64,000 nucleotides of DNA, taken from Phocaeicola salanitronis DSM 18170. Its GTDB lineage: Bacteria; Bacteroidota; Bacteroidia; Bacteroidales; Bacteroidaceae. Below, piece after piece: positions 1-64,000 of this stretch. The stretch lies in the NCBI RefSeq assembly GCF_000190575.1, contig NC_015164.1, forward strand, positions 3,306,501 to 3,370,500, read 5' to 3'. The notes under the pieces are model-generated. The model did no database searches. It saw only the letters and a program-made list of their open reading frames with translations, and was not told the DNA's origin. Made by a program: the position numbers and the translations under genes. Each line of letters opens with the position of its first letter. Position 1 is the first letter of the stretch.

Positions 1-839
1 TTTTGTACGGCTTCATATACGGCATATACCGTACCTACGTTCTGTACGATAGCTCCTACATTGATAGGTATTGCAGGAGGAGCAGGCACCTGCCGCCCGA
101 TAATCGCATCAATCAATTGCTTCTCGCCGCCTTGCGGATATTTCACTTTCAAGGGTACCACTTCGATGCCCGGATATCCGGCAGCTTTTTCAGTCAACAA
201 CCGAATTGCATCCGGCTTGTTGTTCTCTATGCCGATATAAGCCTGATTTACCTTAGCCGCTTTCATCAAGATGCTCACTCCCACCAAGATCTCATCCGGT
301 TTCTCAAGCATCAGCCGATGGTCGGCGGTCAGATAAGGTTCACATTCTACGGCATTAATAATCACACACTCGGCTTTGCATCCCGGGGGAGGAGTAAGTT
401 TTACATGTGTGGGGAAACAGGCTCCACCCATGCCGACGACTCCCGCGTTCTTGATCTTCGTTACAATTTCTTCGGGAGTCAGGTTGCATTCTTTCACTAA
501 CGTCGTGCTGCGGTCGATGGATGCTTCCCATTCGTCACCTTCCACATCAATGAAAATGGCAGGTTTGCGGTATCCGCTCGCATCAACAACATTGTCTATC
601 TTATTCACTTTCCCAGATACAGAAGAGAAGATTGCAGCCGAAACAAAGCCTCCCGCCTCTGCAATCTTGGTTCCGACCTTTACGCTATCACCTTTCTTTA
701 CGACAGGGGTAGCTGGGGCACCGATATGTTGGGACAAAGGGAACACTGCCTGCTTCGGAAGTGCAAGCGTTTCTATGGCTTTACCGGCCGACAATTTATT
801 TTCTGCTGGATGAACTCCACCAATTCTAAACGTCTTCAC
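1..839 (-). CDS. rnfC: RnfC, electron transport complex subunit C (partial, 5' part)
   Basis: Membrane-associated subunit of the Rnf complex, which couples ferredoxin:NAD+ electron transfer to ion pumping; RnfC carries the NADH/FMN side and later 4Fe-4S clusters. The visible part (about 280 residues) begins VKTFRIGGVHPAENK and includes GMGGACFPTHVK and NAVECEPYLTADHRL, both typical of RnfC and the related Nqo1-like fold. The gene continues past the left edge, so the cluster-binding C-terminus is not seen. I chose a GTG start at 839 because it lies 5 nt after the rnfB stop and gives the expected N-terminus; no ATG fits. It is the third gene of rseC-rnfB-rnfC, the usual Bacteroidetes order. Confidence 0.93.
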   Translation of the reverse strand, partial: MKTFRIGGVHPAENKLSAGKAIETLALPKQAVFPLSQHIGAPATPVVKKGDSVKVGTKIAEAGGFVSAAIFSSVSGKVNKIDNVVDASGYRKPAIFIDVEGDEWEASIDRSTTLVKECNLTPEEIVTKIKNAGVVGMGGACFPTHVKLTPPPGCKAECVIINAVECEPYLTADHRLMLEKPDEILVGVSILMKAAKVNQAYIGIENNKPDAIRLLTEKAAGYPGIEVVPLKVKYPQGGEKQLIDAIIGRQVPAPPAIPINVGAIVQNVGTVYAVYEAVQ

Positions 840-844
840 TTTAT

Positions 845-1738
845 CTATTGTTTTATGGGTTCTACTTCGTTTGGATTAAGCTCGGCTTTCGGTGCCTCAG
901 GCTCTGCCGGTTTCGCCTTGCGTGGAGGGAAGTTTACGGCAATGATGGCACCCTGCGGGCATTCCGTTTCACATTTGCGGCACGACTTACACTTAGCCGG
1001 ATCGATGTATGCCAAATTGTTTTCCAACGTAATCGCTTCAAACGGACACACTTTCACACACTTGCCGCACCCGATACATGCAGCGGTACAAGCCTTACGG
1101 GCAACCGCACCTTTGTCCTTGTTTACACATTGTACATACACACGGCGGCTGTTCTTGCCTTTCGGACGAATCTCGATAATGTTTCGCGGACAAGCCTTGG
1201 CGCAAGCACCGCATGCCGTACATTTTTCTTCATCCACTTCTGGCAAACCTGTTTCCGGATTCATGCGGATGGCTCCGAACTGGCATGCCGATACACAATC
1301 GCCGCATCCCAAGCATCCGAAGAAACATCCCGTTTCGCCTCCGCTGGTAGAGTTGGCCACCACACATGAGCGCACGCCGTCGTATTGCGTAAGCCTCGGA
1401 CGGTTGGCACATGTACCGTTACATCTCACTACAGCTACCTTAGGTTCAGAAGCGGAAACTTCCAACCCTAAAATGCCAGCTACTTTCTCCATAGTAGGCT
1501 GCCCGCCTACCGGACATAGTTTCCCTTCCAATGAACCGGCTTTCACACATGCTGCCGCAAAGCCTGAACATCCAGGATACCCACATCCACCGCAATTGGC
1601 TTGAGGAAGCACAGCCGCCACTTGCGCAATTCGCGGATCTTCATACACAGCAAACTTCTTTGAAGCGGCATACAGGATTACGGCAGATACCAACCCGATG
1701 GCTCCCAATGAAATTACTGCAACCAAAATTAGATTCAT
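845..1738 (-). CDS. rnfB: RnfB, ferredoxin-type subunit of the Rnf complex
   Basis: Iron-sulfur subunit of Rnf that accepts electrons from ferredoxin. 297 residues. One N-terminal transmembrane helix (about residues 3-25) is followed by the RnfB 4Fe-4S domain with C49, C52, C57 in NCGGCGYPGC. Further cysteine-rich ferredoxin motifs follow: CLGCGDCVSAC, CTACGACAKACP, CIGCGKCVKVCP and CKSCRKCETECP. The C-terminal tail is rich in Pro, Glu and Lys. The number of ferredoxin motifs fits the long RnfB form of anaerobes. It lies between rseC (24 nt upstream) and rnfC (5 nt downstream), so all three are probably one transcript. Confidence 0.96.
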   Translation of the reverse strand: MNLILVAVISLGAIGLVSAVILYAASKKFAVYEDPRIAQVAAVLPQANCGGCGYPGCSGFAAACVKAGSLEGKLCPVGGQPTMEKVAGILGLEVSASEPKVAVVRCNGTCANRPRLTQYDGVRSCVVANSTSGGETGCFFGCLGCGDCVSACQFGAIRMNPETGLPEVDEEKCTACGACAKACPRNIIEIRPKGKNSRRVYVQCVNKDKGAVARKACTAACIGCGKCVKVCPFEAITLENNLAYIDPAKCKSCRKCETECPQGAIIAVNFPPRKAKPAEPEAPKAELNPNEVEPIKQ

Positions 1739-1762
1739 AGATATAAAGTTAGTTTATTAATA

Positions 1763-2182
1763 TTATGCAACCGTTTCCAACGTAAAAACAAATGTACGGT
1801 CCAGCTTATGCCGGCACATATATATAATAAGGTAATAAGGAATCAAGGCACAAAGGCAAATCAATGCTGACCCGGCTTCATTCCCAGTCAGACGCAAAGC
1901 AATGACAAGGGATAAAACCACCACCAGGAACGGAATTACAAAAGCCAGCAATACGGCCTTCATGCTCATAGAAGATGTGCCTACTACCCACACCTTTTCC
2001 CCGATTGTGCATGAGAGTCCTTGCTTATTATACACGTCAATCATCTTTTCTTTTGACTCTGACACATGGCAATGGCTTTTCGCACTACATGCCGCGCAAG
2101 CTGACGCCTGAACGATTCTCACCTTCAGACGAGAACCGTTAATGCTTTCCACAATACCTAGATGTTTTATGTTATTTGTCAT
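1763..2182 (-). CDS. rseC: RseC/SoxR-reducing-system family membrane protein
   Basis: Small membrane protein placed first in Bacteroidetes rnf operons; the family is linked to redox sensing (RseC) and to keeping SoxR reduced. From the ATG at 2182 it has 139 residues: a short N-terminal domain with a cysteine cluster (ACAACSAKSHCH), then two hydrophobic segments (around SMKAVLLAFVIPFLVVVLSL and the stretch rich in Leu, Ile and Cys after it). A longer ATG start at 2215 exists, but the shorter product MTNNIKHLGIV matches family N-termini better. What it does for Rnf in anaerobes is not settled; a role in cluster delivery or assembly is inference from position. Confidence 0.88.
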   Translation of the reverse strand: MTNNIKHLGIVESINGSRLKVRIVQASACAACSAKSHCHVSESKEKMIDVYNKQGLSCTIGEKVWVVGTSSMSMKAVLLAFVIPFLVVVLSLVIALRLTGNEAGSALICLCALIPYYLIIYMCRHKLDRTFVFTLETVA

Positions 2183-2212
2183 GTTTTGCAAACTGAACTT
2201 TACAATACGGGG

Positions 2213-2220
2213 CAAAAATA
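2213..2220 (-). promoter_or_regulatory. Candidate -7 box for rseC-rnfB-rnfC
   Basis: On the minus strand TATTTTTG fits the Bacteroides -7 consensus TAnnTTTG and lies about 30 nt upstream of the rseC start. No TTTG box is found at the usual 19-21 nt further upstream, so this is a weak call. Confidence 0.35.
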
Positions 2221-2283
2221 CTATAAAATTTTGTTTATTGGTAACGCAAACGGTAAAATTTCATGCTAAAAAAAGTAAAAAAG

Positions 2284-2856
2284 TCAGATTAATGCATCAT
2301 CATATCCTTTATGCTGCATGCTTTTCTCCAATTTCCGATAAGCTGAGTTCAGCTTTGCTGCTACGGTCGTCTTTTTCATGCCTAGCTTATCCGCAATCGC
2401 CTGAAGAGTCATTTTCTCTTTGAACTTCATTTCCACCAATTTTTTCAACTCATCCGGAAGTTCCTCGACCGACCTTTGCAAGTCGAAAAGTTTCTGTTCC
2501 CTTGCAAAGGTAGGAAGCATATATTCCGACTCGATGACTTTTACTGCCTCCAAGTCTACAAAAGAAAAAGTGATTTTCTTTTTCCGGCAATAGCTGCACA
2601 TGTAATTTGCCACTACGCAAGTAAGCCACCCCGAGAATTTCCCGTTTTCATTGTATGTGTTTTTCAATTTCGTACCTACATGGATACAGATATCTTGGAG
2701 AACATCGTTTATGTCTTCAGAGTTAGAGAGAAAGCGCCGGACGGCTTGTCGGATTTTAGGAATGTATCGGATTAAAAGTGTGTTAAATGCGGAAACATTT
2801 CCGTCGCGATAAAGCGAGACCAGCTGCTCGTCTTCATCAGGTGTTTTCTGTTTCAT
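2284..2856 (-). CDS. RNA polymerase sigma factor, sigma-70/ECF-like
   Basis: About 190 residues from the ATG at 2856 (MKQKTPDEDEQLV); a longer ATG start at 2928 would add an unlikely hydrophobic stretch. Region 2 is visible (YRDGNVSAFNTLLIRYIP, then a segment with SNSEDINDVLQDICIHV), as is a region 4 helix-turn-helix (MTLQAIADKLGMKKTTVAAK). The two-domain layout is that of ECF sigma factors. No anti-sigma gene follows, since rseC is next 100 nt downstream, so its signal is unknown. A perfect 12-bp palindrome lies about 80 nt upstream of the start. The target regulon cannot be read from the window. Confidence 0.88.
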   Translation of the reverse strand: MKQKTPDEDEQLVSLYRDGNVSAFNTLLIRYIPKIRQAVRRFLSNSEDINDVLQDICIHVGTKLKNTYNENGKFSGWLTCVVANYMCSYCRKKKITFSFVDLEAVKVIESEYMLPTFAREQKLFDLQRSVEELPDELKKLVEMKFKEKMTLQAIADKLGMKKTTVAAKLNSAYRKLEKSMQHKGYDDALI

Positions 2857-2938
2857 CGGTGTTAATTGTTTAGTTATTAGATTCAAAAACCCTTTTAAGA
2901 AGAAAGCGCCTTTGAAAAGCATAGTCACGCTTCAATCA

Positions 2939-2950
2939 GTGACATGTCAC
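2939..2950. other. 12-bp perfect palindrome upstream of the sigma factor gene
   Basis: GTGACATGTCAC is self-complementary and sits in the 324-bp gap between the sigma factor (minus) and the DUF3256 gene (plus). It could be an operator, but there is only one copy. The rest of 2951-3120 is AT-rich and shows no convincing gene. Confidence 0.3.
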
Positions 2951-3123
2951 CCCAAAGAAAACATTTTCTTTATAAATTTACAAAAAAACAAGCTCTTTTT
3001 TTACTATTTTACACAATTTCCTCCTTAAAAAGAGAAAAATCGACAAGTTTTATCCCCAAACGGAGCTGTTGTATGTGGATGTGTCAAAATAAAAATCAAC
3101 ATTCATTTTTGCTTAACTATCGT

Positions 3124-3154
3124 TTTGTCCGGTCGGAAGAAATCCCTATCTTTG
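3124..3154 (+). promoter_or_regulatory. Bacteroides-type promoter of the DUF3256 gene
   Basis: TTTG at 3124-3127, a 19-nt spacer, then TATCTTTG at 3147-3154 match the Bacteroides -33/-7 consensus with ideal spacing. The ATG is 27 nt downstream. Confidence 0.75.
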
Positions 3155-3180
3155 GCGGGAAATAAAAAACGACAGTTAAA

Positions 3181-3825
3181 ATGAAGTGGATTATAGGACT
3201 TGTGTGCATGCTTTGCAGCGTGAGCATGCAAGCGCAGGATTTAAAATCATTATACATCGCTTTGCCCGATTCGCTTTCCCCTTTGTTGACTAAAGTGAAC
3301 CGGGAAGATTTCGGCGATTTTCTTGCCAGCAACATGAAAGCGGAAGTGAAAAACCGCTTCGGGCAGACTTCGGAGATGTTGAAGCTGACCGATGATTACC
3401 TGTTGGTGCGCATCAGTAAGTCGAGCAAGGAGGAAATGAAATTCTTGCCACTGAACGATTCGGTGAAAGTGGTATGTGTGGTTCGTACGTATGAAGGACC
3501 GGTGGCAGACAGCGACATCCGTTTTTATGACACTGCTTGGAAAGAACTTCCGGCAAGCCGATTTTTCACTTTACCTCCTGAAGAGCAATTTTACCGGCAG
3601 CCTTTGACGGAAACGGCGGCGGATTCGTTGCGCAATTTACGCTTGTATGCCGATATGTACCTGAAAGAATTGCGTTTGTCCGAGAAAGACCAAAGCCTGA
3701 CGGTTACTTACACGACTCCTGATTACGTGGATAAAGAGACGGCGGAGAAGCTCAAGGCTTACGTGCTTGAGAAGCCAGTTGTTTATCAATGGTGTAATGG
3801 AAAATTCCGGCAGACAGCGCAATAG
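3181..3825 (+). CDS. DUF3256 family secreted protein
   Basis: 214 residues. A cleavable signal peptide is clear (MKWIIGLVCMLCSVSMQAQD, cut after AQA or nearby). The mature part is acidic and lacks membrane segments. The pattern SLYIALPDSLSPLLTKVNREDF, later FYDTAWKELPASRFFTLP, matches the Bacteroidales family DUF3256 as I know it. Function is unknown; it is probably periplasmic. It is monocistronic, with its own consensus promoter and 178 nt before the next gene. Confidence 0.8.
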   Translation: MKWIIGLVCMLCSVSMQAQDLKSLYIALPDSLSPLLTKVNREDFGDFLASNMKAEVKNRFGQTSEMLKLTDDYLLVRISKSSKEEMKFLPLNDSVKVVCVVRTYEGPVADSDIRFYDTAWKELPASRFFTLPPEEQFYRQPLTETAADSLRNLRLYADMYLKELRLSEKDQSLTVTYTTPDYVDKETAEKLKAYVLEKPVVYQWCNGKFRQTAQ

Positions 3826-4003
3826 TGGGAGTAAAATACATGTTTTAAAGCAGAAAACCGCCTATTCTCTTTCTTTTTGGTATAAAAATACCTGAAAAAT
3901 AGTTAATCGCCTGTGCCCGATTCAGCCAAAAAAGCTATATTTGAAACGCTTTTTTGAAAAATCGCAAGCATTCGTTTGAACAGGTGAATAAATAAGGTAT
4001 GTA

Positions 4004-4924
4004 ATGATTTTAAAATGTATTAGAACAGTTGCGGTAGCGGCATTGGCATTAGTAAGCGTAAATGTAGCAGGGCAGGACTTGCTGGCACGCCAGGCACCTA
4101 TCGACAGAAAGCTGAAAGCTGTAGACTCATTGGCGCTGATCCGCCAAATCAAGGCTGAGCAAGCCGTTTATCCTGCTTATAGTTTGTATCCTAATTGGCG
4201 GAACGACCGTGTACACGCATACGGCAATACGGTTCAGATTCCCGATACCTTCCGAATTGATTTAACCGGTTTCTGCATGCCCACTACGCATACGAAGATT
4301 ACCTCAAAGTGCGGTCCGCGCTGGCGCCGTATGCATAATGGGTTGGATATTAAGGTATATATCGGTGATACCATTCGGGCGGCTTTCGACGGGAAAGTAC
4401 GTATGGTGAAGTATGAGCGCCGCGGTTATGGCAAATATGTGGTTATTCGTCACGACAACGGGTTGGAGACCATTTATGGTCATCTTTCCAAGCAACTGGT
4501 GAAAGAAGACGAATACGTAAAGGCTGGCGATGTGATAGGCTTGGGTGGCAATACGGGACGTTCTACCGGTTCGCACCTGCATTTCGAAACCCGTTTCTTG
4601 GGTGAGGTAATCAATCCTGAATTCATGTTCGATTTCCCGAAACAGGATATTGTTGCAGACAGTTACCTGTTTATCCGTAATGCAAACCGTTATCCGTACC
4701 AGCGTACGCGTGCATTGGCAAATTTGAAGAGCGGAAAGAAAATCGAGAACACAGAATCTTCGCCCTCAGAAAGCGGTGCTATACGCTATCACAAGATACG
4801 CAAAGGCGATACATTGGGACGTATATCTCGGATTTACCACGTATCTATCGATCGCCTGTGCAAGATGAACGGCATTAAGCGTACTACAACCTTGCGCATC
4901 GGTCAGGTATTGCGTTGTTCATAA
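4004..4924 (+). CDS. LysM-containing M23 (LytM) peptidoglycan endopeptidase
   Basis: 306 residues. N-terminal signal sequence (about residues 1-22, ending near VAGQD), an M23 peptidase domain (about 95-205), then a C-terminal LysM domain (about 258-305, YHKIRKGDTLGRISRIYHV). The zinc-binding and catalytic motifs are complete: HNGLD (H111, D115), H160 in IYGHL and HLHFE (H191, H193), so it should be active on peptide cross-links rather than a degenerate activator. Putative -7 box TATATTTG at 3936-3943. A strong hairpin terminator follows directly. Confidence 0.93.
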   Translation: MILKCIRTVAVAALALVSVNVAGQDLLARQAPIDRKLKAVDSLALIRQIKAEQAVYPAYSLYPNWRNDRVHAYGNTVQIPDTFRIDLTGFCMPTTHTKITSKCGPRWRRMHNGLDIKVYIGDTIRAAFDGKVRMVKYERRGYGKYVVIRHDNGLETIYGHLSKQLVKEDEYVKAGDVIGLGGNTGRSTGSHLHFETRFLGEVINPEFMFDFPKQDIVADSYLFIRNANRYPYQRTRALANLKSGKKIENTESSPSESGAIRYHKIRKGDTLGRISRIYHVSIDRLCKMNGIKRTTTLRIGQVLRCS

Positions 4925-4948
4925 ATCATTTCGGTGAGAAAAAATATA

Positions 4949-4995
4949 AAAAGGGGGATTATCCTTGTCTGACAGAGAGGGTAATCCTCTTTTTA
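4949..4995. terminator. Rho-independent terminator after the M23 peptidase gene
   Basis: Inverted repeat AAAAAGGGGGATTATCC / GGGTAATCCTCTTTTT with a short loop and T-run. The A-run on the other side would also let it end the minus-strand dnaG transcript. No gene lies between here and 5083. Confidence 0.8.
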
Positions 4996-5082
4996 AGTGT
5001 CCATCTGTGTCTGTCCTGTGTTTTATTAACATGCAAAGTTAATGCCGCGAAAGGTATAATCTGTTTTACCGGACAAGTTCTT

Positions 5083-7179
5083 TTACAATTTCAGCACCAC
5101 CCGGTCGCCGGCGTGTTGTGCCATGACGCTTTGGGTTTCTTGCAACTCTTTGTAACGCTTCATGATTTCCAGACACCGTTGCGGGTCGTTGGCTATTTCC
5201 GGATTAGCCAGTGCCTGAATGGTATGTTTCATTTCTTCCTCTACGATTGAGAGTTTGAAGTCGAGCAGCAGACGGGGAACCAGTTCGTAGAGCCTTTCTT
5301 CATCGCTTACGATTTTTTGTCCTTTCGAATGATATTTGCTCAGTTGATAGCGGTCGCTTACGAGGTCTACAGCCAACTTGCTTACCGCAGGGTCAGGGTG
5401 AGCAATGAAATATCGCTCGGGATTGAAATTCGGGTCATTCAGATGTGCTTCACACTCTTGTAAAACCAGACGGTGCAGCGGGTCATAGAATTGTAATTCG
5501 TCTTCTTTCAGCCCAGATGCGATGCATTCTGTCACGGTAAACGGTATTTGCTCGCCCGTTTCATTCTCTACGTAACACATCACTTTTTCGCCGTAGCGGA
5601 TAAGCATCCGTACCAAGTCTTCTTCTTTGGCATAGAATACCTTTTGTTCGTTTCCTTCAGACGGGATGTACGAGGTATAGGGTTCTGTCGGAAAGGGAGC
5701 CGGTTCGGAAGGAAAAGGAGCATTTCCGGTTTCGGATGTGGAATCGGCTGCAGGTGTTTCATTTGTCTGGGCTTCGGGAGAAGATTCCGGTACAGAAGCC
5801 TGAGGTGTTGCCGTTAACCGCTGTTCGCGTTCTTTTTTGCGCTGTTGTTCTTTAAATTTGGCTTCGCGTGCTTGTTCGATAAGTTTGGCGGTGGCTTCAA
5901 TCAGCACTTTTTCTTCCATTTGAAGCAGTTGGCTGCATTCGCGGATATAAACCGAGCGGACAATGGCATCAGGGATGACTGAAATGCTTTTTACAATACT
6001 TGATATGAGCGAAGCCCGTTTGATTGGGTCTTTTCCCGCTTCTTCCATCAACAGATCGGTTTTGAAGCGGATGAAGTCCACTTCATGGTCGTTGATATAT
6101 GCCTGATAATCGGTGGCGTTGTGTTTGCGTGCAAAGCTGTCAGGGTCATCCCCGTCAGGAAGCAGGCATACTTTTACGTTCATGCCTTCTTCCAGCAGCA
6201 TGTCAATTCCTCGGATGCTGGCTTTGATGCCGGCTCCGTCACCGTCATAGAGTACCGTGATGTTATTGGTGAACCGGTGAATCAGGCGGATTTGCTCGGA
6301 AGTCAGTGCGGTTCCCGATGAAGCTACTACGTTTTCAATGCCGCTTTGATGCATGGAGATGACATCGGTATAGCCTTCTACCAAAAAACAACGGTCTTGC
6401 CGTACAATGGCTTGCTTGGCAAAGTAAATGCCATACAACTCCCGGCTTTTGTGATAGATTTCCGATTCGGGCGAATTGACATACTTCATCTGTACATTCT
6501 TGGTGGCTGCGCTTAATACACGTCCGCCAAAAGCAACGACTTTTCCCGAAATGGTATGCACCGGAAAGATGACACGTCCCCAAAAGCGGTCGCGCAACGT
6601 TCCGTCTTCTTTCCGGTAACATAATCCGGTTTTTACAAGAAATTCTTCTTTGTACCCTTTCTGAAGGGCGGCACGTGCCAATGCGTCATGATTGTCTGTG
6701 CTGTATCCTAACTGGAATTTCTTGATGATATCGTCACGGAAACCACGTCCGCGCAGATAAGTCATGCCGATGCGTTGTCCGTCTATGTTATTATATAAGA
6801 TATTTTGGAAGTATTCGGAAGCGAACTGGTTTACCACAAACAGGCTTTCCCGTAAACTATGTGCCTGCTTTTCTTCATCGGTCAGTTCGCGCTCCTTTAT
6901 TTCGATGTTGTATTTCTTGGCAAGCCATTTCAGGGCTTCGTAGTAGGAAAGCTGTTCGTGCTCCATGATGAAATGCACCACGTTTCCTCCCTTGCCGCAA
7001 CTGAAACATTTGCATACCCCTTTGCTGGGCGATACACTGAATGAAGGGGTCTTTTCGTTGTGGAAAGGGCATAACCCGATATAGTTCACTCCTCTTTTCC
7101 GGAGAGTGACAAATTCGGATACCACATCTACAATCTGTGCGGCATCCATGATTCTGTCTATGGTGGCTTGGTCTATCAT
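5083..7179 (-). CDS. dnaG: DNA primase
   Basis: Makes RNA primers at the replication fork with the DnaB helicase. 698 residues. N-terminal zinc finger (CPFHNEKTPSF ... CFSCGKGGN, about residues 38-64), catalytic core with the Toprim motifs FLVEGYTDVISMHQ (about 265-280) and LYDGDGAGIKA (about 310-320). A low-complexity linker rich in Pro, Ser, Thr and Glu (about 455-510) separates the core from the C-terminal helicase-binding domain. Monocistronic here, unlike the rpsU-dnaG-rpoD operon of Proteobacteria. Confidence 0.97.
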   Translation of the reverse strand: MIDQATIDRIMDAAQIVDVVSEFVTLRKRGVNYIGLCPFHNEKTPSFSVSPSKGVCKCFSCGKGGNVVHFIMEHEQLSYYEALKWLAKKYNIEIKERELTDEEKQAHSLRESLFVVNQFASEYFQNILYNNIDGQRIGMTYLRGRGFRDDIIKKFQLGYSTDNHDALARAALQKGYKEEFLVKTGLCYRKEDGTLRDRFWGRVIFPVHTISGKVVAFGGRVLSAATKNVQMKYVNSPESEIYHKSRELYGIYFAKQAIVRQDRCFLVEGYTDVISMHQSGIENVVASSGTALTSEQIRLIHRFTNNITVLYDGDGAGIKASIRGIDMLLEEGMNVKVCLLPDGDDPDSFARKHNATDYQAYINDHEVDFIRFKTDLLMEEAGKDPIKRASLISSIVKSISVIPDAIVRSVYIRECSQLLQMEEKVLIEATAKLIEQAREAKFKEQQRKKEREQRLTATPQASVPESSPEAQTNETPAADSTSETGNAPFPSEPAPFPTEPYTSYIPSEGNEQKVFYAKEEDLVRMLIRYGEKVMCYVENETGEQIPFTVTECIASGLKEDELQFYDPLHRLVLQECEAHLNDPNFNPERYFIAHPDPAVSKLAVDLVSDRYQLSKYHSKGQKIVSDEERLYELVPRLLLDFKLSIVEEEMKHTIQALANPEIANDPQRCLEIMKRYKELQETQSVMAQHAGDRVVLKL

Positions 7180-7240
7180 GATGCGGCAAATTTACAAATA
7201 AATTCATTACCTTTGCACCGCAAGTAAATACAAAGATTAA

Positions 7241-8302
7241 ATGATGCGTCGAATTTTAATGGGGCTTGCCGCTTGCTTATGTGGAGCGGTGGCATGGTCG
7301 CAAGAAGCTTCTTCCCGTGTGGGATGGAGTTTGACGGCAATGACCGAAGGCGAGTGGAATATGACGAACGGGAATACGTCGTGGGTTAATTATTTGGAAG
7401 CCGATGTAAATGTCGGTTTATGGAAGGGAGCCACTTTCGAAGGGATGGCGATTGCTACGTATCAGGCTGGAGGGGCAGTAGATAATGATAATTTAGGATT
7501 GTCGAACATCTATGCCGATGAGAACAAACCGTTCCGGCTGATACAGGCTTCGCTGCGTCAGTCATTCGGCGACCGCTTTTTTGTGTCATTGGGGTTGCGC
7601 AACGTGGATGTAGATTATTTTACGACTCCGGCAACGGGGCTTTTTACAGGAGCTTCGGATGCCGATTACCCCATTCTTTCTTTGAATTATCCGTTAGCTA
7701 CCTTTCCGCTTTCGGCAATGGGCATCCATTTGGAATACCTTCCGGCAGAGGGGCTTACATTGAAGGCGAGTGTGTATAACGGGGTGGCAAATGATGATTT
7801 CAACCGCCAGTTCCGTTTTTGCCCTGCGAGCGATGGGGTGTTTACGTTGGGGTGCATTTCCTATGAAATTCCTACGAAAGGCGAACAGGCGGCAAGTTAT
7901 ACGTTAGGGTATGTTTATGGGAAAACACCTTCTGATGATGGGAGTGTCCATGAAAAAGAAACCGGTTTTTGGGGTTTGGTAGAGCAGCCGTTAGTTATGT
8001 TCGGTAAATCTCAGCTGGTCTTGTTGGGGCAGGGTGCCGCTATGACCAGCCGTGATACGCCATGTAACGGATATTGGGGAGCTGGTCTGGTGATGAACCG
8101 CATCGCTCGAAATAATATGACGGCTGGTATTGTGTGTAACCGTTTGCTATTTGCAGACGGAGATGAAACCGACATCGAGTGTACGATTCATTGTCATCTG
8201 ACTTCGTGGCTTTCCCTGCAGCCGGCCTTACATATTATTCATCACAACAAGCATAATTTTGTAGCCGGGCTGTTACGTTTGTCTTTGGAGTTGGGGAATT
8301 AA
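7241..8302 (+). CDS. Porin-like outer-membrane beta-barrel protein (carbohydrate porin/OprB-like)
   Basis: 353 residues with a signal peptide (MMRRILMGLAACLCGAVAWSQ). The rest is alternating short strands rich in Gly, Tyr, Phe and Trp, with motifs such as LGNIYADENKPFRLIQASL-like and a C-terminal strand ending in RLSLELGN. The pattern (NLGLSNIYADE, then LYPLATFPLSAMGIHLEY-like loops) resembles OprB-type carbohydrate-selective porins; substrate is unknown. A -7 box TACCTTTG lies at 7208-7215 in the 61-nt gap to the divergent dnaG. A 2- to 3-element repeat cluster follows it. Confidence 0.65.
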   Translation: MMRRILMGLAACLCGAVAWSQEASSRVGWSLTAMTEGEWNMTNGNTSWVNYLEADVNVGLWKGATFEGMAIATYQAGGAVDNDNLGLSNIYADENKPFRLIQASLRQSFGDRFFVSLGLRNVDVDYFTTPATGLFTGASDADYPILSLNYPLATFPLSAMGIHLEYLPAEGLTLKASVYNGVANDDFNRQFRFCPASDGVFTLGCISYEIPTKGEQAASYTLGYVYGKTPSDDGSVHEKETGFWGLVEQPLVMFGKSQLVLLGQGAAMTSRDTPCNGYWGAGLVMNRIARNNMTAGIVCNRLLFADGDETDIECTIHCHLTSWLSLQPALHIIHHNKHNFVAGLLRLSLELGN

Positions 8303-8309
8303 AAAAATT

Positions 8310-8437
8310 GAATATCCGCAAACATCCCATGTAGGGGCGTATCGCATGCGCCCGAATGCGTCCCACTTATCCACGCGGATGTCTTCAGGGCGTATGTGAT
8401 ACGCCCCTACAGTCAATTAGGTAAAATGCGGACATTC
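8310..8437. repeat. 128-bp inverted-repeat element, copy A
   Basis: Ends are GAATATCCGCA and TGCGGACATTC (imperfect terminal inverted repeats). Inside is a long hairpin: GTAGGGGCGTATCGCAT at 8331 pairs with the GTGATACGCCCCTAC stretch ending at 8410. A second copy of exactly 128 bp in opposite orientation lies at 18744-18871, and the core recurs at 28874-28952. No coding capacity; likely a MITE- or REP-like element. Confidence 0.8.
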
Positions 8438-8438
8438 A

Positions 8439-8612
8439 GAGCCTGTTTAAATTTTGCTCAGGTTAATTTTGCGAATTGTTTTCGAGGATGTTTTTCTGAT
8501 TTTATGAGGAGGATAGCGGGCTATCTGACGAATAAAATCGGGAAAACAGACCGGAAACAAACGCAAAAGAACCTGATAGAATATTACTTTATTGGAAAAT
8601 TTAAACAGGCTC
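8439..8612. mobile_element. 174-bp MITE-like element, intact copy
   Basis: Perfect 17-bp terminal inverted repeats (GAGCCTGTTTAAATTTT and its complement) are flanked by a 3-bp direct duplication, TCA at 8436-8438 and 8613-8615. No ORF of note inside. A truncated inverted copy is at 46525-46690 and a diverged copy at 61563-61765. The terminal repeats and 3-bp duplication suggest movement by an IS transposase acting in trans; which IS is not known. Confidence 0.8.
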
Positions 8613-8625
8613 TCATATTAAAAAA

Positions 8626-8655
8626 ATATCCCGCCAGCTTCCGCCGGCGGGATAT
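8626..8655 (-). terminator. Terminator of mdh
   Basis: ATATCCCGCC / GGCGGGATAT stem with a 10-nt loop. On the minus strand it is followed by a run of T and lies 30 nt after the mdh stop. Confidence 0.85.
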
Positions 8656-8684
8656 ACTTCTCTTTTCAGAGACTCATCGACTTA

Positions 8685-9686
8685 TTATTTGATGTTCGGG
8701 TTCAGCTTGTTCCATTCAGAGATAGCAGGAAGAACGCCCATAGCGATTACTTCGTCACGCAATTCGCAGAGGTGAGCGTAGCTCTTGTCCAAAGCAGCTT
8801 GTTCTTCTGCAGTTCCGTTCAGAGCAGCGCAGTGGCAACCGTCAGCAGTGATTGAAGTTTCCCATGCCATCATGATGTGGTCGTACTTATCGTTTGAGAT
8901 ATATGTACCAGCCGGCCAGCGGAATGCCTTGCCACCCATAGCAGCACCAATCATTTCGATAGAAACGTATGCCGGGCTTTGGAATGAAGAACGTCCGCGC
9001 AATGCAATGATGTTAGCACCGCCTTTGGTTACTTTCTGTTGGATTTCTGCCCATTGTTCTTTGCTCAGAGCCTCAGTGCCGATGATGTCGGTCAACGGTT
9101 TGCCGTTAACTTTAGCAGTAGAAGCGAATACGGCCATTTGTTCGCCGTGGCCACCGTATGTGCGGCAGTTTTCAACAGCGTCCATAGGTACGTTGAAGTA
9201 TTTAGCCAGTTCACTGCGCAGACGGGTAGAGTCGAGAGCAGCCAAGGTAGTAACCTGTGAAGGTTTCAAGCCTGAGTACAACAACGTAATCAGACCGGTG
9301 ATATCAGCCGGGTTAAAGATGATAACGATGTGTTTTACATCCGGGCAATATTCTTTTACGTTCTTACCGAATTCTTCAGCGATAGCAGCGTTGCCTTTCA
9401 GCAAGTCTTCACGAGTCATGCCTGCCTTACGTGCTGCACCTCCTGAGTTCACGATATATTTGGCACCTGTCAGCGCTTCTTTGATGTCTGAAGTGAAGGT
9501 TACGTTTACGCCTTCGAAACCGCAGTGGTACAATTCTTCAGCTACGCCTTCCAAGCCCGGAGCATACGGGTCGTACAAGCAGATGTTAGGAGTCAAACCC
9601 ATCATAATGGCAGTCTGAGCCATGTTAGAACCGATCATGCCGGCAGCACCAACAATGGTAAGCTTTTCGTTTGTTACAAATTCCAT
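8685..9686 (-). CDS. mdh: Malate dehydrogenase
   Basis: NAD-dependent interconversion of malate and oxaloacetate; in Bacteroides it serves the reductive branch leading to fumarate and succinate. 333 residues. N-terminal Rossmann motif TIVGAAGMIGSN (glycine-rich loop), then VNSGGAARKAGMTREDLL in place of the more usual GxPRKPGMxRxDLL loop, and the catalytic histidine in TYGGHGEQM. It belongs to the lactate/malate dehydrogenase family. On the minus strand a TATCTTTG box (9736-9743) lies about 50 nt upstream of the start; a strong terminator follows the stop. Confidence 0.95.
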   Translation of the reverse strand: MEFVTNEKLTIVGAAGMIGSNMAQTAIMMGLTPNICLYDPYAPGLEGVAEELYHCGFEGVNVTFTSDIKEALTGAKYIVNSGGAARKAGMTREDLLKGNAAIAEEFGKNVKEYCPDVKHIVIIFNPADITGLITLLYSGLKPSQVTTLAALDSTRLRSELAKYFNVPMDAVENCRTYGGHGEQMAVFASTAKVNGKPLTDIIGTEALSKEQWAEIQQKVTKGGANIIALRGRSSFQSPAYVSIEMIGAAMGGKAFRWPAGTYISNDKYDHIMMAWETSITADGCHCAALNGTAEEQAALDKSYAHLCELRDEVIAMGVLPAISEWNKLNPNIK

Positions 9687-9901
9687 AATTCTATTATTTT
9701 AGTTAAGTGATGAATATTCTTTTTTTCTTTCGATGCAAAGATAAAAAAGTTCTTCGGAACTGTGCGCCTTTGTGTCAGGAAATATGGGAAAGAATAGGAT
9801 GTTTTCAACTTAATTACGGAAATATTTCACTATTTTTAAAAGACCGTCTCTCGTTTTGCTATGAGCACTTGGCAAATGGGAGAGGCAGTTCACAACTGCT
9901 C

Positions 9902-9997
9902 CCGAAAACGAAGATATACTGCATCGGCAAAGTAAGATATCTTCTAAGACGGTTTCAGTTATCTGAAACTGCGGATGCAGTATATCTTCGTTTTCGG
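9902..9997. repeat. 24-bp perfect inverted repeat with nested hairpin
   Basis: CCGAAAACGAAGATATACTG... at 9902-9925 is the exact complement of 9974-9997. The 48-nt space between holds a second hairpin (GTTTCAG-TTAT-CTGAAAC, 9952-9969), and GCAGTT/AACTGC (9885-9899) lies just upstream. The 425-bp gap 9687-10111 between mdh and uxuA has no credible ORF; this structure and the mdh promoter are what it holds. Confidence 0.8.
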
Positions 9998-10111
9998 AGG
10001 CAAATAACAGGGTATGTATTTGCATGTTTCGAATATTCTTGATAACTTTCGCCGTCTTTTTTCAAAGAACTGATAAAACTTACGAACTTAAAAACTCAAG
10101 AACTCGTATAT

Positions 10112-11305
10112 ATGATGGAAAAAACTTGGAGATGGTTTGGGAAGAAAGATAAGATTACACTTCCCATGTTGCGCCAAATCGGCGTAGAAGGTATTGTGAC
10201 AGCACTTCATGAAGTGCCCAACGGTGATATATGGACCGAGGAGGCTATTAATGACTTGAAGTCGTACATCGAATCGTACGGGTTGAGATGGTCGGTAGTG
10301 GAAAGCTTGCCGGTGTGCGAGGCTATCAAATATGCCGGTCCGGAACGCGACCAACTGATTGAGAACTATAAGGTGAGCCTTGCCAATCTGGGCAAATGCG
10401 GCGTGAAGACGGTATGTTATAATTTTATGCCGGTCATCGACTGGGTGCGTACCGACTTGCAGCATCCGTGGGCAGACGGTTCCAGTTCGTTGTATTTCGA
10501 CCGCGTACGTTTCGCTTATTTCGATACGATGATTCTGAAACGTAAAGGTGCCGAGGCGGACTATACGGAAGAAGAACTGCGCAAGGTGGCTGAACTGGAC
10601 AAAGTGATTACCGAAGCCGAGAAAGACGAACTGATTGATTCGATTATCGTGAAGACACAGGGATTCGTAAACGGAAATATCAAGGAAGGCGACAAGAATC
10701 CGGTGGCTATTTTCCGCAACCTGTTGGCTTTGTATGACGGAATCGACCGTGCTGCGTTGCGTGAGAACATGCGTTATTTCCTGGCTGCCATTATGCCGGT
10801 ATGCGAAGAATACGGCGTGAATATGTGTGTGCATCCCGATGACCCTCCTTTCCAGATTTTGGGCTTGCCACGTATTGTGACCAATGAAGAGGATATTGCT
10901 TGGTTCTTGAATGCTGTAGACAATCCGCACAATGGCTTGACTTTCTGTGCCGGTTCGCTCAGCGCAGGCGAGCATAACGATACGCGTGAATTGGCGAAGA
11001 AGTTTGCTTCGCGTACGCATTTTGTACATCTGCGCAGTACGGCGGCTATGCCGGGCGGCAATTTTATCGAAAGTTCGCACTTGGAAGGTCGTGGTCATGT
11101 AATCGACTTGATTCGTATTTTCGGACAAATAAAGCCGGGGCTTCCGATGCGTGTAGACCATGGGCGCACGATGTTGGGCGATGAAGACAAAGGCTACAAT
11201 GCCGGCTATTCGTTCCACGGCCGTATGTTGGCTTTGGCGCAGGTAGAAGGCATGATGGCTGTAGTGGAAGACGAGATGAAACGGAATATTAAAGTGGAAT
11301 ACTGA
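10112..11305 (+). CDS. uxuA: Mannonate dehydratase
   Basis: Dehydrates D-mannonate to 2-keto-3-deoxygluconate in glucuronate breakdown. 397 residues (MEKTWRWFGKKDKITLPMLRQ; ATG at 10112 or 10115). Family features: N-terminal WRWFG, a central metal-site region with CVHPDDPP, then HFVHLRS and the C-terminal part with RVDHGRTMLGD and AGYSFHGRMLAL. The partner uxuB, usually adjacent in Bacteroides, is not next to it here; the downstream neighbours are repeats and the biotin genes. The leader just before the ATG (ACTTAAAAACTCAAGAACTC) is of the same kind as the one before the fructokinase gene. Confidence 0.96.
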   Translation: MMEKTWRWFGKKDKITLPMLRQIGVEGIVTALHEVPNGDIWTEEAINDLKSYIESYGLRWSVVESLPVCEAIKYAGPERDQLIENYKVSLANLGKCGVKTVCYNFMPVIDWVRTDLQHPWADGSSSLYFDRVRFAYFDTMILKRKGAEADYTEEELRKVAELDKVITEAEKDELIDSIIVKTQGFVNGNIKEGDKNPVAIFRNLLALYDGIDRAALRENMRYFLAAIMPVCEEYGVNMCVHPDDPPFQILGLPRIVTNEEDIAWFLNAVDNPHNGLTFCAGSLSAGEHNDTRELAKKFASRTHFVHLRSTAAMPGGNFIESSHLEGRGHVIDLIRIFGQIKPGLPMRVDHGRTMLGDEDKGYNAGYSFHGRMLALAQVEGMMAVVEDEMKRNIKVEY

Positions 11306-11313
11306 TTATTTTT

Positions 11314-11392
11314 GAAACGCAGATTTTCGCAGATTAACGCAGATTCATTTTAAATTATTATATTTGCGAAAATCTGCGTTAATCTGCGTTTC
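11314..11392. repeat. GCAGATT-type palindromic repeat, copy 1
   Basis: Three GCAGATT units at 10-11 bp spacing (starting GAAACGCAGATTTTCGC) face three inverted AATCTGC units ending at 11392, with an AT-rich loop. Could act as a terminator for uxuA. Related copies are at 11825, 14171, 29944 and 30689. Confidence 0.85.
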
Positions 11393-11407
11393 AATTAAAA
11401 TAACGGC

Positions 11408-11926
11408 ATGAAGAAGGTTTGTTTACATAAGGCGTGCAGTATCCGGTTCCGTCGGTGGAGCCGGAAGGGGTATGCCGTGTTCGTGAGTCTGCGCATTGTT
11501 GTGACAATCGGGCATGTATGCCGGAGCATTGCCGATGCTGCATTGAGCAAGAACAAATCTTTTTCTGCCGGGAACCGGGAACAGAGAACGTCCGTTGACG
11601 AGAGAATGGCGGAAGATGCTGTAGATGACGGTGGCGGAGGAATCTTAGTGTCCGCATCTCAGGTAGTGAATGCCGTATTGCTTCTGTTCTTGATGCAGAG
11701 AGTGGTATCGGTTTCGGGTAAATCTGTTGTTTGTCCGGAGCGTTATATACCTTTATATAATATAGGAAGCGGAATGGGAAAGGCTCGCAAGCGGGTTTCT
11801 CTCATTCCGCTTTTAATGTTTTTTGAAACGCAGATTAGCGCAGATTTTCGCAGATATAATTATTTTTTATTTGCGAAAATCTGCGCTAATCTGCGTTTCA
11901 GCCTAAAGACTTATAAGCTCAAATGA
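11408..11926 (+). CDS. Small basic protein of unknown function upstream of bioB
   Basis: 172-codon ORF. The first 60 residues ([20 protein letters not shown] ... [18 protein letters not shown]) look like a genuine small basic protein; I recall similar RFxRWSRKxYAxFxSLG sequences as Bacteroidales hypotheticals but cannot verify it here. The C-terminal third is doubtful: it reads through a rho-independent terminator (11768-11818) and a GCAGATT repeat and ends by overlapping the bioB start by 4 nt. Either the real protein ends earlier through a frameshift, or repeats have extended the frame. Confidence 0.45.
11768..11818 (+). terminator. Terminator-like hairpin inside the ORF upstream of bioB
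   Basis: AGCGGAATG (11768-11776) pairs with CATTCCGCT (11803-11811), followed by TTTAATGTTTTTT. It lies 105 nt before the bioB start, so it could attenuate or stop transcription into the biotin genes. Confidence 0.7.
11825..11899. repeat. GCAGATT-type palindromic repeat, copy 2
   Basis: Same build as copy 1: GAAACGCAGATTAGCGCAGA rightwards, with inverted units ending CTGCGTTTC at 11899. It lies 23 nt before the bioB ATG. Confidence 0.85.
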
Positions 11927-12879
11927 TAGAAAGAGTAGAGAAAGCTGTTTACGAAGGGAAGCCGCTTCAGCCCGATGAGGTGCTGAGGGTTGCCGAAGAA
12001 ACCCCGTTGGACGTGTTGTGTGAGGTGGCACATCGGATTACGGTGAGGTGTGCTTCACGGAAGTTTGATATGTGTTCCATTATCAATGCGAAATCGGGGC
12101 GGTGTCCGGAGAATTGCAAATGGTGTGCCCAGTCTGCGTATTATGATACGGGCGTGCAGGTATATGGTCTGGTCTCGGAAGAAGAATGCCTTCGTCATGC
12201 CCGTGCCAACGAAGCGCAAGGCGTGAACCGTTTCTCGCTGGTGACCAGCGGCAAGCGTCCTTCGGATAAGGAGATAAAGGTTTTGTGCGAGCGTTTCGCT
12301 TATTTGCGTATGCATAGCGGGATACATTTATGCGCTTCGTTGGGTCTTGCCGATGAGGCTCAGTTACGTGCTTTGCATGAGGCGGGCGTTACCCGCTATC
12401 ATTGCAACCTGGAGACGGCACCTTCTTATTTCGGGAATCTCTGCACCACCCATACGCAGGCAGAGAAAATAGAGACCATCCGGGCGGCGTGCCGCATAGG
12501 GATGGAAGTGTGCAGCGGAGGCATCATCGGGATGGGCGAGACGATGCGTCATCGGGTGGAATTGGCTTTTACGTTGCACGGGTTGGATATACAGTCTATT
12601 CCACTTAACCTGTTGCAGCCGATAAAAGGGACGCCGTTGGAAAAAGTCGCTCCTTTATCGGAAGAAGAGGTATTGCGCACGGTAGCAATGTTCCGGCTGG
12701 TAAATCCCGAAGCTTATCTGCGCTTTGCCGGAGGGCGTTCAAGGTTAAGCGAGGCGTGCGTGAGCCGTGCGTTGTATGCCGGAATCAATTCGGCGATTGT
12801 GGGCGATTTGCTTACCACGCTGGGTTCGAAGGTACAAGAAGATGTAGAACGGATAAAAAATGCAGGTTATGAATGTTGA
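11923..12879 (+). CDS. bioB: Biotin synthase
   Basis: Radical-SAM enzyme inserting sulfur into dethiobiotin, last step of biotin synthesis. 318 residues. The SAM cluster motif is [11 protein letters not shown] (C61, C65, C68). Further family motifs: [29 protein letters not shown] with the cluster ligand Cys, [11 protein letters not shown], and FAGGR with the Arg that binds the 2Fe-2S cluster. First gene of bioB-A-F-G-C-D; its last 20 nt overlap the longest bioA frame. Confidence 0.97.
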
Positions 12880-14194
12880 TAAACTTGTTGATAAGTTCGA
12901 CCGCGACCATTTGTGGCATCCTTACACATCGGCGGTCGACCCGTTGCCTACGTACAAGGTAAAACGGGCGGAAGGATGCGTGATAACATTGGCGGACGGT
13001 ACCCGGCTGATAGACGGCATGTCTTCGTGGTGGTGCGCCGTGCATGGGTACAACCGCCCCGAACTGAACGAGGCTATCGAAAGGCAGTTGAAAGACATGG
13101 CACACGTAATGTTCGGCGGCTTGACTCATGAGCCAGCCATTGCCTTAGGCAAGAAGCTGTTGCAGATAGTTCCGCCCTCGATGCGGCACATCTTTTATGC
13201 CGACAGCGGTTCGGTGGCGGTAGAGGTTGCGCTGAAAATGGCGGTGCAATACCAATATGCGATGGGACATTCCGGAAAGAGTAATTTTGTGACCATCCGT
13301 TCGGGATATCATGGAGATACGTGGAACGCCATGTCGGTGTGCGATCCGGTGACGGGGATGCACAGCCTGTTTGGTCCGGCATTGCCGGTACGCTGGTTCG
13401 CACCGGCTCCCGAAAGCCATTTCGGAGGCGAGTGGGACGAAAGCGATATTCTTCCGTTGCGGGGGATTATGGAAAAGCATCACGAAGAACTGGCAGGACT
13501 GATACTGGAACCCATCGTACAGGGTGCGGGCGGCATGCGTTTCTATCATCCGCAATACCTGCGCGAGGCGGCGAAGCTGTGCCGTGAATACGGTGTCCTG
13601 TTGCTTTTCGACGAGATAGCCACCGGTTTCGGGCGTACCGGAAAACTGTTCGCCTGGGAACATGCCGGCGTAGAGCCGGACATTATGTGCATCGGAAAGG
13701 CGTTGACCGGAGGGTATATGACGTTTTCGGCGGTGCTTGCCAATGCAAGAGTGGCGGAAGGCATTTCATCGTGCGAGCCTCGTGTGTTTATGCACGGTCC
13801 TACGTTTATGGGCAATCCGTTGGCTTGCTCGGTGGCGTGCGCTTCGATTGACCTGTTGTTGTCGTATGGCTGGCAGGAGAAAGTGGAGCGCATCGAGGCG
13901 CAACTGCGCAGGGAGTTGGAACCTGCCCGTATGCTTCCGCAAGTGGCGGATGTGCGGGTCTTGGGAGCCATCGGAGTGATTGAAACGAAACGGGAGGTGG
14001 ACATGGCATGGATGCAACGCCGCTTTGTGGAGGAAGGCATTTGGATACGCCCCTTTGGCAGGCTGGCATACGTAATGCCTCCCTTCGTCATCTCCCCCGA
14101 TGAACTGACGAAGCTCACTTCGGGGCTGGTGAAGATAGTGAGTGAAACGAAGCTTGATTCAGATTTGCCTGAAACGCAGATTAGCGCAGATTGA
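12860..14194 (+). CDS. bioA: Adenosylmethionine-8-amino-7-oxononanoate aminotransferase
   Basis: PLP enzyme that uses SAM as amino donor to turn KAPA into DAPA. 444 residues; the start is either 12860 or, giving [19 protein letters not shown], 12869. Visible motifs: [22 protein letters not shown], the aspartate in [15 protein letters not shown] and the PLP lysine K280 in [11 protein letters not shown]. The end is odd: the last seven residues (ETQISAD) and the stop codon are encoded by the start of a GCAGATT repeat, so the original stop has been replaced. Overlaps the bioB end, so translation is probably coupled. Confidence 0.96.
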
Positions 14195-14276
14195 CGCGGA
14201 TTATCTTTTTAGGGAATAGATGACTCAGGAAATAATTAATCTTCAATCTGTGTTAATCTGCGAAAATCTGTGTTTC
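14171..14276. repeat. GCAGATT-type palindromic repeat, copy 3, overlapping the bioA end
   Basis: GAAACGCAGATTAGCGCAGA, then a variable 50-nt middle, then inverted units ending in TGTGTTTC at 14276. The first 24 bp are the last codons and stop of bioA. It occupies nearly all of the bioA-bioF gap. Confidence 0.85.
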
Positions 14277-14299
14277 AATTAGAACAAAACAAACGTAGT

Positions 14300-15472
14300 A
14301 TGCAAGAAGAACAGATTTTACACGCATTGGCGCGGGAAGGCAACCTGCGCACCTTGCCCGAAGCGGAACACGATGGGGTATGGATTGGGCAAGACGGACG
14401 GCGGATGCTGAACGTTGCGTCGAACGATTATTTGGGGCTGGCTTCCGACAGAGGCTTGCAAGAGGAGTTTCTCCGCGGTGTGCCGGAGAGAGACCGCCTG
14501 CTTTCGGCTTCCTCTTCCCGTTTGCTGACGGGCAATTTTGCGGTGCACCGCGAATTGGAAGTGTTGCTTGCCGGACGGTTCGGGCGTGAAAGTGCCTTGA
14601 CGTTCAGCAGCGGTTATCACCTGAACACGGGCATCCTGCCCGCTGTGGCGGATGGGCATACGCTGATACTTGCCGACAAGCTGGTGCACGCCAGCCTGAT
14701 AGACGGCATCCGCTTGTCGGCGGCGCGATGCATCCGCTACCGCCATCAGGATTACAGGCAGTTGCAGAGCCTGGTGGAGAAACATCATGCCGCTTTCAGC
14801 AGGCTTATCATCGTGACCGAAAGCGTGTTCAGTATGGACGGCGATGTGGCTCCGCTTGCCGCACTGGCGGAGCTGAAGAAGGCTTATCCGAATGTGATGC
14901 TTTACGTCGATGAGGCACATGCCGTCGGCGTGCGGGGCAGGCACGGGCTGGGCATAGCCGAAGAGCAGGGCTGTCTGGCGGACATTGATTTCTTGTGCGG
15001 CACGTTCGGCAAGGCGCTGGCTTCGGTTGGGGCATACGTAGTGTGCAGCCGTTTGATGCACGATTATTTGGTCAACCGGATGCGGACGCTTATCTTTACC
15101 ACGGCGCTTCCGCCGCTCAACGTGGCGTGGACCAAATTCGTTTTTTCGCGGCTGGACGGGTGGAAAGACCGCCGCATCCGGTTAGCTTCGATGGCGGAGA
15201 AGGTGCGCGGAGCAGTCCGCCGGGCGGGTTATCCTTGTCCTTCGGAGAGCCACATTGTTCCGTTGGTGGTGGGTGAGAGCGAAAAGACTGTCCTCAAGGC
15301 GGCGGAGATGCGGCAGAACGGGTTTTATGTCCTCCCCGTCCGTCCGCCCACGGTTCCCGAAGGCACCTCACGCCTGCGCCTGTCGCTCACGGCGGCATTG
15401 CCCGAAGCAGAGGTGGAACGGCTGGTAGAAGCCATTGAAGCCCCCTCAATTCCCTCCGAAGGGGGGACTTAA
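14300..15472 (+). CDS. bioF: 8-amino-7-oxononanoate synthase
   Basis: PLP enzyme condensing pimeloyl-ACP with alanine to KAPA. About 390 residues from the ATG at 14300 (MQEEQILHALAREGN); an upstream ATG at 14270 lies inside a repeat and is unlikely. Motifs: NDYLGLASD, SSRLLTGN, FSSGYHLN, YVDEAHAVGVRG and the PLP lysine in CGTFGKALASVGAY. The last codons (SIPSEGGT) run through a CCCTCCGAAGGGGGG inverted repeat, so the C-terminus also seems altered by a repeat. Confidence 0.95.
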   Translation: MQEEQILHALAREGNLRTLPEAEHDGVWIGQDGRRMLNVASNDYLGLASDRGLQEEFLRGVPERDRLLSASSSRLLTGNFAVHRELEVLLAGRFGRESALTFSSGYHLNTGILPAVADGHTLILADKLVHASLIDGIRLSAARCIRYRHQDYRQLQSLVEKHHAAFSRLIIVTESVFSMDGDVAPLAALAELKKAYPNVMLYVDEAHAVGVRGRHGLGIAEEQGCLADIDFLCGTFGKALASVGAYVVCSRLMHDYLVNRMRTLIFTTALPPLNVAWTKFVFSRLDGWKDRRIRLASMAEKVRGAVRRAGYPCPSESHIVPLVVGESEKTVLKAAEMRQNGFYVLPVRPPTVPEGTSRLRLSLTAALPEAEVERLVEAIEAPSIPSEGGT

Positions 15473-15480
15473 ATACATAT

Positions 15481-15603
15481 GTCACGCCGGATTTGCAATC
15501 CGGTGTAATCAACTTTGCGGATTTGTAATCCGCATCACCGGCTAATGGTTTCGGATTACAAATCCGATTCTTCAATTACGCCGGATTGCAAATCCGGCGT
15601 GAC
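15481..15603. repeat. 123-bp palindrome made of four hairpins
   Basis: Outer arms GTCACGCCGGATTTGCAATC and its near complement at the end enclose two more hairpins (GCGGATTTGTAATCCGC at 15517 and TCGGATTACAAATCCGA at 15551). Every arm is itself a palindrome around the motif CGGATTTGYAATCCG. It fills the first half of the 208-bp bioF-bioG gap; the rest (15604-15680) shows nothing clear. Confidence 0.85.
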
Positions 15604-15680
15604 AACAGCTGGAAAGCTTGCTGCACAATGCAGGACGGATTCCCATTAGAATGTAACAAAATGGTTTGTGAAAAAACAAT

Positions 15681-16346
15681 ATGGAACAACGATTTATAAA
15701 GAAAGAAAACAATCCCCGGCTGCTGCTTTTCTTTGCAGGGTGGGGAAGTGACGAACACCTGTTCAGCCGTCCGGTGGAAGACGGGTACGATTATCTGTTG
15801 TGTTTCGATTACCGCACGTTGGATTTCGACTATTCGCTGCTGGACGGTTATCGCGAAATCCGCCTGCTAGCTTGGTCGATGGGCGTGTGGGTTGCCGGAC
15901 AAATCTTGACAGGCAAGGATTATCCGTGGCAGATGAGGCTTGCCGTAGGCGGTACTCCCTTCCCGATAGATGACCGGAAGGGAATCCCCGAAGCTATCTT
16001 CCGCGCTACGCTGGAGAATTTTTCGGATGCGGCGTTGGTGCGTTTCCGCCGGCGCATTTGCGGGACGGCGGAGCAGGTGAAAGAATTTCTGTCGCACGCG
16101 CCTTACCGTCCGGTACCGGAATTGCACGAAGAGCTGCAGGCGTTAGAGCAGTACGTGCGCCGTCCGTCCGCTCCTTTCGTATGGGACAAGGCAATCGTCG
16201 GGACGGGCGATAAAATCTTTCCTCCTGCCAACCAGCGTGAGGCATGGAGGGGGACTGCGGTCATTGAAAAAGACGTGGCGCATTACGGCGGCGCATTGTT
16301 CGACCGCCTGCTTTCGGGAGAGGAGGCTGTATGGACAAGGCACTGA
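15681..16346 (+). CDS. bioG: BioG-type pimeloyl-[ACP] methyl ester esterase (DUF452)
   Basis: Removes the methyl group from pimeloyl-ACP methyl ester and so ends the BioC-started pimelate route; BioG replaces BioH in many Bacteroidetes. 221 residues, alpha/beta hydrolase: FFAGWGSDEHLF near the oxyanion region, nucleophile S66 in LLAWSMGVW, an aspartate in GTGDKIFPP and a histidine in VAHYGG as the likely triad. Its last 16 nt overlap bioC, the partner enzyme, which supports the assignment. Confidence 0.92.
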   Translation: MEQRFIKKENNPRLLLFFAGWGSDEHLFSRPVEDGYDYLLCFDYRTLDFDYSLLDGYREIRLLAWSMGVWVAGQILTGKDYPWQMRLAVGGTPFPIDDRKGIPEAIFRATLENFSDAALVRFRRRICGTAEQVKEFLSHAPYRPVPELHEELQALEQYVRRPSAPFVWDKAIVGTGDKIFPPANQREAWRGTAVIEKDVAHYGGALFDRLLSGEEAVWTRH

Positions 16347-17083
16347 TCCGTCATCGTTTTGCCAAGGCTTCGGGCAGTTATCCGCGTCAGGCATTTGTGC
16401 AACGCGACATTGCTTTGCGTATGGCAGACCTGATAGGGCGGTATGTGTCGCCGGACTCGCATCGCCGGGTGCTCGAAATCGGATGCGGAACCGGATTGTT
16501 CACCCGTGCCTATTTGCACCGCTGGTGTCCGGAGCGGCTGGTGCTGAACGACCTTTGTCCTGAAGTGGAGCCTTATTTCGCCGACTTGCTGGGCGGGCAG
16601 GTAAGTTTTGTGGCAAAGGATGCCGAGGCGCTTGATTTCCCTTCCGGCCAGGATTTGATTATGTCGTGCTCGGCACTGCAGTGGTTCGATGCGCCCGAAC
16701 GTTTCTTGTTGGGATGCCGCAAGCTGTTGTCCGGCCGTGGTTATCTTGCCTTCAGCACCTTCGGTCCCCGCAATGCCGAAGAAATCCGTGCGCTGACAGA
16801 TGCCGGGCTTCCTTACCGTCCGTTGGACGAACTGAAGGTGGCACTATCCGAGGCATATCACATCGTCCATGCTTCAGAAGCATGTGTGCAGCTTTCTTTC
16901 CCGACTCCGCTGGACGTGCTGAGGCATCTGAAAGATACGGGTGTGACAGGCATCCGTCCCTGCCATTGGACACGGGAGAAGCTGGCAGACTTCAGTATGC
17001 GTTATGCCGGACGTTATGCGGCATCCGGCGGAGGCGTCACGCTGACGTATCATCCTATATATATAATATGTGTAAAATATTAA
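16331..17083 (+). CDS. bioC: Malonyl-ACP O-methyltransferase
   Basis: Methylates malonyl-ACP so that the fatty-acid machinery can build the pimeloyl chain. 250 residues, class I SAM methyltransferase: RFAKASGSYPRQAFVQ at the N-terminus is typical of BioC, motif I is VLEIGCGTGLFT, and SCSALQWFDAPERFL is the motif IV region (LQW is characteristic). C-terminal part has DVLRHLKDTGVTG, as in other BioC proteins. It overlaps bioG at its start. Confidence 0.95.
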   Translation: MDKALIRHRFAKASGSYPRQAFVQRDIALRMADLIGRYVSPDSHRRVLEIGCGTGLFTRAYLHRWCPERLVLNDLCPEVEPYFADLLGGQVSFVAKDAEALDFPSGQDLIMSCSALQWFDAPERFLLGCRKLLSGRGYLAFSTFGPRNAEEIRALTDAGLPYRPLDELKVALSEAYHIVHASEACVQLSFPTPLDVLRHLKDTGVTGIRPCHWTREKLADFSMRYAGRYAASGGGVTLTYHPIYIICVKY

Positions 17084-17086
17084 TAT

Positions 17087-17165
17087 GAACACAGAGGCGC
17101 AGAGGCACAGAGTCTTTTATTTTTTAGGAGGAAAATATTCTTTGTGTCTCCGTGTCTCTGTGTTC
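17087..17165. repeat. ACACAGAG-type palindromic repeat between bioC and bioD
   Basis: GAACACAGAGGCGCAGAGGC is answered by inverted units ending in GTGTCTCTGTGTTC at 17165. Same plan as the GCAGATT repeats (short units repeated about every 10 bp, then inverted) but a different unit. It fills the bioC-bioD gap. Confidence 0.8.
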
Positions 17166-17184
17166 AGTCTAAAAGAAAGAAACA

Positions 17185-17826
17185 ATGAAAGACAATGTGT
17201 ATTTTGTAAGTGGCATTGATACCAATATCGGCAAGAGTTATGCCACGGGTTATCTGGCGCGGAAGTGGAACGAAGCAGGCATCCGCACCATTACGCAAAA
17301 GCTTGTACAGACGGGTAATGAAGACGTATCGGAAGACATCGCGCTGCACCGCCGGCTGATGGGCACGGGCTGGCTCCCCGAAGATGACGATCGGCTGACG
17401 ATGCCCGAGATATTCAGTTATCCCTGTTCGCCGCACTTGGCGGCGGAGATAGACCGCCGCCCGATTGATTTCGATAAGATAGAGCGGGCTACGCAAACGC
17501 TGAGCGGACGCTATGACGCCGTGTTGCTGGAGGGAGCGGGAGGGCTGATGGTGCCCTTGACCCGCGATTTGCTGACCATTGATTACATTGCCCGGCATCA
17601 TTATCCGTTGGTGTTTGTTACCTCGGGCAGGCTGGGGAGCATCAACCATTTGTTGCTGAGCCTGGAGGCGGCAGACCGGCGGGGCATCCGTCTGCATACG
17701 CTGGTTTATAACCTTTTCCCCGAAGAAGATGATGCACTGATTCGCCAAGACACGGAGGAGTATATCCGGCATTTGCTGAAGGAGAAATATCCGGAGGCGC
17801 GTCTGGAAGTGGTGCCGTGCCTCTGA
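17185..17826 (+). CDS. bioD: Dethiobiotin synthetase
   Basis: ATP-dependent carboxylation and ring closure of DAPA. 213 residues. The P-loop is VSGIDTNIGKSYATGY (the family norm is GTDTxxGKT; Ser replaces Thr). Other motifs: TQKLVQTGN for substrate binding, LLEGAGGLMVPL, and VTSGRLGSINHLLLSLEA. Last gene of the biotin set, 24 nt after the repeat that separates it from bioC. Confidence 0.95.
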   Translation: MKDNVYFVSGIDTNIGKSYATGYLARKWNEAGIRTITQKLVQTGNEDVSEDIALHRRLMGTGWLPEDDDRLTMPEIFSYPCSPHLAAEIDRRPIDFDKIERATQTLSGRYDAVLLEGAGGLMVPLTRDLLTIDYIARHHYPLVFVTSGRLGSINHLLLSLEAADRRGIRLHTLVYNLFPEEDDALIRQDTEEYIRHLLKEKYPEARLEVVPCL

Positions 17827-17849
17827 CCGGATAAAAACAATGCGTCCAG

Positions 17850-17881
17850 TTTGGTAACCAATGTTTTTTTCCGTACCTTTG
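17850..17881 (+). promoter_or_regulatory. Promoter of the toxin-antitoxin pair
   Basis: TTTG at 17850-17853, a 20-nt spacer, TACCTTTG at 17874-17881: a full match to the Bacteroides consensus, 37 nt before the antitoxin ATG. Confidence 0.8.
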
Positions 17882-17918
17882 CAGCAGAATAGGAAACGAA
17901 TAAGGAAGGAGGCGGAAT

Positions 17919-18173
17919 ATGATTGTTATCAGTACAAGAGATTTCAGAGCGAATCAGACGAAGTTTCTCGATTTGGCAAAAAGCGGTGAAGACGTAATCT
18001 TGAAGTCCCGTTCGTCCGGCAGTTTCAAGTTGATTCCGGTGGAAGATGAGAATGCGGCAGGAAAAAAACGCGATATAACCGATGACATTGTCGCGGCGTT
18101 ACGTCAAGTAAGGGATCATTTGGACGGGAAAATCAAATTGAAAACTTTAGACGAAGTGATTGATGAACTTTGA
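17919..18173 (+). CDS. Antitoxin, Phd/YefM-like
   Basis: 84 residues: MIVISTRDFRANQTKFLDLA resembles the N-terminal fold of Phd/YefM antitoxins, which bind DNA with this part and the toxin with the C-terminus (here LKTLDEVIDEL). Directly followed by a RelE-like toxin with a 14-nt overlap, which is the standard layout. It probably represses the promoter at 17850 together with its toxin. Confidence 0.8.
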   Translation: MIVISTRDFRANQTKFLDLAKSGEDVILKSRSSGSFKLIPVEDENAAGKKRDITDDIVAALRQVRDHLDGKIKLKTLDEVIDEL

Positions 18174-18501
18174 GATTATAACTACTGCAGATGTTGATAG
18201 GGCTATTAAGAGGCTATCAAAGAAATATAAAGGCTTCGATGAAGATATTAAAGCGTTTCGTGAAGACTTGAAAGCCAATCCGCATCAAGGTGTCGAGATT
18301 GCTCCCCACATCCGTAAGGTGCGTATGGCAATTACGGCAAAGGGCAAAGGAAAAGCCGGCGGGGCACGGGTTATTACGTTTGATGCTTTGGTGTCTGAAC
18401 AAGGCGGAAAGCTGTATTTGCTCTTTATTTATGACAAAGCGGAAGCCTCAAATATCAAAATGAACGTTATCAAAGCGATAATAAAGGAATTAGGTCTATA
18501 A
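18160..18501 (+). CDS. Toxin, RelE/ParE superfamily-like
   Basis: 113 residues (ATG at 18160 or 18163). Basic, with the RelE-like order: helices with RAIKRLSKKYKGF, then IRKVRMAI and GGARVITF, and LYLLFIYDKAEASN near the end. Members usually cut mRNA on ribosomes or poison gyrase; which applies here is not clear from sequence. Its overlap with the antitoxin gene and shared promoter support a type II system. Confidence 0.75.
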   Translation: MMNFEIITTADVDRAIKRLSKKYKGFDEDIKAFREDLKANPHQGVEIAPHIRKVRMAITAKGKGKAGGARVITFDALVSEQGGKLYLLFIYDKAEASNIKMNVIKAIIKELGL

Positions 18502-18711
18502 CGAAAGAATTTATAAAACAACAAAACAATGCAAAGACACAACACAATCGGTTTATCACGTAGCGCTTCTTCGTAGAGGGGCGAGGATGACGTGTGCTTT
18601 TGTCGGGCGAATGTTTTTGCTTGGCAAGGCATGGTGTTTTCATACGTGATGGAATTGGCAACCGCTGGAGAGCGGCGGGGGTTGTTGTGTTCTTTGGCTT
18701 CGTGTGTATTT

Positions 18712-18746
18712 GCCTTTCTTCCGGATGGGGAAGAAAGGCTTTTTAA
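18712..18746 (+). terminator. Rho-independent terminator downstream of the toxin gene
   Basis: GCCTTTCTTCC / GGGAAGAAAGGC stem with TTTTT after it. The stretch 18502-18711 between toxin and terminator has no convincing gene. Confidence 0.8.
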
Positions 18747-18871
18747 TATCCGCATTCCACCCAATTGCCTTGTAGGGGCGTATCGCATACGCTCTGAAGA
18801 CATCCGCATGGGTTAGTTGATGCATTCGGGCGTATGCGATACACCCCTACATGGGATGTTTGCGGATATTC
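18744..18871. repeat. 128-bp inverted-repeat element, copy B
   Basis: Opposite orientation to the copy at 8310. Its right end (CATGGGATGTTTGCGGATAT) is the complement of the left end of copy A. Both copies are 128 bp long, so the element has fixed ends. Confidence 0.8.
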
Positions 18872-18915
18872 AAATTTTGTTTTCTTATGTTTCATCTTTC
18901 ATTGTTTTGTTGTAT

Positions 18916-20709
18916 ATGAAAAATCATCAGATTCGCGCGAAGCGCGCCGAGGGGAGTGCGGTTTCTGCTCCCGAATATGCTGTAAATTGTTTGAATGTTG
19001 ATATTATCCTTGCAAAAGGACGGAGCGACGTGCGTGAATTGTCTGTCCGTCTTTATACTTCCGCTTACCGGCTGATGGGTGTCGCTGCCCGGCAGGCATC
19101 CTCAAGCAAGGCGATACGTACGTGGCATTTCGAAGTCTCTTCATCCGATGCCTGGACGGGCGGGACGTATCGGGCTTTTGTTTATGTCAACGGCGTTCCA
19201 AGCTGGAAAGCGGAATTGTTTCTTTACACGGGCGAAGGCATTGATTCGAGTGCCCGTTTGGAAAGCCTGGAGCCTTCTTCGCCCGAAATGCTCTTTGCCG
19301 GGCGGTTGGCTTTCCGGTCGTGGTGGCCTGTTTTGGAAGGCTTTCATCTTGACGAGGATTTCATCGTCCGTTTCATGGAGCAAATCCGGCTCTTTACGCA
19401 AAATATAGAGACGAAGGCATGGGCTTCGGTACCTCCGCTTCAAGTGACGGGCGATGCCGATTGGGCGGAGCGGTTCGCTTCGTTGGTATTGGTTCCTTGC
19501 GTTAAGGAGGAATGGGGGAAAGAATGCGTGCTGACCGAGGTGAGCGGGGCGGATGATGATATGCTTTCCCTTCACTTGTTGGAGCGGGTGTGTTATCTGG
19601 TAGGTGCCCATATCGCTCCGGATACGGTATTTGTTTTTCACGGAGCCACTCTGACCATGGAATGGCTGAATGCTGATTACTACCCTTATTTCTCGCTCTT
19701 CGAGAATGAAGACACGTGTTTCCGTCTGCCCGAAACGCTTCTTACCGAAAGGAAGACGGAGCTTGAAGGCTTCTCTCCGGATGAAACGGAAATGCCGGAA
19801 GCGGCAGAAGTACAGGGCGAGGAAAGGAAACCTGCCTTGCAGCGGTTGGAAGAAATGGTAGGTCTTTCGCGGGTGAAAGACGAACTGTGCGAGGCTTGCG
19901 CGATGGCTTTGTTCACCCGGCGCCGCAAGGAATTAGGGCTGGAAGTTTCGGCAGAGAATCGTAATCATTTCTTGTTCTTGGGCAGTCCGGGTACGGGGAA
20001 AACCACCGTTGCCCGCCTGATAGGGGAAATCTACCATGAAATGGGATTGCTCTCACGTGGGCATACCGTAGAGACGAACCGCGCGAAACTGATAGGCGAG
20101 TTCATCGGTCAGACCGAGCAAAAAACCTGTGCCGCGATAGCTGAGGCCCGTGGCGGGGTGCTTTTCATTGACGAGGCTTACACACTTGTTCACGAAGACG
20201 ATTCGCGCGACTTCGGCAAGGAAGTGATTCATGCTTTGATGACCGTTCTTTCCGAACCGAATCCCGACCTGATAGTCATCCTGGCGGGTTATGAAATGCA
20301 GATGCAGGCGTTGTTCCGCCTGAATCCGGGGCTGGACAGCCGCTTCCCGCTCCGCCTTCACTTTGATGACTTCACATCGGACGAATTGACGGAAATGGCG
20401 CGGCACTTGTTGGCGGAGCATAACTTCGAACTGAGCGAGGCGGCAGACGTCCGCTTGGCGAAACTGGTAGAAAAAGCCGTCTTGCATAAGGATGAGCATT
20501 TCGGCAACGGCCGCTGGGTACACAATCTGGTAGAGCACGGCATCTTGAAGTGCATGGCGAAACGGGTGATGGCGTTGCCGCTTTCCACCGAATCCTCCGA
20601 ATTGTTCCGCTGGATAGAGGAAACGGATGTCGCCGGAGCCGAACCTGCCTTCCTTTATGAAAACGCCCCGAAGGTTGCATTGGCGAGGCGCATCGGCTTC
20701 ACCGCTTGA
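18916..20709 (+). CDS. CbxX/CfxQ-type AAA+ ATPase with unknown N-terminal domain
   Basis: About 597 residues from the ATG at 18916 (MKNHQIRAKRAEGSA); the frame is open further upstream but only through a repeat element. The first 290 residues match nothing I recognise. The C-terminal half is an AAA+ module of the CbxX class: Walker A FLGSPGTGKTTVARL, Walker B GVLFIDEAYTL, sensor and arginine-finger region LDSRFPLRLHF, then a helical lid. CbxX-type ATPases remodel protein complexes (rubisco activases, EccA of type VII secretion). No partner gene is adjacent, so its client is unknown. Confidence 0.8.
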   Translation: MKNHQIRAKRAEGSAVSAPEYAVNCLNVDIILAKGRSDVRELSVRLYTSAYRLMGVAARQASSSKAIRTWHFEVSSSDAWTGGTYRAFVYVNGVPSWKAELFLYTGEGIDSSARLESLEPSSPEMLFAGRLAFRSWWPVLEGFHLDEDFIVRFMEQIRLFTQNIETKAWASVPPLQVTGDADWAERFASLVLVPCVKEEWGKECVLTEVSGADDDMLSLHLLERVCYLVGAHIAPDTVFVFHGATLTMEWLNADYYPYFSLFENEDTCFRLPETLLTERKTELEGFSPDETEMPEAAEVQGEERKPALQRLEEMVGLSRVKDELCEACAMALFTRRRKELGLEVSAENRNHFLFLGSPGTGKTTVARLIGEIYHEMGLLSRGHTVETNRAKLIGEFIGQTEQKTCAAIAEARGGVLFIDEAYTLVHEDDSRDFGKEVIHALMTVLSEPNPDLIVILAGYEMQMQALFRLNPGLDSRFPLRLHFDDFTSDELTEMARHLLAEHNFELSEAADVRLAKLVEKAVLHKDEHFGNGRWVHNLVEHGILKCMAKRVMALPLSTESSELFRWIEETDVAGAEPAFLYENAPKVALARRIGFTA

Positions 20710-20770
20710 GGCAAGAGGCAGGTTTCTTTTCTGCATCCGGTTGCGTTGGAAAAGCCATTTATGCGTACCG

Positions 20771-20855
20771 GCAGTCCTCGCCTGTCAGGACTGCAGTTTT
20801 GTATAGCCAGTACTGCAGTCCTGACAGCCGAGGACTGCAGTCCTATATAGGAGGA
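20771..20855. repeat. Palindromic repeat with AGTCCT/AGGACT units
   Basis: 27-nt arm starting GCAGTCCTCGCCTGTCAGGA at 20771 pairs with 20812-20838 with one mismatch; a second small hairpin (AGTCCTATATAGGAGGACT) follows. The remainder of the 376-bp gap to 21086 holds a possible -7 box TACATTTG at 21032-21039 for the next gene and nothing else that I see. Confidence 0.8.
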
Positions 20856-21085
20856 CTGGGAGGCACATAGGCATGAGTCGGGCTATGCAGTCATATCCTT
20901 TCCGGCAGGCAGGCGTATGACTTTGCGCAAGCGGGTAGCAAGAATGTTTCATCTTTTAGCAAAAATGTTACATGGAAACATATTTGCTTGAAGATGAAAC
21001 ATTTCTTTTATACCGCTTTTGCATTGCTCGCTACATTTGTTGCACAAAAATCATTTATTGTTTGTGCTATTAAAATTGTAATACC

Positions 21086-23431
21086 ATGAAAGCAGGTAAG
21101 AAAAAGTTTTCATTTCATCGGATGAGCGCGGCGGTTCTGCTGCTTGCATTAGCTTGTACAAATGCCCATGCGCAAGAAACTAACTCCGCGAAAGACGGTT
21201 CTTCGAAAGAGGAAGGGAATCGGAACGTCATGCTGAATGCGGCAAGTGCCAACGGTCCTCGTGAGATTCAGATCGGGCTTCCGTCGGCAGATGTCAATGT
21301 GTTGGAAAATGGCATTCCCGTAACTTATGCTACGAACCCGCATAGTGTGAATTCATTGTGGCGTGCTGATGCCAGTTTAAGCCACGTCGGTTTGTTGAAG
21401 ATTTCAGAAACGGCGATTACAACCGGAAATATCGGTTATGCGGTAAACTCGTTTACCCAATTAGGCCAGAAAGGTTTCCACGGGACTTTAAATTATAAGG
21501 CAAACCATTTCGGCATGCAGGAGATATCTTTGAACCTGAACGGGGAGATAGCCAAAGACTGGTTTTACAGTGGAAGTATCTACCAGGACTTTGACCCGGG
21601 AACATTTAAAATTAAGTCTACTCCGTTTCAAGACCGTACGCAGATATACAAATTCGCTCTGACAAAACGTTATCATGATAACCGGGGCGAGTTTACGGCT
21701 ATGTATCATTATAGCAATAGCCATCCGGTATATAATTATGCTACGCAATCGGCTCCTTTTATTTATGTAGGCGATGGAAGTGTAAAGGAATTCGGCAAGT
21801 TTGCATTGGGAACGACTTCGTATTTGCCTGTAGATAATGAAATGATGTATCGGGATATGCGGACTGGACAAGTGCATAAGACCAATCTGTATGACGCCAC
21901 TCAGAATAAGGGAAGCGAGTTTGTTCTGATGAACGACTATAAATGGGATAACGGGTTGCAATGGAAAACGATTGTGAAATATGACCATGCGACGGGCTCA
22001 TTGGTTTATCAGACCCCGATGTCGCTTGACCAGAACGAAGCGGGCATCAATTATTTGTATGAAGCCGAAGACGGAAGCATGCAGGCATACGATGGCGAGT
22101 ATGTACAGAGCCGTATGTCGTGTCTGAACCGTGGCTTCATAGACGAATTTATGTTTACGACCGAACTGTCACGCAAGGTGAACAGCGGCACGTGGCGTTT
22201 GGGAGTGAACGAATGGTATTATGACGTGGACTATACATCCAATACAACGATGTACGACCAGTCGGTACCGATGGACGGAAGTTATCCGGTCCGTCTGTTC
22301 AATGCCGATTATGCTACTTATGCCGACCGTTCATATAGCGGAAATGGCTATTACTATGATTTCAACAAGAACGCTTCAGAATATTATAAAGGACACGAAA
22401 ACAAACTTGCAATATATTTCACTCATGACTGGGACATAACCGATAACTTTAATTTGTATTATGGTGCACGCTTGGAATATCAGGCGTTGCGAGGCGAAAA
22501 TCTGGCGGTGAAGGATGCCAACGGTGACTTTGTCGGTCGTTTTGCTAACTATTATATCGGTGCTACAAGTCCGGGTGGCGTGAAGATTGCTCCTACGCCT
22601 ATCTCGTATGATTGGTTTAACTATGCATTGAGTGCCGCAGCTACATACAAATTGACAAAGCAGTTCGGGTTTACCGGAGATTTTACTTATATCACCCAGC
22701 ATCCGCGTATTGAAAACTTCGCTCCGGCTACAACGCCGAATACTGATAAGATTTCGGTACCTTTGGGACGGGTAGGTATCTATTACAATAATGACTGGCT
22801 GAGCCTGACTTCTTTGTTCTCTTATATTTCGAAGACCAATAACAATTCTACGCTGAACCTGCAGCATGCCGTAAACGGTGTGAATCAGATTATGGCTGCT
22901 CCGTTGACTTACGATATCAAGACTTTGGGATGGACTACCGATGTGGTCGCTACGCCGTTCAAAGGTTTCGACCTTCACTTCCTGTTCACTTACCAAAAAC
23001 CGACTTATAAGAAATACGAGACTTCGGTTACTTTCCCCGACGGTTATGTGGGAAGCATCAATGCAACAGGCAATATCGTAGCCGAGATTCCCCAGGTCAT
23101 TGTGGAAATTGACCCAAGCTATATGATTACGAAAGACCTGAAAATCTGGACCAGTTTCCGTTATTTCAGCAAGACGTATGCCAATATCAACGATGCTTAT
23201 TACTTTAACGGACGTTGGGAAACTTTCGGCGGACTGAACTGGCAGGTAAACAAGAAATTGTCTTTGGGCTGTACGGTAGTTAATTTCCTGAACCAGACCG
23301 GAGCGAAGGGAAGCATTGCCGGTGCCGAGTTGATTGAGAAGGAAGATGCCGGACAGTATGCAGGTCATGTAATGGCTGGCAGCTATATTCGTCCGTTTAC
23401 CGTGGAATTTTCCGCACAATTGAAATTTTAA
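21086..23431 (+). CDS. TonB-dependent-receptor-like outer-membrane protein of the sugar locus
   Basis: 781 residues with a signal peptide (ending AHAQE near residue 31). The next 130 residues look like a small plug (VLENGIPVTYATNPHSVNSL, ISETAITTGNIGYAVNSF), and the rest is a beta-barrel with many aromatic strands and a terminal ...FTVEFSAQLKF. It is shorter than a SusC (about 1000 residues), lacks the N-terminal carboxypeptidase-regulatory domain and has no SusD beside it. It heads a run of sugar genes and is probably the outer-membrane entry for the sugar; substrate unproven. Confidence 0.75.
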   Translation: MKAGKKKFSFHRMSAAVLLLALACTNAHAQETNSAKDGSSKEEGNRNVMLNAASANGPREIQIGLPSADVNVLENGIPVTYATNPHSVNSLWRADASLSHVGLLKISETAITTGNIGYAVNSFTQLGQKGFHGTLNYKANHFGMQEISLNLNGEIAKDWFYSGSIYQDFDPGTFKIKSTPFQDRTQIYKFALTKRYHDNRGEFTAMYHYSNSHPVYNYATQSAPFIYVGDGSVKEFGKFALGTTSYLPVDNEMMYRDMRTGQVHKTNLYDATQNKGSEFVLMNDYKWDNGLQWKTIVKYDHATGSLVYQTPMSLDQNEAGINYLYEAEDGSMQAYDGEYVQSRMSCLNRGFIDEFMFTTELSRKVNSGTWRLGVNEWYYDVDYTSNTTMYDQSVPMDGSYPVRLFNADYATYADRSYSGNGYYYDFNKNASEYYKGHENKLAIYFTHDWDITDNFNLYYGARLEYQALRGENLAVKDANGDFVGRFANYYIGATSPGGVKIAPTPISYDWFNYALSAAATYKLTKQFGFTGDFTYITQHPRIENFAPATTPNTDKISVPLGRVGIYYNNDWLSLTSLFSYISKTNNNSTLNLQHAVNGVNQIMAAPLTYDIKTLGWTTDVVATPFKGFDLHFLFTYQKPTYKKYETSVTFPDGYVGSINATGNIVAEIPQVIVEIDPSYMITKDLKIWTSFRYFSKTYANINDAYYFNGRWETFGGLNWQVNKKLSLGCTVVNFLNQTGAKGSIAGAELIEKEDAGQYAGHVMAGSYIRPFTVEFSAQLKF

Positions 23432-23461
23432 TACTATATTTACAACGAAAACAGATACACC

Positions 23462-25330
23462 ATGAAAACGAATTTCATTTCTTTGGCGATAGGAACGATG
23501 CTGGCTTGCGGCATTGTCTCTTGCCGGCAGCAAGACAAAGGCTTTACGCTCGAACATCAAGGAGATACGCTTACAACGGTTTATGTGAAAGCTCCGGGAA
23601 AATACCTGTTGCTCCCCATCCAGGAGTCAAGCGGGGAAGGAAAAGTGAAATTGGAGACCGGAAGTCCTGCTGATATGGCGATGGATATCCGTCTTGCCGT
23701 AGACAGCATTGAGTATTATGTGCCTTTCGAACTTCCGCAAGGCGGGAAAGCAACCGTTTCAATTCGTAAGGTAGCTGCCGATGCTGTATGTTGGGAGCAT
23801 ATCCAATTGACTGATACGTTTGATACAAGCAATACCGATTATTACCGTCCCGTTTATCATCATACTCCGCTTTACGGTTGGATGAACGACCCGAATGGCA
23901 TGGTATATAAAGACGGTGAATATCACTTATATTTCCAATACAATCCATACGGCTCGAAGTGGGGAAATATGCACTGGGGGCATTCGGTCAGCACCGACCT
24001 TATCCATTGGAACCATTTGAAACCGGCTATTGCCCGCGATACACTGGGACATATCTTTTCCGGTAGTACTGTGGTTGATAAAAACAATACGGCTGGTTAT
24101 GGTGACAATGCCTTGATTGCTCTTTACACATCGGCAAGTGACGAACATGGGCAGATACAATGCATGGCATACAGTACCGACGACGGACGTACCTACACGA
24201 AATATGAGAAGAATCCGGTGCTGCTCCCGTTTGACGGCTTAAAGGATTTCCGCGACCCGAAAGTCTTTTGGTATGAACCCGACAAGAAGTGGGTGATGAT
24301 TGTTTCTGCCGATAAGGAAATGCGTTTTTATGCTTCACAGAATTTGAAGGACTGGGAATATATGAGTGCTTTCGGCAAAGGTTACGGTGCACAGCCCAAT
24401 CAGTTCGAGTGTCCGGATTTCATTCAGCTGCCTGTAGATGGGGATAAGAATAAGATGAAATGGGTGATGCTGGTCAATATCAATCCGGGATGTATGTTCG
24501 GCGGAAGCGCAACGGAATATTTTGTAGGAGATTTCGACGGGAAAGAATTTACATGTGATACGAAACCTGAAACTGTAAAGTGGTTGGATTATGGAAAAGA
24601 CCATTATGCGGCGGTCTGCATTTCGAATACGGGCGAACGTATCATCTCTATTCCTTGGATGAGCAACTGGCAATACGCCAATGTAACCCCAATCCGCCAA
24701 TATCGGGGTGCCAACGGATTGCCTCGTGAATTGTCTTTGTACACCAAGGACGGTCAGATTTATGTAGCTGCCGATGTGGTGAAGGAAGTGGAAGCATTGC
24801 GTAAGGATGCCCGTTCGTTCGATGCGGTTACGGTAAAAGGCGAACATAAGATTGATGAGCTTGTCCCGCAGACAGATGGTGCATACGAATTGGAAATGGA
24901 TATCACTCCGGGCACGTCGGGTGTAGCAGGTTTCGACCTGATGAATGCCAAAGGTGAAGCCGCCAAGATTTACTTGGATATGAAGGCAGGCAGGTTGGTG
25001 ATGGACCGCACGGCAAGCGGTCTGGTCGCTTTCGGGGAGAAATCGGAGCCGCATGCTAAAGAAACAGACGACCACCGTAAGACGATGTCTGTCAATTATC
25101 AAAATGATTTTGCGTTGGGAACATGGGCACCGCTTTCTTTGTGCGAAGGCAAGACTTACCACCTGAATGTATTTGTGGACAAATGTTCGGTGGAAATCTT
25201 TGTGGACGGAGGCCGTATTGCAATGACCAACCTGGTATTCCCTACCGAGCCGTATAATACGCTCCGTTTCTATACCGAGGGTGGTGAGGCACAAGTTTCA
25301 AACATGAAAGTATACAAACTGGGGCTATAA
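23462..25330 (+). CDS. Glycoside hydrolase family 32 (beta-fructosidase/invertase-type) lipoprotein
   Basis: 622 residues. Lipobox ends at C21 (ACGIVSC), so it is a membrane lipoprotein. An extra domain (about 25-115) precedes the five-bladed catalytic domain: nucleophile D143 in WMNDPNG, D265 in FRDPK and acid/base E316 in FECPDF; a C-terminal beta-sandwich follows. Family members cut beta-fructosides such as sucrose, raffinose, inulin or levan. Beside a GH36 alpha-galactosidase and a fructokinase, sucrose- or raffinose-type substrates are the best guess. Confidence 0.94.
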   Translation: MKTNFISLAIGTMLACGIVSCRQQDKGFTLEHQGDTLTTVYVKAPGKYLLLPIQESSGEGKVKLETGSPADMAMDIRLAVDSIEYYVPFELPQGGKATVSIRKVAADAVCWEHIQLTDTFDTSNTDYYRPVYHHTPLYGWMNDPNGMVYKDGEYHLYFQYNPYGSKWGNMHWGHSVSTDLIHWNHLKPAIARDTLGHIFSGSTVVDKNNTAGYGDNALIALYTSASDEHGQIQCMAYSTDDGRTYTKYEKNPVLLPFDGLKDFRDPKVFWYEPDKKWVMIVSADKEMRFYASQNLKDWEYMSAFGKGYGAQPNQFECPDFIQLPVDGDKNKMKWVMLVNINPGCMFGGSATEYFVGDFDGKEFTCDTKPETVKWLDYGKDHYAAVCISNTGERIISIPWMSNWQYANVTPIRQYRGANGLPRELSLYTKDGQIYVAADVVKEVEALRKDARSFDAVTVKGEHKIDELVPQTDGAYELEMDITPGTSGVAGFDLMNAKGEAAKIYLDMKAGRLVMDRTASGLVAFGEKSEPHAKETDDHRKTMSVNYQNDFALGTWAPLSLCEGKTYHLNVFVDKCSVEIFVDGGRIAMTNLVFPTEPYNTLRFYTEGGEAQVSNMKVYKLGL

Positions 25331-25467
25331 TTAATTTCCATATAATTACTATTACGATTTGCAACGACGCAGAGGCGTGGAGGAAATGGCCGGAAAATCA
25401 GACTGAATAGAAACTCTACGCTTGTGTGTCGTTGTTTTGTTTGTTGTTTTTTAATAGATTAAATCGA

Positions 25468-27669
25468 ATGGCTATGATGAGACATTTATTGTGTGCTGCA
25501 ATGGGGCTTGCTTTGGCAGGGAATTCATTAGAGGCAGCCGAAAATCAGGTTATCCGTATTTCTACCAATCATACCGATTTGGTGTTACAGGTGGCAGAGA
25601 ACGGACGGTTGTATCAGACATATCTGGGTGAGAAATTATTGCATGAAGCCGATTTGAAGGAATTAGACTGGGCGGTACATGCCGCTTCGGACGGGAGCGT
25701 CTGCAAACGGGGCTGGGAAGTGTACGGCGGCTCGGGAAATGAGGATTTCTTCGAACCGGCATTGGCAGTGACGCACAACGACGGGAACGCTTCCACTTGG
25801 CTCTATTATGTATCATCTTCGGTTAAAGAAGTGGAAGGTGGAACGCAGACCGATATCGTGTTGCGCGATGATGCATATCCGGTAGAAGTTACGTTGCACT
25901 ATGTGGCATATCCGGAAGAAGATGTCATCAAGACATGGAGTGAAATCGTGCATCAGGAAAAGAAACCGGTTTATCTTTCGGCGTATGCTTCTACGATGCT
26001 TTATTTCAACAGGGGCAGTTATTATCTGACCGAGTTTACAGGCGACTGGGCAAAGGAAGCTCAGATGAGCACCGGGCAGCTTCAACCGGGAAAGAAGATT
26101 GTCGACACTAAGTTGGGAAGCCGTGCGGCAATGCATGCCAGTCCGTTTTTTATGGTTGGGTTAGATCAGCCAGCCAGTGAAAATCAAGGGGATGTATTGA
26201 TGGGTACATTGGGCTGGACCGGGAATTTCCGCTTTACCTTCGAGGTTGATAATGTAGGAAACTTACGGATAATTCCGTCTGTCAATCCGTATGCTTCTGT
26301 TTATCCCTTAGAGCGTGGAGAGGTCTTTACAACCCCCGAATTTGTCTTTACATACAGTGCCGAAGGAACAGGGAAAGGCAGCCGTAACTTGCAGGATTGG
26401 ATGCGCAAGTATCAGTTGAAGAATGGAACAGGGGACCGTATGACCTTGCTCAATAATTGGGAAAATACAGCTTTCAACTTCAATCAAGAACTGTTGGCTG
26501 AACTGATGCGCGAGGCGAAGGACTTAGGTGTGGATTTGTTTTTGCTGGATGACGGGTGGTTTGGAAATAAATACCCACGTAAAGATGACAAGGCAGGGTT
26601 AGGCGATTGGGAAGCTACGCAAGATAAATTGCCCGGAGGCGTGCCGGCATTGATTGAATCTGCCAAACAGGCTGGTGTGAAGTTTGGCATTTGGATAGAG
26701 CCGGAAATGGTGAATCCCAAAAGTGAATTGTTCGAGAAACATCCTGATTGGGCGATTCATTACCCCAATAGAGAAAGATATTATTATCGCAATCAGTTGG
26801 TATTGGATTTGAGTAATCCGGAAGTGCAGGATTATGTGTGTGGGGTTGTGGATAAGCTGATGAAAGAAAATCCGGAGTTGGCTTATTTCAAGTGGGATTG
26901 CAACAGTCCGATAACCAATATTTATTCTCCTTACTTAAAAGAACGCCAGGGACGTTTGTACATAGACCATGTGCGTGGAGTGTATAATGTCATGAAGCGT
27001 ATACATGCAAATTATCCAGACGTAACCATGATGCTTTGTTCAGGAGGTGGTGCACGTTGTGATTACGAAGCTTTGAAGTATTTCGATGAATTTTGGTGCA
27101 GTGACGATACAGACCCTGTGGAACGGGCTTATATCCAATGGGGCTTCTCGCATTTCTTTCCTGCCAAGGCGATGTGTGCCCATGTGACAAGCTGGAACAG
27201 GGCGTCTTCTGTCAAGTTCCGTACCGACATGGCTTCGATGTGCAAGCTGGGCTTTGATATTGGTCTTGATGAGTTGAGTCAAGATGAATTGGCATATTGC
27301 CGTGCGGCTGTAGCTAATTGGAACCGTCTGAAACCGGCTATTCTTGAAGGAAGCCAATACCGGTTGGTCTCGCCTTATGAAAGCAATCACATGGCGGTCA
27401 ATTATGTGAGTGAGGATAAAGCCAGCGCCGTGCTGTTCGCCTACGACATCCATCCGCGTTATCAGGAAAAACTGTTGGCGGTCCGTATGCAAGGGCTTGA
27501 TCCCGAAAAGATGTATCTGGTCAAGGAAATCAATCTGATGCCGGACGCTTCTTCGTCGTTGAAAGCCGACGGTAAGGTATATTCGGGCGATTACCTGATG
27601 AAGGTAGGGCTGGATGTTTTCGGTTTCCAGCAAATGCAGAGCCGGGTCATAGAGTTTGTAGCACAATAA
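25468..27669 (+). CDS. Alpha-galactosidase, glycoside hydrolase family 36
   Basis: About 733 residues. I chose the ATG at 25468 (MAMMRHLLCAAMGLALAG) because it begins a signal peptide; the longer frame has no support. Catalytic features of GH36: LNNWENTAFNF and LDDGWFG at the barrel start, nucleophile Asp in YFKWDCN and acid/base Asp in FWCSDDTDP. Removes alpha-1,6-galactose from raffinose or stachyose, leaving sucrose for the GH32 enzyme just upstream. It ends 12 nt before the transporter gene, so the two are co-transcribed. Confidence 0.94.
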   Translation: MAMMRHLLCAAMGLALAGNSLEAAENQVIRISTNHTDLVLQVAENGRLYQTYLGEKLLHEADLKELDWAVHAASDGSVCKRGWEVYGGSGNEDFFEPALAVTHNDGNASTWLYYVSSSVKEVEGGTQTDIVLRDDAYPVEVTLHYVAYPEEDVIKTWSEIVHQEKKPVYLSAYASTMLYFNRGSYYLTEFTGDWAKEAQMSTGQLQPGKKIVDTKLGSRAAMHASPFFMVGLDQPASENQGDVLMGTLGWTGNFRFTFEVDNVGNLRIIPSVNPYASVYPLERGEVFTTPEFVFTYSAEGTGKGSRNLQDWMRKYQLKNGTGDRMTLLNNWENTAFNFNQELLAELMREAKDLGVDLFLLDDGWFGNKYPRKDDKAGLGDWEATQDKLPGGVPALIESAKQAGVKFGIWIEPEMVNPKSELFEKHPDWAIHYPNRERYYYRNQLVLDLSNPEVQDYVCGVVDKLMKENPELAYFKWDCNSPITNIYSPYLKERQGRLYIDHVRGVYNVMKRIHANYPDVTMMLCSGGGARCDYEALKYFDEFWCSDDTDPVERAYIQWGFSHFFPAKAMCAHVTSWNRASSVKFRTDMASMCKLGFDIGLDELSQDELAYCRAAVANWNRLKPAILEGSQYRLVSPYESNHMAVNYVSEDKASAVLFAYDIHPRYQEKLLAVRMQGLDPEKMYLVKEINLMPDASSSLKADGKVYSGDYLMKVGLDVFGFQQMQSRVIEFVAQ

Positions 27670-27681
27670 AATAGAGGAATT

Positions 27682-28845
27682 ATGACACTCGACAACCAAA
27701 TCAAGTACGGGAAACTGGTTCCCGTGATGCTTTGCTTCTTCGCCATGGGCTTTGTCGACCTGGTGGGCATCGCATCCAATTATGTGAAGGCGGACCTGGA
27801 CCTGAGCGATGCGGAAGCGAACATCTTCCCCTCGCTGGTGTTCTTCTGGTTCCTGATATTCTCGGTGCCTACGGGCGTGCTGATGAACCGCATCGGACGC
27901 AAGCGCACGGTGCTGCTCAGCCTTATCGTGACGTTCGCTTCATTGCTTCTTCCTTTGTTTGGCGACAGTTATGGCATCATGCTCTGCTCGTTCTCCCTGT
28001 TGGGCATCGGCAACGCCTTGATGCAGACCTCGCTCAACCCCTTGCTGAGCAACATCATCGCGGGCGACAAGCTGGCAAGTTCGCTCACCTTCGGGCAGTT
28101 TGTAAAGGCAATCGCCTCGTTCCTTGCCCCCTACATCGCCATGTGGGGAGCCACGCAGGCGATACCCGAGTTCGGTATGGGCTGGCGCGTGCTGTTCCCC
28201 GTCTACATGGCGGTGGCTGTCGTCGCCATCCTTTGGCTGGGAGCTACCCCGATAGAAGAGGAAGCGCCCGACAAGGCTTCCGGCTTTTCCAGTTGTCTGA
28301 AGCTGCTTGGCAGCCCGTTCATCCTGTTGTGTTTCTTGGGCATCATGTGCCACGTGGGCATCGATGTGGGCACCAACACCACGGCTCCCAAGATTCTGAT
28401 GGAACGCCTGGGCATGCCGCTCGATGATGCAGGATTCGCCACGAGTCTTTACTTCATCTTCCGAACGCTGGGCTGCCTTTCGGGGGCTGTCATTCTTCAG
28501 AAAGTGGCATCGAAACCTTTCCTGGGCATCAGCGTGGCATGTATGCTGGCGGCTATGGTGCTGCTGTTCGTTTCGACCGACCTGACGGTGATTTACATCG
28601 CCATTGCCCTTATCGGCTTCGGCAATTCGAACGTGTTCTCCATTGTCTTCTCGCAAGCCCTCCTGGCTGTGCCCGACAAGAAGAACGAGATTTCGGGCTT
28701 GATGATTATGGGTCTGTTCGGCGGCACGGTCTTCCCGTTGCTGATGGGTTTCGCCAGCGATGCCGTAGGCCAGAGCGGTGCCGTAGCGGTAATGACGGCA
28801 GGAGTGATTTATCTGATTATTTATATGTTTAAACTGAAGCGTTAG
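27682..28845 (+). CDS. MFS sugar transporter (FucP/GlcP-like)
   Basis: 387 residues, about 12 hydrophobic helices, with the MFS loop motif MNRIGRKRTVL between helices 2 and 3. Probably a proton symporter for the monosaccharide or disaccharide produced by the preceding hydrolases; the Bacteroides fructan locus has a similar MFS gene next to its fructokinase. 12 nt after the GH36 gene. GC content is visibly higher than in the shufflon region. Confidence 0.88.
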   Translation: MTLDNQIKYGKLVPVMLCFFAMGFVDLVGIASNYVKADLDLSDAEANIFPSLVFFWFLIFSVPTGVLMNRIGRKRTVLLSLIVTFASLLLPLFGDSYGIMLCSFSLLGIGNALMQTSLNPLLSNIIAGDKLASSLTFGQFVKAIASFLAPYIAMWGATQAIPEFGMGWRVLFPVYMAVAVVAILWLGATPIEEEAPDKASGFSSCLKLLGSPFILLCFLGIMCHVGIDVGTNTTAPKILMERLGMPLDDAGFATSLYFIFRTLGCLSGAVILQKVASKPFLGISVACMLAAMVLLFVSTDLTVIYIAIALIGFGNSNVFSIVFSQALLAVPDKKNEISGLMIMGLFGGTVFPLLMGFASDAVGQSGAVAVMTAGVIYLIIYMFKLKR

Positions 28846-28873
28846 TTTTTAAGTTCTTGAGTTTGTAAGTTTT

Positions 28874-28952
28874 GTAGGGGCGTATCGCATACGCCCGAAT
28901 ACGTCCACTAATCCACACGGATGCTTTCAGGGCGTATGCGATACGCCCCTAC
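28874..28952. repeat. Core of the 128-bp inverted-repeat element, copy C
   Basis: Hairpin GTAGGGGCGTATCGCATACG ... TGCGATACGCCCCTAC, with part of the right flank (TGACAAAATGC) kept. Lies between the transporter and fructokinase genes, so it probably sits inside their transcript. Confidence 0.8.
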
Positions 28953-28971
28953 ATGCAATTTGACAAAATGC

Positions 28972-29041
28972 TTAAGCTCAAGAACTCAAAAACTTAAAAA
29001 CTCAAAAACTTAAAAACTCAAAAACTTAAAAACTTAAAAGC
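28972..29041 (+). repeat. Tandem AACTTAAAAACTCAA repeat before the fructokinase start
   Basis: Several copies of a roughly 15-bp unit (ACTCAAAAACTTAAA) run right up to the ATG at 29043. An inverted stretch of the same type lies at 28847-28872, and a single copy precedes uxuA at about 10080-10105. Confidence 0.7.
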
Positions 29042-29042
29042 C

Positions 29043-29939
29043 ATGAACAATACAATCGTAGTAGGAATGGGCGAAGCATTGTGGGACATGCTGCCCGAAG
29101 GAAAGAAAATAGGCGGTGCGCCGGCAAACTTTGCGTATCACGTATCGCAGTTCGGACTGGACAGCCGCGTGGTGAGCGCGGTAGGCGAAGACGAGTTGGG
29201 CGTGGAGATTCTGAAGAATTTCCATGAAAAGAAACTGAATTGCATGATAGAGACCGTGCCCTATCCCACGGGTACGGTGCAGGTGGAACTGGACCGCAAC
29301 GGCGTGCCCTGTTACGACATCCGCGAAGGCGTGGCGTGGGACAACATCCCCTTCACTCCGGCACTGGAAGGGCTGGCGCGCCAGACCCGCGCCGTATGTT
29401 TCGGCTCGCTGGCACAGCGCAGCGTGGTGTCGCGCGAGACTATCAACCGCTTCTTGGATGTAATGCCCGACGGCGAGGGACAGTACAAGATATTCGACAT
29501 CAACCTGCGCCAGGGCTTCTATACCAAGGAAATCATCTGCGAGTCGATGCGCAAGTGCAACATCCTGAAGATAAACGACGAGGAGCTGGTCACCATCAGC
29601 CGCATGTTCGGCTATCCGGGCATCGACCTGCAGGACAAGTGCTGGATTCTCCTTGCCAAATACAACCTGCGGATGCTCATCCTGACCTGCGGCGTCAACG
29701 GCAGCTACGTCTTCACGCCGGGCGAGGTGTCGTTTGTAGAGACCCCGAAGGTGGAGGTTGCCGACACGGTAGGCGCAGGCGATTCGTTTACCGCGGCTTT
29801 CGTTGCCTCTATCCTGCGTGGCTTGCCCGTAAACGAGGCGCATCGGCTGGCGGTAGCCACTTCGGCATTCGTCTGCACCCAGAACGGCGCGATGCCCGTG
29901 CTGCCCCCGCGGCTGACGGAAGGACTCACCACAGAATAA
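29043..29939 (+). CDS. Fructokinase, PfkB/ribokinase family
   Basis: 298 residues. Phosphorylates fructose freed by the GH32 enzyme. Motifs: GEALWDMLPEGKKIGGAPANFAYHV split over the first 40 residues, and the C-terminal anion-hole and catalytic base motif VGAGDSFTAAF. This kinase sits next to the MFS and GH32 genes in the known Bacteroides fructose/fructan locus, which supports fructose as substrate rather than another sugar. Confidence 0.92.
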   Translation: MNNTIVVGMGEALWDMLPEGKKIGGAPANFAYHVSQFGLDSRVVSAVGEDELGVEILKNFHEKKLNCMIETVPYPTGTVQVELDRNGVPCYDIREGVAWDNIPFTPALEGLARQTRAVCFGSLAQRSVVSRETINRFLDVMPDGEGQYKIFDINLRQGFYTKEIICESMRKCNILKINDEELVTISRMFGYPGIDLQDKCWILLAKYNLRMLILTCGVNGSYVFTPGEVSFVETPKVEVADTVGAGDSFTAAFVASILRGLPVNEAHRLAVATSAFVCTQNGAMPVLPPRLTEGLTTE

Positions 29940-29943
29940 TAAG

Positions 29944-30019
29944 GAAACGCAGATTAGCGCAGATTCCCGCAGATTAAAAATAAAAAACAATCCGCGTGAA
30001 TCCGCGCCAATCTGCGTTG
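29944..30019. repeat. GCAGATT-type palindromic repeat, copy 4
   Basis: GAAACGCAGATTAGCGCAGA facing inverted units ending AATCTGCGTT. The outer units are conserved; the inner ones have drifted (CCGCGTGAATCCGCG). Confidence 0.8.
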
Positions 30020-30021
30020 AT

Positions 30022-30049
30022 GTAGAGACGATGTGCACATCGTCTCTAC
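30022..30049. repeat. 28-bp perfect palindrome, GTAGAGACG type
   Basis: GTAGAGACGATGTG followed by its exact complement. It has the same ends (GTARAGACG ... CGTCTYTAC) as the palindrome at 61692-61719, with a different centre. Abuts GCAGATT copy 4. Confidence 0.85.
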
Positions 30050-30160
30050 GATATTCAATATTTTTTATTTCATTTGCACGGTAAGTTAGAGGGAGAAAAC
30101 GGAAATTCCAAAAGAATTTGATAATTTTTTGTAGATTTGTCCGTATAAAATTTTGCGCCT

Positions 30161-30664
30161 ATGAAAACGATTCTCTTTTTATTATTATCGCTTGCCCTGC
30201 TTTCTTGCCAAGGAGGGAAAAAACAAAATGTTCAACCTGCAGATACGGTTAAGGAAGATGAATTTATAGCCAGCGTTTTATACACTGCACCTCCGTATTA
30301 TGTGATAGGCAAAGATACAATTTATAATTATGCTACAGACCCCATATTTCCTGTACATACTTCCGATCCCGAAAATCCGCTTTTATCGATAGACCTAAAG
30401 AATTATGTGCAAAAGAAGTTAGCCGATGTACACCTTGGTAAAGGAATAGTGGATGTTGCTTTCCTTATTGATAAAAAAGGATATGTCCGTCAGGTAATCA
30501 TTGAAAAATCGGCGGAAGAGAACGGTGCCAGTCCCGAAGTGGCTGTGCGTATGGACTCCATCGCCTGCAAAGTAATAGCCAATCTGCCCCGCTTCACCGC
30601 TCCGGCAACACGAAAGGGTAAGCCTGTGAATTTCTTAAAGAGGTGGACGGTACGGTTTGAGTGA
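30161..30664 (+). CDS. Lipoprotein with TonB C-terminal-like domain
   Basis: 167 residues. Lipobox at LALLSCQGG. The C-terminal half (KGIVDVAFLIDKKGYVRQVI, then a SIACKVIANLPRF-like stretch ending FTAPATRKGKPVNF) has the pattern of TonB C-terminal domains found in many small Bacteroidetes proteins. It lacks the TonB membrane anchor and Pro-rich spacer, so it is not an ordinary energy transducer. -7 box TAGATTTG at 30132-30139. Its position beside the sugar regulator may be chance. Confidence 0.7.
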   Translation: MKTILFLLLSLALLSCQGGKKQNVQPADTVKEDEFIASVLYTAPPYYVIGKDTIYNYATDPIFPVHTSDPENPLLSIDLKNYVQKKLADVHLGKGIVDVAFLIDKKGYVRQVIIEKSAEENGASPEVAVRMDSIACKVIANLPRFTAPATRKGKPVNFLKRWTVRFE

Positions 30665-30688
30665 CTGAAGCCATGCTTAGATAGTTTT

Positions 30689-30720
30689 GAAATGCGAGAA
30701 TCTGCGCTAATCTGCGTTTC
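30689..30720. repeat. GCAGATT-type repeat, half copy
   Basis: Only the inverted half is left (GAATCTGCGCTAATCTGCGT, ending at 30720), with a vestige GAAATGC in front. Lies between the lipoprotein and regulator genes. Confidence 0.65.
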
Positions 30721-30803
30721 AAAAAAAGCCTTCTGTGGTGAATTTGGCGGATTACGCGGAAATGCGTATCTTCGCATCGGTAAGAACTTAAACGGATGAT
30801 ACG

Positions 30804-33551
30804 ATGAGACACAACTGCATATCCTTGGTAAGCTTGTTTCTGCTGCTGGCGCTGTTGGCGGGATGCTCCGGACAGCAACGGCGGTACGTCATCGGCGTGT
30901 CGCAGTGCAGCGACGACGAGTGGCGCGAACAGATGAACAAGGAAATCACGCGCGAGGCGTTGTTTTACCCCGAGGCGGAAGTGGTGTTCCGCAGCGCGGG
31001 CGATGACAACAAGCGGCAGATACACGACATCGAACTGCTGATGCGCAACAAGGTGGACCTGCTGGTGGTGTCGCCCAACGAGGCGGATGCCATTACGCCG
31101 GTTATCGAGAAGGCATACAGCAAAGGGATTCCGGTGATATTGGTCGACCGGAAGATACATTCCAACCAATATACGGCGTATATCGGCGCCGACAATTATA
31201 CCATTGGTTACAACGTGGGCGAATACATCGCCTCGCGCCTGCAAGGCAAGGGACGGGTGGTGGAGGTGACGGGGCTGCGCGGCTCTACGCCTGCGGCGGA
31301 ACGCCACCGGGGTATGACGGACGCTTTGCGCGAGTATCCCGACATACGGGTGACGGCTTCGGTGGATGCCGGCTGGAGGCGCGACCGTGCGCGCCTGGTG
31401 TTCGACTCGCTCCTGACGCACGCTCCGGAGATAGACATGGTGTTTGCGCACAACGACCGCATGGCGGCGGGTGCCTACGAGGCGGCGGTGAAGTACGGGC
31501 GCGAGAAGGAAATGCTGTTTGTGGGCATCGACGCGCTGGCGGGCGAGGGATATGGTGTGGAGCAGGTGGCAAGCGGGCAGCTCGACGCCACCTTTATTTA
31601 TCCTACCGGCGGCGACCGGGTGATGCAGACGGCGATGGCTATCCTGACGGGGAAGCCTTACGAGCACGACGTTGCGCTCTCTTCGGCGTTGGTCAACAAG
31701 GGGAACGCGCGGGTGATGCGGATGCAGACTGGGCAAATCCGCCAGCTGGACGAGAAGATAGACATGCTGGACAAGCGGATAAACCATTTCCTTACCCGTT
31801 ACGCTTCGCAGCGCATCTTGCTGTACACGTGCGTGGTGATGCTGGCGTTGTTCGGCATCGCCCTGTTTGTCGCCGTGCGGGGCTTCTGGACAAAGAACCG
31901 GCTGAACGTGGAGTTGTCCGAGCAGAAGAAACAGCTGGAAGCGCAGCGCGACCAGCTTATCAGCCTTTCCAGGCAGCTGGAGGAGGCGACGCACGCCAAG
32001 CTGGCTTTCTTCACCAACGTGTCGCACGACTTCCGCACGCCGCTCACGCTGATCGCCGACCCTATTGACCAACTGGAGGCAAGCCGGAATTTGGACGGGC
32101 ACGAACGTTCCCTGCTCCGCATCGTGCATAAGAACGTGACGGTGCTGTTGCGCCTCGTCAATCAGATACTCGACTTCCGCAAGTTCGAGAGCGGCAAGCT
32201 GAAGATGTACCTTTCGGAGTTCGACATCGCCGGGGAGATGAACGAGTGGACCGAGGCTTTCCGCACGCTTTCCTATCGCAAGCATGTGCATTTCTCGGTG
32301 TCGGCTGCCCCTTCCGATGAGGGATATACGATGATAGCCGATGCCGGGAAGCTGGAGCGGATAACGTATAATCTGTTGTCGAACGCATTCAAGTTCACGC
32401 CCGAGAACGGACGGGTGGAGCTTGCCTTGTCGCAATTCGAGCACGGGGGGACACGCTGGCTGCGCTATCAGGTCTCGGATACCGGAGTGGGCATTTCCGC
32501 CGAGCACGTGCAGCACATCTTCGAGCGTTTTTACCAGATAGACGTGCATTATGCCGGTTCGGGCATCGGGCTGGCGTTGGTGAAGGCTTTCACCGAGATG
32601 CACGGCGGCACGGTGAAGGTGGATTCGGCAGAAGGCAAGGGCACCATCTTTACGGTGGAGATGCCGATGAAGCAGGCGGGCACGCTTGCCGAAGGGCTGG
32701 AGAAGCAGGCGGTTCCGGCAAGCCTGAAAGAGGGAGCGGTGCTTTCCGCCGGTCAGGGAACGGTGCAGGCGTCTCCGGAAGCGGGCGAAGACGACCGGCG
32801 TGAAACGGTATTGGTCATCGATGACAATCAGGATGTGCGCGACTATGTCAGGTTGCTGCTGGAGAGGGAATACCGGGTGCTGGAGGCCTCCAACGGGCAG
32901 GAAGGGCTTCAGCAGGCGATGAAATACGTGCCCGATGCCATTATCTGCGACGTGATGATGCCGGTGATGGACGGCATGGAGTGTTGCCGGAGGCTGAAGT
33001 CGGAAGTGCAGACCTCGCACATCCCGGTGATGATGCTCACCGCCTATACGATGGACGAGCAGAAGGTGCAGGGATACGAGTGTGGAGCGGATTCGTACAT
33101 CCTGAAACCTTTCAGTGCCAAGCTGCTGCAGGTGCGCCTGCGGAACCTGATAGATAACCGCCGCCGTCTGCAAAGCTTCTTTGCCGACCGTTCGGCTCTG
33201 AAACAGGAGTCAATCAGCGAGGTGGACAAGGGTTTTGTGGAGAAACTGCGCGAGTTGATTGAAGCCCGTTTGGGCAATGCAGGTTTGAGTGTGGAAGACT
33301 TGGGCGGAGAATTAGGACTGAGCCGTGTCCAGCTTTACCGGAAGTCTAAAGCGTTGACCGGTTACTCGCCCAACGAACTGCTCCGCATCGCGCGGTTGAA
33401 ACGTGCAGCTTCGTTGCTGGCTTCTACCGACAAGACCATCGCTGAAATAACGTATGAAGTAGGTTTCAGCGCGCCTTCGTATTTCACCAAGTGCTATAAA
33501 GACTACTTCGGCGAAAGCCCTACCGATTTTTTGAAGCGAATGAAGGAGTAA
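30804..33551 (+). CDS. Hybrid two-component regulator with periplasmic sugar-binding sensor
   Basis: 915 residues, the one-protein sensor-regulator type of Bacteroides sugar loci. Domains: N-terminal membrane signal with a Cys in lipobox-like context (LLAGC21), LacI/ribose-binding-type periplasmic domain (about 28-315), transmembrane helix (about 337-360), coiled coil, HisKA with H408 in VSHDFRTPLT, HATPase with N527 and DTGVGIS, receiver with D716 in IICDVMMPVMDG, AraC HTH (about 815-912). The architecture is that of the B. thetaiotaomicron fructose sensor BT1754, so fructose is the likely signal; targets should be the GH32-GH36-MFS-kinase genes. Confidence 0.93.
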   Translation: MRHNCISLVSLFLLLALLAGCSGQQRRYVIGVSQCSDDEWREQMNKEITREALFYPEAEVVFRSAGDDNKRQIHDIELLMRNKVDLLVVSPNEADAITPVIEKAYSKGIPVILVDRKIHSNQYTAYIGADNYTIGYNVGEYIASRLQGKGRVVEVTGLRGSTPAAERHRGMTDALREYPDIRVTASVDAGWRRDRARLVFDSLLTHAPEIDMVFAHNDRMAAGAYEAAVKYGREKEMLFVGIDALAGEGYGVEQVASGQLDATFIYPTGGDRVMQTAMAILTGKPYEHDVALSSALVNKGNARVMRMQTGQIRQLDEKIDMLDKRINHFLTRYASQRILLYTCVVMLALFGIALFVAVRGFWTKNRLNVELSEQKKQLEAQRDQLISLSRQLEEATHAKLAFFTNVSHDFRTPLTLIADPIDQLEASRNLDGHERSLLRIVHKNVTVLLRLVNQILDFRKFESGKLKMYLSEFDIAGEMNEWTEAFRTLSYRKHVHFSVSAAPSDEGYTMIADAGKLERITYNLLSNAFKFTPENGRVELALSQFEHGGTRWLRYQVSDTGVGISAEHVQHIFERFYQIDVHYAGSGIGLALVKAFTEMHGGTVKVDSAEGKGTIFTVEMPMKQAGTLAEGLEKQAVPASLKEGAVLSAGQGTVQASPEAGEDDRRETVLVIDDNQDVRDYVRLLLEREYRVLEASNGQEGLQQAMKYVPDAIICDVMMPVMDGMECCRRLKSEVQTSHIPVMMLTAYTMDEQKVQGYECGADSYILKPFSAKLLQVRLRNLIDNRRRLQSFFADRSALKQESISEVDKGFVEKLRELIEARLGNAGLSVEDLGGELGLSRVQLYRKSKALTGYSPNELLRIARLKRAASLLASTDKTIAEITYEVGFSAPSYFTKCYKDYFGESPTDFLKRMKE

Positions 33552-33646
33552 GTCAGAAGGATGCGTTATGCCGGAATGTATTGGTTTATTCCACAAAAAT
33601 ATGTAAGTTTGCTTCCTGTAAATTATCATCTTATTATAAGCTAATT

Positions 33647-34405
33647 ATGAGTACTTGCAATAACATGAATGCACATTGGCTGTCAGCAGACAAAGACCCG
33701 ATGGGGCAGGCCATATATGACTATTACCAGACCGGACGGGCAGAAAAGCTCCGGGTATTTTCATCCCAGTTTGACGAAGACGAACTGCCTGTAAGCGGCC
33801 TGTTCCGCACGTTCGAACAGATGCCGCCCTTAGAGCAAACGGCACTGCGCATGGCGCAAGGGAAAATTCTGGATGTAGGAGCAGGAAGCGGATGCCATTC
33901 ATGGGCGCTGAAAGGGCTGGGAAAAGAAAGCGTAGCCATCGACATATCCCCCTTGTCGGTAGAAGTCATGCAAAAACGGGGATTAAACGCACATCTGGCA
34001 AATGTGTTCGACGAGCGGTTCGCCGGACAATTCGACACCATACTGATGCTGATGAACGGCTCGGGCATTATCGGGAAATTAAAGAATATGCCCGCATTCT
34101 TCACACGCGTCAGGCAGCTTTTGGCACCGGGAGGATGCATCCTGATGGATTCCAGCGACTTGCGCTATCTGTATGAGGAAGAAGACGGAAGCTATATGAT
34201 TGACCTTGCCGCAAACTATTACGGAGAAGTCGACTTCCAGATGCAATACGGAAAGACAAAAGGAGAATCTTTCGATTGGCTCTACATTGATTTTGATACC
34301 CTTTCGGCGTATGCTTCACAATATGGATTCCGGACCGAAAAGGTGCAAGAAGGCAGGCATTACGACTATCTTGCCCGGTTGACTTATATGTCGAAAGACG
34401 CATAA
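33647..34405 (+). CDS. SAM-dependent class I methyltransferase
   Basis: 252 residues from the ATG at 33647 (MSTCNNMNAHWLSADKDPMG); the longer frame begins in AT-rich non-coding sequence. Motif I is ILDVGAGSGCHSWAL, then VAIDISPLSVEVM for motif II and FDTILMLMNGSGIIG for motif IV. The substrate is not evident; the order resembles small-molecule or ubiquinone/BioC-like methyltransferases. It stands alone between the sugar regulator and argR. Confidence 0.8.
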   Translation: MSTCNNMNAHWLSADKDPMGQAIYDYYQTGRAEKLRVFSSQFDEDELPVSGLFRTFEQMPPLEQTALRMAQGKILDVGAGSGCHSWALKGLGKESVAIDISPLSVEVMQKRGLNAHLANVFDERFAGQFDTILMLMNGSGIIGKLKNMPAFFTRVRQLLAPGGCILMDSSDLRYLYEEEDGSYMIDLAANYYGEVDFQMQYGKTKGESFDWLYIDFDTLSAYASQYGFRTEKVQEGRHYDYLARLTYMSKDA

Positions 34406-34519
34406 TCATTCATTCAAGCAAGAGGAAATACAATATTTTTAATAAAAATAGTCGGGAGGTTGTATATTGTTTCAATATTATCTGTATCTTTGCACCGAAA
34501 TGAAGAATAAATATACACG

Positions 34520-34999
34520 ATGAAAAGCAAGAACAACAGACTCGATTCCATCAAGATGATTATCTCCAGCAAAGAAATCGGAAGCCAGGGAGAACTTTTG
34601 GCAGAGTTGGAAAAAGAAGGTTTCCAGCTTACCCAAGCCACGCTTTCACGCGACCTGAAACAGCTGAAAGTGGCAAAAGCGGCAAGCATGAATGGCAACT
34701 ATGTGTATGTTTTGCCCAACAACACCATGTATAAGCGTATCACCGAGCCGCAAAGCGCATCTGAAATGTTACGCCATACGGGCTTCATATCCATTGAATT
34801 CTCCGGAAACATCGCCGTCATCAAAACACGGCCGGGATATGCCAGCAGCCTTGCCTATGACATCGACAACAATCATTTTCATGAAATCATCGGTACGATT
34901 GCGGGAGACGACACTATCCTATTGGTCTTGCGGGAAGGGATAACGCGCACAAATGTGAAGCAAGCCCTCGAAAACGTGATTACGAACATCAACCAATAA
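34520..34999 (+). CDS. argR: Arginine repressor
   Basis: 159 residues. N-terminal winged helix (IKMIISSKEIGSQGELLAEL, then TQATLSRDLKQLKVAK, the SRD motif contacting DNA) and a C-terminal arginine-binding hexamerisation domain (VIKTRPGYASSLAYDIDN, GTIAGDDTILLVLR). It probably represses the arginine cluster that starts 26 nt downstream and itself. A -7 box TATCTTTG lies at 34485-34492. Confidence 0.95.
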   Translation: MKSKNNRLDSIKMIISSKEIGSQGELLAELEKEGFQLTQATLSRDLKQLKVAKAASMNGNYVYVLPNNTMYKRITEPQSASEMLRHTGFISIEFSGNIAVIKTRPGYASSLAYDIDNNHFHEIIGTIAGDDTILLVLREGITRTNVKQALENVITNINQ

Positions 35000-35025
35000 C
35001 ATATAAAGAATAAGGACAAAGACAA

Positions 35026-35592
35026 ATGGACTCAAAACAAATAGACGTAATGGTGGCAGATGCTTCGCACGAAGCATACGTAGACACAATTCTGGAAACC
35101 ATCCGGGAAGCTGCCAAAGTGCGGGGCACAGGCATTGCCGAACGTACGCACGAATATGTCGCAACCAAAATGAAAGAAGGCAAAGCCATCATTGCCCTTT
35201 GCGGGGATGAATTTGCAGGCTTTACTTACATCGAATCATGGGGAAACAAGGAGTATGTAGCCACTTCGGGCTTGATTGTCCACCCTAAATACCGCGGATG
35301 CGGACTTGCCAAACGAATCAAACACGCTTCGTTTACGTTGGCACGCCTGCGCTGGCCCAAAGCCAAGATATTCAGCCTGACCTCAGGGGCAGCTGTCATG
35401 AAAATGAACACCGAATTGGGATATGTACCGGTAACATTCAACGAACTGACCGATGACGAAGCGTTCTGGAAAGGATGCGAAGGATGCATCAACCACGAGA
35501 TACTGATGGCAAAAAACCGCAAGTTCTGCATCTGCACGGCCATGTTATACGACCCGGCACTGCATACAGACGATGAACATACAAACTTCTGA
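35026..35592 (+). CDS. GNAT-family N-acyltransferase in the arginine cluster
   Basis: 188 residues. The GNAT fold is visible: ALCGDEFAGFTYIESW as the core strand pair, then VHPKYRGCGLAKRIK (the R/QxxGxG/A acyl-CoA loop). Its place between argR and argG fits the first step of the pathway, acylation of glutamate. Bacteroides use succinylated arginine intermediates, and I recall that a GNAT at this place in B. thetaiotaomicron (BT3761) was proposed as N-succinylglutamate synthase; that link is from memory. Confidence 0.75.
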   Translation: MDSKQIDVMVADASHEAYVDTILETIREAAKVRGTGIAERTHEYVATKMKEGKAIIALCGDEFAGFTYIESWGNKEYVATSGLIVHPKYRGCGLAKRIKHASFTLARLRWPKAKIFSLTSGAAVMKMNTELGYVPVTFNELTDDEAFWKGCEGCINHEILMAKNRKFCICTAMLYDPALHTDDEHTNF

Positions 35593-35640
35593 CAAATGAA
35601 GAATTAAGAATGAAGAATTACACATAATAAATATAGCCTT

Positions 35641-36846
35641 ATGGAAGAAAAGAAAAAAGTTGTCGTTGCTTTCAGCGGCGGGCTGGATACTTCGTTCACC
35701 GTGATGTATCTGGCAAAAGAAAAAGGATATGAAGTATATGCCGCTTGTGCCAATACGGGCGGATTCAGTGCCGAACAATTGAAAAAGAATGAAGAGAATG
35801 CCTATAAATTAGGCGCGGTGAAATATGTCACCCTCGACGTAACACAAGAATACTACGCCAAGAGCCTGAAATACATGATATTCGGGAACGTGTTGCGTAA
35901 CGGCACCTATCCTATTTCCGTAAGTTCGGAACGCATCTTCCAGGCACTTGCCATTGCCCGCTATGCCAACGAAATCGGTGCACATGCCATTGCGCACGGC
36001 TCTACCGGTGCGGGAAACGACCAAGTACGTTTCGACATGACGTTCCTGGTCATGGCTCCGGGAGTGGAAATCATCACCCTGACCCGCGATATGGCATTAA
36101 GCCGTGACTATGAAATCAATTACTTGAAAGAGCACGGTTTCGAAGCCGACTTCACCAAGCTGAAATACTCCTATAACGTAGGCATCTGGGGCACTTCCAT
36201 CTGCGGAGGGGAAATCTTGGATTCGGCACAAGGACTGCCCGAAAGTGCATACCTGAAACAAGTCACCAAGGAAGGAAGCGAACTGCTGAAGCTGGAATTC
36301 AAGAAAGGTGAGCTGTACGCTGTCAATGGGGAAGTGTTCGACGATAAAATCAAAGCCATCCAGCGTGTAGAAGAAATCGGAGCACCTTACGGTATCGGAC
36401 GGGATATGCACGTAGGCGATACCATCATCGGCATCAAAGGGCGCGTAGGATTCGAAGCCGCAGCTCCGATGCTGATAATCGGTGCACACCGCTTCCTGGA
36501 AAAATACACGTTGAGCAAATGGCAGCAATACTGGAAAGACCAGGTGGCAAACTGGTACGGCATGTTCTTGCACGAAAGCCAATACCTGGAACCGGTGATG
36601 CGCGACATCGAAGCCATGCTGACCGAATCGCAACGCAACGTAAACGGTACGGCTATCCTTGAACTCCGCCCCTATTGCTTCTCTACCGTAGGCGTAGAAT
36701 CAGAAGACGATTTGGTAAAGAACAAGCTGGGCGAATACGGAGAAATGCAGAAAGGCTGGACGGCAGAAGATGCCAAAGGCTTTATCAAAGTACTCTCCAC
36801 TCCACTGAGAGCCTATTACGCAAACCATAAAGACGAAATGATGTAA
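35641..36846 (+). CDS. argG: Argininosuccinate synthase
   Basis: Joins citrulline and aspartate with ATP cleavage. 401 residues. The N-terminal P-loop-like motif is VVVAFSGGLDTSFTVMYL; later HGSTGAGNDQVRFD and the substrate region YSYNVGIWGTSI. The sequence belongs to the divergent Bacteroidetes/archaeal-like branch rather than the Escherichia coli type. 48 nt after the GNAT gene and 11 nt before the PspC gene. Confidence 0.94.
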   Translation: MEEKKKVVVAFSGGLDTSFTVMYLAKEKGYEVYAACANTGGFSAEQLKKNEENAYKLGAVKYVTLDVTQEYYAKSLKYMIFGNVLRNGTYPISVSSERIFQALAIARYANEIGAHAIAHGSTGAGNDQVRFDMTFLVMAPGVEIITLTRDMALSRDYEINYLKEHGFEADFTKLKYSYNVGIWGTSICGGEILDSAQGLPESAYLKQVTKEGSELLKLEFKKGELYAVNGEVFDDKIKAIQRVEEIGAPYGIGRDMHVGDTIIGIKGRVGFEAAAPMLIIGAHRFLEKYTLSKWQQYWKDQVANWYGMFLHESQYLEPVMRDIEAMLTESQRNVNGTAILELRPYCFSTVGVESEDDLVKNKLGEYGEMQKGWTAEDAKGFIKVLSTPLRAYYANHKDEMM

Positions 36847-36857
36847 AAAATACAACT

Positions 36858-37049
36858 ATGGAAGGGAAAAAACTGACCCGCCCGCAAAGCAACAAGATGT
36901 TGGCGGGCGTATGCGCCGGAATCGCGAACTATTTTAACCTCGACCCGACACTGATCCGTGTAATATACGCGTTGCTCACGGTCTTTACTGCCTTTGCAGG
37001 GATAATCGTGTATTTATTATTATGGATAATCATTCCTGAAGATAAATAA
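36858..37049 (+). CDS. PspC-domain small membrane protein
   Basis: 63 residues: KLTRPQSNKMLAGVCAGIAN then a hydrophobic helix (about residues 32-57, FAGIIVYLLLWIIIPEDK). This is the single-domain PspC form. Its place inside an arginine operon (11 nt after argG, 8 nt before argC) is unusual; a role in membrane stress is known for the domain, none for arginine synthesis. Confidence 0.88.
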   Translation: MEGKKLTRPQSNKMLAGVCAGIANYFNLDPTLIRVIYALLTVFTAFAGIIVYLLLWIIIPEDK

Positions 37050-37057
37050 CAAAGCCC

Positions 37058-38026
37058 ATGATTAAAGTAGGAATTATAGGAGGAGCAGGATATACAGCAG
37101 GCGAACTGATTCGCCTGCTTATCAATCACCCTGATGTGGAGATTCATTTCATCAACAGTTCGAGCAATGCCGGAAATAAGATTACCGATGTACACGAAGG
37201 ACTGTATGGCGAAACCGATTTGACCTTTACCGATGAATTGCCACTGGATGAAGTGGATGTGGTATTTTTCTGTACGGCACATGGTGACACGCGCAAGTTT
37301 ATGGAAAGCCACAACCTGCCCGAAGACTTGAAGATAATCGACCTGTCGATGGATTACCGCATTGCCGCTGAAGACCATGACTTCGTATACGGTCTTCCCG
37401 AACTGAACCGACGCACCATCTGTCATAGCAAGCACATCGCCAATCCGGGATGTTTCGCCACCTGCATTCAGTTGGGGCTGTTGCCCTTGGCAAAACACTT
37501 GATGTTGAAAGGTGATATCATTGTAAATGCCATAACCGGAAGTACGGGAGCCGGAGTAAAACCGGGAGCGACTACGCATTTCAGTTGGCGGAACAACAAC
37601 TTGAGCATTTACAAGCCGTTCACGCACCAGCACCTTCCGGAAATACGCCAGTCGCTGAAGCAATTGCAGAACAGCTTCGATGCAGATATTACGTTCATCC
37701 CTTACCGCGGCGACTTCGCCCGAGGCATTTTCGCCACTACAATCATAAAGACGAAGGTAGAATTGCCCGAAATCGTGAAGATGTATGAAGACTATTATGC
37801 CGAAGACTCGTTCGTGCATATCGTAGAAAAGAGCATCGACCTGAAGCAAGTGGTCAACACCAACAAGTGTCTGATTCACTTAGAAAAACACGAAGACAAA
37901 CTTCTCATCGTGTCTTGCATTGACAACTTGCTGAAAGGCGCCAGCGGTCAGGCGGTACACAACATGAACCTGATGTTCAATCTGGAAGAAACTACCGGAC
38001 TCAAGCTGAAGCCAAGCGCTTTTTAA
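37058..38026 (+). CDS. argC: N-acetyl(succinyl)-gamma-glutamyl-phosphate reductase
   Basis: 322 residues. NADP-binding N-terminus (VGIIGGAGYTAGELIRLL), substrate region VFFCTAHGDTRKF, catalytic cysteine in NPGCFATCIQLGLLPL, then a VNAITGSTGAGVKPG loop. Reduces acylated glutamyl phosphate to the semialdehyde; in Bacteroides probably the succinyl form. It ends 97 nt before an intergenic repeat, after which argD follows a GIY-YIG gene. Confidence 0.95.
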   Translation: MIKVGIIGGAGYTAGELIRLLINHPDVEIHFINSSSNAGNKITDVHEGLYGETDLTFTDELPLDEVDVVFFCTAHGDTRKFMESHNLPEDLKIIDLSMDYRIAAEDHDFVYGLPELNRRTICHSKHIANPGCFATCIQLGLLPLAKHLMLKGDIIVNAITGSTGAGVKPGATTHFSWRNNNLSIYKPFTHQHLPEIRQSLKQLQNSFDADITFIPYRGDFARGIFATTIIKTKVELPEIVKMYEDYYAEDSFVHIVEKSIDLKQVVNTNKCLIHLEKHEDKLLIVSCIDNLLKGASGQAVHNMNLMFNLEETTGLKLKPSAF

Positions 38027-38122
38027 GTGAAGAATTATAGTCCAAACGGATTGTATTTGTTATATTGAGTGCCCATATCCCATGGGAAATCCATTCGATT
38101 ATGACAAATATTCATAACACAT

Positions 38123-38203
38123 TGTCATCCTGAGCGTTAGCGAAGGATCTCGTAAACATCCACGTAAATGTATCCAAGATGCTTCACTACGTTCAGCATG
38201 ACA
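38123..38203. repeat. TGTCATCCTGAGCG-type intergenic palindrome
   Basis: TGTCATCCTGAGCGTTAGCG... faces ...CTACGTTCAGCATGACA. The type is widespread in bacterial genomes. A degraded copy lies at 39727-39802, so two copies flank the GIY-YIG/argD stretch. Confidence 0.75.
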
Positions 38204-38249
38204 AATGATTTTTCACATTTCATTCCTGATTAACTATAATAAAAAGCAA

Positions 38250-38552
38250 ATGAATAATATACACCAATATTGGGTTTACATTCTTTCCAACAAGACACGA
38301 AGTGTCTTATATATTGGTGTAACAAATAATTTATACAAAAGATTCATTGAACATAAAACAGGAATTATTCCGGGATTCACCTCAAAATATAAATGTCACT
38401 ATTTAGTTTATTTTGAAGAATACCATGATATAAACGAAGCCATTGTAAGAGAAAAAGAATTGAAAGGTTGGACTAGATATAAGAAAGAAAAACTTATACG
38501 AAACAATAATCCTTCACTAAAAAATTTGGCTCAGGAAATGAATTGGGAATAA
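38250..38552 (+). CDS. GIY-YIG (URI domain) endonuclease-like protein
   Basis: 100 residues from the ATG at 38250 (MNNIHQYWVYILSNK). Motifs of single-domain GIY-YIG proteins: WVYILSNK, LYIGVTNNLYKR with the catalytic Arg, then HK and the Glu-rich YFEEYHDINEAI with the probable metal ligand. Many such URI proteins are chromosomal genes of unknown role. It lies between argC and argD with a repeat upstream, has lower GC than its neighbours and looks like an insertion. Confidence 0.85.
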   Translation: MNNIHQYWVYILSNKTRSVLYIGVTNNLYKRFIEHKTGIIPGFTSKYKCHYLVYFEEYHDINEAIVREKELKGWTRYKKEKLIRNNNPSLKNLAQEMNWE

Positions 38553-38578
38553 GAGACAACAATTAAACATTATATAAA

Positions 38579-39712
38579 ATGAAATTATTCGATGTATATC
38601 CTCTCTTTGACATTAACATTGTCAAGGGAAAAGCCTGCCACGTGTGGGATGACAAAGGACAAGAATACCTTGACCTGTACGGAGGGCACGCCGTTATCTC
38701 CATCGGGCATTCACACCCGCATTATGTGGAAATGATAAGCAAACAAGTTGCTATGCTGGGATTCTACTCCAACTCGGTCATTAACAAGCTGCAACAGGAA
38801 GTTGCCGACCGGTTGGGAGCGATGTGCGGCTATGACGATTACCAGCTGTTCTTAATCAATTCAGGAGCCGAAGCCAATGAAAATGCCCTGAAACTGGCGT
38901 CTTTCTATAACGGACGCACACGCATTGTTTCTTTCGGCAAAGCTTTCCACGGACGTACCTCGCTGGCGGTAGAAGTGACCGACAATCCGAAAATCATCGC
39001 TCCTGTCAACGCCAACCAACATGTTACCTACCTGCCGCTAAATGATATAGAAGCCATGAAAGCCGAACTGGCAAAAGGCGATGTCTGCGCCGTTATCATT
39101 GAAGGTATTCAAGGGATAGGCGGCATCCGGATACCCGATACAGACTTTATGAAAGCTTTGCGCCAAACTTGCGACGCAAACAACACCGTACTGATTCTGG
39201 ACGAAATCCAGTCGGGTTACGGTCGAAGCGGCAAGTTCTTCGCTCACCAATACAGTGGCATCCGCCCCGATATCATTACTGTAGCCAAAGGAATCGGCAA
39301 CGGTTTCCCCATGGGAGGCGTACTCATCAGTCCGAAATTCAAACCCGTTTACGGACAATTAGGCACGACTTTCGGCGGTAATCACCTGGCTTGTGCCGCA
39401 GCAATTGCCGTACTGGATGTCATAAAAGAAGAGAAGCTGATAGAAAATGCGGCAAAAGTCGGCACACATTTATTAGAAGAACTGAAGTGTTTCAAGGGCA
39501 TCAAGGAAGTGCGCGGATGTGGTCTGATGATAGGGCTGGAATTTGAAGAGCCTGTTAAAGAGCTGCGTACGAAACTGCTCTTCGAGCAAAAAGTTTTTAC
39601 AGGTGTAAGCGGAACCAATGTCATCCGTCTGCTTCCTCCTCTCTGCCTCAGCATGAACGAAGCGGATGAGTTCCTCACTCGCTTGCAAAATGCGATGAAA
39701 ACAATAAGGTAA
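38579..39712 (+). CDS. argD: Acetyl(succinyl)ornithine aminotransferase
   Basis: PLP aminotransferase of arginine synthesis. 377 residues, class III fold: LYGGHAVISIGHSHPHYVEM near the N-terminus, NSGAEANENALKLA, the aspartate in LILDEIQSGYGR and the PLP lysine in TVAKGIGNGFPMGG. In Bacteroides the natural substrate is probably N-succinylornithine, as argued from the known succinyl pathway. Last gene of the cluster. Confidence 0.94.
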   Translation: MKLFDVYPLFDINIVKGKACHVWDDKGQEYLDLYGGHAVISIGHSHPHYVEMISKQVAMLGFYSNSVINKLQQEVADRLGAMCGYDDYQLFLINSGAEANENALKLASFYNGRTRIVSFGKAFHGRTSLAVEVTDNPKIIAPVNANQHVTYLPLNDIEAMKAELAKGDVCAVIIEGIQGIGGIRIPDTDFMKALRQTCDANNTVLILDEIQSGYGRSGKFFAHQYSGIRPDIITVAKGIGNGFPMGGVLISPKFKPVYGQLGTTFGGNHLACAAAIAVLDVIKEEKLIENAAKVGTHLLEELKCFKGIKEVRGCGLMIGLEFEEPVKELRTKLLFEQKVFTGVSGTNVIRLLPPLCLSMNEADEFLTRLQNAMKTIR

Positions 39713-39726
39713 TAAATTTGCATAGT

Positions 39727-39802
39727 AGCACTACCTGTCTAAGGGAATGAAGTGAAGTATCTTCAATGTCTACGAGATGCTTCACTTCGTTCAATATAAC
39801 AA
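39727..39802. repeat. Degraded TGTCATCCTGAGCG-type palindrome
   Basis: Retains GAAGTGAAGTATCTT facing AGATGCTTCACTTCGTTCA; ends eroded. It may terminate the arginine transcript, but has no clear T-run. Confidence 0.5.
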
Positions 39803-39816
39803 AATAGAAAAATAAA

Positions 39817-39898
39817 TAAAAAATCCCCCGTTAGAGGACGAGGGAACCTAATGTTTTCACAACGGAATAATCCTTATTGTGATTTGCTTCAAATTAGT
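39817..39898 (-). ncRNA. tracrRNA-like RNA (orphan, type II CRISPR)
   Basis: About 80 nt on the minus strand. Order: anti-repeat ACTAATTTGAAGCAAATCAC (39898 down to about 39877), a nexus-like hairpin AAGGATTATTCCGTT, the run GTGAAAACAT, and a terminator CCCTCGT-CCTCTA-ACGGGGG followed by ATTTTTT. The anti-repeat is complementary over 20 positions, with one bulge, to the repeat-like sequence at 40027-40073. A consensus promoter starts it exactly at the anti-repeat. No Cas9, Cas1 or Cas2 gene lies in the window. Another identity is possible, but the four parts in order are what tracrRNAs have. Confidence 0.75.
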
Positions 39899-39903
39899 GA
39901 GAA

Positions 39904-39934
39904 CAAAGTTAAGGAAAAAGTTTGAAAAGACAAA
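39904..39934 (-). promoter_or_regulatory. Promoter of the tracrRNA-like gene
   Basis: On the minus strand TTTG (39934-39931), 19 nt, TAACTTTG (39911-39904): an exact Bacteroides promoter. The expected start about 7 nt on coincides with the first base of the anti-repeat. Confidence 0.8.
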
Positions 39935-39951
39935 TTTTGTCGCAAAAAATT

Positions 39952-39982
39952 CATAGCTTTGGGAAAAATATATAAAGCTATG
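39952..39982. other. Hairpin CATAGCTTT / AAAGCTATG
   Basis: 9-bp perfect stem with a 13-nt A-rich loop between the tracrRNA promoter and the CRISPR-like repeat. Could be a terminator. Function unknown. Confidence 0.5.
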
Positions 39983-40026
39983 AAACCAAAACACATCGTG
40001 CCGAGGCCCCTTCAGGCATAGGCGTA

Positions 40027-40073
40027 ATTGTTTTCAATAGTTCAAATATATTAATTTGAAAGCAAATCACAAC
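40027..40073 (-). CRISPR. Single degenerate type II CRISPR-like repeat
   Basis: On the minus strand 47 nt beginning GTTGTGATTTGCTTTCAAAT. It agrees at about 41 of 47 positions with the 47-bp type II-C repeat of Bacteroides fragilis as I remember it, and it is complementary to the anti-repeat of the neighbouring tracrRNA-like gene. The differences are concentrated in the 3' half, as in terminal repeats. No second repeat follows at the expected 30-nt spacing on either side, so this is a remnant and not an array. Confidence 0.6.
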
Positions 40074-40109
40074 TGCTTTCAGAAACTGGATACGGCTTTG
40101 GTAGAAGTC

Positions 40110-41045
40110 AAATCGGTAAGTGTAATATTATGAAAAACACGGACGCTTGTATCGGCTGATGAGGGCGTTCATGTTGTGTAGCGTGTATGCTTGTATGAAG
40201 CAATACGGGCGCATGTGTTCTGTATGGATATGATATTAGCTGGCGGGTGCAAGTTCCCAATGAATCTTAATAGCGGAAATCATATTGCCAAGATCAAGAA
40301 TGTCTGAATCTGAATGAAGCTGGCGGTAAGTACATAGTCTGACGGACAGAAACTTCATATAAGGCATATAACTGTGGGTAAGATTGCTAAACAAACTAAA
40401 CCTTATAGCAATATTCGGAACGGTTGGTGTAAATGGAACAGATATAAGATGGAAAGTCAATATCCTTACCCGAGGAGGTCTTACGGACATACCGAATATT
40501 TTTACAAAATGTATGGAGTAATGCTTGCCGCGATAAGCCGGCAGAAGTCATAGTAATGGGGTAGATATGTTCCATGAAGGACTGGCCTGACAATTAAACG
40601 ATAGTTACTGAAAGTTGCCTTATGAAAGAATGCAGAAAACATCAGCCGCTAATGTCTGCCCTCAAAGGGACAGGATGGAATCCGACAGGTATGAGGAAGT
40701 GCAGACTTTCGCTGGATTGGGTACTACCATCTTACACAGATAAAGTGTCTTTGTATTGAAACAGACGAATGGTTAAGGTGACGGATACGTATGTATAGTT
40801 GAACATCATGGAAGATAGTCAAGACCAGAGTGGAGAGCCTAAAGAAATATGATGCCCTTGATTGTCAGGTATATCAGTGGGGAGACATTCACCTTGGCTA
40901 TTGGTGTGTAGCGAACAACCGCTTGCTAACTTCCGCAATGTCTAATAATAGGAAGCGCCGTATGCGGAACGGACGTACGGTGGTGTGAGAGGTTGGAAAA
41001 CGAAAGTAGGAAGAAAACCATTTCGTTTTCCTCCTACTCGATTAT
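40110..41045 (+). mobile_element. Group II intron, RT mostly deleted (5' end uncertain)
   Basis: The 3' end is clear: domain V at about 40953-40988 (AGC triad in GAAGCGCCGTATGCGG, then GGACGTACGGTGG) and domain VI at about 41000-41042 (GTAGGAAGAAAAC / GTTTTCCTCCTAC with a bulged A). Upstream is a structured domain I to III region, including GGTGCAAGTTCCC and GCAGAAGTCATAGTA. A second, reversed copy of part of domain I lies at 47385-47660. The 5' end is not fixed: a GTGCC at 39998 preceded by AACACAT could pair with ATGTGTT at 40213, but that would place the CRISPR-like repeat inside domain I. The insertion site is intergenic, between argD and the first SusD. Confidence 0.75.
40803..40988 (+). 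pseudogene. C-terminal remnant of the intron reverse transcriptase
   Basis: An open stretch after the stop codon at 40800-40802 reads TSWKIVKTRVESLKKYDAL ... YQWGDIHLGYWCVANNRLLT and ends with a stop at 40986-40988, inside domain V. This is the C-terminal tail of group II intron maturases (WGnxRxGYWrxAnS..L..A). The polymerase part is missing, so splicing or mobility would need a protein from elsewhere. Confidence 0.7.
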
Positions 41046-41063
41046 TAGGTTTGTTTTAAAAAC

Positions 41064-42539
41064 TTATTTCGGCAATGTTCCAGACCAATCGTTTTGTTCT
41101 ACGCCAAATCCGGAATTGACTTCTGCAGCAGGAATCGGGAATATCAAATCTGAAATTTTGTAATTGCTATAAGTAAATGCTATATTCGGTGCTTGTATAG
41201 CAAATACATCTGCTGCTTCGTCCCAACGGCGCAAGTCATACAGACGTAAACCTTCTTGGAACAATTCGCGGGCACGTTCGTCTTTGATGAAAGACAGCAG
41301 TTCGTCAGCTGTTGCGGGCAGATTGTCTACGGAAGTAATGTCTGCGTTTCGTTTCGCTACAGTCAGAAGAGAATTGCGTGCGCTGTTCACATCACCTGTT
41401 TTTGCATCAGCTTCTGCCATAATCAGGTACATTTCCGGAGCATTGACCAAGTAGTTGGTTGCATATGCAGGGTTGCCGCTAGAATGTTGTGAATATTTTC
41501 CTCCCGTAAATACAGGAGCGGCACTTGTAGATTCGTCAGACCATCCGAAGATAGATGTACGGCAATCGTTTTCTCCATACATTGCCTGCAGTTTCGGGCT
41601 CGGGCTGAAATTATAGGTGGACCATAATGTTCCGCTTGAGTTAGCCGACCAGTTATCGGTTTGAGTAATAGCTAATGAAAGCAGGCTTTCTGTATTTGAA
41701 GTATTGTCACTGAACAATGCGGCGTATGCTGTAGCATCGTATGTTAAAGTAGTGATGCCTTTTTCATTCAATGCTTGTTGTGCATACTGTTTCGCTTCAC
41801 TCCAGTTCTCCAGATACAGGTTGGTTCTTGCCAATAATCCGTAAACGGCTGCTTTATTCATGTATAGGATAGAACCACGGTCACCTCCGGCTGCATCGAA
41901 ATGGCTGATTGCGTTGTCGAAATCAGACAAAATCGCCGTATAAGTTTCACCAATGGTAGAACGGCTTACTTGGGTTAGCGCTTCAATCGGTGCTTGATCG
42001 ATTACGACGATACCCGGCTCTGACGAGAAGTCACTGCCGTTCACCTTTACCTGATGGGCATAAATGTTAACCATCATCAATTCAGCATAACCCCGCAAAG
42101 CGTATGCTTCTGCCATGCATCGGTCTAATTGGGTTTTTTCTTCGTCATTGCTTCCTTCATATAAAGCTTGCGATGCTTGGATGACACGGGTTGCGTTGTC
42201 CGCTACCTTATAACCATATTCCCAAATGTCCTGTAAGTAGGTATCGGTATCAACCACGGTATAAGTATAGATATTGTTAAAGTGGTTGGTCTTTGAGTTC
42301 CAATAAGCTATATCGGTCGGTATATCACCGATACTGATAGCATAATTCCCGGCAAAGTTATAATAGAAAAGGTTATAATAGGTACCGTTCAATGCCGTTG
42401 AAATGTTGTTTACGCTCGATAAACCTCCTTCCGAATCAATTCCGTTGTAGTAATCCGTTTCCAGAAAACTTTCACCACAACTCGAAAGACTGAATCCGAG
42501 GGTTGCTATAGCAAAGGCTTTCAATATATTCTTTTTCAT
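41064..42539 (-). CDS. SusD-like outer-membrane lipoprotein, cassette 1
   Basis: About 491 residues from the ATG at 42539 (MKKNILKAFAIATLGFSLSS); lipobox Cys in LSSCGES. SusD family: N-terminal helical repeats (AEAYALRGYAELMMVNIYA is the TPR-like signature) and a C-terminal part with AEADAKTGDVNSARN and a RARELFQEGLRLYDLRRW motif. Binds a glycan or peptide ligand over its SusC partner, encoded 33 nt upstream. Because that SusC is a silent cassette, this gene probably has no promoter of its own in the present orientation. Confidence 0.92.
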   Translation of the reverse strand: MKKNILKAFAIATLGFSLSSCGESFLETDYYNGIDSEGGLSSVNNISTALNGTYYNLFYYNFAGNYAISIGDIPTDIAYWNSKTNHFNNIYTYTVVDTDTYLQDIWEYGYKVADNATRVIQASQALYEGSNDEEKTQLDRCMAEAYALRGYAELMMVNIYAHQVKVNGSDFSSEPGIVVIDQAPIEALTQVSRSTIGETYTAILSDFDNAISHFDAAGGDRGSILYMNKAAVYGLLARTNLYLENWSEAKQYAQQALNEKGITTLTYDATAYAALFSDNTSNTESLLSLAITQTDNWSANSSGTLWSTYNFSPSPKLQAMYGENDCRTSIFGWSDESTSAAPVFTGGKYSQHSSGNPAYATNYLVNAPEMYLIMAEADAKTGDVNSARNSLLTVAKRNADITSVDNLPATADELLSFIKDERARELFQEGLRLYDLRRWDEAADVFAIQAPNIAFTYSNYKISDLIFPIPAAEVNSGFGVEQNDWSGTLPK

Positions 42540-42572
42540 ATAAATCTCTCTTTTTAAATTATTCTTCAATCA

Positions 42573-45368
42573 TTAGAATGTCAACTGGATACCTCCGATG
42601 AATGTGCAAATTGCAGGATATTGCCATGCGATTACACCATTGGCTGACGTTTCGGGGTTATAACCGATGAAGTCGTTTGATGCGAAAGTATAAAGGTTAT
42701 CTACCGAGATATATGCACGCAGTTTTTGGATAAACGCTTTGGTTGTCCATTTTTGCGGGAGGGTATATCCCAATGTGACGTTGCTGATTCTCAAATAGCT
42801 TCCGTTATACAAGAAACGGGAAGAATATTGAGTCGCATTGTTCGGATCTTGGTAAATATATTGCGGATACTTGGCGTCTTTGTTTTCCGGAGTCCAAGAG
42901 TTAAGTGCCACGTCTTCAAGCGGTGTGCGCAATGACATGCCGAAGCCGGTAAATACAGCACCTGAATCGTAAACCTTACCTCCTACACGATAGTTGAAGT
43001 TGATATTGAAATCTAAATCTTTCCATTTCAAGTTCGTTCCGAAACCTCCCAATATTTTCGGGTCAGCATCTCCTACGTAACGTTTTGATGCGGCATTATA
43101 ATCCGATGTAGTCTCGTTGCCTGTTTCGTTCAGGTACCAAAGGGGCTTACCGGTTTCGCGGTCAACGCCTGCATATTCTTTCATATAGAACTGGGTATAA
43201 GGACGTCCCTCTTCGACAATTTGGAAAGTATATTCCAAAGGATCGTCGGTAGAAAGCTTGATAACCTCATTCTTGTTCCAAGTCAGGTTGGCAAAGAAGT
43301 TCCAGTTGAAGTCTTTTCGCTGCATCAATGCTGCGTTTACAGAAAATTCAACGCCCCGGTTGCGGATTTTACCGATGTTTTGGTAGGTTGTCGAAATACC
43401 AGTCGTCATTGACAGAGGTACTTCAAACAAAGCGTCCGATGTAATTGAGTTGTAGAAGTCAAACGTAAAGTGCAAGCGGTGCAATAAAGAAAGGTCAAAG
43501 CCGATATCAAACTTCTTCGATACTTCCCATGTCAAATCCGGATTGGATATGCTGGTCGGGATCATACCCGGAATCTGATTGTAGTTATAACCTGCTGAAT
43601 AGAAACCGCGGGCAGCATACCAGTCGATATCCTGATTACCTACCGTACCGTATGAAGCGCGAAGAGTCAGGTTGTTGATGATGTTGTTGTCTTTCAAGAA
43701 ATCTTCACCTGTCATGCGCCATTTAGCACCTACTGACCAGAAGTTACCCCAACGGTGGTTGGCACCGAATACAGACGAACCGTCACGACGATATGATCCG
43801 GACAAATAATACTTGTCGGCATACGAATAGTGCGCATCCATGAAATAAGAAGCCAAGCGTGCCTCTTGTTTATAATACTCAGAGCCTTGGTCTGTACCGG
43901 CAGTGGTCAGGTCACGCATACCGTCTGCAGAGAACGGGAAGTCTGACTTAGCGAAATATTCGTAATGATAGCTCTTTTTCTGCATTTCTTGTCCCAACAT
44001 AACGCTCACGTTGTGCTTTTCATCGAATACATAGTTCCAACCCAGAATGTTGTTCCAGGTAATGACGGTATTCTTAGAATTATACAACTGACCCAATCCG
44101 TTGTAGTCCATACCTTGTGGATTATATTGGGCACTCCAATACTGATATTGATTCAGTTCGTTCAAGTTTACACCCAATGTCGTTTTTGCGTAAATGCCTT
44201 TGCCGAAATCAATCTGGAAATAGGGGTTCAGATTGATGGTTTGCATTTTGTTTTCGTTCAATTCACCGGCAGTTTCGTCCATTAATGCCATTGGGTTATA
44301 ATTATTGATATTCGCATAGTTGCCTTCGCTGTCATAAACCGGATCCATCGGGGTCATGCTCGAAATGGCTGCTACTACCGGACTACTCATAGAACCACTT
44401 GTAGAAAGCGAGAATCCATTTTGGGTAGAATAGCTATAAGAGGTATTAACGCCAACTGTGGCCCATTTGAATTTGCTGTCCAAGTTCAAACGTCCAGAGA
44501 AACGTTCGAAATCAGCGCTTTTAACCAAACCTTCCGTATTCAAATAGCCTAGGCTGACATAATATCCGGTAGAACCGCTACGGCCCTGCATACTTAAATT
44601 ATAGTCTTGATAGTAACCTTTGCGGGTAATTTCGTCCATCCAGTCTGTAGATGTTTTGCGGTCCCAGCCGAAATATTCGTCTGCCAGATAATTATAATTG
44701 TCCTGCCACTCTCCGCCTTGTGCTGCGGTCAGACCGTCTGCAAAGAGGTTCATGGTTTGTTCGGCATTGGCAAAATCCATATTGTTGTTCGCCATGCTCA
44801 CAAAGCCTTGCTTTACATCCAAGTTGATATTGAATTTGCCTTCTTTTCCTTTCTTAGTTGTGATGACAATCACACCATTGGCTGCGCGTGAACCGTAAAT
44901 AGCAGTTGCTGCAGCATCTTTCAATACTGTAACGCTTTCGATATCAGACGGATTCAACATAGACATCGGGTCGACAGAGTTATTGCTGCTAGCAGTCAGT
45001 GAGCCGTCGTCTGTGTCCGAATCAACCGGCATGCCATCAATGACGTATAGCGGCTGAGTTCCCGAATTTAAGGAACCACGACCACGGATATAGATAGATC
45101 CCCATACACCAGGCATACTAGTAGAGTTATTCATCTGTACGCCCGGAACCGCTCCTTCCAATACTTTTACAAAGTTTGCGTCACTCTTTCTCAGAATCGC
45201 TTCATTGCTAATCGTAGTGGCAGCACCTGTAAATGCGGCCTTGCGTTGTACGCCATAACCGGTTACCACTACTTCGTCCAATGTCCGGGTGTCCGCCAAT
45301 AAAACTACATTCACAACAGGTTGAATCTCAACTTCCTGCGTCTGCAGTCCGATGAAAGAAATCACCAA
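42573..45368 (-). CDS. SusC-like receptor, cassette 1, lacking its 5' end (silent)
   Basis: 931 codons but no real N-terminus: the frame begins at SSAGTLVISFIGLQTQEV, the last part of the carboxypeptidase-regulatory domain, so signal peptide and promoter are absent. The rest is complete: plug (EVVVTGYGVQRKAAFTGAA, then IYIRGRGSLNSGTQPLYVID), barrel and a terminal aromatic strand. It differs from cassettes 2 and 3, which share EVMVVAYGTAKKSSFTG. The start given is an artefact of an internal GTG. Expression needs inversion with the site at 63618. Confidence 0.9.
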   Translation of the reverse strand: MVISFIGLQTQEVEIQPVVNVVLLADTRTLDEVVVTGYGVQRKAAFTGAATTISNEAILRKSDANFVKVLEGAVPGVQMNNSTSMPGVWGSIYIRGRGSLNSGTQPLYVIDGMPVDSDTDDGSLTASSNNSVDPMSMLNPSDIESVTVLKDAAATAIYGSRAANGVIVITTKKGKEGKFNINLDVKQGFVSMANNNMDFANAEQTMNLFADGLTAAQGGEWQDNYNYLADEYFGWDRKTSTDWMDEITRKGYYQDYNLSMQGRSGSTGYYVSLGYLNTEGLVKSADFERFSGRLNLDSKFKWATVGVNTSYSYSTQNGFSLSTSGSMSSPVVAAISSMTPMDPVYDSEGNYANINNYNPMALMDETAGELNENKMQTINLNPYFQIDFGKGIYAKTTLGVNLNELNQYQYWSAQYNPQGMDYNGLGQLYNSKNTVITWNNILGWNYVFDEKHNVSVMLGQEMQKKSYHYEYFAKSDFPFSADGMRDLTTAGTDQGSEYYKQEARLASYFMDAHYSYADKYYLSGSYRRDGSSVFGANHRWGNFWSVGAKWRMTGEDFLKDNNIINNLTLRASYGTVGNQDIDWYAARGFYSAGYNYNQIPGMIPTSISNPDLTWEVSKKFDIGFDLSLLHRLHFTFDFYNSITSDALFEVPLSMTTGISTTYQNIGKIRNRGVEFSVNAALMQRKDFNWNFFANLTWNKNEVIKLSTDDPLEYTFQIVEEGRPYTQFYMKEYAGVDRETGKPLWYLNETGNETTSDYNAASKRYVGDADPKILGGFGTNLKWKDLDFNINFNYRVGGKVYDSGAVFTGFGMSLRTPLEDVALNSWTPENKDAKYPQYIYQDPNNATQYSSRFLYNGSYLRISNVTLGYTLPQKWTTKAFIQKLRAYISVDNLYTFASNDFIGYNPETSANGVIAWQYPAICTFIGGIQLTF

Positions 45369-45383
45369 AGTTCCGGCCGAACT
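45348..45383 (-). other. Shufflon recombination site, cassette 1
   Basis: 36 bp, identical to those at 53047, 59948 (minus) and 63618 (plus): on the minus strand it begins AGTTCGGCCGGAACTTTGGT. AGTTC and GAACT form inverted arms 5 bp apart, a layout like tyrosine recombinase core sites. Confidence 0.85.
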
Positions 45384-45575
45384 TAATAGTATCCATAAAC
45401 GCCTGTTTATAAACCGATTATAGTAAGTCTGATTATGGCTTGTTCTTTTCCATGATTAACTCATACAGAGTATGAGACGGTTTTGTCTGAACTTTTTCTA
45501 CCCAAGAAGTATCTGAAAGCGATGAGATAATGGAATTTTTGATTACCTTTGTACGGAACTCAAATACATTTGGTT

Positions 45576-45794
45576 ATGGATGATAAGTATAAGATACCCT
45601 ACATAAATGCGTGCATACGCGCTTTTGCCAAGCGTTTCAGCCTTTCGGTCAAGAATGCCTTTCTATACCTATACCGGTTTAAGGGCGTGGATTTCCTGAA
45701 TGACTTTTATAGTGTAGAGCATTTGCAGTCCATTGACGATGCTGTGGATGACTTGATTGTCATCTGTAAAAAAAACGGAGGTCTACTGATATGA
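45576..45794 (+). CDS. DUF3791-like small protein, first of a three-gene set
   Basis: 72 residues from the ATG at 45576 (MDDKYKIPYINACIRAFAKR); 27 nt of frame upstream are ignored. Resembles DUF3791 proteins, which are found next to DUF3990 genes. A -7 box TACCTTTG lies about 25 nt upstream. Its stop overlaps the next ATG (ATGA). Could be an antitoxin, which is inference from the context. Confidence 0.65.
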   Translation: MDDKYKIPYINACIRAFAKRFSLSVKNAFLYLYRFKGVDFLNDFYSVEHLQSIDDAVDDLIVICKKNGGLLI

Positions 45795-46264
45795 TGCTTT
45801 ATCATGGAACTAATGTCGATTTCCAGCAGATAGACATTCGAAAATCCAATCCGTATAAGGATTTTGGTCAAGGTTTCTATCTGACAGATATTTTTGCACA
45901 AGCCGAAAATATGGCAGCCAAGAAAGCGCGAATTTTTGGCGGAAATCCGATTGTACAGAAATATCAATTTGATGAAGCGTATCTGTCGGCTCCGTTTCTG
46001 CATGTCCTGCTTTTTGAGAAACCCGATAAAGAGTGGGCGGAATTTATTTACCGGAACAGAACAAGGAGTATCCCTGCCTTTTCGCATCATTACGATATTG
46101 TGATAGGTCCGATAGCGGATGATGGGGTCGCTTACCTTTTAAGCCGTTACGAAGAAGGTCTTTGCACTTTGGAAGAATTGGCAAAGGAATTAGAATACAA
46201 ACAATTGAATAGGCAATTCTTTTTTGGAACTTTACGAAGCATTAATTTATTGGACAGAATATGA
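45791..46264 (+). CDS. DUF3990 protein, probable ADP-ribosyltransferase fold toxin
   Basis: 157 residues (ATG 45791 or 45794). MLYHGTNVDFQQID (H-G-T) and DFGQGFYLTDIFAQAENMA (G-x-G-F-Y-x-T) match the first two motifs of the diphtheria-toxin-like ADP-ribosyltransferase fold. YRNRTRSIPAF follows; a candidate catalytic acid is less clear. It sits between two DUF3791-like genes with ATGA overlaps on both sides, typical of co-regulated small modules. A toxin or a nucleic-acid modifier is inferred and not shown. Confidence 0.65.
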   Translation: MMLYHGTNVDFQQIDIRKSNPYKDFGQGFYLTDIFAQAENMAAKKARIFGGNPIVQKYQFDEAYLSAPFLHVLLFEKPDKEWAEFIYRNRTRSIPAFSHHYDIVIGPIADDGVAYLLSRYEEGLCTLEELAKELEYKQLNRQFFFGTLRSINLLDRI

Positions 46265-46524
46265 TGACAGCGATTCTGCAAGACTATTTGATTTCACACA
46301 TAGTCGATAAAATAACAGATTTTTTGATTGCGGATTTCCAATTAGACATACCTTCCGCACTGAATATAGTCTATACTTCTGATACGTTCAGAATACTCTC
46401 TGATAAAGAAGCTGACTTATACTGCCAAAGCCCTTCATATATATACGAATGGCTTAAAAGAGAGTTTCTGACGGGGAAACTGGACGATACTGCCGACGGA
46501 CATTTACAAGTGTTATCCAATTAA
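46261..46524 (+). CDS. Second DUF3791-like small protein
   Basis: 87 residues, MMTAILQDYLISHIVDKITD ..., acidic with a SPSYIYEWLKREFL helix near the end. Similar in length and helix pattern to the first DUF3791-like gene, though not close in sequence. Overlaps the DUF3990 stop by 4 nt. Its stop codon is directly followed by the terminal repeat of a MITE, so its 3' end may have been set by that insertion. Confidence 0.6.
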   Translation: MMTAILQDYLISHIVDKITDFLIADFQLDIPSALNIVYTSDTFRILSDKEADLYCQSPSYIYEWLKREFLTGKLDDTADGHLQVLSN

Positions 46525-46690
46525 GAGCCTGTTTTAAATTTTCCAATAAAGTAATATTCTATCAGGTTCTTTTGCGTTTGTTTCCGGTCTGTTTTCCCGA
46601 TTTTATTCGTCAGATAGCCCGCTATCCTCCTCATAAAATCAAAAAACATCCTCGAAAACAATTCGCAAAATTAACCTGAGCAAAATTTAT
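46525..46690. mobile_element. MITE-like element, inverted copy, truncated
   Basis: Reverse complement of the 8439-8612 element: starts GAGCCTGTTTTAAATTTTCC and ends inside the other terminal repeat (CCTGAGCAAAATTT, then TAATC), so about 10 bp of that end are gone. Confidence 0.8.
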
Positions 46691-46819
46691 AATCAAAAAG
46701 AAATGGTTTGCGAATTAGACAAACGGAATTTAAGAGTCAGAAGTGACTCCAACTCTTCTTTATAGTTTCCGATGTTGTCGAAGAAATCCTTAGGGATATT
46801 CAGTAAATATAACAAAATT

Positions 46820-46861
46820 AGCCAACTAATTCATACACAATGTATTGCGAATTAGTTGGCT
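46820..46861 (+). other. Hairpin upstream of the transposase remnant
   Basis: AGCCAACTAATTC / GAATTAGTTGGCT, 13-bp stem, followed by TTTTTTG. A second hairpin (CCCCCG/CGGGGG, 46882-46916) follows before the start codon. Probably the IS end protecting the transposase from outside transcripts. 46691-46819 has no gene. Confidence 0.6.
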
Positions 46862-46934
46862 TTTTTGTATCTTTAGATATTCCCCCGAAAATAAGGTTTG
46901 GCAGCCAAAACGGGGGAAATACCCCAACAAAGAT

Positions 46935-47380
46935 ATGGCTAAGATACAAAATATTTCGGAAATACAGCCCACTTTGGGCTTTACAGAATTTGATGTTCTG
47001 GAAAAATATCGCAAGAGTTTTCATGAGAGTGAACTGGGCAGGCTTCACTCAGTTTTCCCGTTTGACCGTATGGCAAAAGCCATAGGCTTGTCGGAACATC
47101 GTCTTGGACGCAGGAACATTTTTAGCCCTCTGGCAAAGATTGCCCTTATGGTCCTGAAAGCCTACACCGGATTCTCCGACAGACAGCTGGTGGAACATCT
47201 CAACGGCAACCTCCACTACCAGATGTTCTGCGGAATCATGATAGATCCGGCCTTTCCCATAACCAACTACAAGATAGTCAGTGCCATCCGCAATGAGATA
47301 GCATCCCGTCTTGATATTGACTCCCTTCAGGAGATACTGGCCTCCCACTGGAAACCATATCTTGAGAACCTCCACACGTC
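46935..47380 (+). pseudogene. IS transposase (IS1182/IS5-like), N-terminal fragment
   Basis: Begins MAKIQNISEIQPTLGFTEF and contains the N-terminal domain typical of Bacteroidetes IS1182-type transposases (PLAKIALMVLKAYTGFSDRQ, then FCGIMIDPAFPITNYKIVS). After about 147 residues (KPYLENLH) it runs into the end of a reversed group II intron fragment and the DDE region is lost. Not functional. Confidence 0.8.
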
Positions 47381-47384
47381 CATG

Positions 47385-47660
47385 AGACCTCCCCAGTTAA
47401 GGACATGCTCTTTCCATCTTATACCTGCTTGATTTACTTAGGGCATTTCCGTATAGCTATCGGACTTTGACTTGTTCAGTAGTCTTATCCATGCCCGCCA
47501 GCCTTATATCAAGTTTCTGTTCGTCAGGCCAGATGTTTGCCGACAGCTTCCTTCAGATTCCAACTCACGATGGACACCCTTGCTCTTGGCTATACACTTT
47601 CCCGCTATCGGGCGTGTTACGGACTTGCACCGGTTAGAGAATGTTCGTGCTGGGCGAACG
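47385..47660 (-). mobile_element. Group II intron fragment (domain I), reversed
   Basis: On the minus strand it reads CCGGTGCAAGTCCG ... GAATCTGAAGGAAGCTGTCGG ... GACGAACAGAAACTTGATAT ... ATAAGATGGAAAGAGCATGT, which aligns in order with 40245-40500 of the intron upstream of SusD. Both ends and all later domains are missing. It abuts the transposase fragment on one side and the terminator at 47664 on the other. Confidence 0.75.
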
Positions 47661-47663
47661 GAT

Positions 47664-47695
47664 AAAAGGCTGCCTCTATGAAGAAGCAGCCTTTT
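47664..47695 (-). terminator. Terminator of cassette 2
   Basis: AAAAGGCTGC / GCAGCCTTTT stem, with T-run on the minus strand, 24 nt after the lipoprotein stop. The same sequence type ends cassette 3 (54574). Confidence 0.85.
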
Positions 47696-47718
47696 ATTTT
47701 ATGCTACAGAGTCAAAAA

Positions 47719-48516
47719 TCATTCTACACCTGCAGTCGGCAATTGCAAAGTTTCTATTGCCGGAGGAGTAAAACTTCCAGCACTAACGGAAAATTCCAAC
47801 GTCACAGTAATAACTCCGTTTTCTAAAGTTCCATTTCCTGCTACATAAGCTGTTCCATATCCGTTTATATCGCTACAAGCTGCTTGACGGGCTACTGATA
47901 CCGTCCGACCATCTGCACCGACTTGGAATACGATGTCATAACCTTTTTCGTATACAGCGATAGCTTTATATAAACTTGGATTTTGGTCAGCTTGCATCAC
48001 TTCTACAGGGAAAGACTGAGGACTTCCATCTTCAAGAGCGAAGAAAGTAGTTGTATAAGTTCCTGTACCGATTGAAGAATAGGTATAATCACGGTAAATA
48101 GTGATAGTCTTTTGCAAGACAGCATCCACCGGAGCGGTTTCCTCTCCCAAAGTTAACACCAAACGATAATTCTCACCTGGAGTGATGTCGCCTACCGTTA
48201 CATGAATAGCTGCAGTAAATTCGCCGGCTTCAAAATTAACACTCGAAGGCACTTGGATTTCAGAAGGTACAGCACTACCATCAGACATCGAAGCACTTAA
48301 AGGGACAGTTGCGGCTTCATCTGATACCGCACGGATAACTTCTACATCAAAACCTTCATAACCTGTTGATGGAAACGAAACACTTTGTGCATTAATGGAA
48401 AAGGTTACGCCCATTGTAGTCCCTTCGTAAACAGGACCTTCGTTATCTTGGTCACAGGAAGTGAGCAGTCCCATGACTGCTACACTCAACCCTAAAAAAT
48501 AATTCTTTAATTTCAT
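47719..48516 (-). CDS. Cassette 2 third-gene lipoprotein (SusE/F position)
   Basis: 265 residues. Lipobox at LLTSCDQDNEG, then beta-rich domains containing SVSFPSTGYEGFDVEV and a TITIYRDYTYSSIGTG motif. Occupies the position of SusE/SusF, surface glycan-binding lipoproteins, but the sequence is of another kind and I do not recognise a named family. Its paralogue at 54629 has the same motifs. Third gene of the SusC-SusD-lipoprotein cassette. Confidence 0.8.
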   Translation of the reverse strand: MKLKNYFLGLSVAVMGLLTSCDQDNEGPVYEGTTMGVTFSINAQSVSFPSTGYEGFDVEVIRAVSDEAATVPLSASMSDGSAVPSEIQVPSSVNFEAGEFTAAIHVTVGDITPGENYRLVLTLGEETAPVDAVLQKTITIYRDYTYSSIGTGTYTTTFFALEDGSPQSFPVEVMQADQNPSLYKAIAVYEKGYDIVFQVGADGRTVSVARQAACSDINGYGTAYVAGNGTLENGVITVTLEFSVSAGSFTPPAIETLQLPTAGVE

Positions 48517-48546
48517 GTTGTTATTCTAATTGATTAAGAATTTCTA

Positions 48547-50088
48547 TTATTCATCACCTAACGGGTTTTGATCGGTAGCCGGATTCAGACTTGCGTTACC
48601 ATCGAATTCACTCTGAGGAATTGTCATCACCCACATATAGTTTTCCGGATTGGTTGTAGGACGTCCGGTAAGCAATGCGTCGGTAGGCCATCCCATATCT
48701 GTTGTACGTGTAAATCCTTGTTTCAAACGGCGGATATCCCATACACGTCCGTATTCACCCCACAATTCGATACGGCGTTGGTCGATAATGGCTTCCAGCA
48801 ATGAGCCGGTGCGGTCTGAAGTCGTTGCACCCAATTCAGTTCCCGTAAGGCTATCAATCGGATAAGTCAAGTCACGTTGTCCCATCAGGTTTCTCAGATA
48901 TTGGTGTGCCACATCCTCGTTACCCATACGGCAAGCAGCCTCGGCAGCAATCAGGTGCATTTCTTCTACACGCATCCAAATATAATCGCCTTCCCAAGTC
49001 TGTGTATTCGATGATTTGAACTTTTCCTGAGTGTAACCGCTATCATCAGTATTCGCAGAATGCTGCGTGTTCCACCAGCTTCTACGTGAATCAGATGCAC
49101 TCATTAAAGCATACAGGTCTTTGCTGATTTGCTTTGGAGCAGTCGCTGCATAAGCCCCCAAGTCATAGTCCATATGGCTGAAAAAACTGGCATACATGGT
49201 TGACTGATCAGAACGGATAGCAGCGCCCCACATTACATTCCCCGCATCTACATTGTTCAGTCCGGCAAAAGCGTCAACCGGCTGAATTGTGCAGCCGCTT
49301 GTCTCAATAGCGGAAACCGCAGCCTCAAATGCCGTATTCCAGTCTTCCATCGTCAAAGCAATACGTGCCAACCAACCGTATGCTACACTTTGGTCGATGT
49401 GGGAAATGTGTGTACGGCGAGAACCTTGTCCTAACAATTCAATAGAACGGTTAATGTCACTCAAAATCTGATCATATACTTCCTGGACGGTAGCACGAGG
49501 CTTCCCTTTCGTTTCCGGATTAGAAGGTTCTGTATAAATCGGGCAGCAAGGTTCGTTTTCATGACCTTTGTAAGTACGGGCAAAGTTCTGAGCCAACATA
49601 AAATAGGAGAATGCGCGGATAGCGTATGCCTGACCCAATACATTATTTACCAGTTCCGTAGTTCCTTGCATGCTGCCGTCGCCTGCCAAAATTTCATTGG
49701 CACCGTTCACCCATGTATAGAAACAATTCCACATGTCATACGGACGCCATGCCGTGCTGGCATACATATCTTTTACCTGATACAGGCAGTCGTACCAGAA
49801 CCAGCCGCTACCCATTGCAGCTTGTATCATGTCTTCACCCATCAGGTCTGCCATCAATACATACGAATTGATACCGAAGCTTTGGTGAGTATTGCCTTCC
49901 GGTGACCATGAATTATACATAGAACGATACATACCATTTAAAGCTACAATAGCAGTACCTGCATTACCAGAGATTCCACTACTCGACATAGAGTCTGTAG
50001 GCGCAGTTTCCAATGCATCGTCCGAGCAACCCGCAAGCATAGCACATCCTACGACTCCTGCAACTATATAATTGAATATTTTGTTCAT
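48547..50088 (-). CDS. SusD-like outer-membrane lipoprotein, cassette 2
   Basis: 513 residues, lipobox AMLAGCSDDALET. SusD family features: LGQAYAIRAFSYFMLAQNFA helical region, WMRVEEMHLIAAEAACRMGN, and the C-terminal IDQRRIELWGEYGRVWDIRR. Paralogue of the cassette 3 SusD (shared SQFKP-like CSD...ETAP start and ...MTIPQSEFDGN end). Encoded 24 nt after its SusC and 30 nt before the lipoprotein. Confidence 0.93.
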   Translation of the reverse strand: MNKIFNYIVAGVVGCAMLAGCSDDALETAPTDSMSSSGISGNAGTAIVALNGMYRSMYNSWSPEGNTHQSFGINSYVLMADLMGEDMIQAAMGSGWFWYDCLYQVKDMYASTAWRPYDMWNCFYTWVNGANEILAGDGSMQGTTELVNNVLGQAYAIRAFSYFMLAQNFARTYKGHENEPCCPIYTEPSNPETKGKPRATVQEVYDQILSDINRSIELLGQGSRRTHISHIDQSVAYGWLARIALTMEDWNTAFEAAVSAIETSGCTIQPVDAFAGLNNVDAGNVMWGAAIRSDQSTMYASFFSHMDYDLGAYAATAPKQISKDLYALMSASDSRRSWWNTQHSANTDDSGYTQEKFKSSNTQTWEGDYIWMRVEEMHLIAAEAACRMGNEDVAHQYLRNLMGQRDLTYPIDSLTGTELGATTSDRTGSLLEAIIDQRRIELWGEYGRVWDIRRLKQGFTRTTDMGWPTDALLTGRPTTNPENYMWVMTIPQSEFDGNASLNPATDQNPLGDE

Positions 50089-50112
50089 GTTTTTTCTTAA
50101 AATTTAAATTGA

Positions 50113-53100
50113 TTAGAAATTAACTTCGAAACCTAACGACCAAGTCTTGTTCGGAGTATAAGCGTAATTAGTTTGTCCACTAAAATTATATTGCGGATCC
50201 ATACCTTGCAAATGAGTAAACAATGCCAGATTATCAACAGAAGCAAATACGCGTACAGAGCCTAAACGGGCTTTCTGCATCCAAACCTTAGGCAATGTAT
50301 AACCTAATGTAATGTTCTTAATGGCAAAATAAGAAGCGTCTACTAAAAAACGGTCATTGGTTGCGTATGAACCGGCGATTTCAATACGCGGCACATCGGT
50401 AATGTCACCCGGTTTTTGCCAACGGCGCAATGCGTGAACGTTCCAAGTATTGTTGTAATACATGTTGTTCATCGAACCGGCATACAGGCTGTCGTAAATC
50501 TTACCGCCAATCGAATAAGTGGTCAAGATAGACAGGTCAATGCCCTTCCATGTCAGATCGGTACTGATGCTACCATACAAATCTGGGATACGGCTGCCCA
50601 AGTAATGCTTGCTGTTATTCGCTTTGTTGTAATCGCTGGAGATGTAGTCTTCACCAATTTTATTTCCGTTTTCATCTGTATCATATACCCAATAAAGCTG
50701 TGCACCTGTCGCAGGGTCTACACCAGCACTTTTTGCCATATAGAATGTGTTGATAGGCATGCCTTCTTTAATACTGTAGATACCGCTGATGATTTCAGGA
50801 GAATCTCCGGTCAGTTCCAGTACTTTATTCTTTACCGTAGAGCCCATCCATGACAAGTTCCAAGTCAAATCTTCTGTCTTGACAAGTGTGCCTCTGATTT
50901 CAAATTCGAAACCGCTGTTACGCATGCTTCCCACATTAGCGTTATATCCATTATAACCGGTAGAAGTAGCCATCGGGTAGCTCAACAACATATCGGTTGT
51001 TTTCTTATTATAATATTCAGCGTTAATGCTCAAACGGTGATCCAACAACAAAGCTTCGATGCCGACATTCAAGTTGCCATTCTTTTCCCATGTCAACGAT
51101 CTGTTTTCCAATGATGAAGGCATTGCACCCGGATTGTTTTCATTAGTCCAGCTCAAATCGTAGAGCCCTTGCCACAGATAATAATTAGGGTTACCGTTTG
51201 CATCCAAAATATTATCATTACCTTGTTGACCATAGCTTAACTTCACAGACAAGTTGTTAATCCATGTCAAATCTTTCATGAATTCTTCTTTCGATACACG
51301 CCAGTTACCTCCTACAGACCAGAAAGTACCCCAACGATTATCTTTATAGAAACGTGAAGAACCATCCGTACGCAAAGAAGCAGAGAAATAATATTTTTCG
51401 TCAAAATTATAATTAAAACGACCGAACCAAGATTCGATACGGTAGTTATCGGTATAAGAGTCAGCGTCATACAATACAGCACCCGGACGCAATTCCAAAA
51501 TACCGTCTACCAAACCGGTTCTTCCAGCTGAAAGGTATTCATATTGGTAAGCATAAAACTCATGACCGGCCATCACATCGAAATTATGCAAACCGAACGT
51601 ACGGTTCCATGTCAGGATCTGATTGAACGTATAGCTTTGCATACGGACACTGTATTTCTGCAACAAACCGCCTGCGTTAGCCTGATTACCATGATACATA
51701 TTCATGTAGTCCATCTGATTCTGGTTACGATAGTCCATACCGAAGTTAACAGAGAACTTCAAGCCTTTGAATACACCAAATTCATCTTTATCACCACCCA
51801 ATGTGAAGCCGGTACGCAAGCTGGCAACATCATTCTTTACCAATGATTTATCATCAATCAAACCTCCTAATGGATTATAGTCATCATAACTACCCGGACG
51901 ACCGCTTTCACCATAGTCCAATTGGGGATTTCCATTTGAATCCAACAGGTTATTACCATTCTCATCCTTTATATATACAGGAAGCAACGGAGAAATAAAT
52001 TGTGCAGAATACCATACGTTCGACTGTGATGTATCTTCATACTGGCTATAGTTCATAATAGAATGCGTCAAAGATACGTTCATGTTTGCCTTAAACCAGT
52101 CGGTTACATCCGAAGTAATGTTGGCGCGTCCGTTATAACGCTGGAAACCGGTATTAGTTAAAATACCATCTTCGTTTACATAACCTAATGAAAACATGTA
52201 TTTAGTTTTAGCAGAACCTCCGCTCAATGACAATTGATGTTCATGACGAAAAGCACCATTTTGCTGTACGGCATCCAACCAAGGTTCGTTCCAAGCTGAA
52301 ACAGCATCTGCGCGTACTTGTCCTGTAGCCGGATCAATTAATTGGTCCCACGTATAATTTTTAAACGGATTATAAAGTTCACCGGCACTACCTCCCAAAT
52401 TGCGAGCCAATGAAGCACGAGCCATAGCCTCAGCTTGCTCCCATGAATAACCATTGCCAAACGCATAACTGTTACGTGCGGCTTCGTAACTCAACTGAAC
52501 AAAATCTTTTTGGCTTACCGTTTCATATTCAGGAATCGCGCGTGAAGACCATCCTGCGGTAGAACGCCAAGTTACATTTGTCTTGCCCTCCTTACCTTGT
52601 TTAGTAGTAATCATGACTACACCGTTCGCACCACGTGCACCGTAAAGGGCACCGGCCGAAGCATCTTTCAGAATTGTCATCGATTCGATATCCGACGGAT
52701 TGATAGAAGAAAGTGTACCGTCATAAGGAACACCATCTACTACATACAACGGGTCTTGTGAAGCATTAATAGAACCATAACCGCGGATTACAATAGAGGC
52801 AGATTCACCAGGTTGTCCTGAACCCGAGGTTGTTAATACGCCTGTCGTTTGTCCTTCCAAGGCTTTTGTCACATTAGTAATAGGGCGAGATTCGATCTTA
52901 TCACCTCCGACAACCGAAGCCGAACCCGTAAACGAAGACTTCTTAGCCGTACCGTAAGCTACCACCATCACCTCGTCCAACACCTCAGCATCCGACTTCA
53001 GCACAACTTTCACAACCGGCTGGATCTTAACCTCTTGCGTCTGCAGTCCGATGAAAGAAATCACCAAAGTTCCGGCCGAACTAATATGTTTATGAAATTG

Positions 53101-53115
53101 TCTGATTATAAACAT
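50113..53115 (-). CDS. SusC-like receptor, cassette 2, lacking its 5' end (silent)
   Basis: 1000-codon frame starting MFIIRQFHKHISSAGTLVIS; the first ten residues are a pseudo-leader with no signal peptide, and the real sequence begins at the shared SSAGTLVISFIGL. Plug (EVMVVAYGTAKKSSFTGSAS, VIRGYGSINASQDPLYVVDG) and barrel are intact and end in SLGFEVNF. Close paralogue of cassette 3. The site at 53047-53082 is inside its 5' end. Needs inversion to receive promoter and signal peptide. Confidence 0.92.
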   Translation of the reverse strand: MFIIRQFHKHISSAGTLVISFIGLQTQEVKIQPVVKVVLKSDAEVLDEVMVVAYGTAKKSSFTGSASVVGGDKIESRPITNVTKALEGQTTGVLTTSGSGQPGESASIVIRGYGSINASQDPLYVVDGVPYDGTLSSINPSDIESMTILKDASAGALYGARGANGVVMITTKQGKEGKTNVTWRSTAGWSSRAIPEYETVSQKDFVQLSYEAARNSYAFGNGYSWEQAEAMARASLARNLGGSAGELYNPFKNYTWDQLIDPATGQVRADAVSAWNEPWLDAVQQNGAFRHEHQLSLSGGSAKTKYMFSLGYVNEDGILTNTGFQRYNGRANITSDVTDWFKANMNVSLTHSIMNYSQYEDTSQSNVWYSAQFISPLLPVYIKDENGNNLLDSNGNPQLDYGESGRPGSYDDYNPLGGLIDDKSLVKNDVASLRTGFTLGGDKDEFGVFKGLKFSVNFGMDYRNQNQMDYMNMYHGNQANAGGLLQKYSVRMQSYTFNQILTWNRTFGLHNFDVMAGHEFYAYQYEYLSAGRTGLVDGILELRPGAVLYDADSYTDNYRIESWFGRFNYNFDEKYYFSASLRTDGSSRFYKDNRWGTFWSVGGNWRVSKEEFMKDLTWINNLSVKLSYGQQGNDNILDANGNPNYYLWQGLYDLSWTNENNPGAMPSSLENRSLTWEKNGNLNVGIEALLLDHRLSINAEYYNKKTTDMLLSYPMATSTGYNGYNANVGSMRNSGFEFEIRGTLVKTEDLTWNLSWMGSTVKNKVLELTGDSPEIISGIYSIKEGMPINTFYMAKSAGVDPATGAQLYWVYDTDENGNKIGEDYISSDYNKANNSKHYLGSRIPDLYGSISTDLTWKGIDLSILTTYSIGGKIYDSLYAGSMNNMYYNNTWNVHALRRWQKPGDITDVPRIEIAGSYATNDRFLVDASYFAIKNITLGYTLPKVWMQKARLGSVRVFASVDNLALFTHLQGMDPQYNFSGQTNYAYTPNKTWSLGFEVNF
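53047..53082 (-). other. Shufflon recombination site, cassette 2
   Basis: 36 bp, identical to the other three sites. The flank just upstream (minus strand, 53083-53200) resembles the one at cassette 3 over about 130 bp. Confidence 0.85.
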
Positions 53116-53254
53116 CTTATAATTCTCTCTTTTTCGTGTTTAAACAAAACATAACTAGGTTACAACATCTTGTAGACGTGTTTTAGTAGGAAAATTTCTA
53201 CCAAAATGTAATCTTATAAAGTTTCAATTATGATTGAAGAATGCGATACTTTTC

Positions 53255-53286
53255 AATAAAGTTTCAATTATAATTGAAACTTTATT
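53255..53286. promoter_or_regulatory. 32-bp perfect palindrome, probable operator of the ATPase gene
   Basis: AATAAAGTTTCAATTA followed by its exact complement. A second, imperfect copy (ATAAAGTTTCAATTATGATT) lies at 53215-53238. The -7 box TATCTTTG (53289-53296) is directly next to the palindrome, so a repressor here would block the promoter. Confidence 0.7.
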
Positions 53287-53318
53287 ACTATCTTTGTGTG
53301 ATTCTAAAAGAGAAATAT

Positions 53319-54539
53319 ATGAAGGAGAAATATGTAAATAGACCGATTTATACAGAAAAAGTGAGACCTTTTATCAGGAAGCAATTGATTAAGATACTTA
53401 CCGGACAACGGAGAGTGGGCAAGAGTTACATCATGCTCCAACTGATGGATACGGTAAAGATGCAGTATCCCAAGGCTAACATTATCTACATCGACAAGGA
53501 ACTGCTGTCTTATTCGGAGGTGAAGGACAGTAATTCACTTTATGATTACGTATCTGCCCGCTTGACTTCTAGACCGGACTTTCTGTTCATTGATGAGGTG
53601 CAGGAGATTGACGGCTTCCAGCTTTGCCTGAGAAGCTTGTTGAACGAAAACAAGTGTGACATCTATTGCACCGGGAGCAATGCAAAAATGCTTTCCGGCG
53701 AACTGGCTACACATTTAGGAGGCAGATACATCGAAATACCTGTGCATTCGCTCAGCTATCGGGAGTTTTTAGAATTCAACAGCCTTTCCGTAAGTGACGA
53801 ATCACTGAACCAGTATCTTACATTAGGCGGAATGCCTTACCTTCATAACTTGTCTTTAGACCGGAATGTCATTTACGAATACCTCCGCAACGTGTATTCT
53901 ACAATCATGCTGAAAGATGTTGTAAGCAGGGAAGCTATCCGCAATGTTGCCTTTTTGGAGAACTTAGTTGCTTATTTAGCTGATAATGTAGGCTCATTGT
54001 TTTCCGCTCAAAACATAAACAAATACTTGAAGTCGCAACACATCAACATGCCTACCCAGACGATACTGAACTACCTGAGAGCGTTATGCAACTCTTATTT
54101 CATTTGCAAAGTCCAGCGTGCTGACGTCAACGGGATGAAGGTGTTCGAAATAGGCGAAAAGTATTATTTTGAGGATTTAGGTCTCCGTAACGCCATCCGC
54201 ATGTTCGACTACCGGAAAGACATCAACAAGCTAATGGAAAATGTAGTCTATATAGAGCTGCTTCGTCATGGATACAATGTCTATATAGGCAAGAACGATA
54301 CAAAAGAAGTGGATTTCATTGCGGAAAAAGACAACGAGAAGCTCTATATCCAAGTGGCTTATATGTTATACGACGAACAGACCGTGCAGCGGGAATTCGG
54401 CGGATTGATGGAAATTGCCAACCATTATCCTAAATATGTCATCACAATGGATACGTTGCAAAACGGAGGAAGCTACCAAGGAATCAAGCAGGTACATTTA
54501 AGGGATTTTCTATTGGCTGAAGACAAAGGGAAGCTTTGA
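53319..54539 (+). CDS. AAA ATPase with DUF4143-type C-terminus
   Basis: 406 residues from the ATG at 53319. Walker A ILTGQRRVGKSYIML, Walker B FLFIDEVQEI, then a C-terminal nuclease-like region (NVYIGKNDTKEVDFIAEKDN, with D/ExK-like residues). This AAA_14/DUF4143 architecture is common and of unknown function; PD-(D/E)XK-like tails suggest DNA contact. Placed just outside the silent SusC of cassette 2, in the opposite direction. Confidence 0.85.
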   Translation: MKEKYVNRPIYTEKVRPFIRKQLIKILTGQRRVGKSYIMLQLMDTVKMQYPKANIIYIDKELLSYSEVKDSNSLYDYVSARLTSRPDFLFIDEVQEIDGFQLCLRSLLNENKCDIYCTGSNAKMLSGELATHLGGRYIEIPVHSLSYREFLEFNSLSVSDESLNQYLTLGGMPYLHNLSLDRNVIYEYLRNVYSTIMLKDVVSREAIRNVAFLENLVAYLADNVGSLFSAQNINKYLKSQHINMPTQTILNYLRALCNSYFICKVQRADVNGMKVFEIGEKYYFEDLGLRNAIRMFDYRKDINKLMENVVYIELLRHGYNVYIGKNDTKEVDFIAEKDNEKLYIQVAYMLYDEQTVQREFGGLMEIANHYPKYVITMDTLQNGGSYQGIKQVHLRDFLLAEDKGKL

Positions 54540-54573
54540 ATTTATGCTGCATAGACAGCTACTTTTTATATGG

Positions 54574-54610
54574 CAAAGGCTGCCTCAAAATGATCCTGAA
54601 GCAGCCTTTG
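54574..54610 (-). terminator. Terminator of cassette 3
   Basis: CAAAGGCTGC / GCAGCCTTTG stem, 19 nt after the lipoprotein stop; it may also end the plus-strand ATPase transcript. Confidence 0.8.
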
Positions 54611-54628
54611 CTATTTTGATGTTGCCGA

Positions 54629-55420
54629 CTATTCCGATACAGGAAGAATTAATGTTTCATTATAAGAACCATAACTTCCGACACCGGGAATAGAGTGTTC
54701 CAGCTTAACGGTAATCACGCCGTTTTCTAACTTACCTGAACCGGCTACATGTACTTTTCCGTAAGTAGCATCCGTCCATGCAGGTTGCGAATCAACCGTC
54801 ACTTCGTTAGAGTTAACTTTGAATACGACATCCAAACCTTCTTCATACAAACTGATAGCTTTGTACCATTCCACTTGATTGGCTTTCTGTACCTCCACTT
54901 CCCATTCAGCATAGTCTTGTCCTTCTTCCGCCATAGCGGTTGATTGGAATGTGCCTGTGCCAAGAACAGAATAGGTATAATCGCGGAAAATAGTAACCGT
55001 TTTGCTGCCAATAAAGTCTATATTGGCATGTGTCTCAGGCAAATTGATGATTATTTGATAATTCTGTCCCGGAGTGATATCACCTACACTAACGTGGATG
55101 TTTGTTTTGAACTCACCGTCTTTAAACGTTACGGTAGACGGAACAGAAATCGTTGACGGAAGCGGTTCTAACTCTCCACCGTTCACTAAAGATGCCGTGA
55201 CATCAATCGTCAATTCACCTGCCGTTTTTGCCCGAAGCACTTCCACATCAAAGCCTTCGTAGCCAGTTGAAGGGAAGGATACAGATTGAGTGGCAAGTTC
55301 GAATGTGATGCCAGCATTATCTCCGCCTCCGTAAATGGCTCCTTCATTGTCCGTATCGCATGCACTCAACAGAGTTGCTACGGAAACGCATAAACTTAGA
55401 ATGTATTTATTCAACTTCAT
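54629..55420 (-). CDS. Cassette 3 third-gene lipoprotein (SusE/F position)
   Basis: 263 residues, lipobox LLSACDTDNEG. Shares SVSFPSTGYEGFDVEV, ITPGQNYQIIINL and TVTIFRDYTYSVLGTG with the cassette 2 protein, so the two are paralogues. Surface lipoprotein of unknown ligand. Confidence 0.8.
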   Translation of the reverse strand: MKLNKYILSLCVSVATLLSACDTDNEGAIYGGGDNAGITFELATQSVSFPSTGYEGFDVEVLRAKTAGELTIDVTASLVNGGELEPLPSTISVPSTVTFKDGEFKTNIHVSVGDITPGQNYQIIINLPETHANIDFIGSKTVTIFRDYTYSVLGTGTFQSTAMAEEGQDYAEWEVEVQKANQVEWYKAISLYEEGLDVVFKVNSNEVTVDSQPAWTDATYGKVHVAGSGKLENGVITVKLEHSIPGVGSYGSYNETLILPVSE

Positions 55421-55447
55421 AATGTATCGTTGTTTACTTATTGTTTG

Positions 55448-56992
55448 TTATTTATGATCACCTATCGGGTTTTGGTCTTTAGTCTGATCCAAGCTGGGGT
55501 TACCGTCGAATTCTGATTGTGGAATGGTCATCACCCATGCATACGATTCGGGATCTTGTGTATCTGTACCTTGAATCAAAGCTGAGGCAGGCCATCCCAT
55601 GTCTGTAGTGCGGGTAAATCCTTGTTTCAGACGGCGAATGTCGTAAATACGTCCGAATTCTCCCCATAGTTCTATACGGCGTTGAGTGATGATTTCTTCC
55701 AGCAATGATCCTGTTTCGTCTGAAGTCAACTTACCCAAAGCTGTTCCTGTCTTGGTGCAGTTGTAATCTGCATCACGTTGTTGCATTACAGCGTTTAGGT
55801 TCAAGCGTGCTTTACTCTCGTCGCCTAAACGACAATAAGCTTCGGCAGCGGTAAGATACATTTCTTCTACGCGCATCCAAATATAATCACCGGTCCATAA
55901 AGATACATCGGCAAATTTGAATTTCTCTTGCTGGTAACCTCCTTCTTCGTTATTAGGATCGTTCGGATTCCACCAATTACGGCGGATATCGTTTACACCC
56001 ATTTTTGCATAAAGCTGTTTGTTGATTTGTTTGCGTGCAGATTCGCCGTATGCGTGAGCGTCAACGTCCAAATGAGTGAAGAATCCGGCGTACATGCCTG
56101 ACTGGTCGGCACTGATAGCTGCACCCCACATTACATTAGGAAGTTCTACGCTATTCATGCCTTTAGTTAAATTGTCACCAGTGCCCACTTGGCATCCACT
56201 ATTCAGAATAGCATTTTCTGCGGCTTCTTTAGCTGTGTTCCAATCTTCCATGACTAATGCTACGCGTGCCTGAAATCCGTATGCTACCCCCAAGTTGATA
56301 TGAGTCATGCTGGCTCTTGCCTCTGTCGTAGCGGAAAGGCAGGTAATGGCATGTTCCAAATCATCGGTAATTTGCTGATAGACTTCTTCTACTGTCGCAC
56401 GAGGTTTTCCATCAGTGTGGATGTCGGTCGGTTCAGTATAAAGCGGTACGCAAGGTTCGGTCTCATGTCCTTTATAAGTACGGGCGTAAAGTTGTGCTAA
56501 CATAAAGTAGGTATATGCACGTACGGCGTAAGCTTGTCCCAGTACATAATTTTTTTCCGAGTCTGTTCCCGTCATGGCATCTCCCGCATTAATAATGTAA
56601 TTCACGTTCGATATCCAAGTATAGTAACCATTCCATGTATCATACGAACGCCAAGCGGTAGAGGTGTACATGTCTTTCACCTGATAAACACAATCGTACC
56701 AAAACCAACCGCTTCCTTGTGCAGCCATAATGAAATCTTCTCCCATTACGTCCGCCATTATGTTATAAGCCGAAATACCAAAACATTGGTGAGTGTTTGC
56801 CGCATTTGAGACTCCGGCAGTGTACATGGCGCGATACACGCCATTTAACGGTATTAACGCATTAGTGGCACTTCCTAACAACTGGTCGCCTGAAACAGAA
56901 GCGGACGGAGCTGTTTCCAGTTGGTCGCTGCAGGCTGTGAGTGAACAAGCAGCCATACCGACCAACAGATATTTGAATAAATTCTTTTTCAT
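55448..56992 (-). CDS. SusD-like outer-membrane lipoprotein, cassette 3
   Basis: 514 residues, lipobox CSLTACSDQLETAP. SusD helical region LGQAYAVRAYTYFMLAQLYA, then WMRVEEMYLTAAEAYCRLG and ITQRRIELWGEFGRIYDIRR. Closely related to the cassette 2 SusD. 21 nt downstream of its SusC. Confidence 0.93.
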   Translation of the reverse strand: MKKNLFKYLLVGMAACSLTACSDQLETAPSASVSGDQLLGSATNALIPLNGVYRAMYTAGVSNAANTHQCFGISAYNIMADVMGEDFIMAAQGSGWFWYDCVYQVKDMYTSTAWRSYDTWNGYYTWISNVNYIINAGDAMTGTDSEKNYVLGQAYAVRAYTYFMLAQLYARTYKGHETEPCVPLYTEPTDIHTDGKPRATVEEVYQQITDDLEHAITCLSATTEARASMTHINLGVAYGFQARVALVMEDWNTAKEAAENAILNSGCQVGTGDNLTKGMNSVELPNVMWGAAISADQSGMYAGFFTHLDVDAHAYGESARKQINKQLYAKMGVNDIRRNWWNPNDPNNEEGGYQQEKFKFADVSLWTGDYIWMRVEEMYLTAAEAYCRLGDESKARLNLNAVMQQRDADYNCTKTGTALGKLTSDETGSLLEEIITQRRIELWGEFGRIYDIRRLKQGFTRTTDMGWPASALIQGTDTQDPESYAWVMTIPQSEFDGNPSLDQTKDQNPIGDHK

Positions 56993-57013
56993 ACGTTTAA
57001 TGTTGCACTTTAA

Positions 57014-59998
57014 TTAAAAATTAACTTCCAGACCGAAAGAGTAAGTTCTGTTCGGCGCATAAGTATAATTGGTTTCACCTGTGAAGTTGTATTGAGGATC
57101 CATACCGTCCAAGTGAGAGAATAAGCCTAAATTGTCGAACGAAGCAAACACACGGACTGAACCGATATGGGCACTTCTTAACCAATTCTGAGGCAGGTTA
57201 TATCCTAATGTAATGTTTTTGATAGCAAAGTAAGAAGCATCTACTAAATAACGGTCGGTCACAACGTTGGCACCTCCAATAGAGATATGCGGTACATCTG
57301 TTATGTCACCTGGTTTCTGCCAACGGCGAAGCGCATGTTTATTCCATGTGTCACCTGTATACATCACATCCATTGAACCCATATACAACGAATCGTAGAC
57401 TTTGCCACCCAATGAATAAGTGGTCAAAACAGACAAGTCGAAACCTTTCCAAGAGAAATCAGTAGAGATGCTCCCATACAAATCCGGAATACGGCTTCCT
57501 AAATAATATTTGCTGGTTGCAGCCAATGACGAGTCGCTGCTGATGCGTTCATTCACTTTGTTTCCATTCTTGTCTGTATCATATACCCAATATAGTTGTG
57601 CACCTGTTGCAGGATCTACACCTGCTGATTTTGCCATATAATATGTATTGATAGGCAAGCCGACTTTGGTACTGAATACACCTGAGATGATTTCAGGTGA
57701 TTCGCTGGTTAATTCCAGCACTTTATTTTTTACAGTAGACCCCATGACGCTCAAATTCCAACGGAAATCATTCGTCTGAATCAGTGTGCCACTCACTTCA
57801 AATTCGAATCCGCTGTTGCGCATGCTTCCTACGTTAGCATTGTAGTAACTGAATCCGGATGAAGTCGCCATCGGGTAATTCAGCAGCATATCCGTAGTTT
57901 TCTTGTTGTAATATTCGGCATTGATGCGTAAGCGGTGATCCAATAAAGTAGCTTCAATGCCTACATTCAGGTTGCCACTCTTTTCCCATGTAATATCTTG
58001 GTTCTGCAAAGATGAAATCAAAGCACCGATATTATTTCCGTTGGCATAGTCGAACGGATACAAGCTTTGCCATACATAATAATTAGGTACATATTTACCG
58101 AATTCTCCATCGTACTCCAAAATATTGTCGTTACCCTGCTGTCCATAGCTCAATTTCACAGATAAGTTGTTTACCCATTTGATGTCTTGCATGAACTCTT
58201 CTTCAGACATGCGCCAGTTACCGCCAATAGACCAGAATGTACCCCAACGGTGGTCTTTATGGAAACGCGACGAACCGTCTGAACGTAAAGAAGCGGAGAA
58301 ATAATATTTTTCGTTGTAGTTATAATTGAAACGTCCCAACCACGATTCTACACGGTATTGTTTTGAGTAAGAGTCAGCGGATTGTAAGGTCGTACCCGGT
58401 CGCAACTCTAAGATACCGTCTACCAAATTCGATTTAGCGGCTTTCAAGAACGAATATTCATACGAGTAGAACTCATGACCGGCAAGCAAATCAATATTAT
58501 GTTTCCCGAATGTACGATTCCACGTAAGCAATTGGTTGAATGTGTATGAAACGGTACGCATATTATATTTGGTTAGCAAACCGCCCGCATTCGCCTGATT
58601 GCCATGATGCATATTCATATACGACATACGTGCCTCGTTTTTGTAATCCACACCAAAGTTTACAGTCAGTTTCAATCCTTTCGCCCATTTAGCATTGTCT
58701 TTATCCGATCCGATTGTTACAAAAGTACGCACACCGGCAACATCATTTTTGATATCAGCTTTATCGTCTAACAAGCCTCCCAATGGGTTATAATCAGAAT
58801 ACTTAGGGCGACCGGTTTCTCCATAGTCTAATTGTGGGTTACCGTTAGCATCCAACACGTTATTTCCGTCCGCATCTTTCAGATACATAGGATAAATCGG
58901 TGCTATAAATTGAGCAGAATACCATACATTTGAGTTGGCAGCTCCCTCATAATCACTGAAATTTTGTGTTGAGTTCGACAAAGATGTGTTCAGTCCGGCT
59001 TTCACCCAATCATTGATTTCCGAACTGACATTTACACGTGCATTGTAACGTTCGAATCCAGTGCCCACCAAGATACCGTCTTCATTCAAGTACCCTAAAG
59101 AAAACATATATTTCGTCTTTTCTGTACCTCCGTTCACTGAGAGTTGGTGTTCATGACGGAAGGCATTGTTTCTCTGTACAGCATCCATCCATTGTTCATC
59201 CCAAGCGGAAACTGCATCTGCTTGCACCATACCGGTTTCCGGATTGATAATAGTCTCCCATGTATAGTTCTTAAACGGATTATATTGTTCGCCTCCCAAA
59301 GCCGATGATAAATCTGCTGAAGCCTGAGCTGAAGCATCATTCCAATTGTAACCATTATCGAACATGTAACTGTTGCGCAGACCTTCATAAGTCAATTGCA
59401 CAAATTCTTTTTGGTTTACCATGTCGTAAGGTTTCAGAGCACGTGAAGACCAGCCTACCGTAGAGCGCCAAGTAATCTTCGGACGTCCTTCTTTACCTTG
59501 TTTAGTAGTAATCATAACGACACCGTTGGCGCCGCGTGCACCATACAGAGCACCTGCCGAAGCGTCTTTCAGCACTGTCATCGTTTCGATATCAGCAGGA
59601 TTGATAGAAGACAAATCGCCGTCGAAAGGAATACCGTCCACTACATACAAAGGGTCTTGAGAAGCATTGATAGAGCCATATCCACGGATAATGACTTTAG
59701 AAGCCTCGCCCGGCTGTCCTGAACCAGATGTTGTCAACAAGCCAGTCGTTTGCCCTTCCAAGCCTTTAGATACATTCGTGATAGGTCGGAGCTCCAATTT
59801 TTTCCCGTCAATGTTAGAAGCCGATCCCGTAAAAGAAGACTTCTTTGCAGTACCGTAAGCAACCACCATCACTTCGTCCAACTGTTCTGCGTCAGACTTC
59901 AGCACCACTTTCATAACCGGCTGAATCTTAACCTCCTGTGTCTGCAGTCCGATGAAAGAAATCACCAAAGTTCCGGCCGAACTGATGTGTTCGTGCAA
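57014..59998 (-). CDS. SusC-like receptor, cassette 3, lacking its 5' end (silent)
   Basis: 994-codon frame; the listed start is an internal TTG in the pseudo-leader (HEHISSAG). Sequence proper begins at the 36-bp site (SSAGTLVISFIGL). Plug with EVMVVAYGTAKKSSFTGSAS and IIRGYGSINASQDPLYVVDG, barrel ending FGLEVNF. Paralogue of cassette 2; nearest to the expressed gene, so its inversion would be the shortest (about 3.7 kb). Confidence 0.92.
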   Translation of the reverse strand: MHEHISSAGTLVISFIGLQTQEVKIQPVMKVVLKSDAEQLDEVMVVAYGTAKKSSFTGSASNIDGKKLELRPITNVSKGLEGQTTGLLTTSGSGQPGEASKVIIRGYGSINASQDPLYVVDGIPFDGDLSSINPADIETMTVLKDASAGALYGARGANGVVMITTKQGKEGRPKITWRSTVGWSSRALKPYDMVNQKEFVQLTYEGLRNSYMFDNGYNWNDASAQASADLSSALGGEQYNPFKNYTWETIINPETGMVQADAVSAWDEQWMDAVQRNNAFRHEHQLSVNGGTEKTKYMFSLGYLNEDGILVGTGFERYNARVNVSSEINDWVKAGLNTSLSNSTQNFSDYEGAANSNVWYSAQFIAPIYPMYLKDADGNNVLDANGNPQLDYGETGRPKYSDYNPLGGLLDDKADIKNDVAGVRTFVTIGSDKDNAKWAKGLKLTVNFGVDYKNEARMSYMNMHHGNQANAGGLLTKYNMRTVSYTFNQLLTWNRTFGKHNIDLLAGHEFYSYEYSFLKAAKSNLVDGILELRPGTTLQSADSYSKQYRVESWLGRFNYNYNEKYYFSASLRSDGSSRFHKDHRWGTFWSIGGNWRMSEEEFMQDIKWVNNLSVKLSYGQQGNDNILEYDGEFGKYVPNYYVWQSLYPFDYANGNNIGALISSLQNQDITWEKSGNLNVGIEATLLDHRLRINAEYYNKKTTDMLLNYPMATSSGFSYYNANVGSMRNSGFEFEVSGTLIQTNDFRWNLSVMGSTVKNKVLELTSESPEIISGVFSTKVGLPINTYYMAKSAGVDPATGAQLYWVYDTDKNGNKVNERISSDSSLAATSKYYLGSRIPDLYGSISTDFSWKGFDLSVLTTYSLGGKVYDSLYMGSMDVMYTGDTWNKHALRRWQKPGDITDVPHISIGGANVVTDRYLVDASYFAIKNITLGYNLPQNWLRSAHIGSVRVFASFDNLGLFSHLDGMDPQYNFTGETNYTYAPNRTYSFGLEVNF
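59948..59983 (-). other. Shufflon recombination site, cassette 3
   Basis: 36 bp, identical to the other sites and inverted relative to 63618. The 3.6 kb in between contains the ATPase, the recombinase and the SusC promoter. Confidence 0.85.
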
Positions 59999-60175
59999 TT
60001 GGCAGATTATGAACGTCTTATAAATATCTCTTCAAAGCGTTTAAGCAAAAGATAACCGGATTACGACATCCTATAGATATGTTTGGGAGGGAAAGTTTCT
60101 ACCTGAAAGACGTCTTAGAAAAGTCGGTTTTTCGTTTTTTACCTGCCAGACCGTTATAGCTTTCGTCATTGAAAG

Positions 60176-61303
60176 TTATATCATCAGAAATTCTTCTATG
60201 TTTTTAGGCGTAATGATTTTAAAGGAGGCTTCGGGATAAGCTGTAGAAAAAGATTCCGGACACTTGTTTTTTGCTTTACGCTCGTTCCATTTGAATTCGA
60301 ACGCTTGAATTATGCCGTTTTCTTCCTCGATGTAGTCAATCTCTTTTTGTTGCTGGGTGCGCCAGAACCAAGATTGTGCGAAACTATTTTGGTAAGCATT
60401 TTGTTTTAGCCGTTCAGCGATCGCGAAATTTTCCCATAATTCTCCTGCATCCGTGCGGTTTTCTATCTGTGCAAGGTTCCCGATTACAGCATTCCGTATG
60501 CCGAGATCCCAAAAATAGACCTTGCGGCTTGCCTTTAACTCATTGCGAAGATTACGTGAAAAACTGCCTAAGCGGAATACGATAAACGATTTTTCAAGAA
60601 TGTCAACATAACGTTCTACCGTTTTCGAATCCAGACTTATCATATTACCGATTTCGTTGTATGATATCTGGCTGCCTATTTGCAGGGCAAGTGCCTTGAG
60701 TAAACGTATCAGCTTGTCTGGCTTGCTGATATTGTCAAGTGAAAGAATGTCCTTATACAGATAACTGTCCGAAAGTTCTTTCAATACGTTTTTTTCATCT
60801 CCCGGGTTACACACCACTTCCGGATAGTATCCGTAAACCAGACGATGGGGAATCAAACGCAATTCATCTAAGAAGTGGGTATGCCCGACCATCTCCCTGA
60901 ATGTTAAGGGGAACATCTTGAATTCACGTTTACGTCCGGTCAACGGTTCGTTTACTTTCGAAGCCAATTCGAAAGAACTGCTCCCAGTAGCAATAACCTG
61001 TATATTAGGTATCTGGTCTGTAACCAGCTTGATGCGAAGTCCGATATCCGGAATGCGTTGGGCTTCATCGATTACAAGATATTTGTTGTTGCCAAGCAAA
61101 GTGCGCATACGTGTAGAGGTCATTTCATGGAATAAGTTCTGCACGTCCATATCATCCCCATTCAGCCATAAGGTGTTTTTGTTTTCACCAAGTAGCTGGT
61201 TGAGTAATGTTGATTTGCCTACCTGTCGTGCTCCCATAATGATGACTGCTTTATTCCCGCCAAGCAATGGCCGTATATTTTCTTCAAGCATCCGGTGTAT
61301 CAT
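60176..61303 (-). CDS. AAA ATPase with DUF4143-type C-terminus, second type
   Basis: 375 residues. Walker A VIIMGARQVGKSTLLNQ, Walker B YLVIDEAQRI, C-terminal nuclease-like region (WRTQQQKEIDYIEEENG, then FEFKWNERKAKN, with the E-x-K pattern). Same broad family as the gene at 53319 but clearly a different lineage. Promoter of consensus type at 61321-61351. Placed inside the invertible segment. Confidence 0.87.
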   Translation of the reverse strand: MIHRMLEENIRPLLGGNKAVIIMGARQVGKSTLLNQLLGENKNTLWLNGDDMDVQNLFHEMTSTRMRTLLGNNKYLVIDEAQRIPDIGLRIKLVTDQIPNIQVIATGSSSFELASKVNEPLTGRKREFKMFPLTFREMVGHTHFLDELRLIPHRLVYGYYPEVVCNPGDEKNVLKELSDSYLYKDILSLDNISKPDKLIRLLKALALQIGSQISYNEIGNMISLDSKTVERYVDILEKSFIVFRLGSFSRNLRNELKASRKVYFWDLGIRNAVIGNLAQIENRTDAGELWENFAIAERLKQNAYQNSFAQSWFWRTQQQKEIDYIEEENGIIQAFEFKWNERKAKNKCPESFSTAYPEASFKIITPKNIEEFLMI

Positions 61304-61320
61304 AGTTTCAGTATTTTCCG

Positions 61321-61351
61321 CAAAGATAGAGATTAGGATAGTAAATCCAAA
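61321..61351 (-). promoter_or_regulatory. Promoter of the second ATPase gene, with direct repeats
   Basis: On the minus strand TTTG (61351-61348), 19 nt, TATCTTTG (61328-61321). Two direct 22-bp copies of AAATTATTATAAGAAATTCG plus GA (61350-61371 and 61380-61401, one 30-bp step apart) overlap and flank the upstream box and may be operator sites. Confidence 0.75.
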
Positions 61352-61562
61352 ATTATTATAAGAAATTCGGATTCAATTCCGAAATTATTATAAGAAATTC
61401 GGAACGTGCTGCATACTTTTACTTTCCATTCTAATATTCCAGCCCGAATTGCCACGAAGAAACGGTATTCATACAGCCGGTTTTCTATTCCGTCTTTCAC
61501 AACGTATGCTTTTCCCGCATTACATATTTGCTTCTGTTTCTTATTCTTTCCGCCTATTTCTT

Positions 61563-61765
61563 AGAAGCTGTTTTGAATTTCTCCAAAAAGTTTTTCTTGG
61601 CTTGATGTATCCGTTTTCGTGTGTGCTTTGGGCGATTTTTTGGTCTTTTCCGCTCCTGTTCTTCGTCAGATAGCCCGCTATCTTCCTCATAGTAAAGACG
61701 CAAAATTTTGCGTCTTTACAAAAACTCATCCCAAATCAGCGCACGATAAATTCAAAACAGTTTCT
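61563..61765. mobile_element. Diverged member of the MITE-like family
   Basis: Ends AGAAGCTGTTTTGAATTT and AAATTCAAAACAGTTTCT; the middle shares GTCAGATAGCCCGCTATC with the other two copies. A 28-bp palindrome (61692) has been added. The region 61402-61985 has no credible gene. Confidence 0.65.
61692..61719. repeat. 28-bp perfect palindrome, GTAAAGACG type
   Basis: GTAAAGACGCAAAA followed by its exact complement. Same length and ends as the palindrome at 30022-30049 with a different centre. Confidence 0.85.
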
Positions 61766-61887
61766 AAGTCTTGCGGTATTTGCAATCCGCTTCTGCTCCG
61801 CGATAAAAACGATGTTTTGCCCCATACAATCGGCTCTTTCAATATGCATATAAAGCCAATTAAACCAAAGCAGTATAGTTTCACAAT

Positions 61888-61973
61888 AGTTTATATATAC
61901 TGAAACTTCTGTTTTAATAGCCTGAAACTTTAGTTTCATCGCCTCAAAACTAAAGTTTCAGTATATATAAACT
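61888..61973. repeat. Nested inverted repeats after the recombinase gene
   Basis: 21-bp perfect arms (AGTTTATATATACTGAAACT plus T at 61888-61908, complement at 61953-61973). An inner arm CTGAAACTTTAGTTT (61922-61936) can pair with AAACTAAAGTTTCAG (61947-61961), which overlaps the outer right arm, so two hairpins compete. Lies 13 nt after the recombinase stop; may be its terminator. Confidence 0.8.
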
Positions 61974-61985
61974 TCCGAAACAGCA

Positions 61986-63143
61986 TTAGAACTTACATTT
62001 CTTTAAGTCATTCACTAAGGTTTGCGAGAAGACTTCTCCATAGATTTGCGTAGTTTTGATGCTCCGGTGCCCCAATAACTTTTGCACCGTAGTCAGTTTT
62101 GCGCCGCTATATATTAATAAGGTGGCGTTCGTATGGCGCGAAGAATGGAAAGAGAAATGCTTTTCTATCTGTGCCAGCTTGCCGATACGGATAAGGTCTT
62201 TGTTGACATCCGGATTGGGTTTCAGACGGAAGAAGCTATTTTTGTCTTCGTACTTCTCCAAAATCCGGACCGCTTTTCCTTGAAAAAGCAAGTCTAATGG
62301 AAGCTGGCTTTCCACACCGGTTTTTTGGGACTTGAATAGCAGCCAAGCATGTTTTTTATCCGGACAGACGAGGTTCTTTTCCGATAACTTCGTAAAATCA
62401 GAATACCTCAATCCGGTATAGCAACAAAATAGAAACGCGTCCAGCGAATGACACAGCGGTTTCCCTTCCAGCGCCAGTGCCAATTTTTCCAGCTTTTCCA
62501 ATTCTTCGGGAAGGAGAAACACATGCCGGCTCTCGGTAGTCCGTATCTTGTATTTAGTAAAAGGAGAAGATTCCGGAGCGGCAAGCCCTTCGCGGACGGC
62601 TTCATTGTAGAACGTACGGAGGTGGAACAGATGCTTGGCAATGGTATTCGTCTTTAACGCTCTTTGCTTTAAAAACGATTCGAATTGAAGCAAGAATGCG
62701 TAATCGATGTCCGAAATGTTCAGGTGTGGACGAAACTCTTGCACGAGCGCCAACGTGGTGTTCAGGTTGTTCCGGGTGCTTCTTTTCCGCTCCGAATGTT
62801 CTACCCATTTTCTACCGAAAGCGAAAAAACGCTCTTCCGTGACTTCCGGAAGTTCCGTTTTCAGCAGTGATAAGGCAACCGCCTTTCCCTGCTTCCAGCC
62901 TTCCAGCTCCCGATATTGGAGGTTTAGAAGAAATTCGTCAAGCATCCGGTTTAACGCTTCTTCGTGCGGATGAAGCACGATTCGCCCGTGTTTCGAATCC
63001 CATTGTTCGGGCTTCACATAAATGTGGGTCGAGAAATATGCCTTTTGTCCTGTTAAATAAGCTTCAACCTGAATCAAGGCTTTCCCGTTGGCATTGAGGT
63101 GTTTTTTGCGATTGTACACCAGCCTGTAGCTAATTTTTTTCAT
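61986..63143 (-). CDS. Tyrosine recombinase (shufflon invertase)
   Basis: 385 residues, Bacteroidetes-type integrase: N-terminal Arm and SAM-like domains (about 1-200), then the catalytic domain with Arg in TGLRYSDF (about 242), HSSRH (H and R about 332-335), GHRS (about 358) and the tyrosine in TTQIYGEVF (about 367). All catalytic residues are present. It is divergent from the expressed SusC gene and close to the recombination site at 63618, so it is the likely invertase, as with the Tsr recombinases of Bacteroides SusC/SusD shufflons. Confidence 0.92.
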   Translation of the reverse strand: MKKISYRLVYNRKKHLNANGKALIQVEAYLTGQKAYFSTHIYVKPEQWDSKHGRIVLHPHEEALNRMLDEFLLNLQYRELEGWKQGKAVALSLLKTELPEVTEERFFAFGRKWVEHSERKRSTRNNLNTTLALVQEFRPHLNISDIDYAFLLQFESFLKQRALKTNTIAKHLFHLRTFYNEAVREGLAAPESSPFTKYKIRTTESRHVFLLPEELEKLEKLALALEGKPLCHSLDAFLFCCYTGLRYSDFTKLSEKNLVCPDKKHAWLLFKSQKTGVESQLPLDLLFQGKAVRILEKYEDKNSFFRLKPNPDVNKDLIRIGKLAQIEKHFSFHSSRHTNATLLIYSGAKLTTVQKLLGHRSIKTTQIYGEVFSQTLVNDLKKCKF

Positions 63144-63348
63144 GAATCCATTTTTTTAACGTAAGAAGTTCGATTTATCCGCAAATGCGCTCACAAGTGT
63201 CTCTTGCATCGTTTTTTGCCTATTTTAAATATCCATAGAGCCGCATATTCGTTGGCTTTTTATGCAAAAATGAAATCTTAAAGTGTTAAAAAGCGAAGGC
63301 TTTCTTATCTTTTGTTTCCAAAAGTGTACAAGTTATAAGATAAATGCT

Positions 63349-63356
63349 TACCTTTG
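63349..63356 (+). promoter_or_regulatory. -7 box of the expressed SusC gene
   Basis: TACCTTTG, 61 nt before the ATG at 63417. The upstream TTTG box at the usual distance is not clear. The promoter lies inside the invertible segment. The rest of the 273-bp intergenic region is AT-rich leader. Confidence 0.55.
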
Positions 63357-63416
63357 CGGGCAAACTGAATTAGATAAAAGTGTTTATTTAAGGTTAAATT
63401 TAAGAGAGAATTTTTT

Positions 63417-64000
63417 ATGAAAAGAAAATTGATGCTGTTAATGACCTGCCTGATGATAGGTTTTGGTCTGGTAAACGCGCAAGTGAAGAAGGTAACCGGT
63501 ACGGTTACTTCTGACGAAGACGGTTTACCCGTAGTGGGAGCATCTGTATTGGTAAAAGGTACCACTGTAGGTACGGTTACTGATATAGATGGTAACTTTA
63601 CAATTAGTAATGTGCCAAGTTCGGCCGGAACTTTGGTGATTTCTTTCATCGGATTGCAGACGCAAGAAGTTAAGATTCAGCCGGTTATGAAAGTTGTGCT
63701 GCATGCGGACACAGAGGTGTTGGACGAAGTTGTGGTGACGGCTTACGGTACAGCAACCAAGGGTACTTTTACCGGATCGGCTTCAGTAATGAAGGCAGAT
63801 AAAATCGAAAAACGTCAGGTATCTAACATTACAAATGCATTAGCTGGTGCGGTTGCCGGTGTACAGATTCAAAGCTCTAACGGTCAGCCGGGTGAGGATG
63901 CGAAGGTGCGTATCCGTGGTGTCGGCTCTATCAATGCAGGTACAGACCCGTTGTACGTTGTAGACGGTATGCCGTTCGACGGTGACCTTTCTTCGTTGAA
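63417..64000 (+). CDS. SusC-like TonB-dependent receptor, expressed copy (partial)
   Basis: Runs off the right edge after 194 codons. Complete 5' end: signal peptide MKRKLMLLMTCLMIGFGLVN (cut near NAQ), a carboxypeptidase-regulatory domain (about 24-95, GTVTSDEDGLPVVGASVLVK and VTDIDGNFTISNVPSSAGTL), then plug motifs EVVVTAYGTATKGTFTG and VRIRGVGSINAGTDPLYVV. The site AGTTCGGCC at 63618 is in frame with the same codons in the three silent copies, so a crossover would fuse this leader to each. The promoter is just upstream and divergent from the recombinase. Confidence 0.95.
   Translation, partial: MKRKLMLLMTCLMIGFGLVNAQVKKVTGTVTSDEDGLPVVGASVLVKGTTVGTVTDIDGNFTISNVPSSAGTLVISFIGLQTQEVKIQPVMKVVLHADTEVLDEVVVTAYGTATKGTFTGSASVMKADKIEKRQVSNITNALAGAVAGVQIQSSNGQPGEDAKVRIRGVGSINAGTDPLYVVDGMPFDGDLSSL
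63618..63653 (+). other. Shufflon recombination site, expression locus
   Basis: 36 bp, identical to the three minus-strand sites. Encodes SSAGTLVISFIG in frame. The sequence past the site also agrees well (TGCAGACGCAAGAAGTTAAG) but with single differences, which confines identity to these 36 bp. Confidence 0.88.

Follow-up and report, generated by a model that had tools for sequence, protein, structure and literature searches.

A tracrRNA gene and a single CRISPR repeat

The stretch of DNA analysed here, 64 kb long and hereafter called the window, carries on its minus strand a tracrRNA gene (39818..39904), recognised by a covariance model (R1), by its fold and by comparison with an intact locus. 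Within it lie, on the same strand, an anti-repeat (39876-39896), a nexus-like hairpin (approximately 39857-39882 when folded alone, its 5' arm overlapping the anti-repeat) and a terminator apparent from the fold (approximately 39818-39845). Sequence and motif scan together predict a promoter, TTTG-N19-TAACTTTG, at 39904..39934 (minus strand), and this promoter is identical in the related genome G018 (locus L013). The exact N19 form occurs twice per strand across the 64 kb by motif scan, so that the motif alone is weak evidence. Model R1 rests on 28 tracrRNAs from genomes other than the window's own, each of them adjacent to the start of a cas9 as judged by motif. Against this model, which contains not the window sequence but its G018 twin, identical over 39818-39898, positions 39818-39898 (minus) score 105.3 bits (E 3.5e-20), exactly as the intact neighbour does. 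The 25-base core is unchanged, as it is in 33 of 33 cas9-adjacent copies. By sequence and fold, 39818-39904 (minus) is thus a type II-C tracrRNA gene with predicted promoter and terminator. The original prediction had proposed a minus-strand unit of promoter, anti-repeat, nexus-like hairpin and terminator, which motif scan and fold bear out, and had read it as a type II-C tracrRNA, with which the covariance model search of the region agrees.

A single 47-nt CRISPR direct repeat lies at 40027..40073 (minus), where it scores 60.5 bits for Rfam family RF01362 (CRISPR-DR49), above the family's gathering score of 41; the proposed type II repeat identity of the 47 nt was therefore upheld. Such an element had been expected 130 nt from the RNA unit; it is present, but at approximately 122 nt. 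No other copy with three or fewer mismatches occurs in the genome. For Bacteroides salanitronis BL78T, a chicken caecum isolate with one chromosome and three plasmids, the genome paper gives 'CRISPR repeats 0' (PMC3111984).

The claimed complementarity of the 47 nt to the anti-repeat was confirmed by folding. The two pair over 12 and 9 bp around a one-base bulge, with a further 4 bp, at -25.9 kcal/mol, whereas 500 shuffled repeats reached a mean of -8.1 and a best value of -19.0 kcal/mol against the same anti-repeat. The repeat of the intact G018 locus pairs with it at -30.2 kcal/mol. Chance resemblance of the tracrRNA and the repeat to their families was considered and is ruled out by the covariance model and RF01362 scores.

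The repeat is flanked by two spacer-like stretches (both minus strand). One, at 39998..40026, is 29 nt long, the length of one spacer, and begins at the deletion junction described below. The other, at 40074..40103, is by position alone a possible last spacer and the putative guide of a crRNA from the window repeat. Spacers of the intact locus measure 30-31 nt if its repeat is counted as 46 nt, and hence 29-30 nt by the 47-nt repeat. Two parts of 39998-40026 and two 20-nt parts of 40074-40103 were without a viral match in searches for exact matches only, by which mismatched protospacers would be missed. A similarity search of a phage collection gave no match.

The intact counterpart and the cas9 breakpoint

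To the left of the tracrRNA gene lies a class-III aminotransferase gene (38579..39712, plus strand; Pfam Aminotran_3), probably argD if named from its neighbourhood, which is the left-hand anchor common to the window and the intact locus. Positions 38577-39997 of the window align at 98.3% identity with positions 5138-6559 of L042, on contig 131 of G018. The alignment runs from the aminotransferase gene through the tracrRNA and the region upstream of cas9 to the sixth codon of cas9. Beyond it, L042 encodes Cas9 (1512 aa), Cas1 (310 aa) and Cas2 (110 aa), identified by the PADLOC profiles Cas9, Cas1_II and Cas2_II, and carries an array of 19 repeats, 18 of them near-identical and one degenerate. 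The window repeat differs from that of L042 at three of 46 bases compared, all three being G/C in L042 and A/T in the window.

The point of departure can be placed to the base. The window retains ATG AAA CCA AAA CAC ATC (39980..39997, plus strand), encoding Met-Lys-Pro-Lys-His-Ile and identical to the start of the L042 Cas9, with the region upstream of this six-codon remnant also unchanged relative to L042. After 39997 the window leaves the cas9 frame and passes into the 29 nt of spacer length, followed by the one repeat. At this junction, 8 of 10 positions are shared by the cas9 side, AAAACACATC, and the end of the repeat, AAATCACAAC.

The layout conforms to that of type II-C loci in the Bacteroidales. 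In G018 and in Prevotella nigrescens (NZ_CP082843.1), as in the window, the tracrRNA on the minus strand directly precedes cas9 on the plus strand; the tracrRNA cores of these loci are related to that of the window, and G018 has the same promoter and repeat family. Unlike them, the window lacks cas1, cas2 and the part of cas9 past codon six, and retains a single repeat.

Within the genus, 24 of 61 genomes match window positions 39780-40080 at E <= 0.001, some of them weakly or by the repeat only; G018, which belongs to another species, gives the best match. Loci in G059, G045, G047 and G009 lie at other genomic places and align past the tracrRNA to or near the cas9 start. We also surveyed the aminotransferase gene across named species, its top-ranked relatives coming from Bacteroides and Phocaeicola. 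Among the best 80 of 580 relatives, blastn found no tracrRNA or repeat match in these loci, so that G018 is the one genome in this analysis with an intact locus at the site.

Absence of cas partners

The window had been described as lacking Cas9, Cas1 and Cas2 throughout its 64 kb, and indeed queries for all three gave no tblastn match in it, while all matched two control loci. The wider question was whether a cas9 lies elsewhere in the genome, which comprises 4,308,663 bases on four contigs, the chromosome accounting for 4,242,803. A Cas9 protein search that picked up pieces down to 28-35% identity gave matches in 21 of the 61 genomes of the genus and none in the window's own. A profile of five Cas9 proteins also found nothing there, with matches in four other genomes (open frames of 1232-1426 aa). 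The Cas9 family model TIGR01865 had no match in the genome either, although this model matched only four of 14 controls and exceeded its cut-off in none, and PF18541 was uninformative as a Cas9 probe, matching no control genome. A Cas1 search of the genome was empty, with no positive control in that search.

Of the two readings originally offered, a dead remnant or an RNA pair serving a Cas9 encoded elsewhere, the first is sustained by the intact G018 locus and the cas9 breakpoint. The second failed where a cas9 was sought in the rest of the genome, neither the chromosome nor the other three contigs giving a match, and a pair acting in trans with a Cas9 elsewhere in the genome is rejected on that ground. 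A broader form of the idea would have the tracrRNA and repeat retained as a stand-alone guide RNA pair for immunity or gene regulation, their Cas9 partner being supplied in trans by plasmids or other mobile DNA that is gained and lost. Nothing is damaged in the promoter, anti-repeat, core or terminator, or in the pairing with the repeat, and in related bacteria II-C Cas9 genes occur on records called plasmids. However, all four contigs are devoid of a Cas9 match, there is a single repeat, the exact cas9 breakpoint speaks of loss and not of assembly, and several Cas9-less tracrRNAs of the family are altered. We consider this form highly improbable.

A probable deletion scar and its age

We are confident, on the alignments and searches above, that the locus is the remnant of a type II-C CRISPR-Cas9 system from which cas9 beyond its sixth codon, cas1, cas2 and nearly all of the array have been lost, most likely in one deletion. 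The arrangement in G018 would represent the ancestral state, as judged from this one related species, the window's own species being represented by one strain. By the distances in L042, a single deletion would have removed some 6-7 kb, and it may have been helped by the short similarity between AAAACACATC at the cas9 start and AAATCACAAC at the repeat end. The promoter is predicted still to yield a tracrRNA of approximately 80 nt, which would do nothing, because there is no Cas9 for it to load. Drift is to be expected in such a leftover, and seems to have affected some of the family's Cas9-less tracrRNAs; the window's own tracrRNA has none of the changes found in that class. The leftover pieces are probably non-functional, and we regard the locus as a dead or dying type II-C system, recently deleted, with its RNA gene left behind.

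Does this integrity reflect recent loss or selection? From the tracrRNA to codon six (39818-39997), no substitution separates the window from L042 in 180 bases, against 19 in 1136 for the aminotransferase gene and 4 in 105 for an intergenic part, together 23 in 1241. The difference between 0/180 and 23/1241 gives a Fisher p of 0.10; zero change would have a chance of 0.034 under neutrality of both branches, and of approximately 0.19 under neutrality of the window's own branch only. As sequence comparisons, these counts leave selection on the remaining RNA gene neither shown nor excluded. That promoter and terminator are intact had been taken as an argument against long decay, which stands, but their integrity does not serve as a sign of function: it fits a recent loss, with function neither shown nor excluded by the sequence.

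The right-hand flank

To the right of the repeat follow 59 unplaced bases and an 87-base element, to which a sequence in another part of the genome is 83% identical. A group II intron (40220-41042) without a long open reading frame comes next, behind a palindromic-looking repeated element. The intron end near 41042 rests on a match below the gathering score. A second intron match (D1-D4) lies in inverted orientation at 47402-47574.

Conservation of the CRISPR-like sequence as part of the group II intron had been named beforehand among the findings that would overturn the prediction. It did not occur: other copies of the intron begin matching near 40230, and the tracrRNA and repeat are conserved in CRISPR loci and arrays instead, so that the CRISPR parts are rejected as intron sequence.

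The gene after the L042 array, encoding an AAA-type ATPase, has a 98.5% homologue at window positions 18916-20706 in the opposite orientation. The ATPase region as a whole (window 18510-20709, L042 14113-16312) lies approximately 19 kb away and is inverted relative to the aminotransferase gene. Being displaced as well as inverted, the homologue indicates that more than one rearrangement touched the site. Judged from these alignments, the rearrangement that relocated it had one of its ends where the CRISPR locus was lost, and a single deletion would not account for all the changes on the right-hand side.

Cas9-less tracrRNAs in the Bacteroidaceae

Precedents for such a remnant exist. In PMC6882279, a second locus of Spiroplasma syrphidicola is described as a degraded type II locus with a predicted tracrRNA and no cas genes. 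As in the window, a tracrRNA and CRISPR repeats persist there without cas genes; unlike the window, with its single repeat and traceable cas9 breakpoint, Spiroplasma keeps a nine-repeat array (PMC6882279). Degraded or cas-less loci are also treated in PMC5608340. Among the matches listed in the open-access literature, we found no paper on the present locus or on Cas9-less tracrRNAs in the Bacteroidaceae.

We surveyed 344 Bacteroidaceae genomes of at least 95% completeness, scoring the first two candidates per genome in both searches. A tracrRNA-like match was present in 139 and a Cas9 match in 156; 119 genomes had both, 37 Cas9 only and 20 the tracrRNA match only. All 20 of the latter remained without a Cas9 match when searched with the five-Cas9 profile. 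Eight of them have a weak tracrRNA match (E above 1e-9), in some cases probably due to chance. Eighteen loci were examined: 11 represent the 12 strong Cas9-less genomes, bar the window's own, and seven are second copies or suspects. Fifteen of the 18 have no Cas9, Cas1 or Cas2 match within the stretch, save one of 6e-4 in G195, and some stretches stop at a contig end near the tracrRNA (G184) or the array (G169).

The strong Cas9-less tracrRNAs, that of the window included, are altered more often than their counterparts beside cas9. The 25-base core is changed in three of the 12, and anti-repeat pairing is worse than -15 kcal/mol in four of the 12, a value computed always with the G018 repeat, so that a poor figure may partly reflect a different lost repeat. 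One or the other change affects five of 12 (two in both respects) against none of 33 beside a cas9 start (Fisher p = 6e-4 with kinship ignored, the cas9-adjacent set having been chosen by a core with at most three substitutions and the Cas9-less set by blastn). As the loci were found through their tracrRNAs, scars that lost the tracrRNA are invisible, and the figures are silent on the rate of retention.

A parallel is seen in G092, assembled as one contig (L188:7584-8187). Its tracrRNA scores 99.9 bits, and Cas9 residues 4-62 adjoin residues 1422-1510, leaving a remnant of 59 N-terminal and 89 C-terminal residues. Such cases imply that a Cas9 system should not be concluded from a tracrRNA match alone, and that the traces of some lost systems make them recognisable. 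The window would offer a base-exact example of the death of a CRISPR-Cas9 locus, in which the protein genes were lost and the guide-RNA gene was kept.

A further set of losses lies in front of dnaG (named by reading frame), where a tracrRNA occurs in 6 of 158 genomes of the genus of G104 (rows reaching past position 370). At this site G126, G077 and G142 have cas9 matches and repeats, those in G077 being split over two reading frames of 222 and 1228 aa. The other three, G100, G104 and G442, are without the stretch that lies between the tracrRNA and the array end in the former. G100 keeps the tracrRNA, with 284 unaligned bases replacing everything up to the array end. In G104 (L186:7798-7905, minus) nothing separates the anti-repeat from the final ten bases of the terminal repeat, and a junction of this kind, with a changed loop, also occurs in G442 (L226:3270-3380, minus).

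These loci bear on the suggestion that the tracrRNA unit has been kept independently of CRISPR, its terminator or hairpin now serving neighbouring genes. Core and terminator outlast the loss in the window, G092, G100, G104 and G442, and at the dnaG site the terminator stands approximately 30 bases from the dnaG reading frame. Against this, a search by tracrRNA hides the scars without one, the core is altered in other Cas9-less copies, and in the window the anti-repeat and core, which a terminator would not need, are equally intact. Such a role is, in our estimation, extremely improbable, and the deletion scar remains our reading of the window.

Guide parts in cis

In the II-C loci of these bacteria the tracrRNA and array share one strand, while the cas genes between them occupy the other. 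Loss of the cas genes consequently places the spacer-repeat in cis with the tracrRNA. In G104 and G442, the repeat and anti-repeat fold into one hairpin, followed by core and terminator, in the manner of an engineered single guide. This fusion apparently arose by deletion, as read from the two junctions, and the sequence serving as its 'guide' would derive from outside the array, past its end. In the window, order and strand would allow a single transcript, whose spacer-repeat and tracrRNA are predicted to fold with 25 repeat/anti-repeat pairs.

The long-form tracrRNA of Streptococcus pyogenes reportedly acts as a natural single guide. Like it, the window has spacer- and repeat-like sequence in cis with the tracrRNA, and the whole could fold into a single guide; unlike it, the window is without Cas9, and no promoter was found upstream of the spacer-repeat. 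That search, up to 40500, covered the form TTTG-N18..21-TAnnTTTG only. The S. pyogenes long form as a natural single-guide RNA is the topic of PMC11417352.

It might be proposed that cas loss can fuse guide parts into Cas9-free single guides, recurrently in the Bacteroidaceae, which a later Cas9 could reuse. The geometry points this way: a shared strand, the predicted 25-pair fold and the fused hairpin of G104 and G442. The missing recognisable promoter above the spacer-repeat and the changes within the Cas9-less class argue against it, and we think the proposal improbable. If any leftover guide is still in use, the fusion in G104 and G442 is the place to look.

Several loci of the family survey were otherwise unusual. 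In G195 (L180:4517-8521), whose genome gave no Cas9 match, a Cas12a gene (1264 aa) occupies the side on which cas9 would be expected, and its start is 127 bases away from the Cas9-type tracrRNA. In G184 the tracrRNA lies beside repeats of the GTCGCCCCTC...GTGGATT kind, which we take to be of subtype I-C. G169 (L178:246-5772) has a II-C tracrRNA with II-C repeat pieces 5.3 kb away and no cas match between them; the intervening genes are one partly like TmtA (PADLOC 3.3e-57, over part of the profile) and two unknown genes, and one defence system may here have been replaced by another. On contig 3 of G015, cas9 matches in two parts (114856-117507 and 184691-186619) approximately 67 kb apart, as if a large element had inserted. 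Finally, two copies of the tracrRNA precede a single cas9 in G090 (L187:4933-5762); they share a strand, are separated by 745 bases and do not differ in their 80-base cores.
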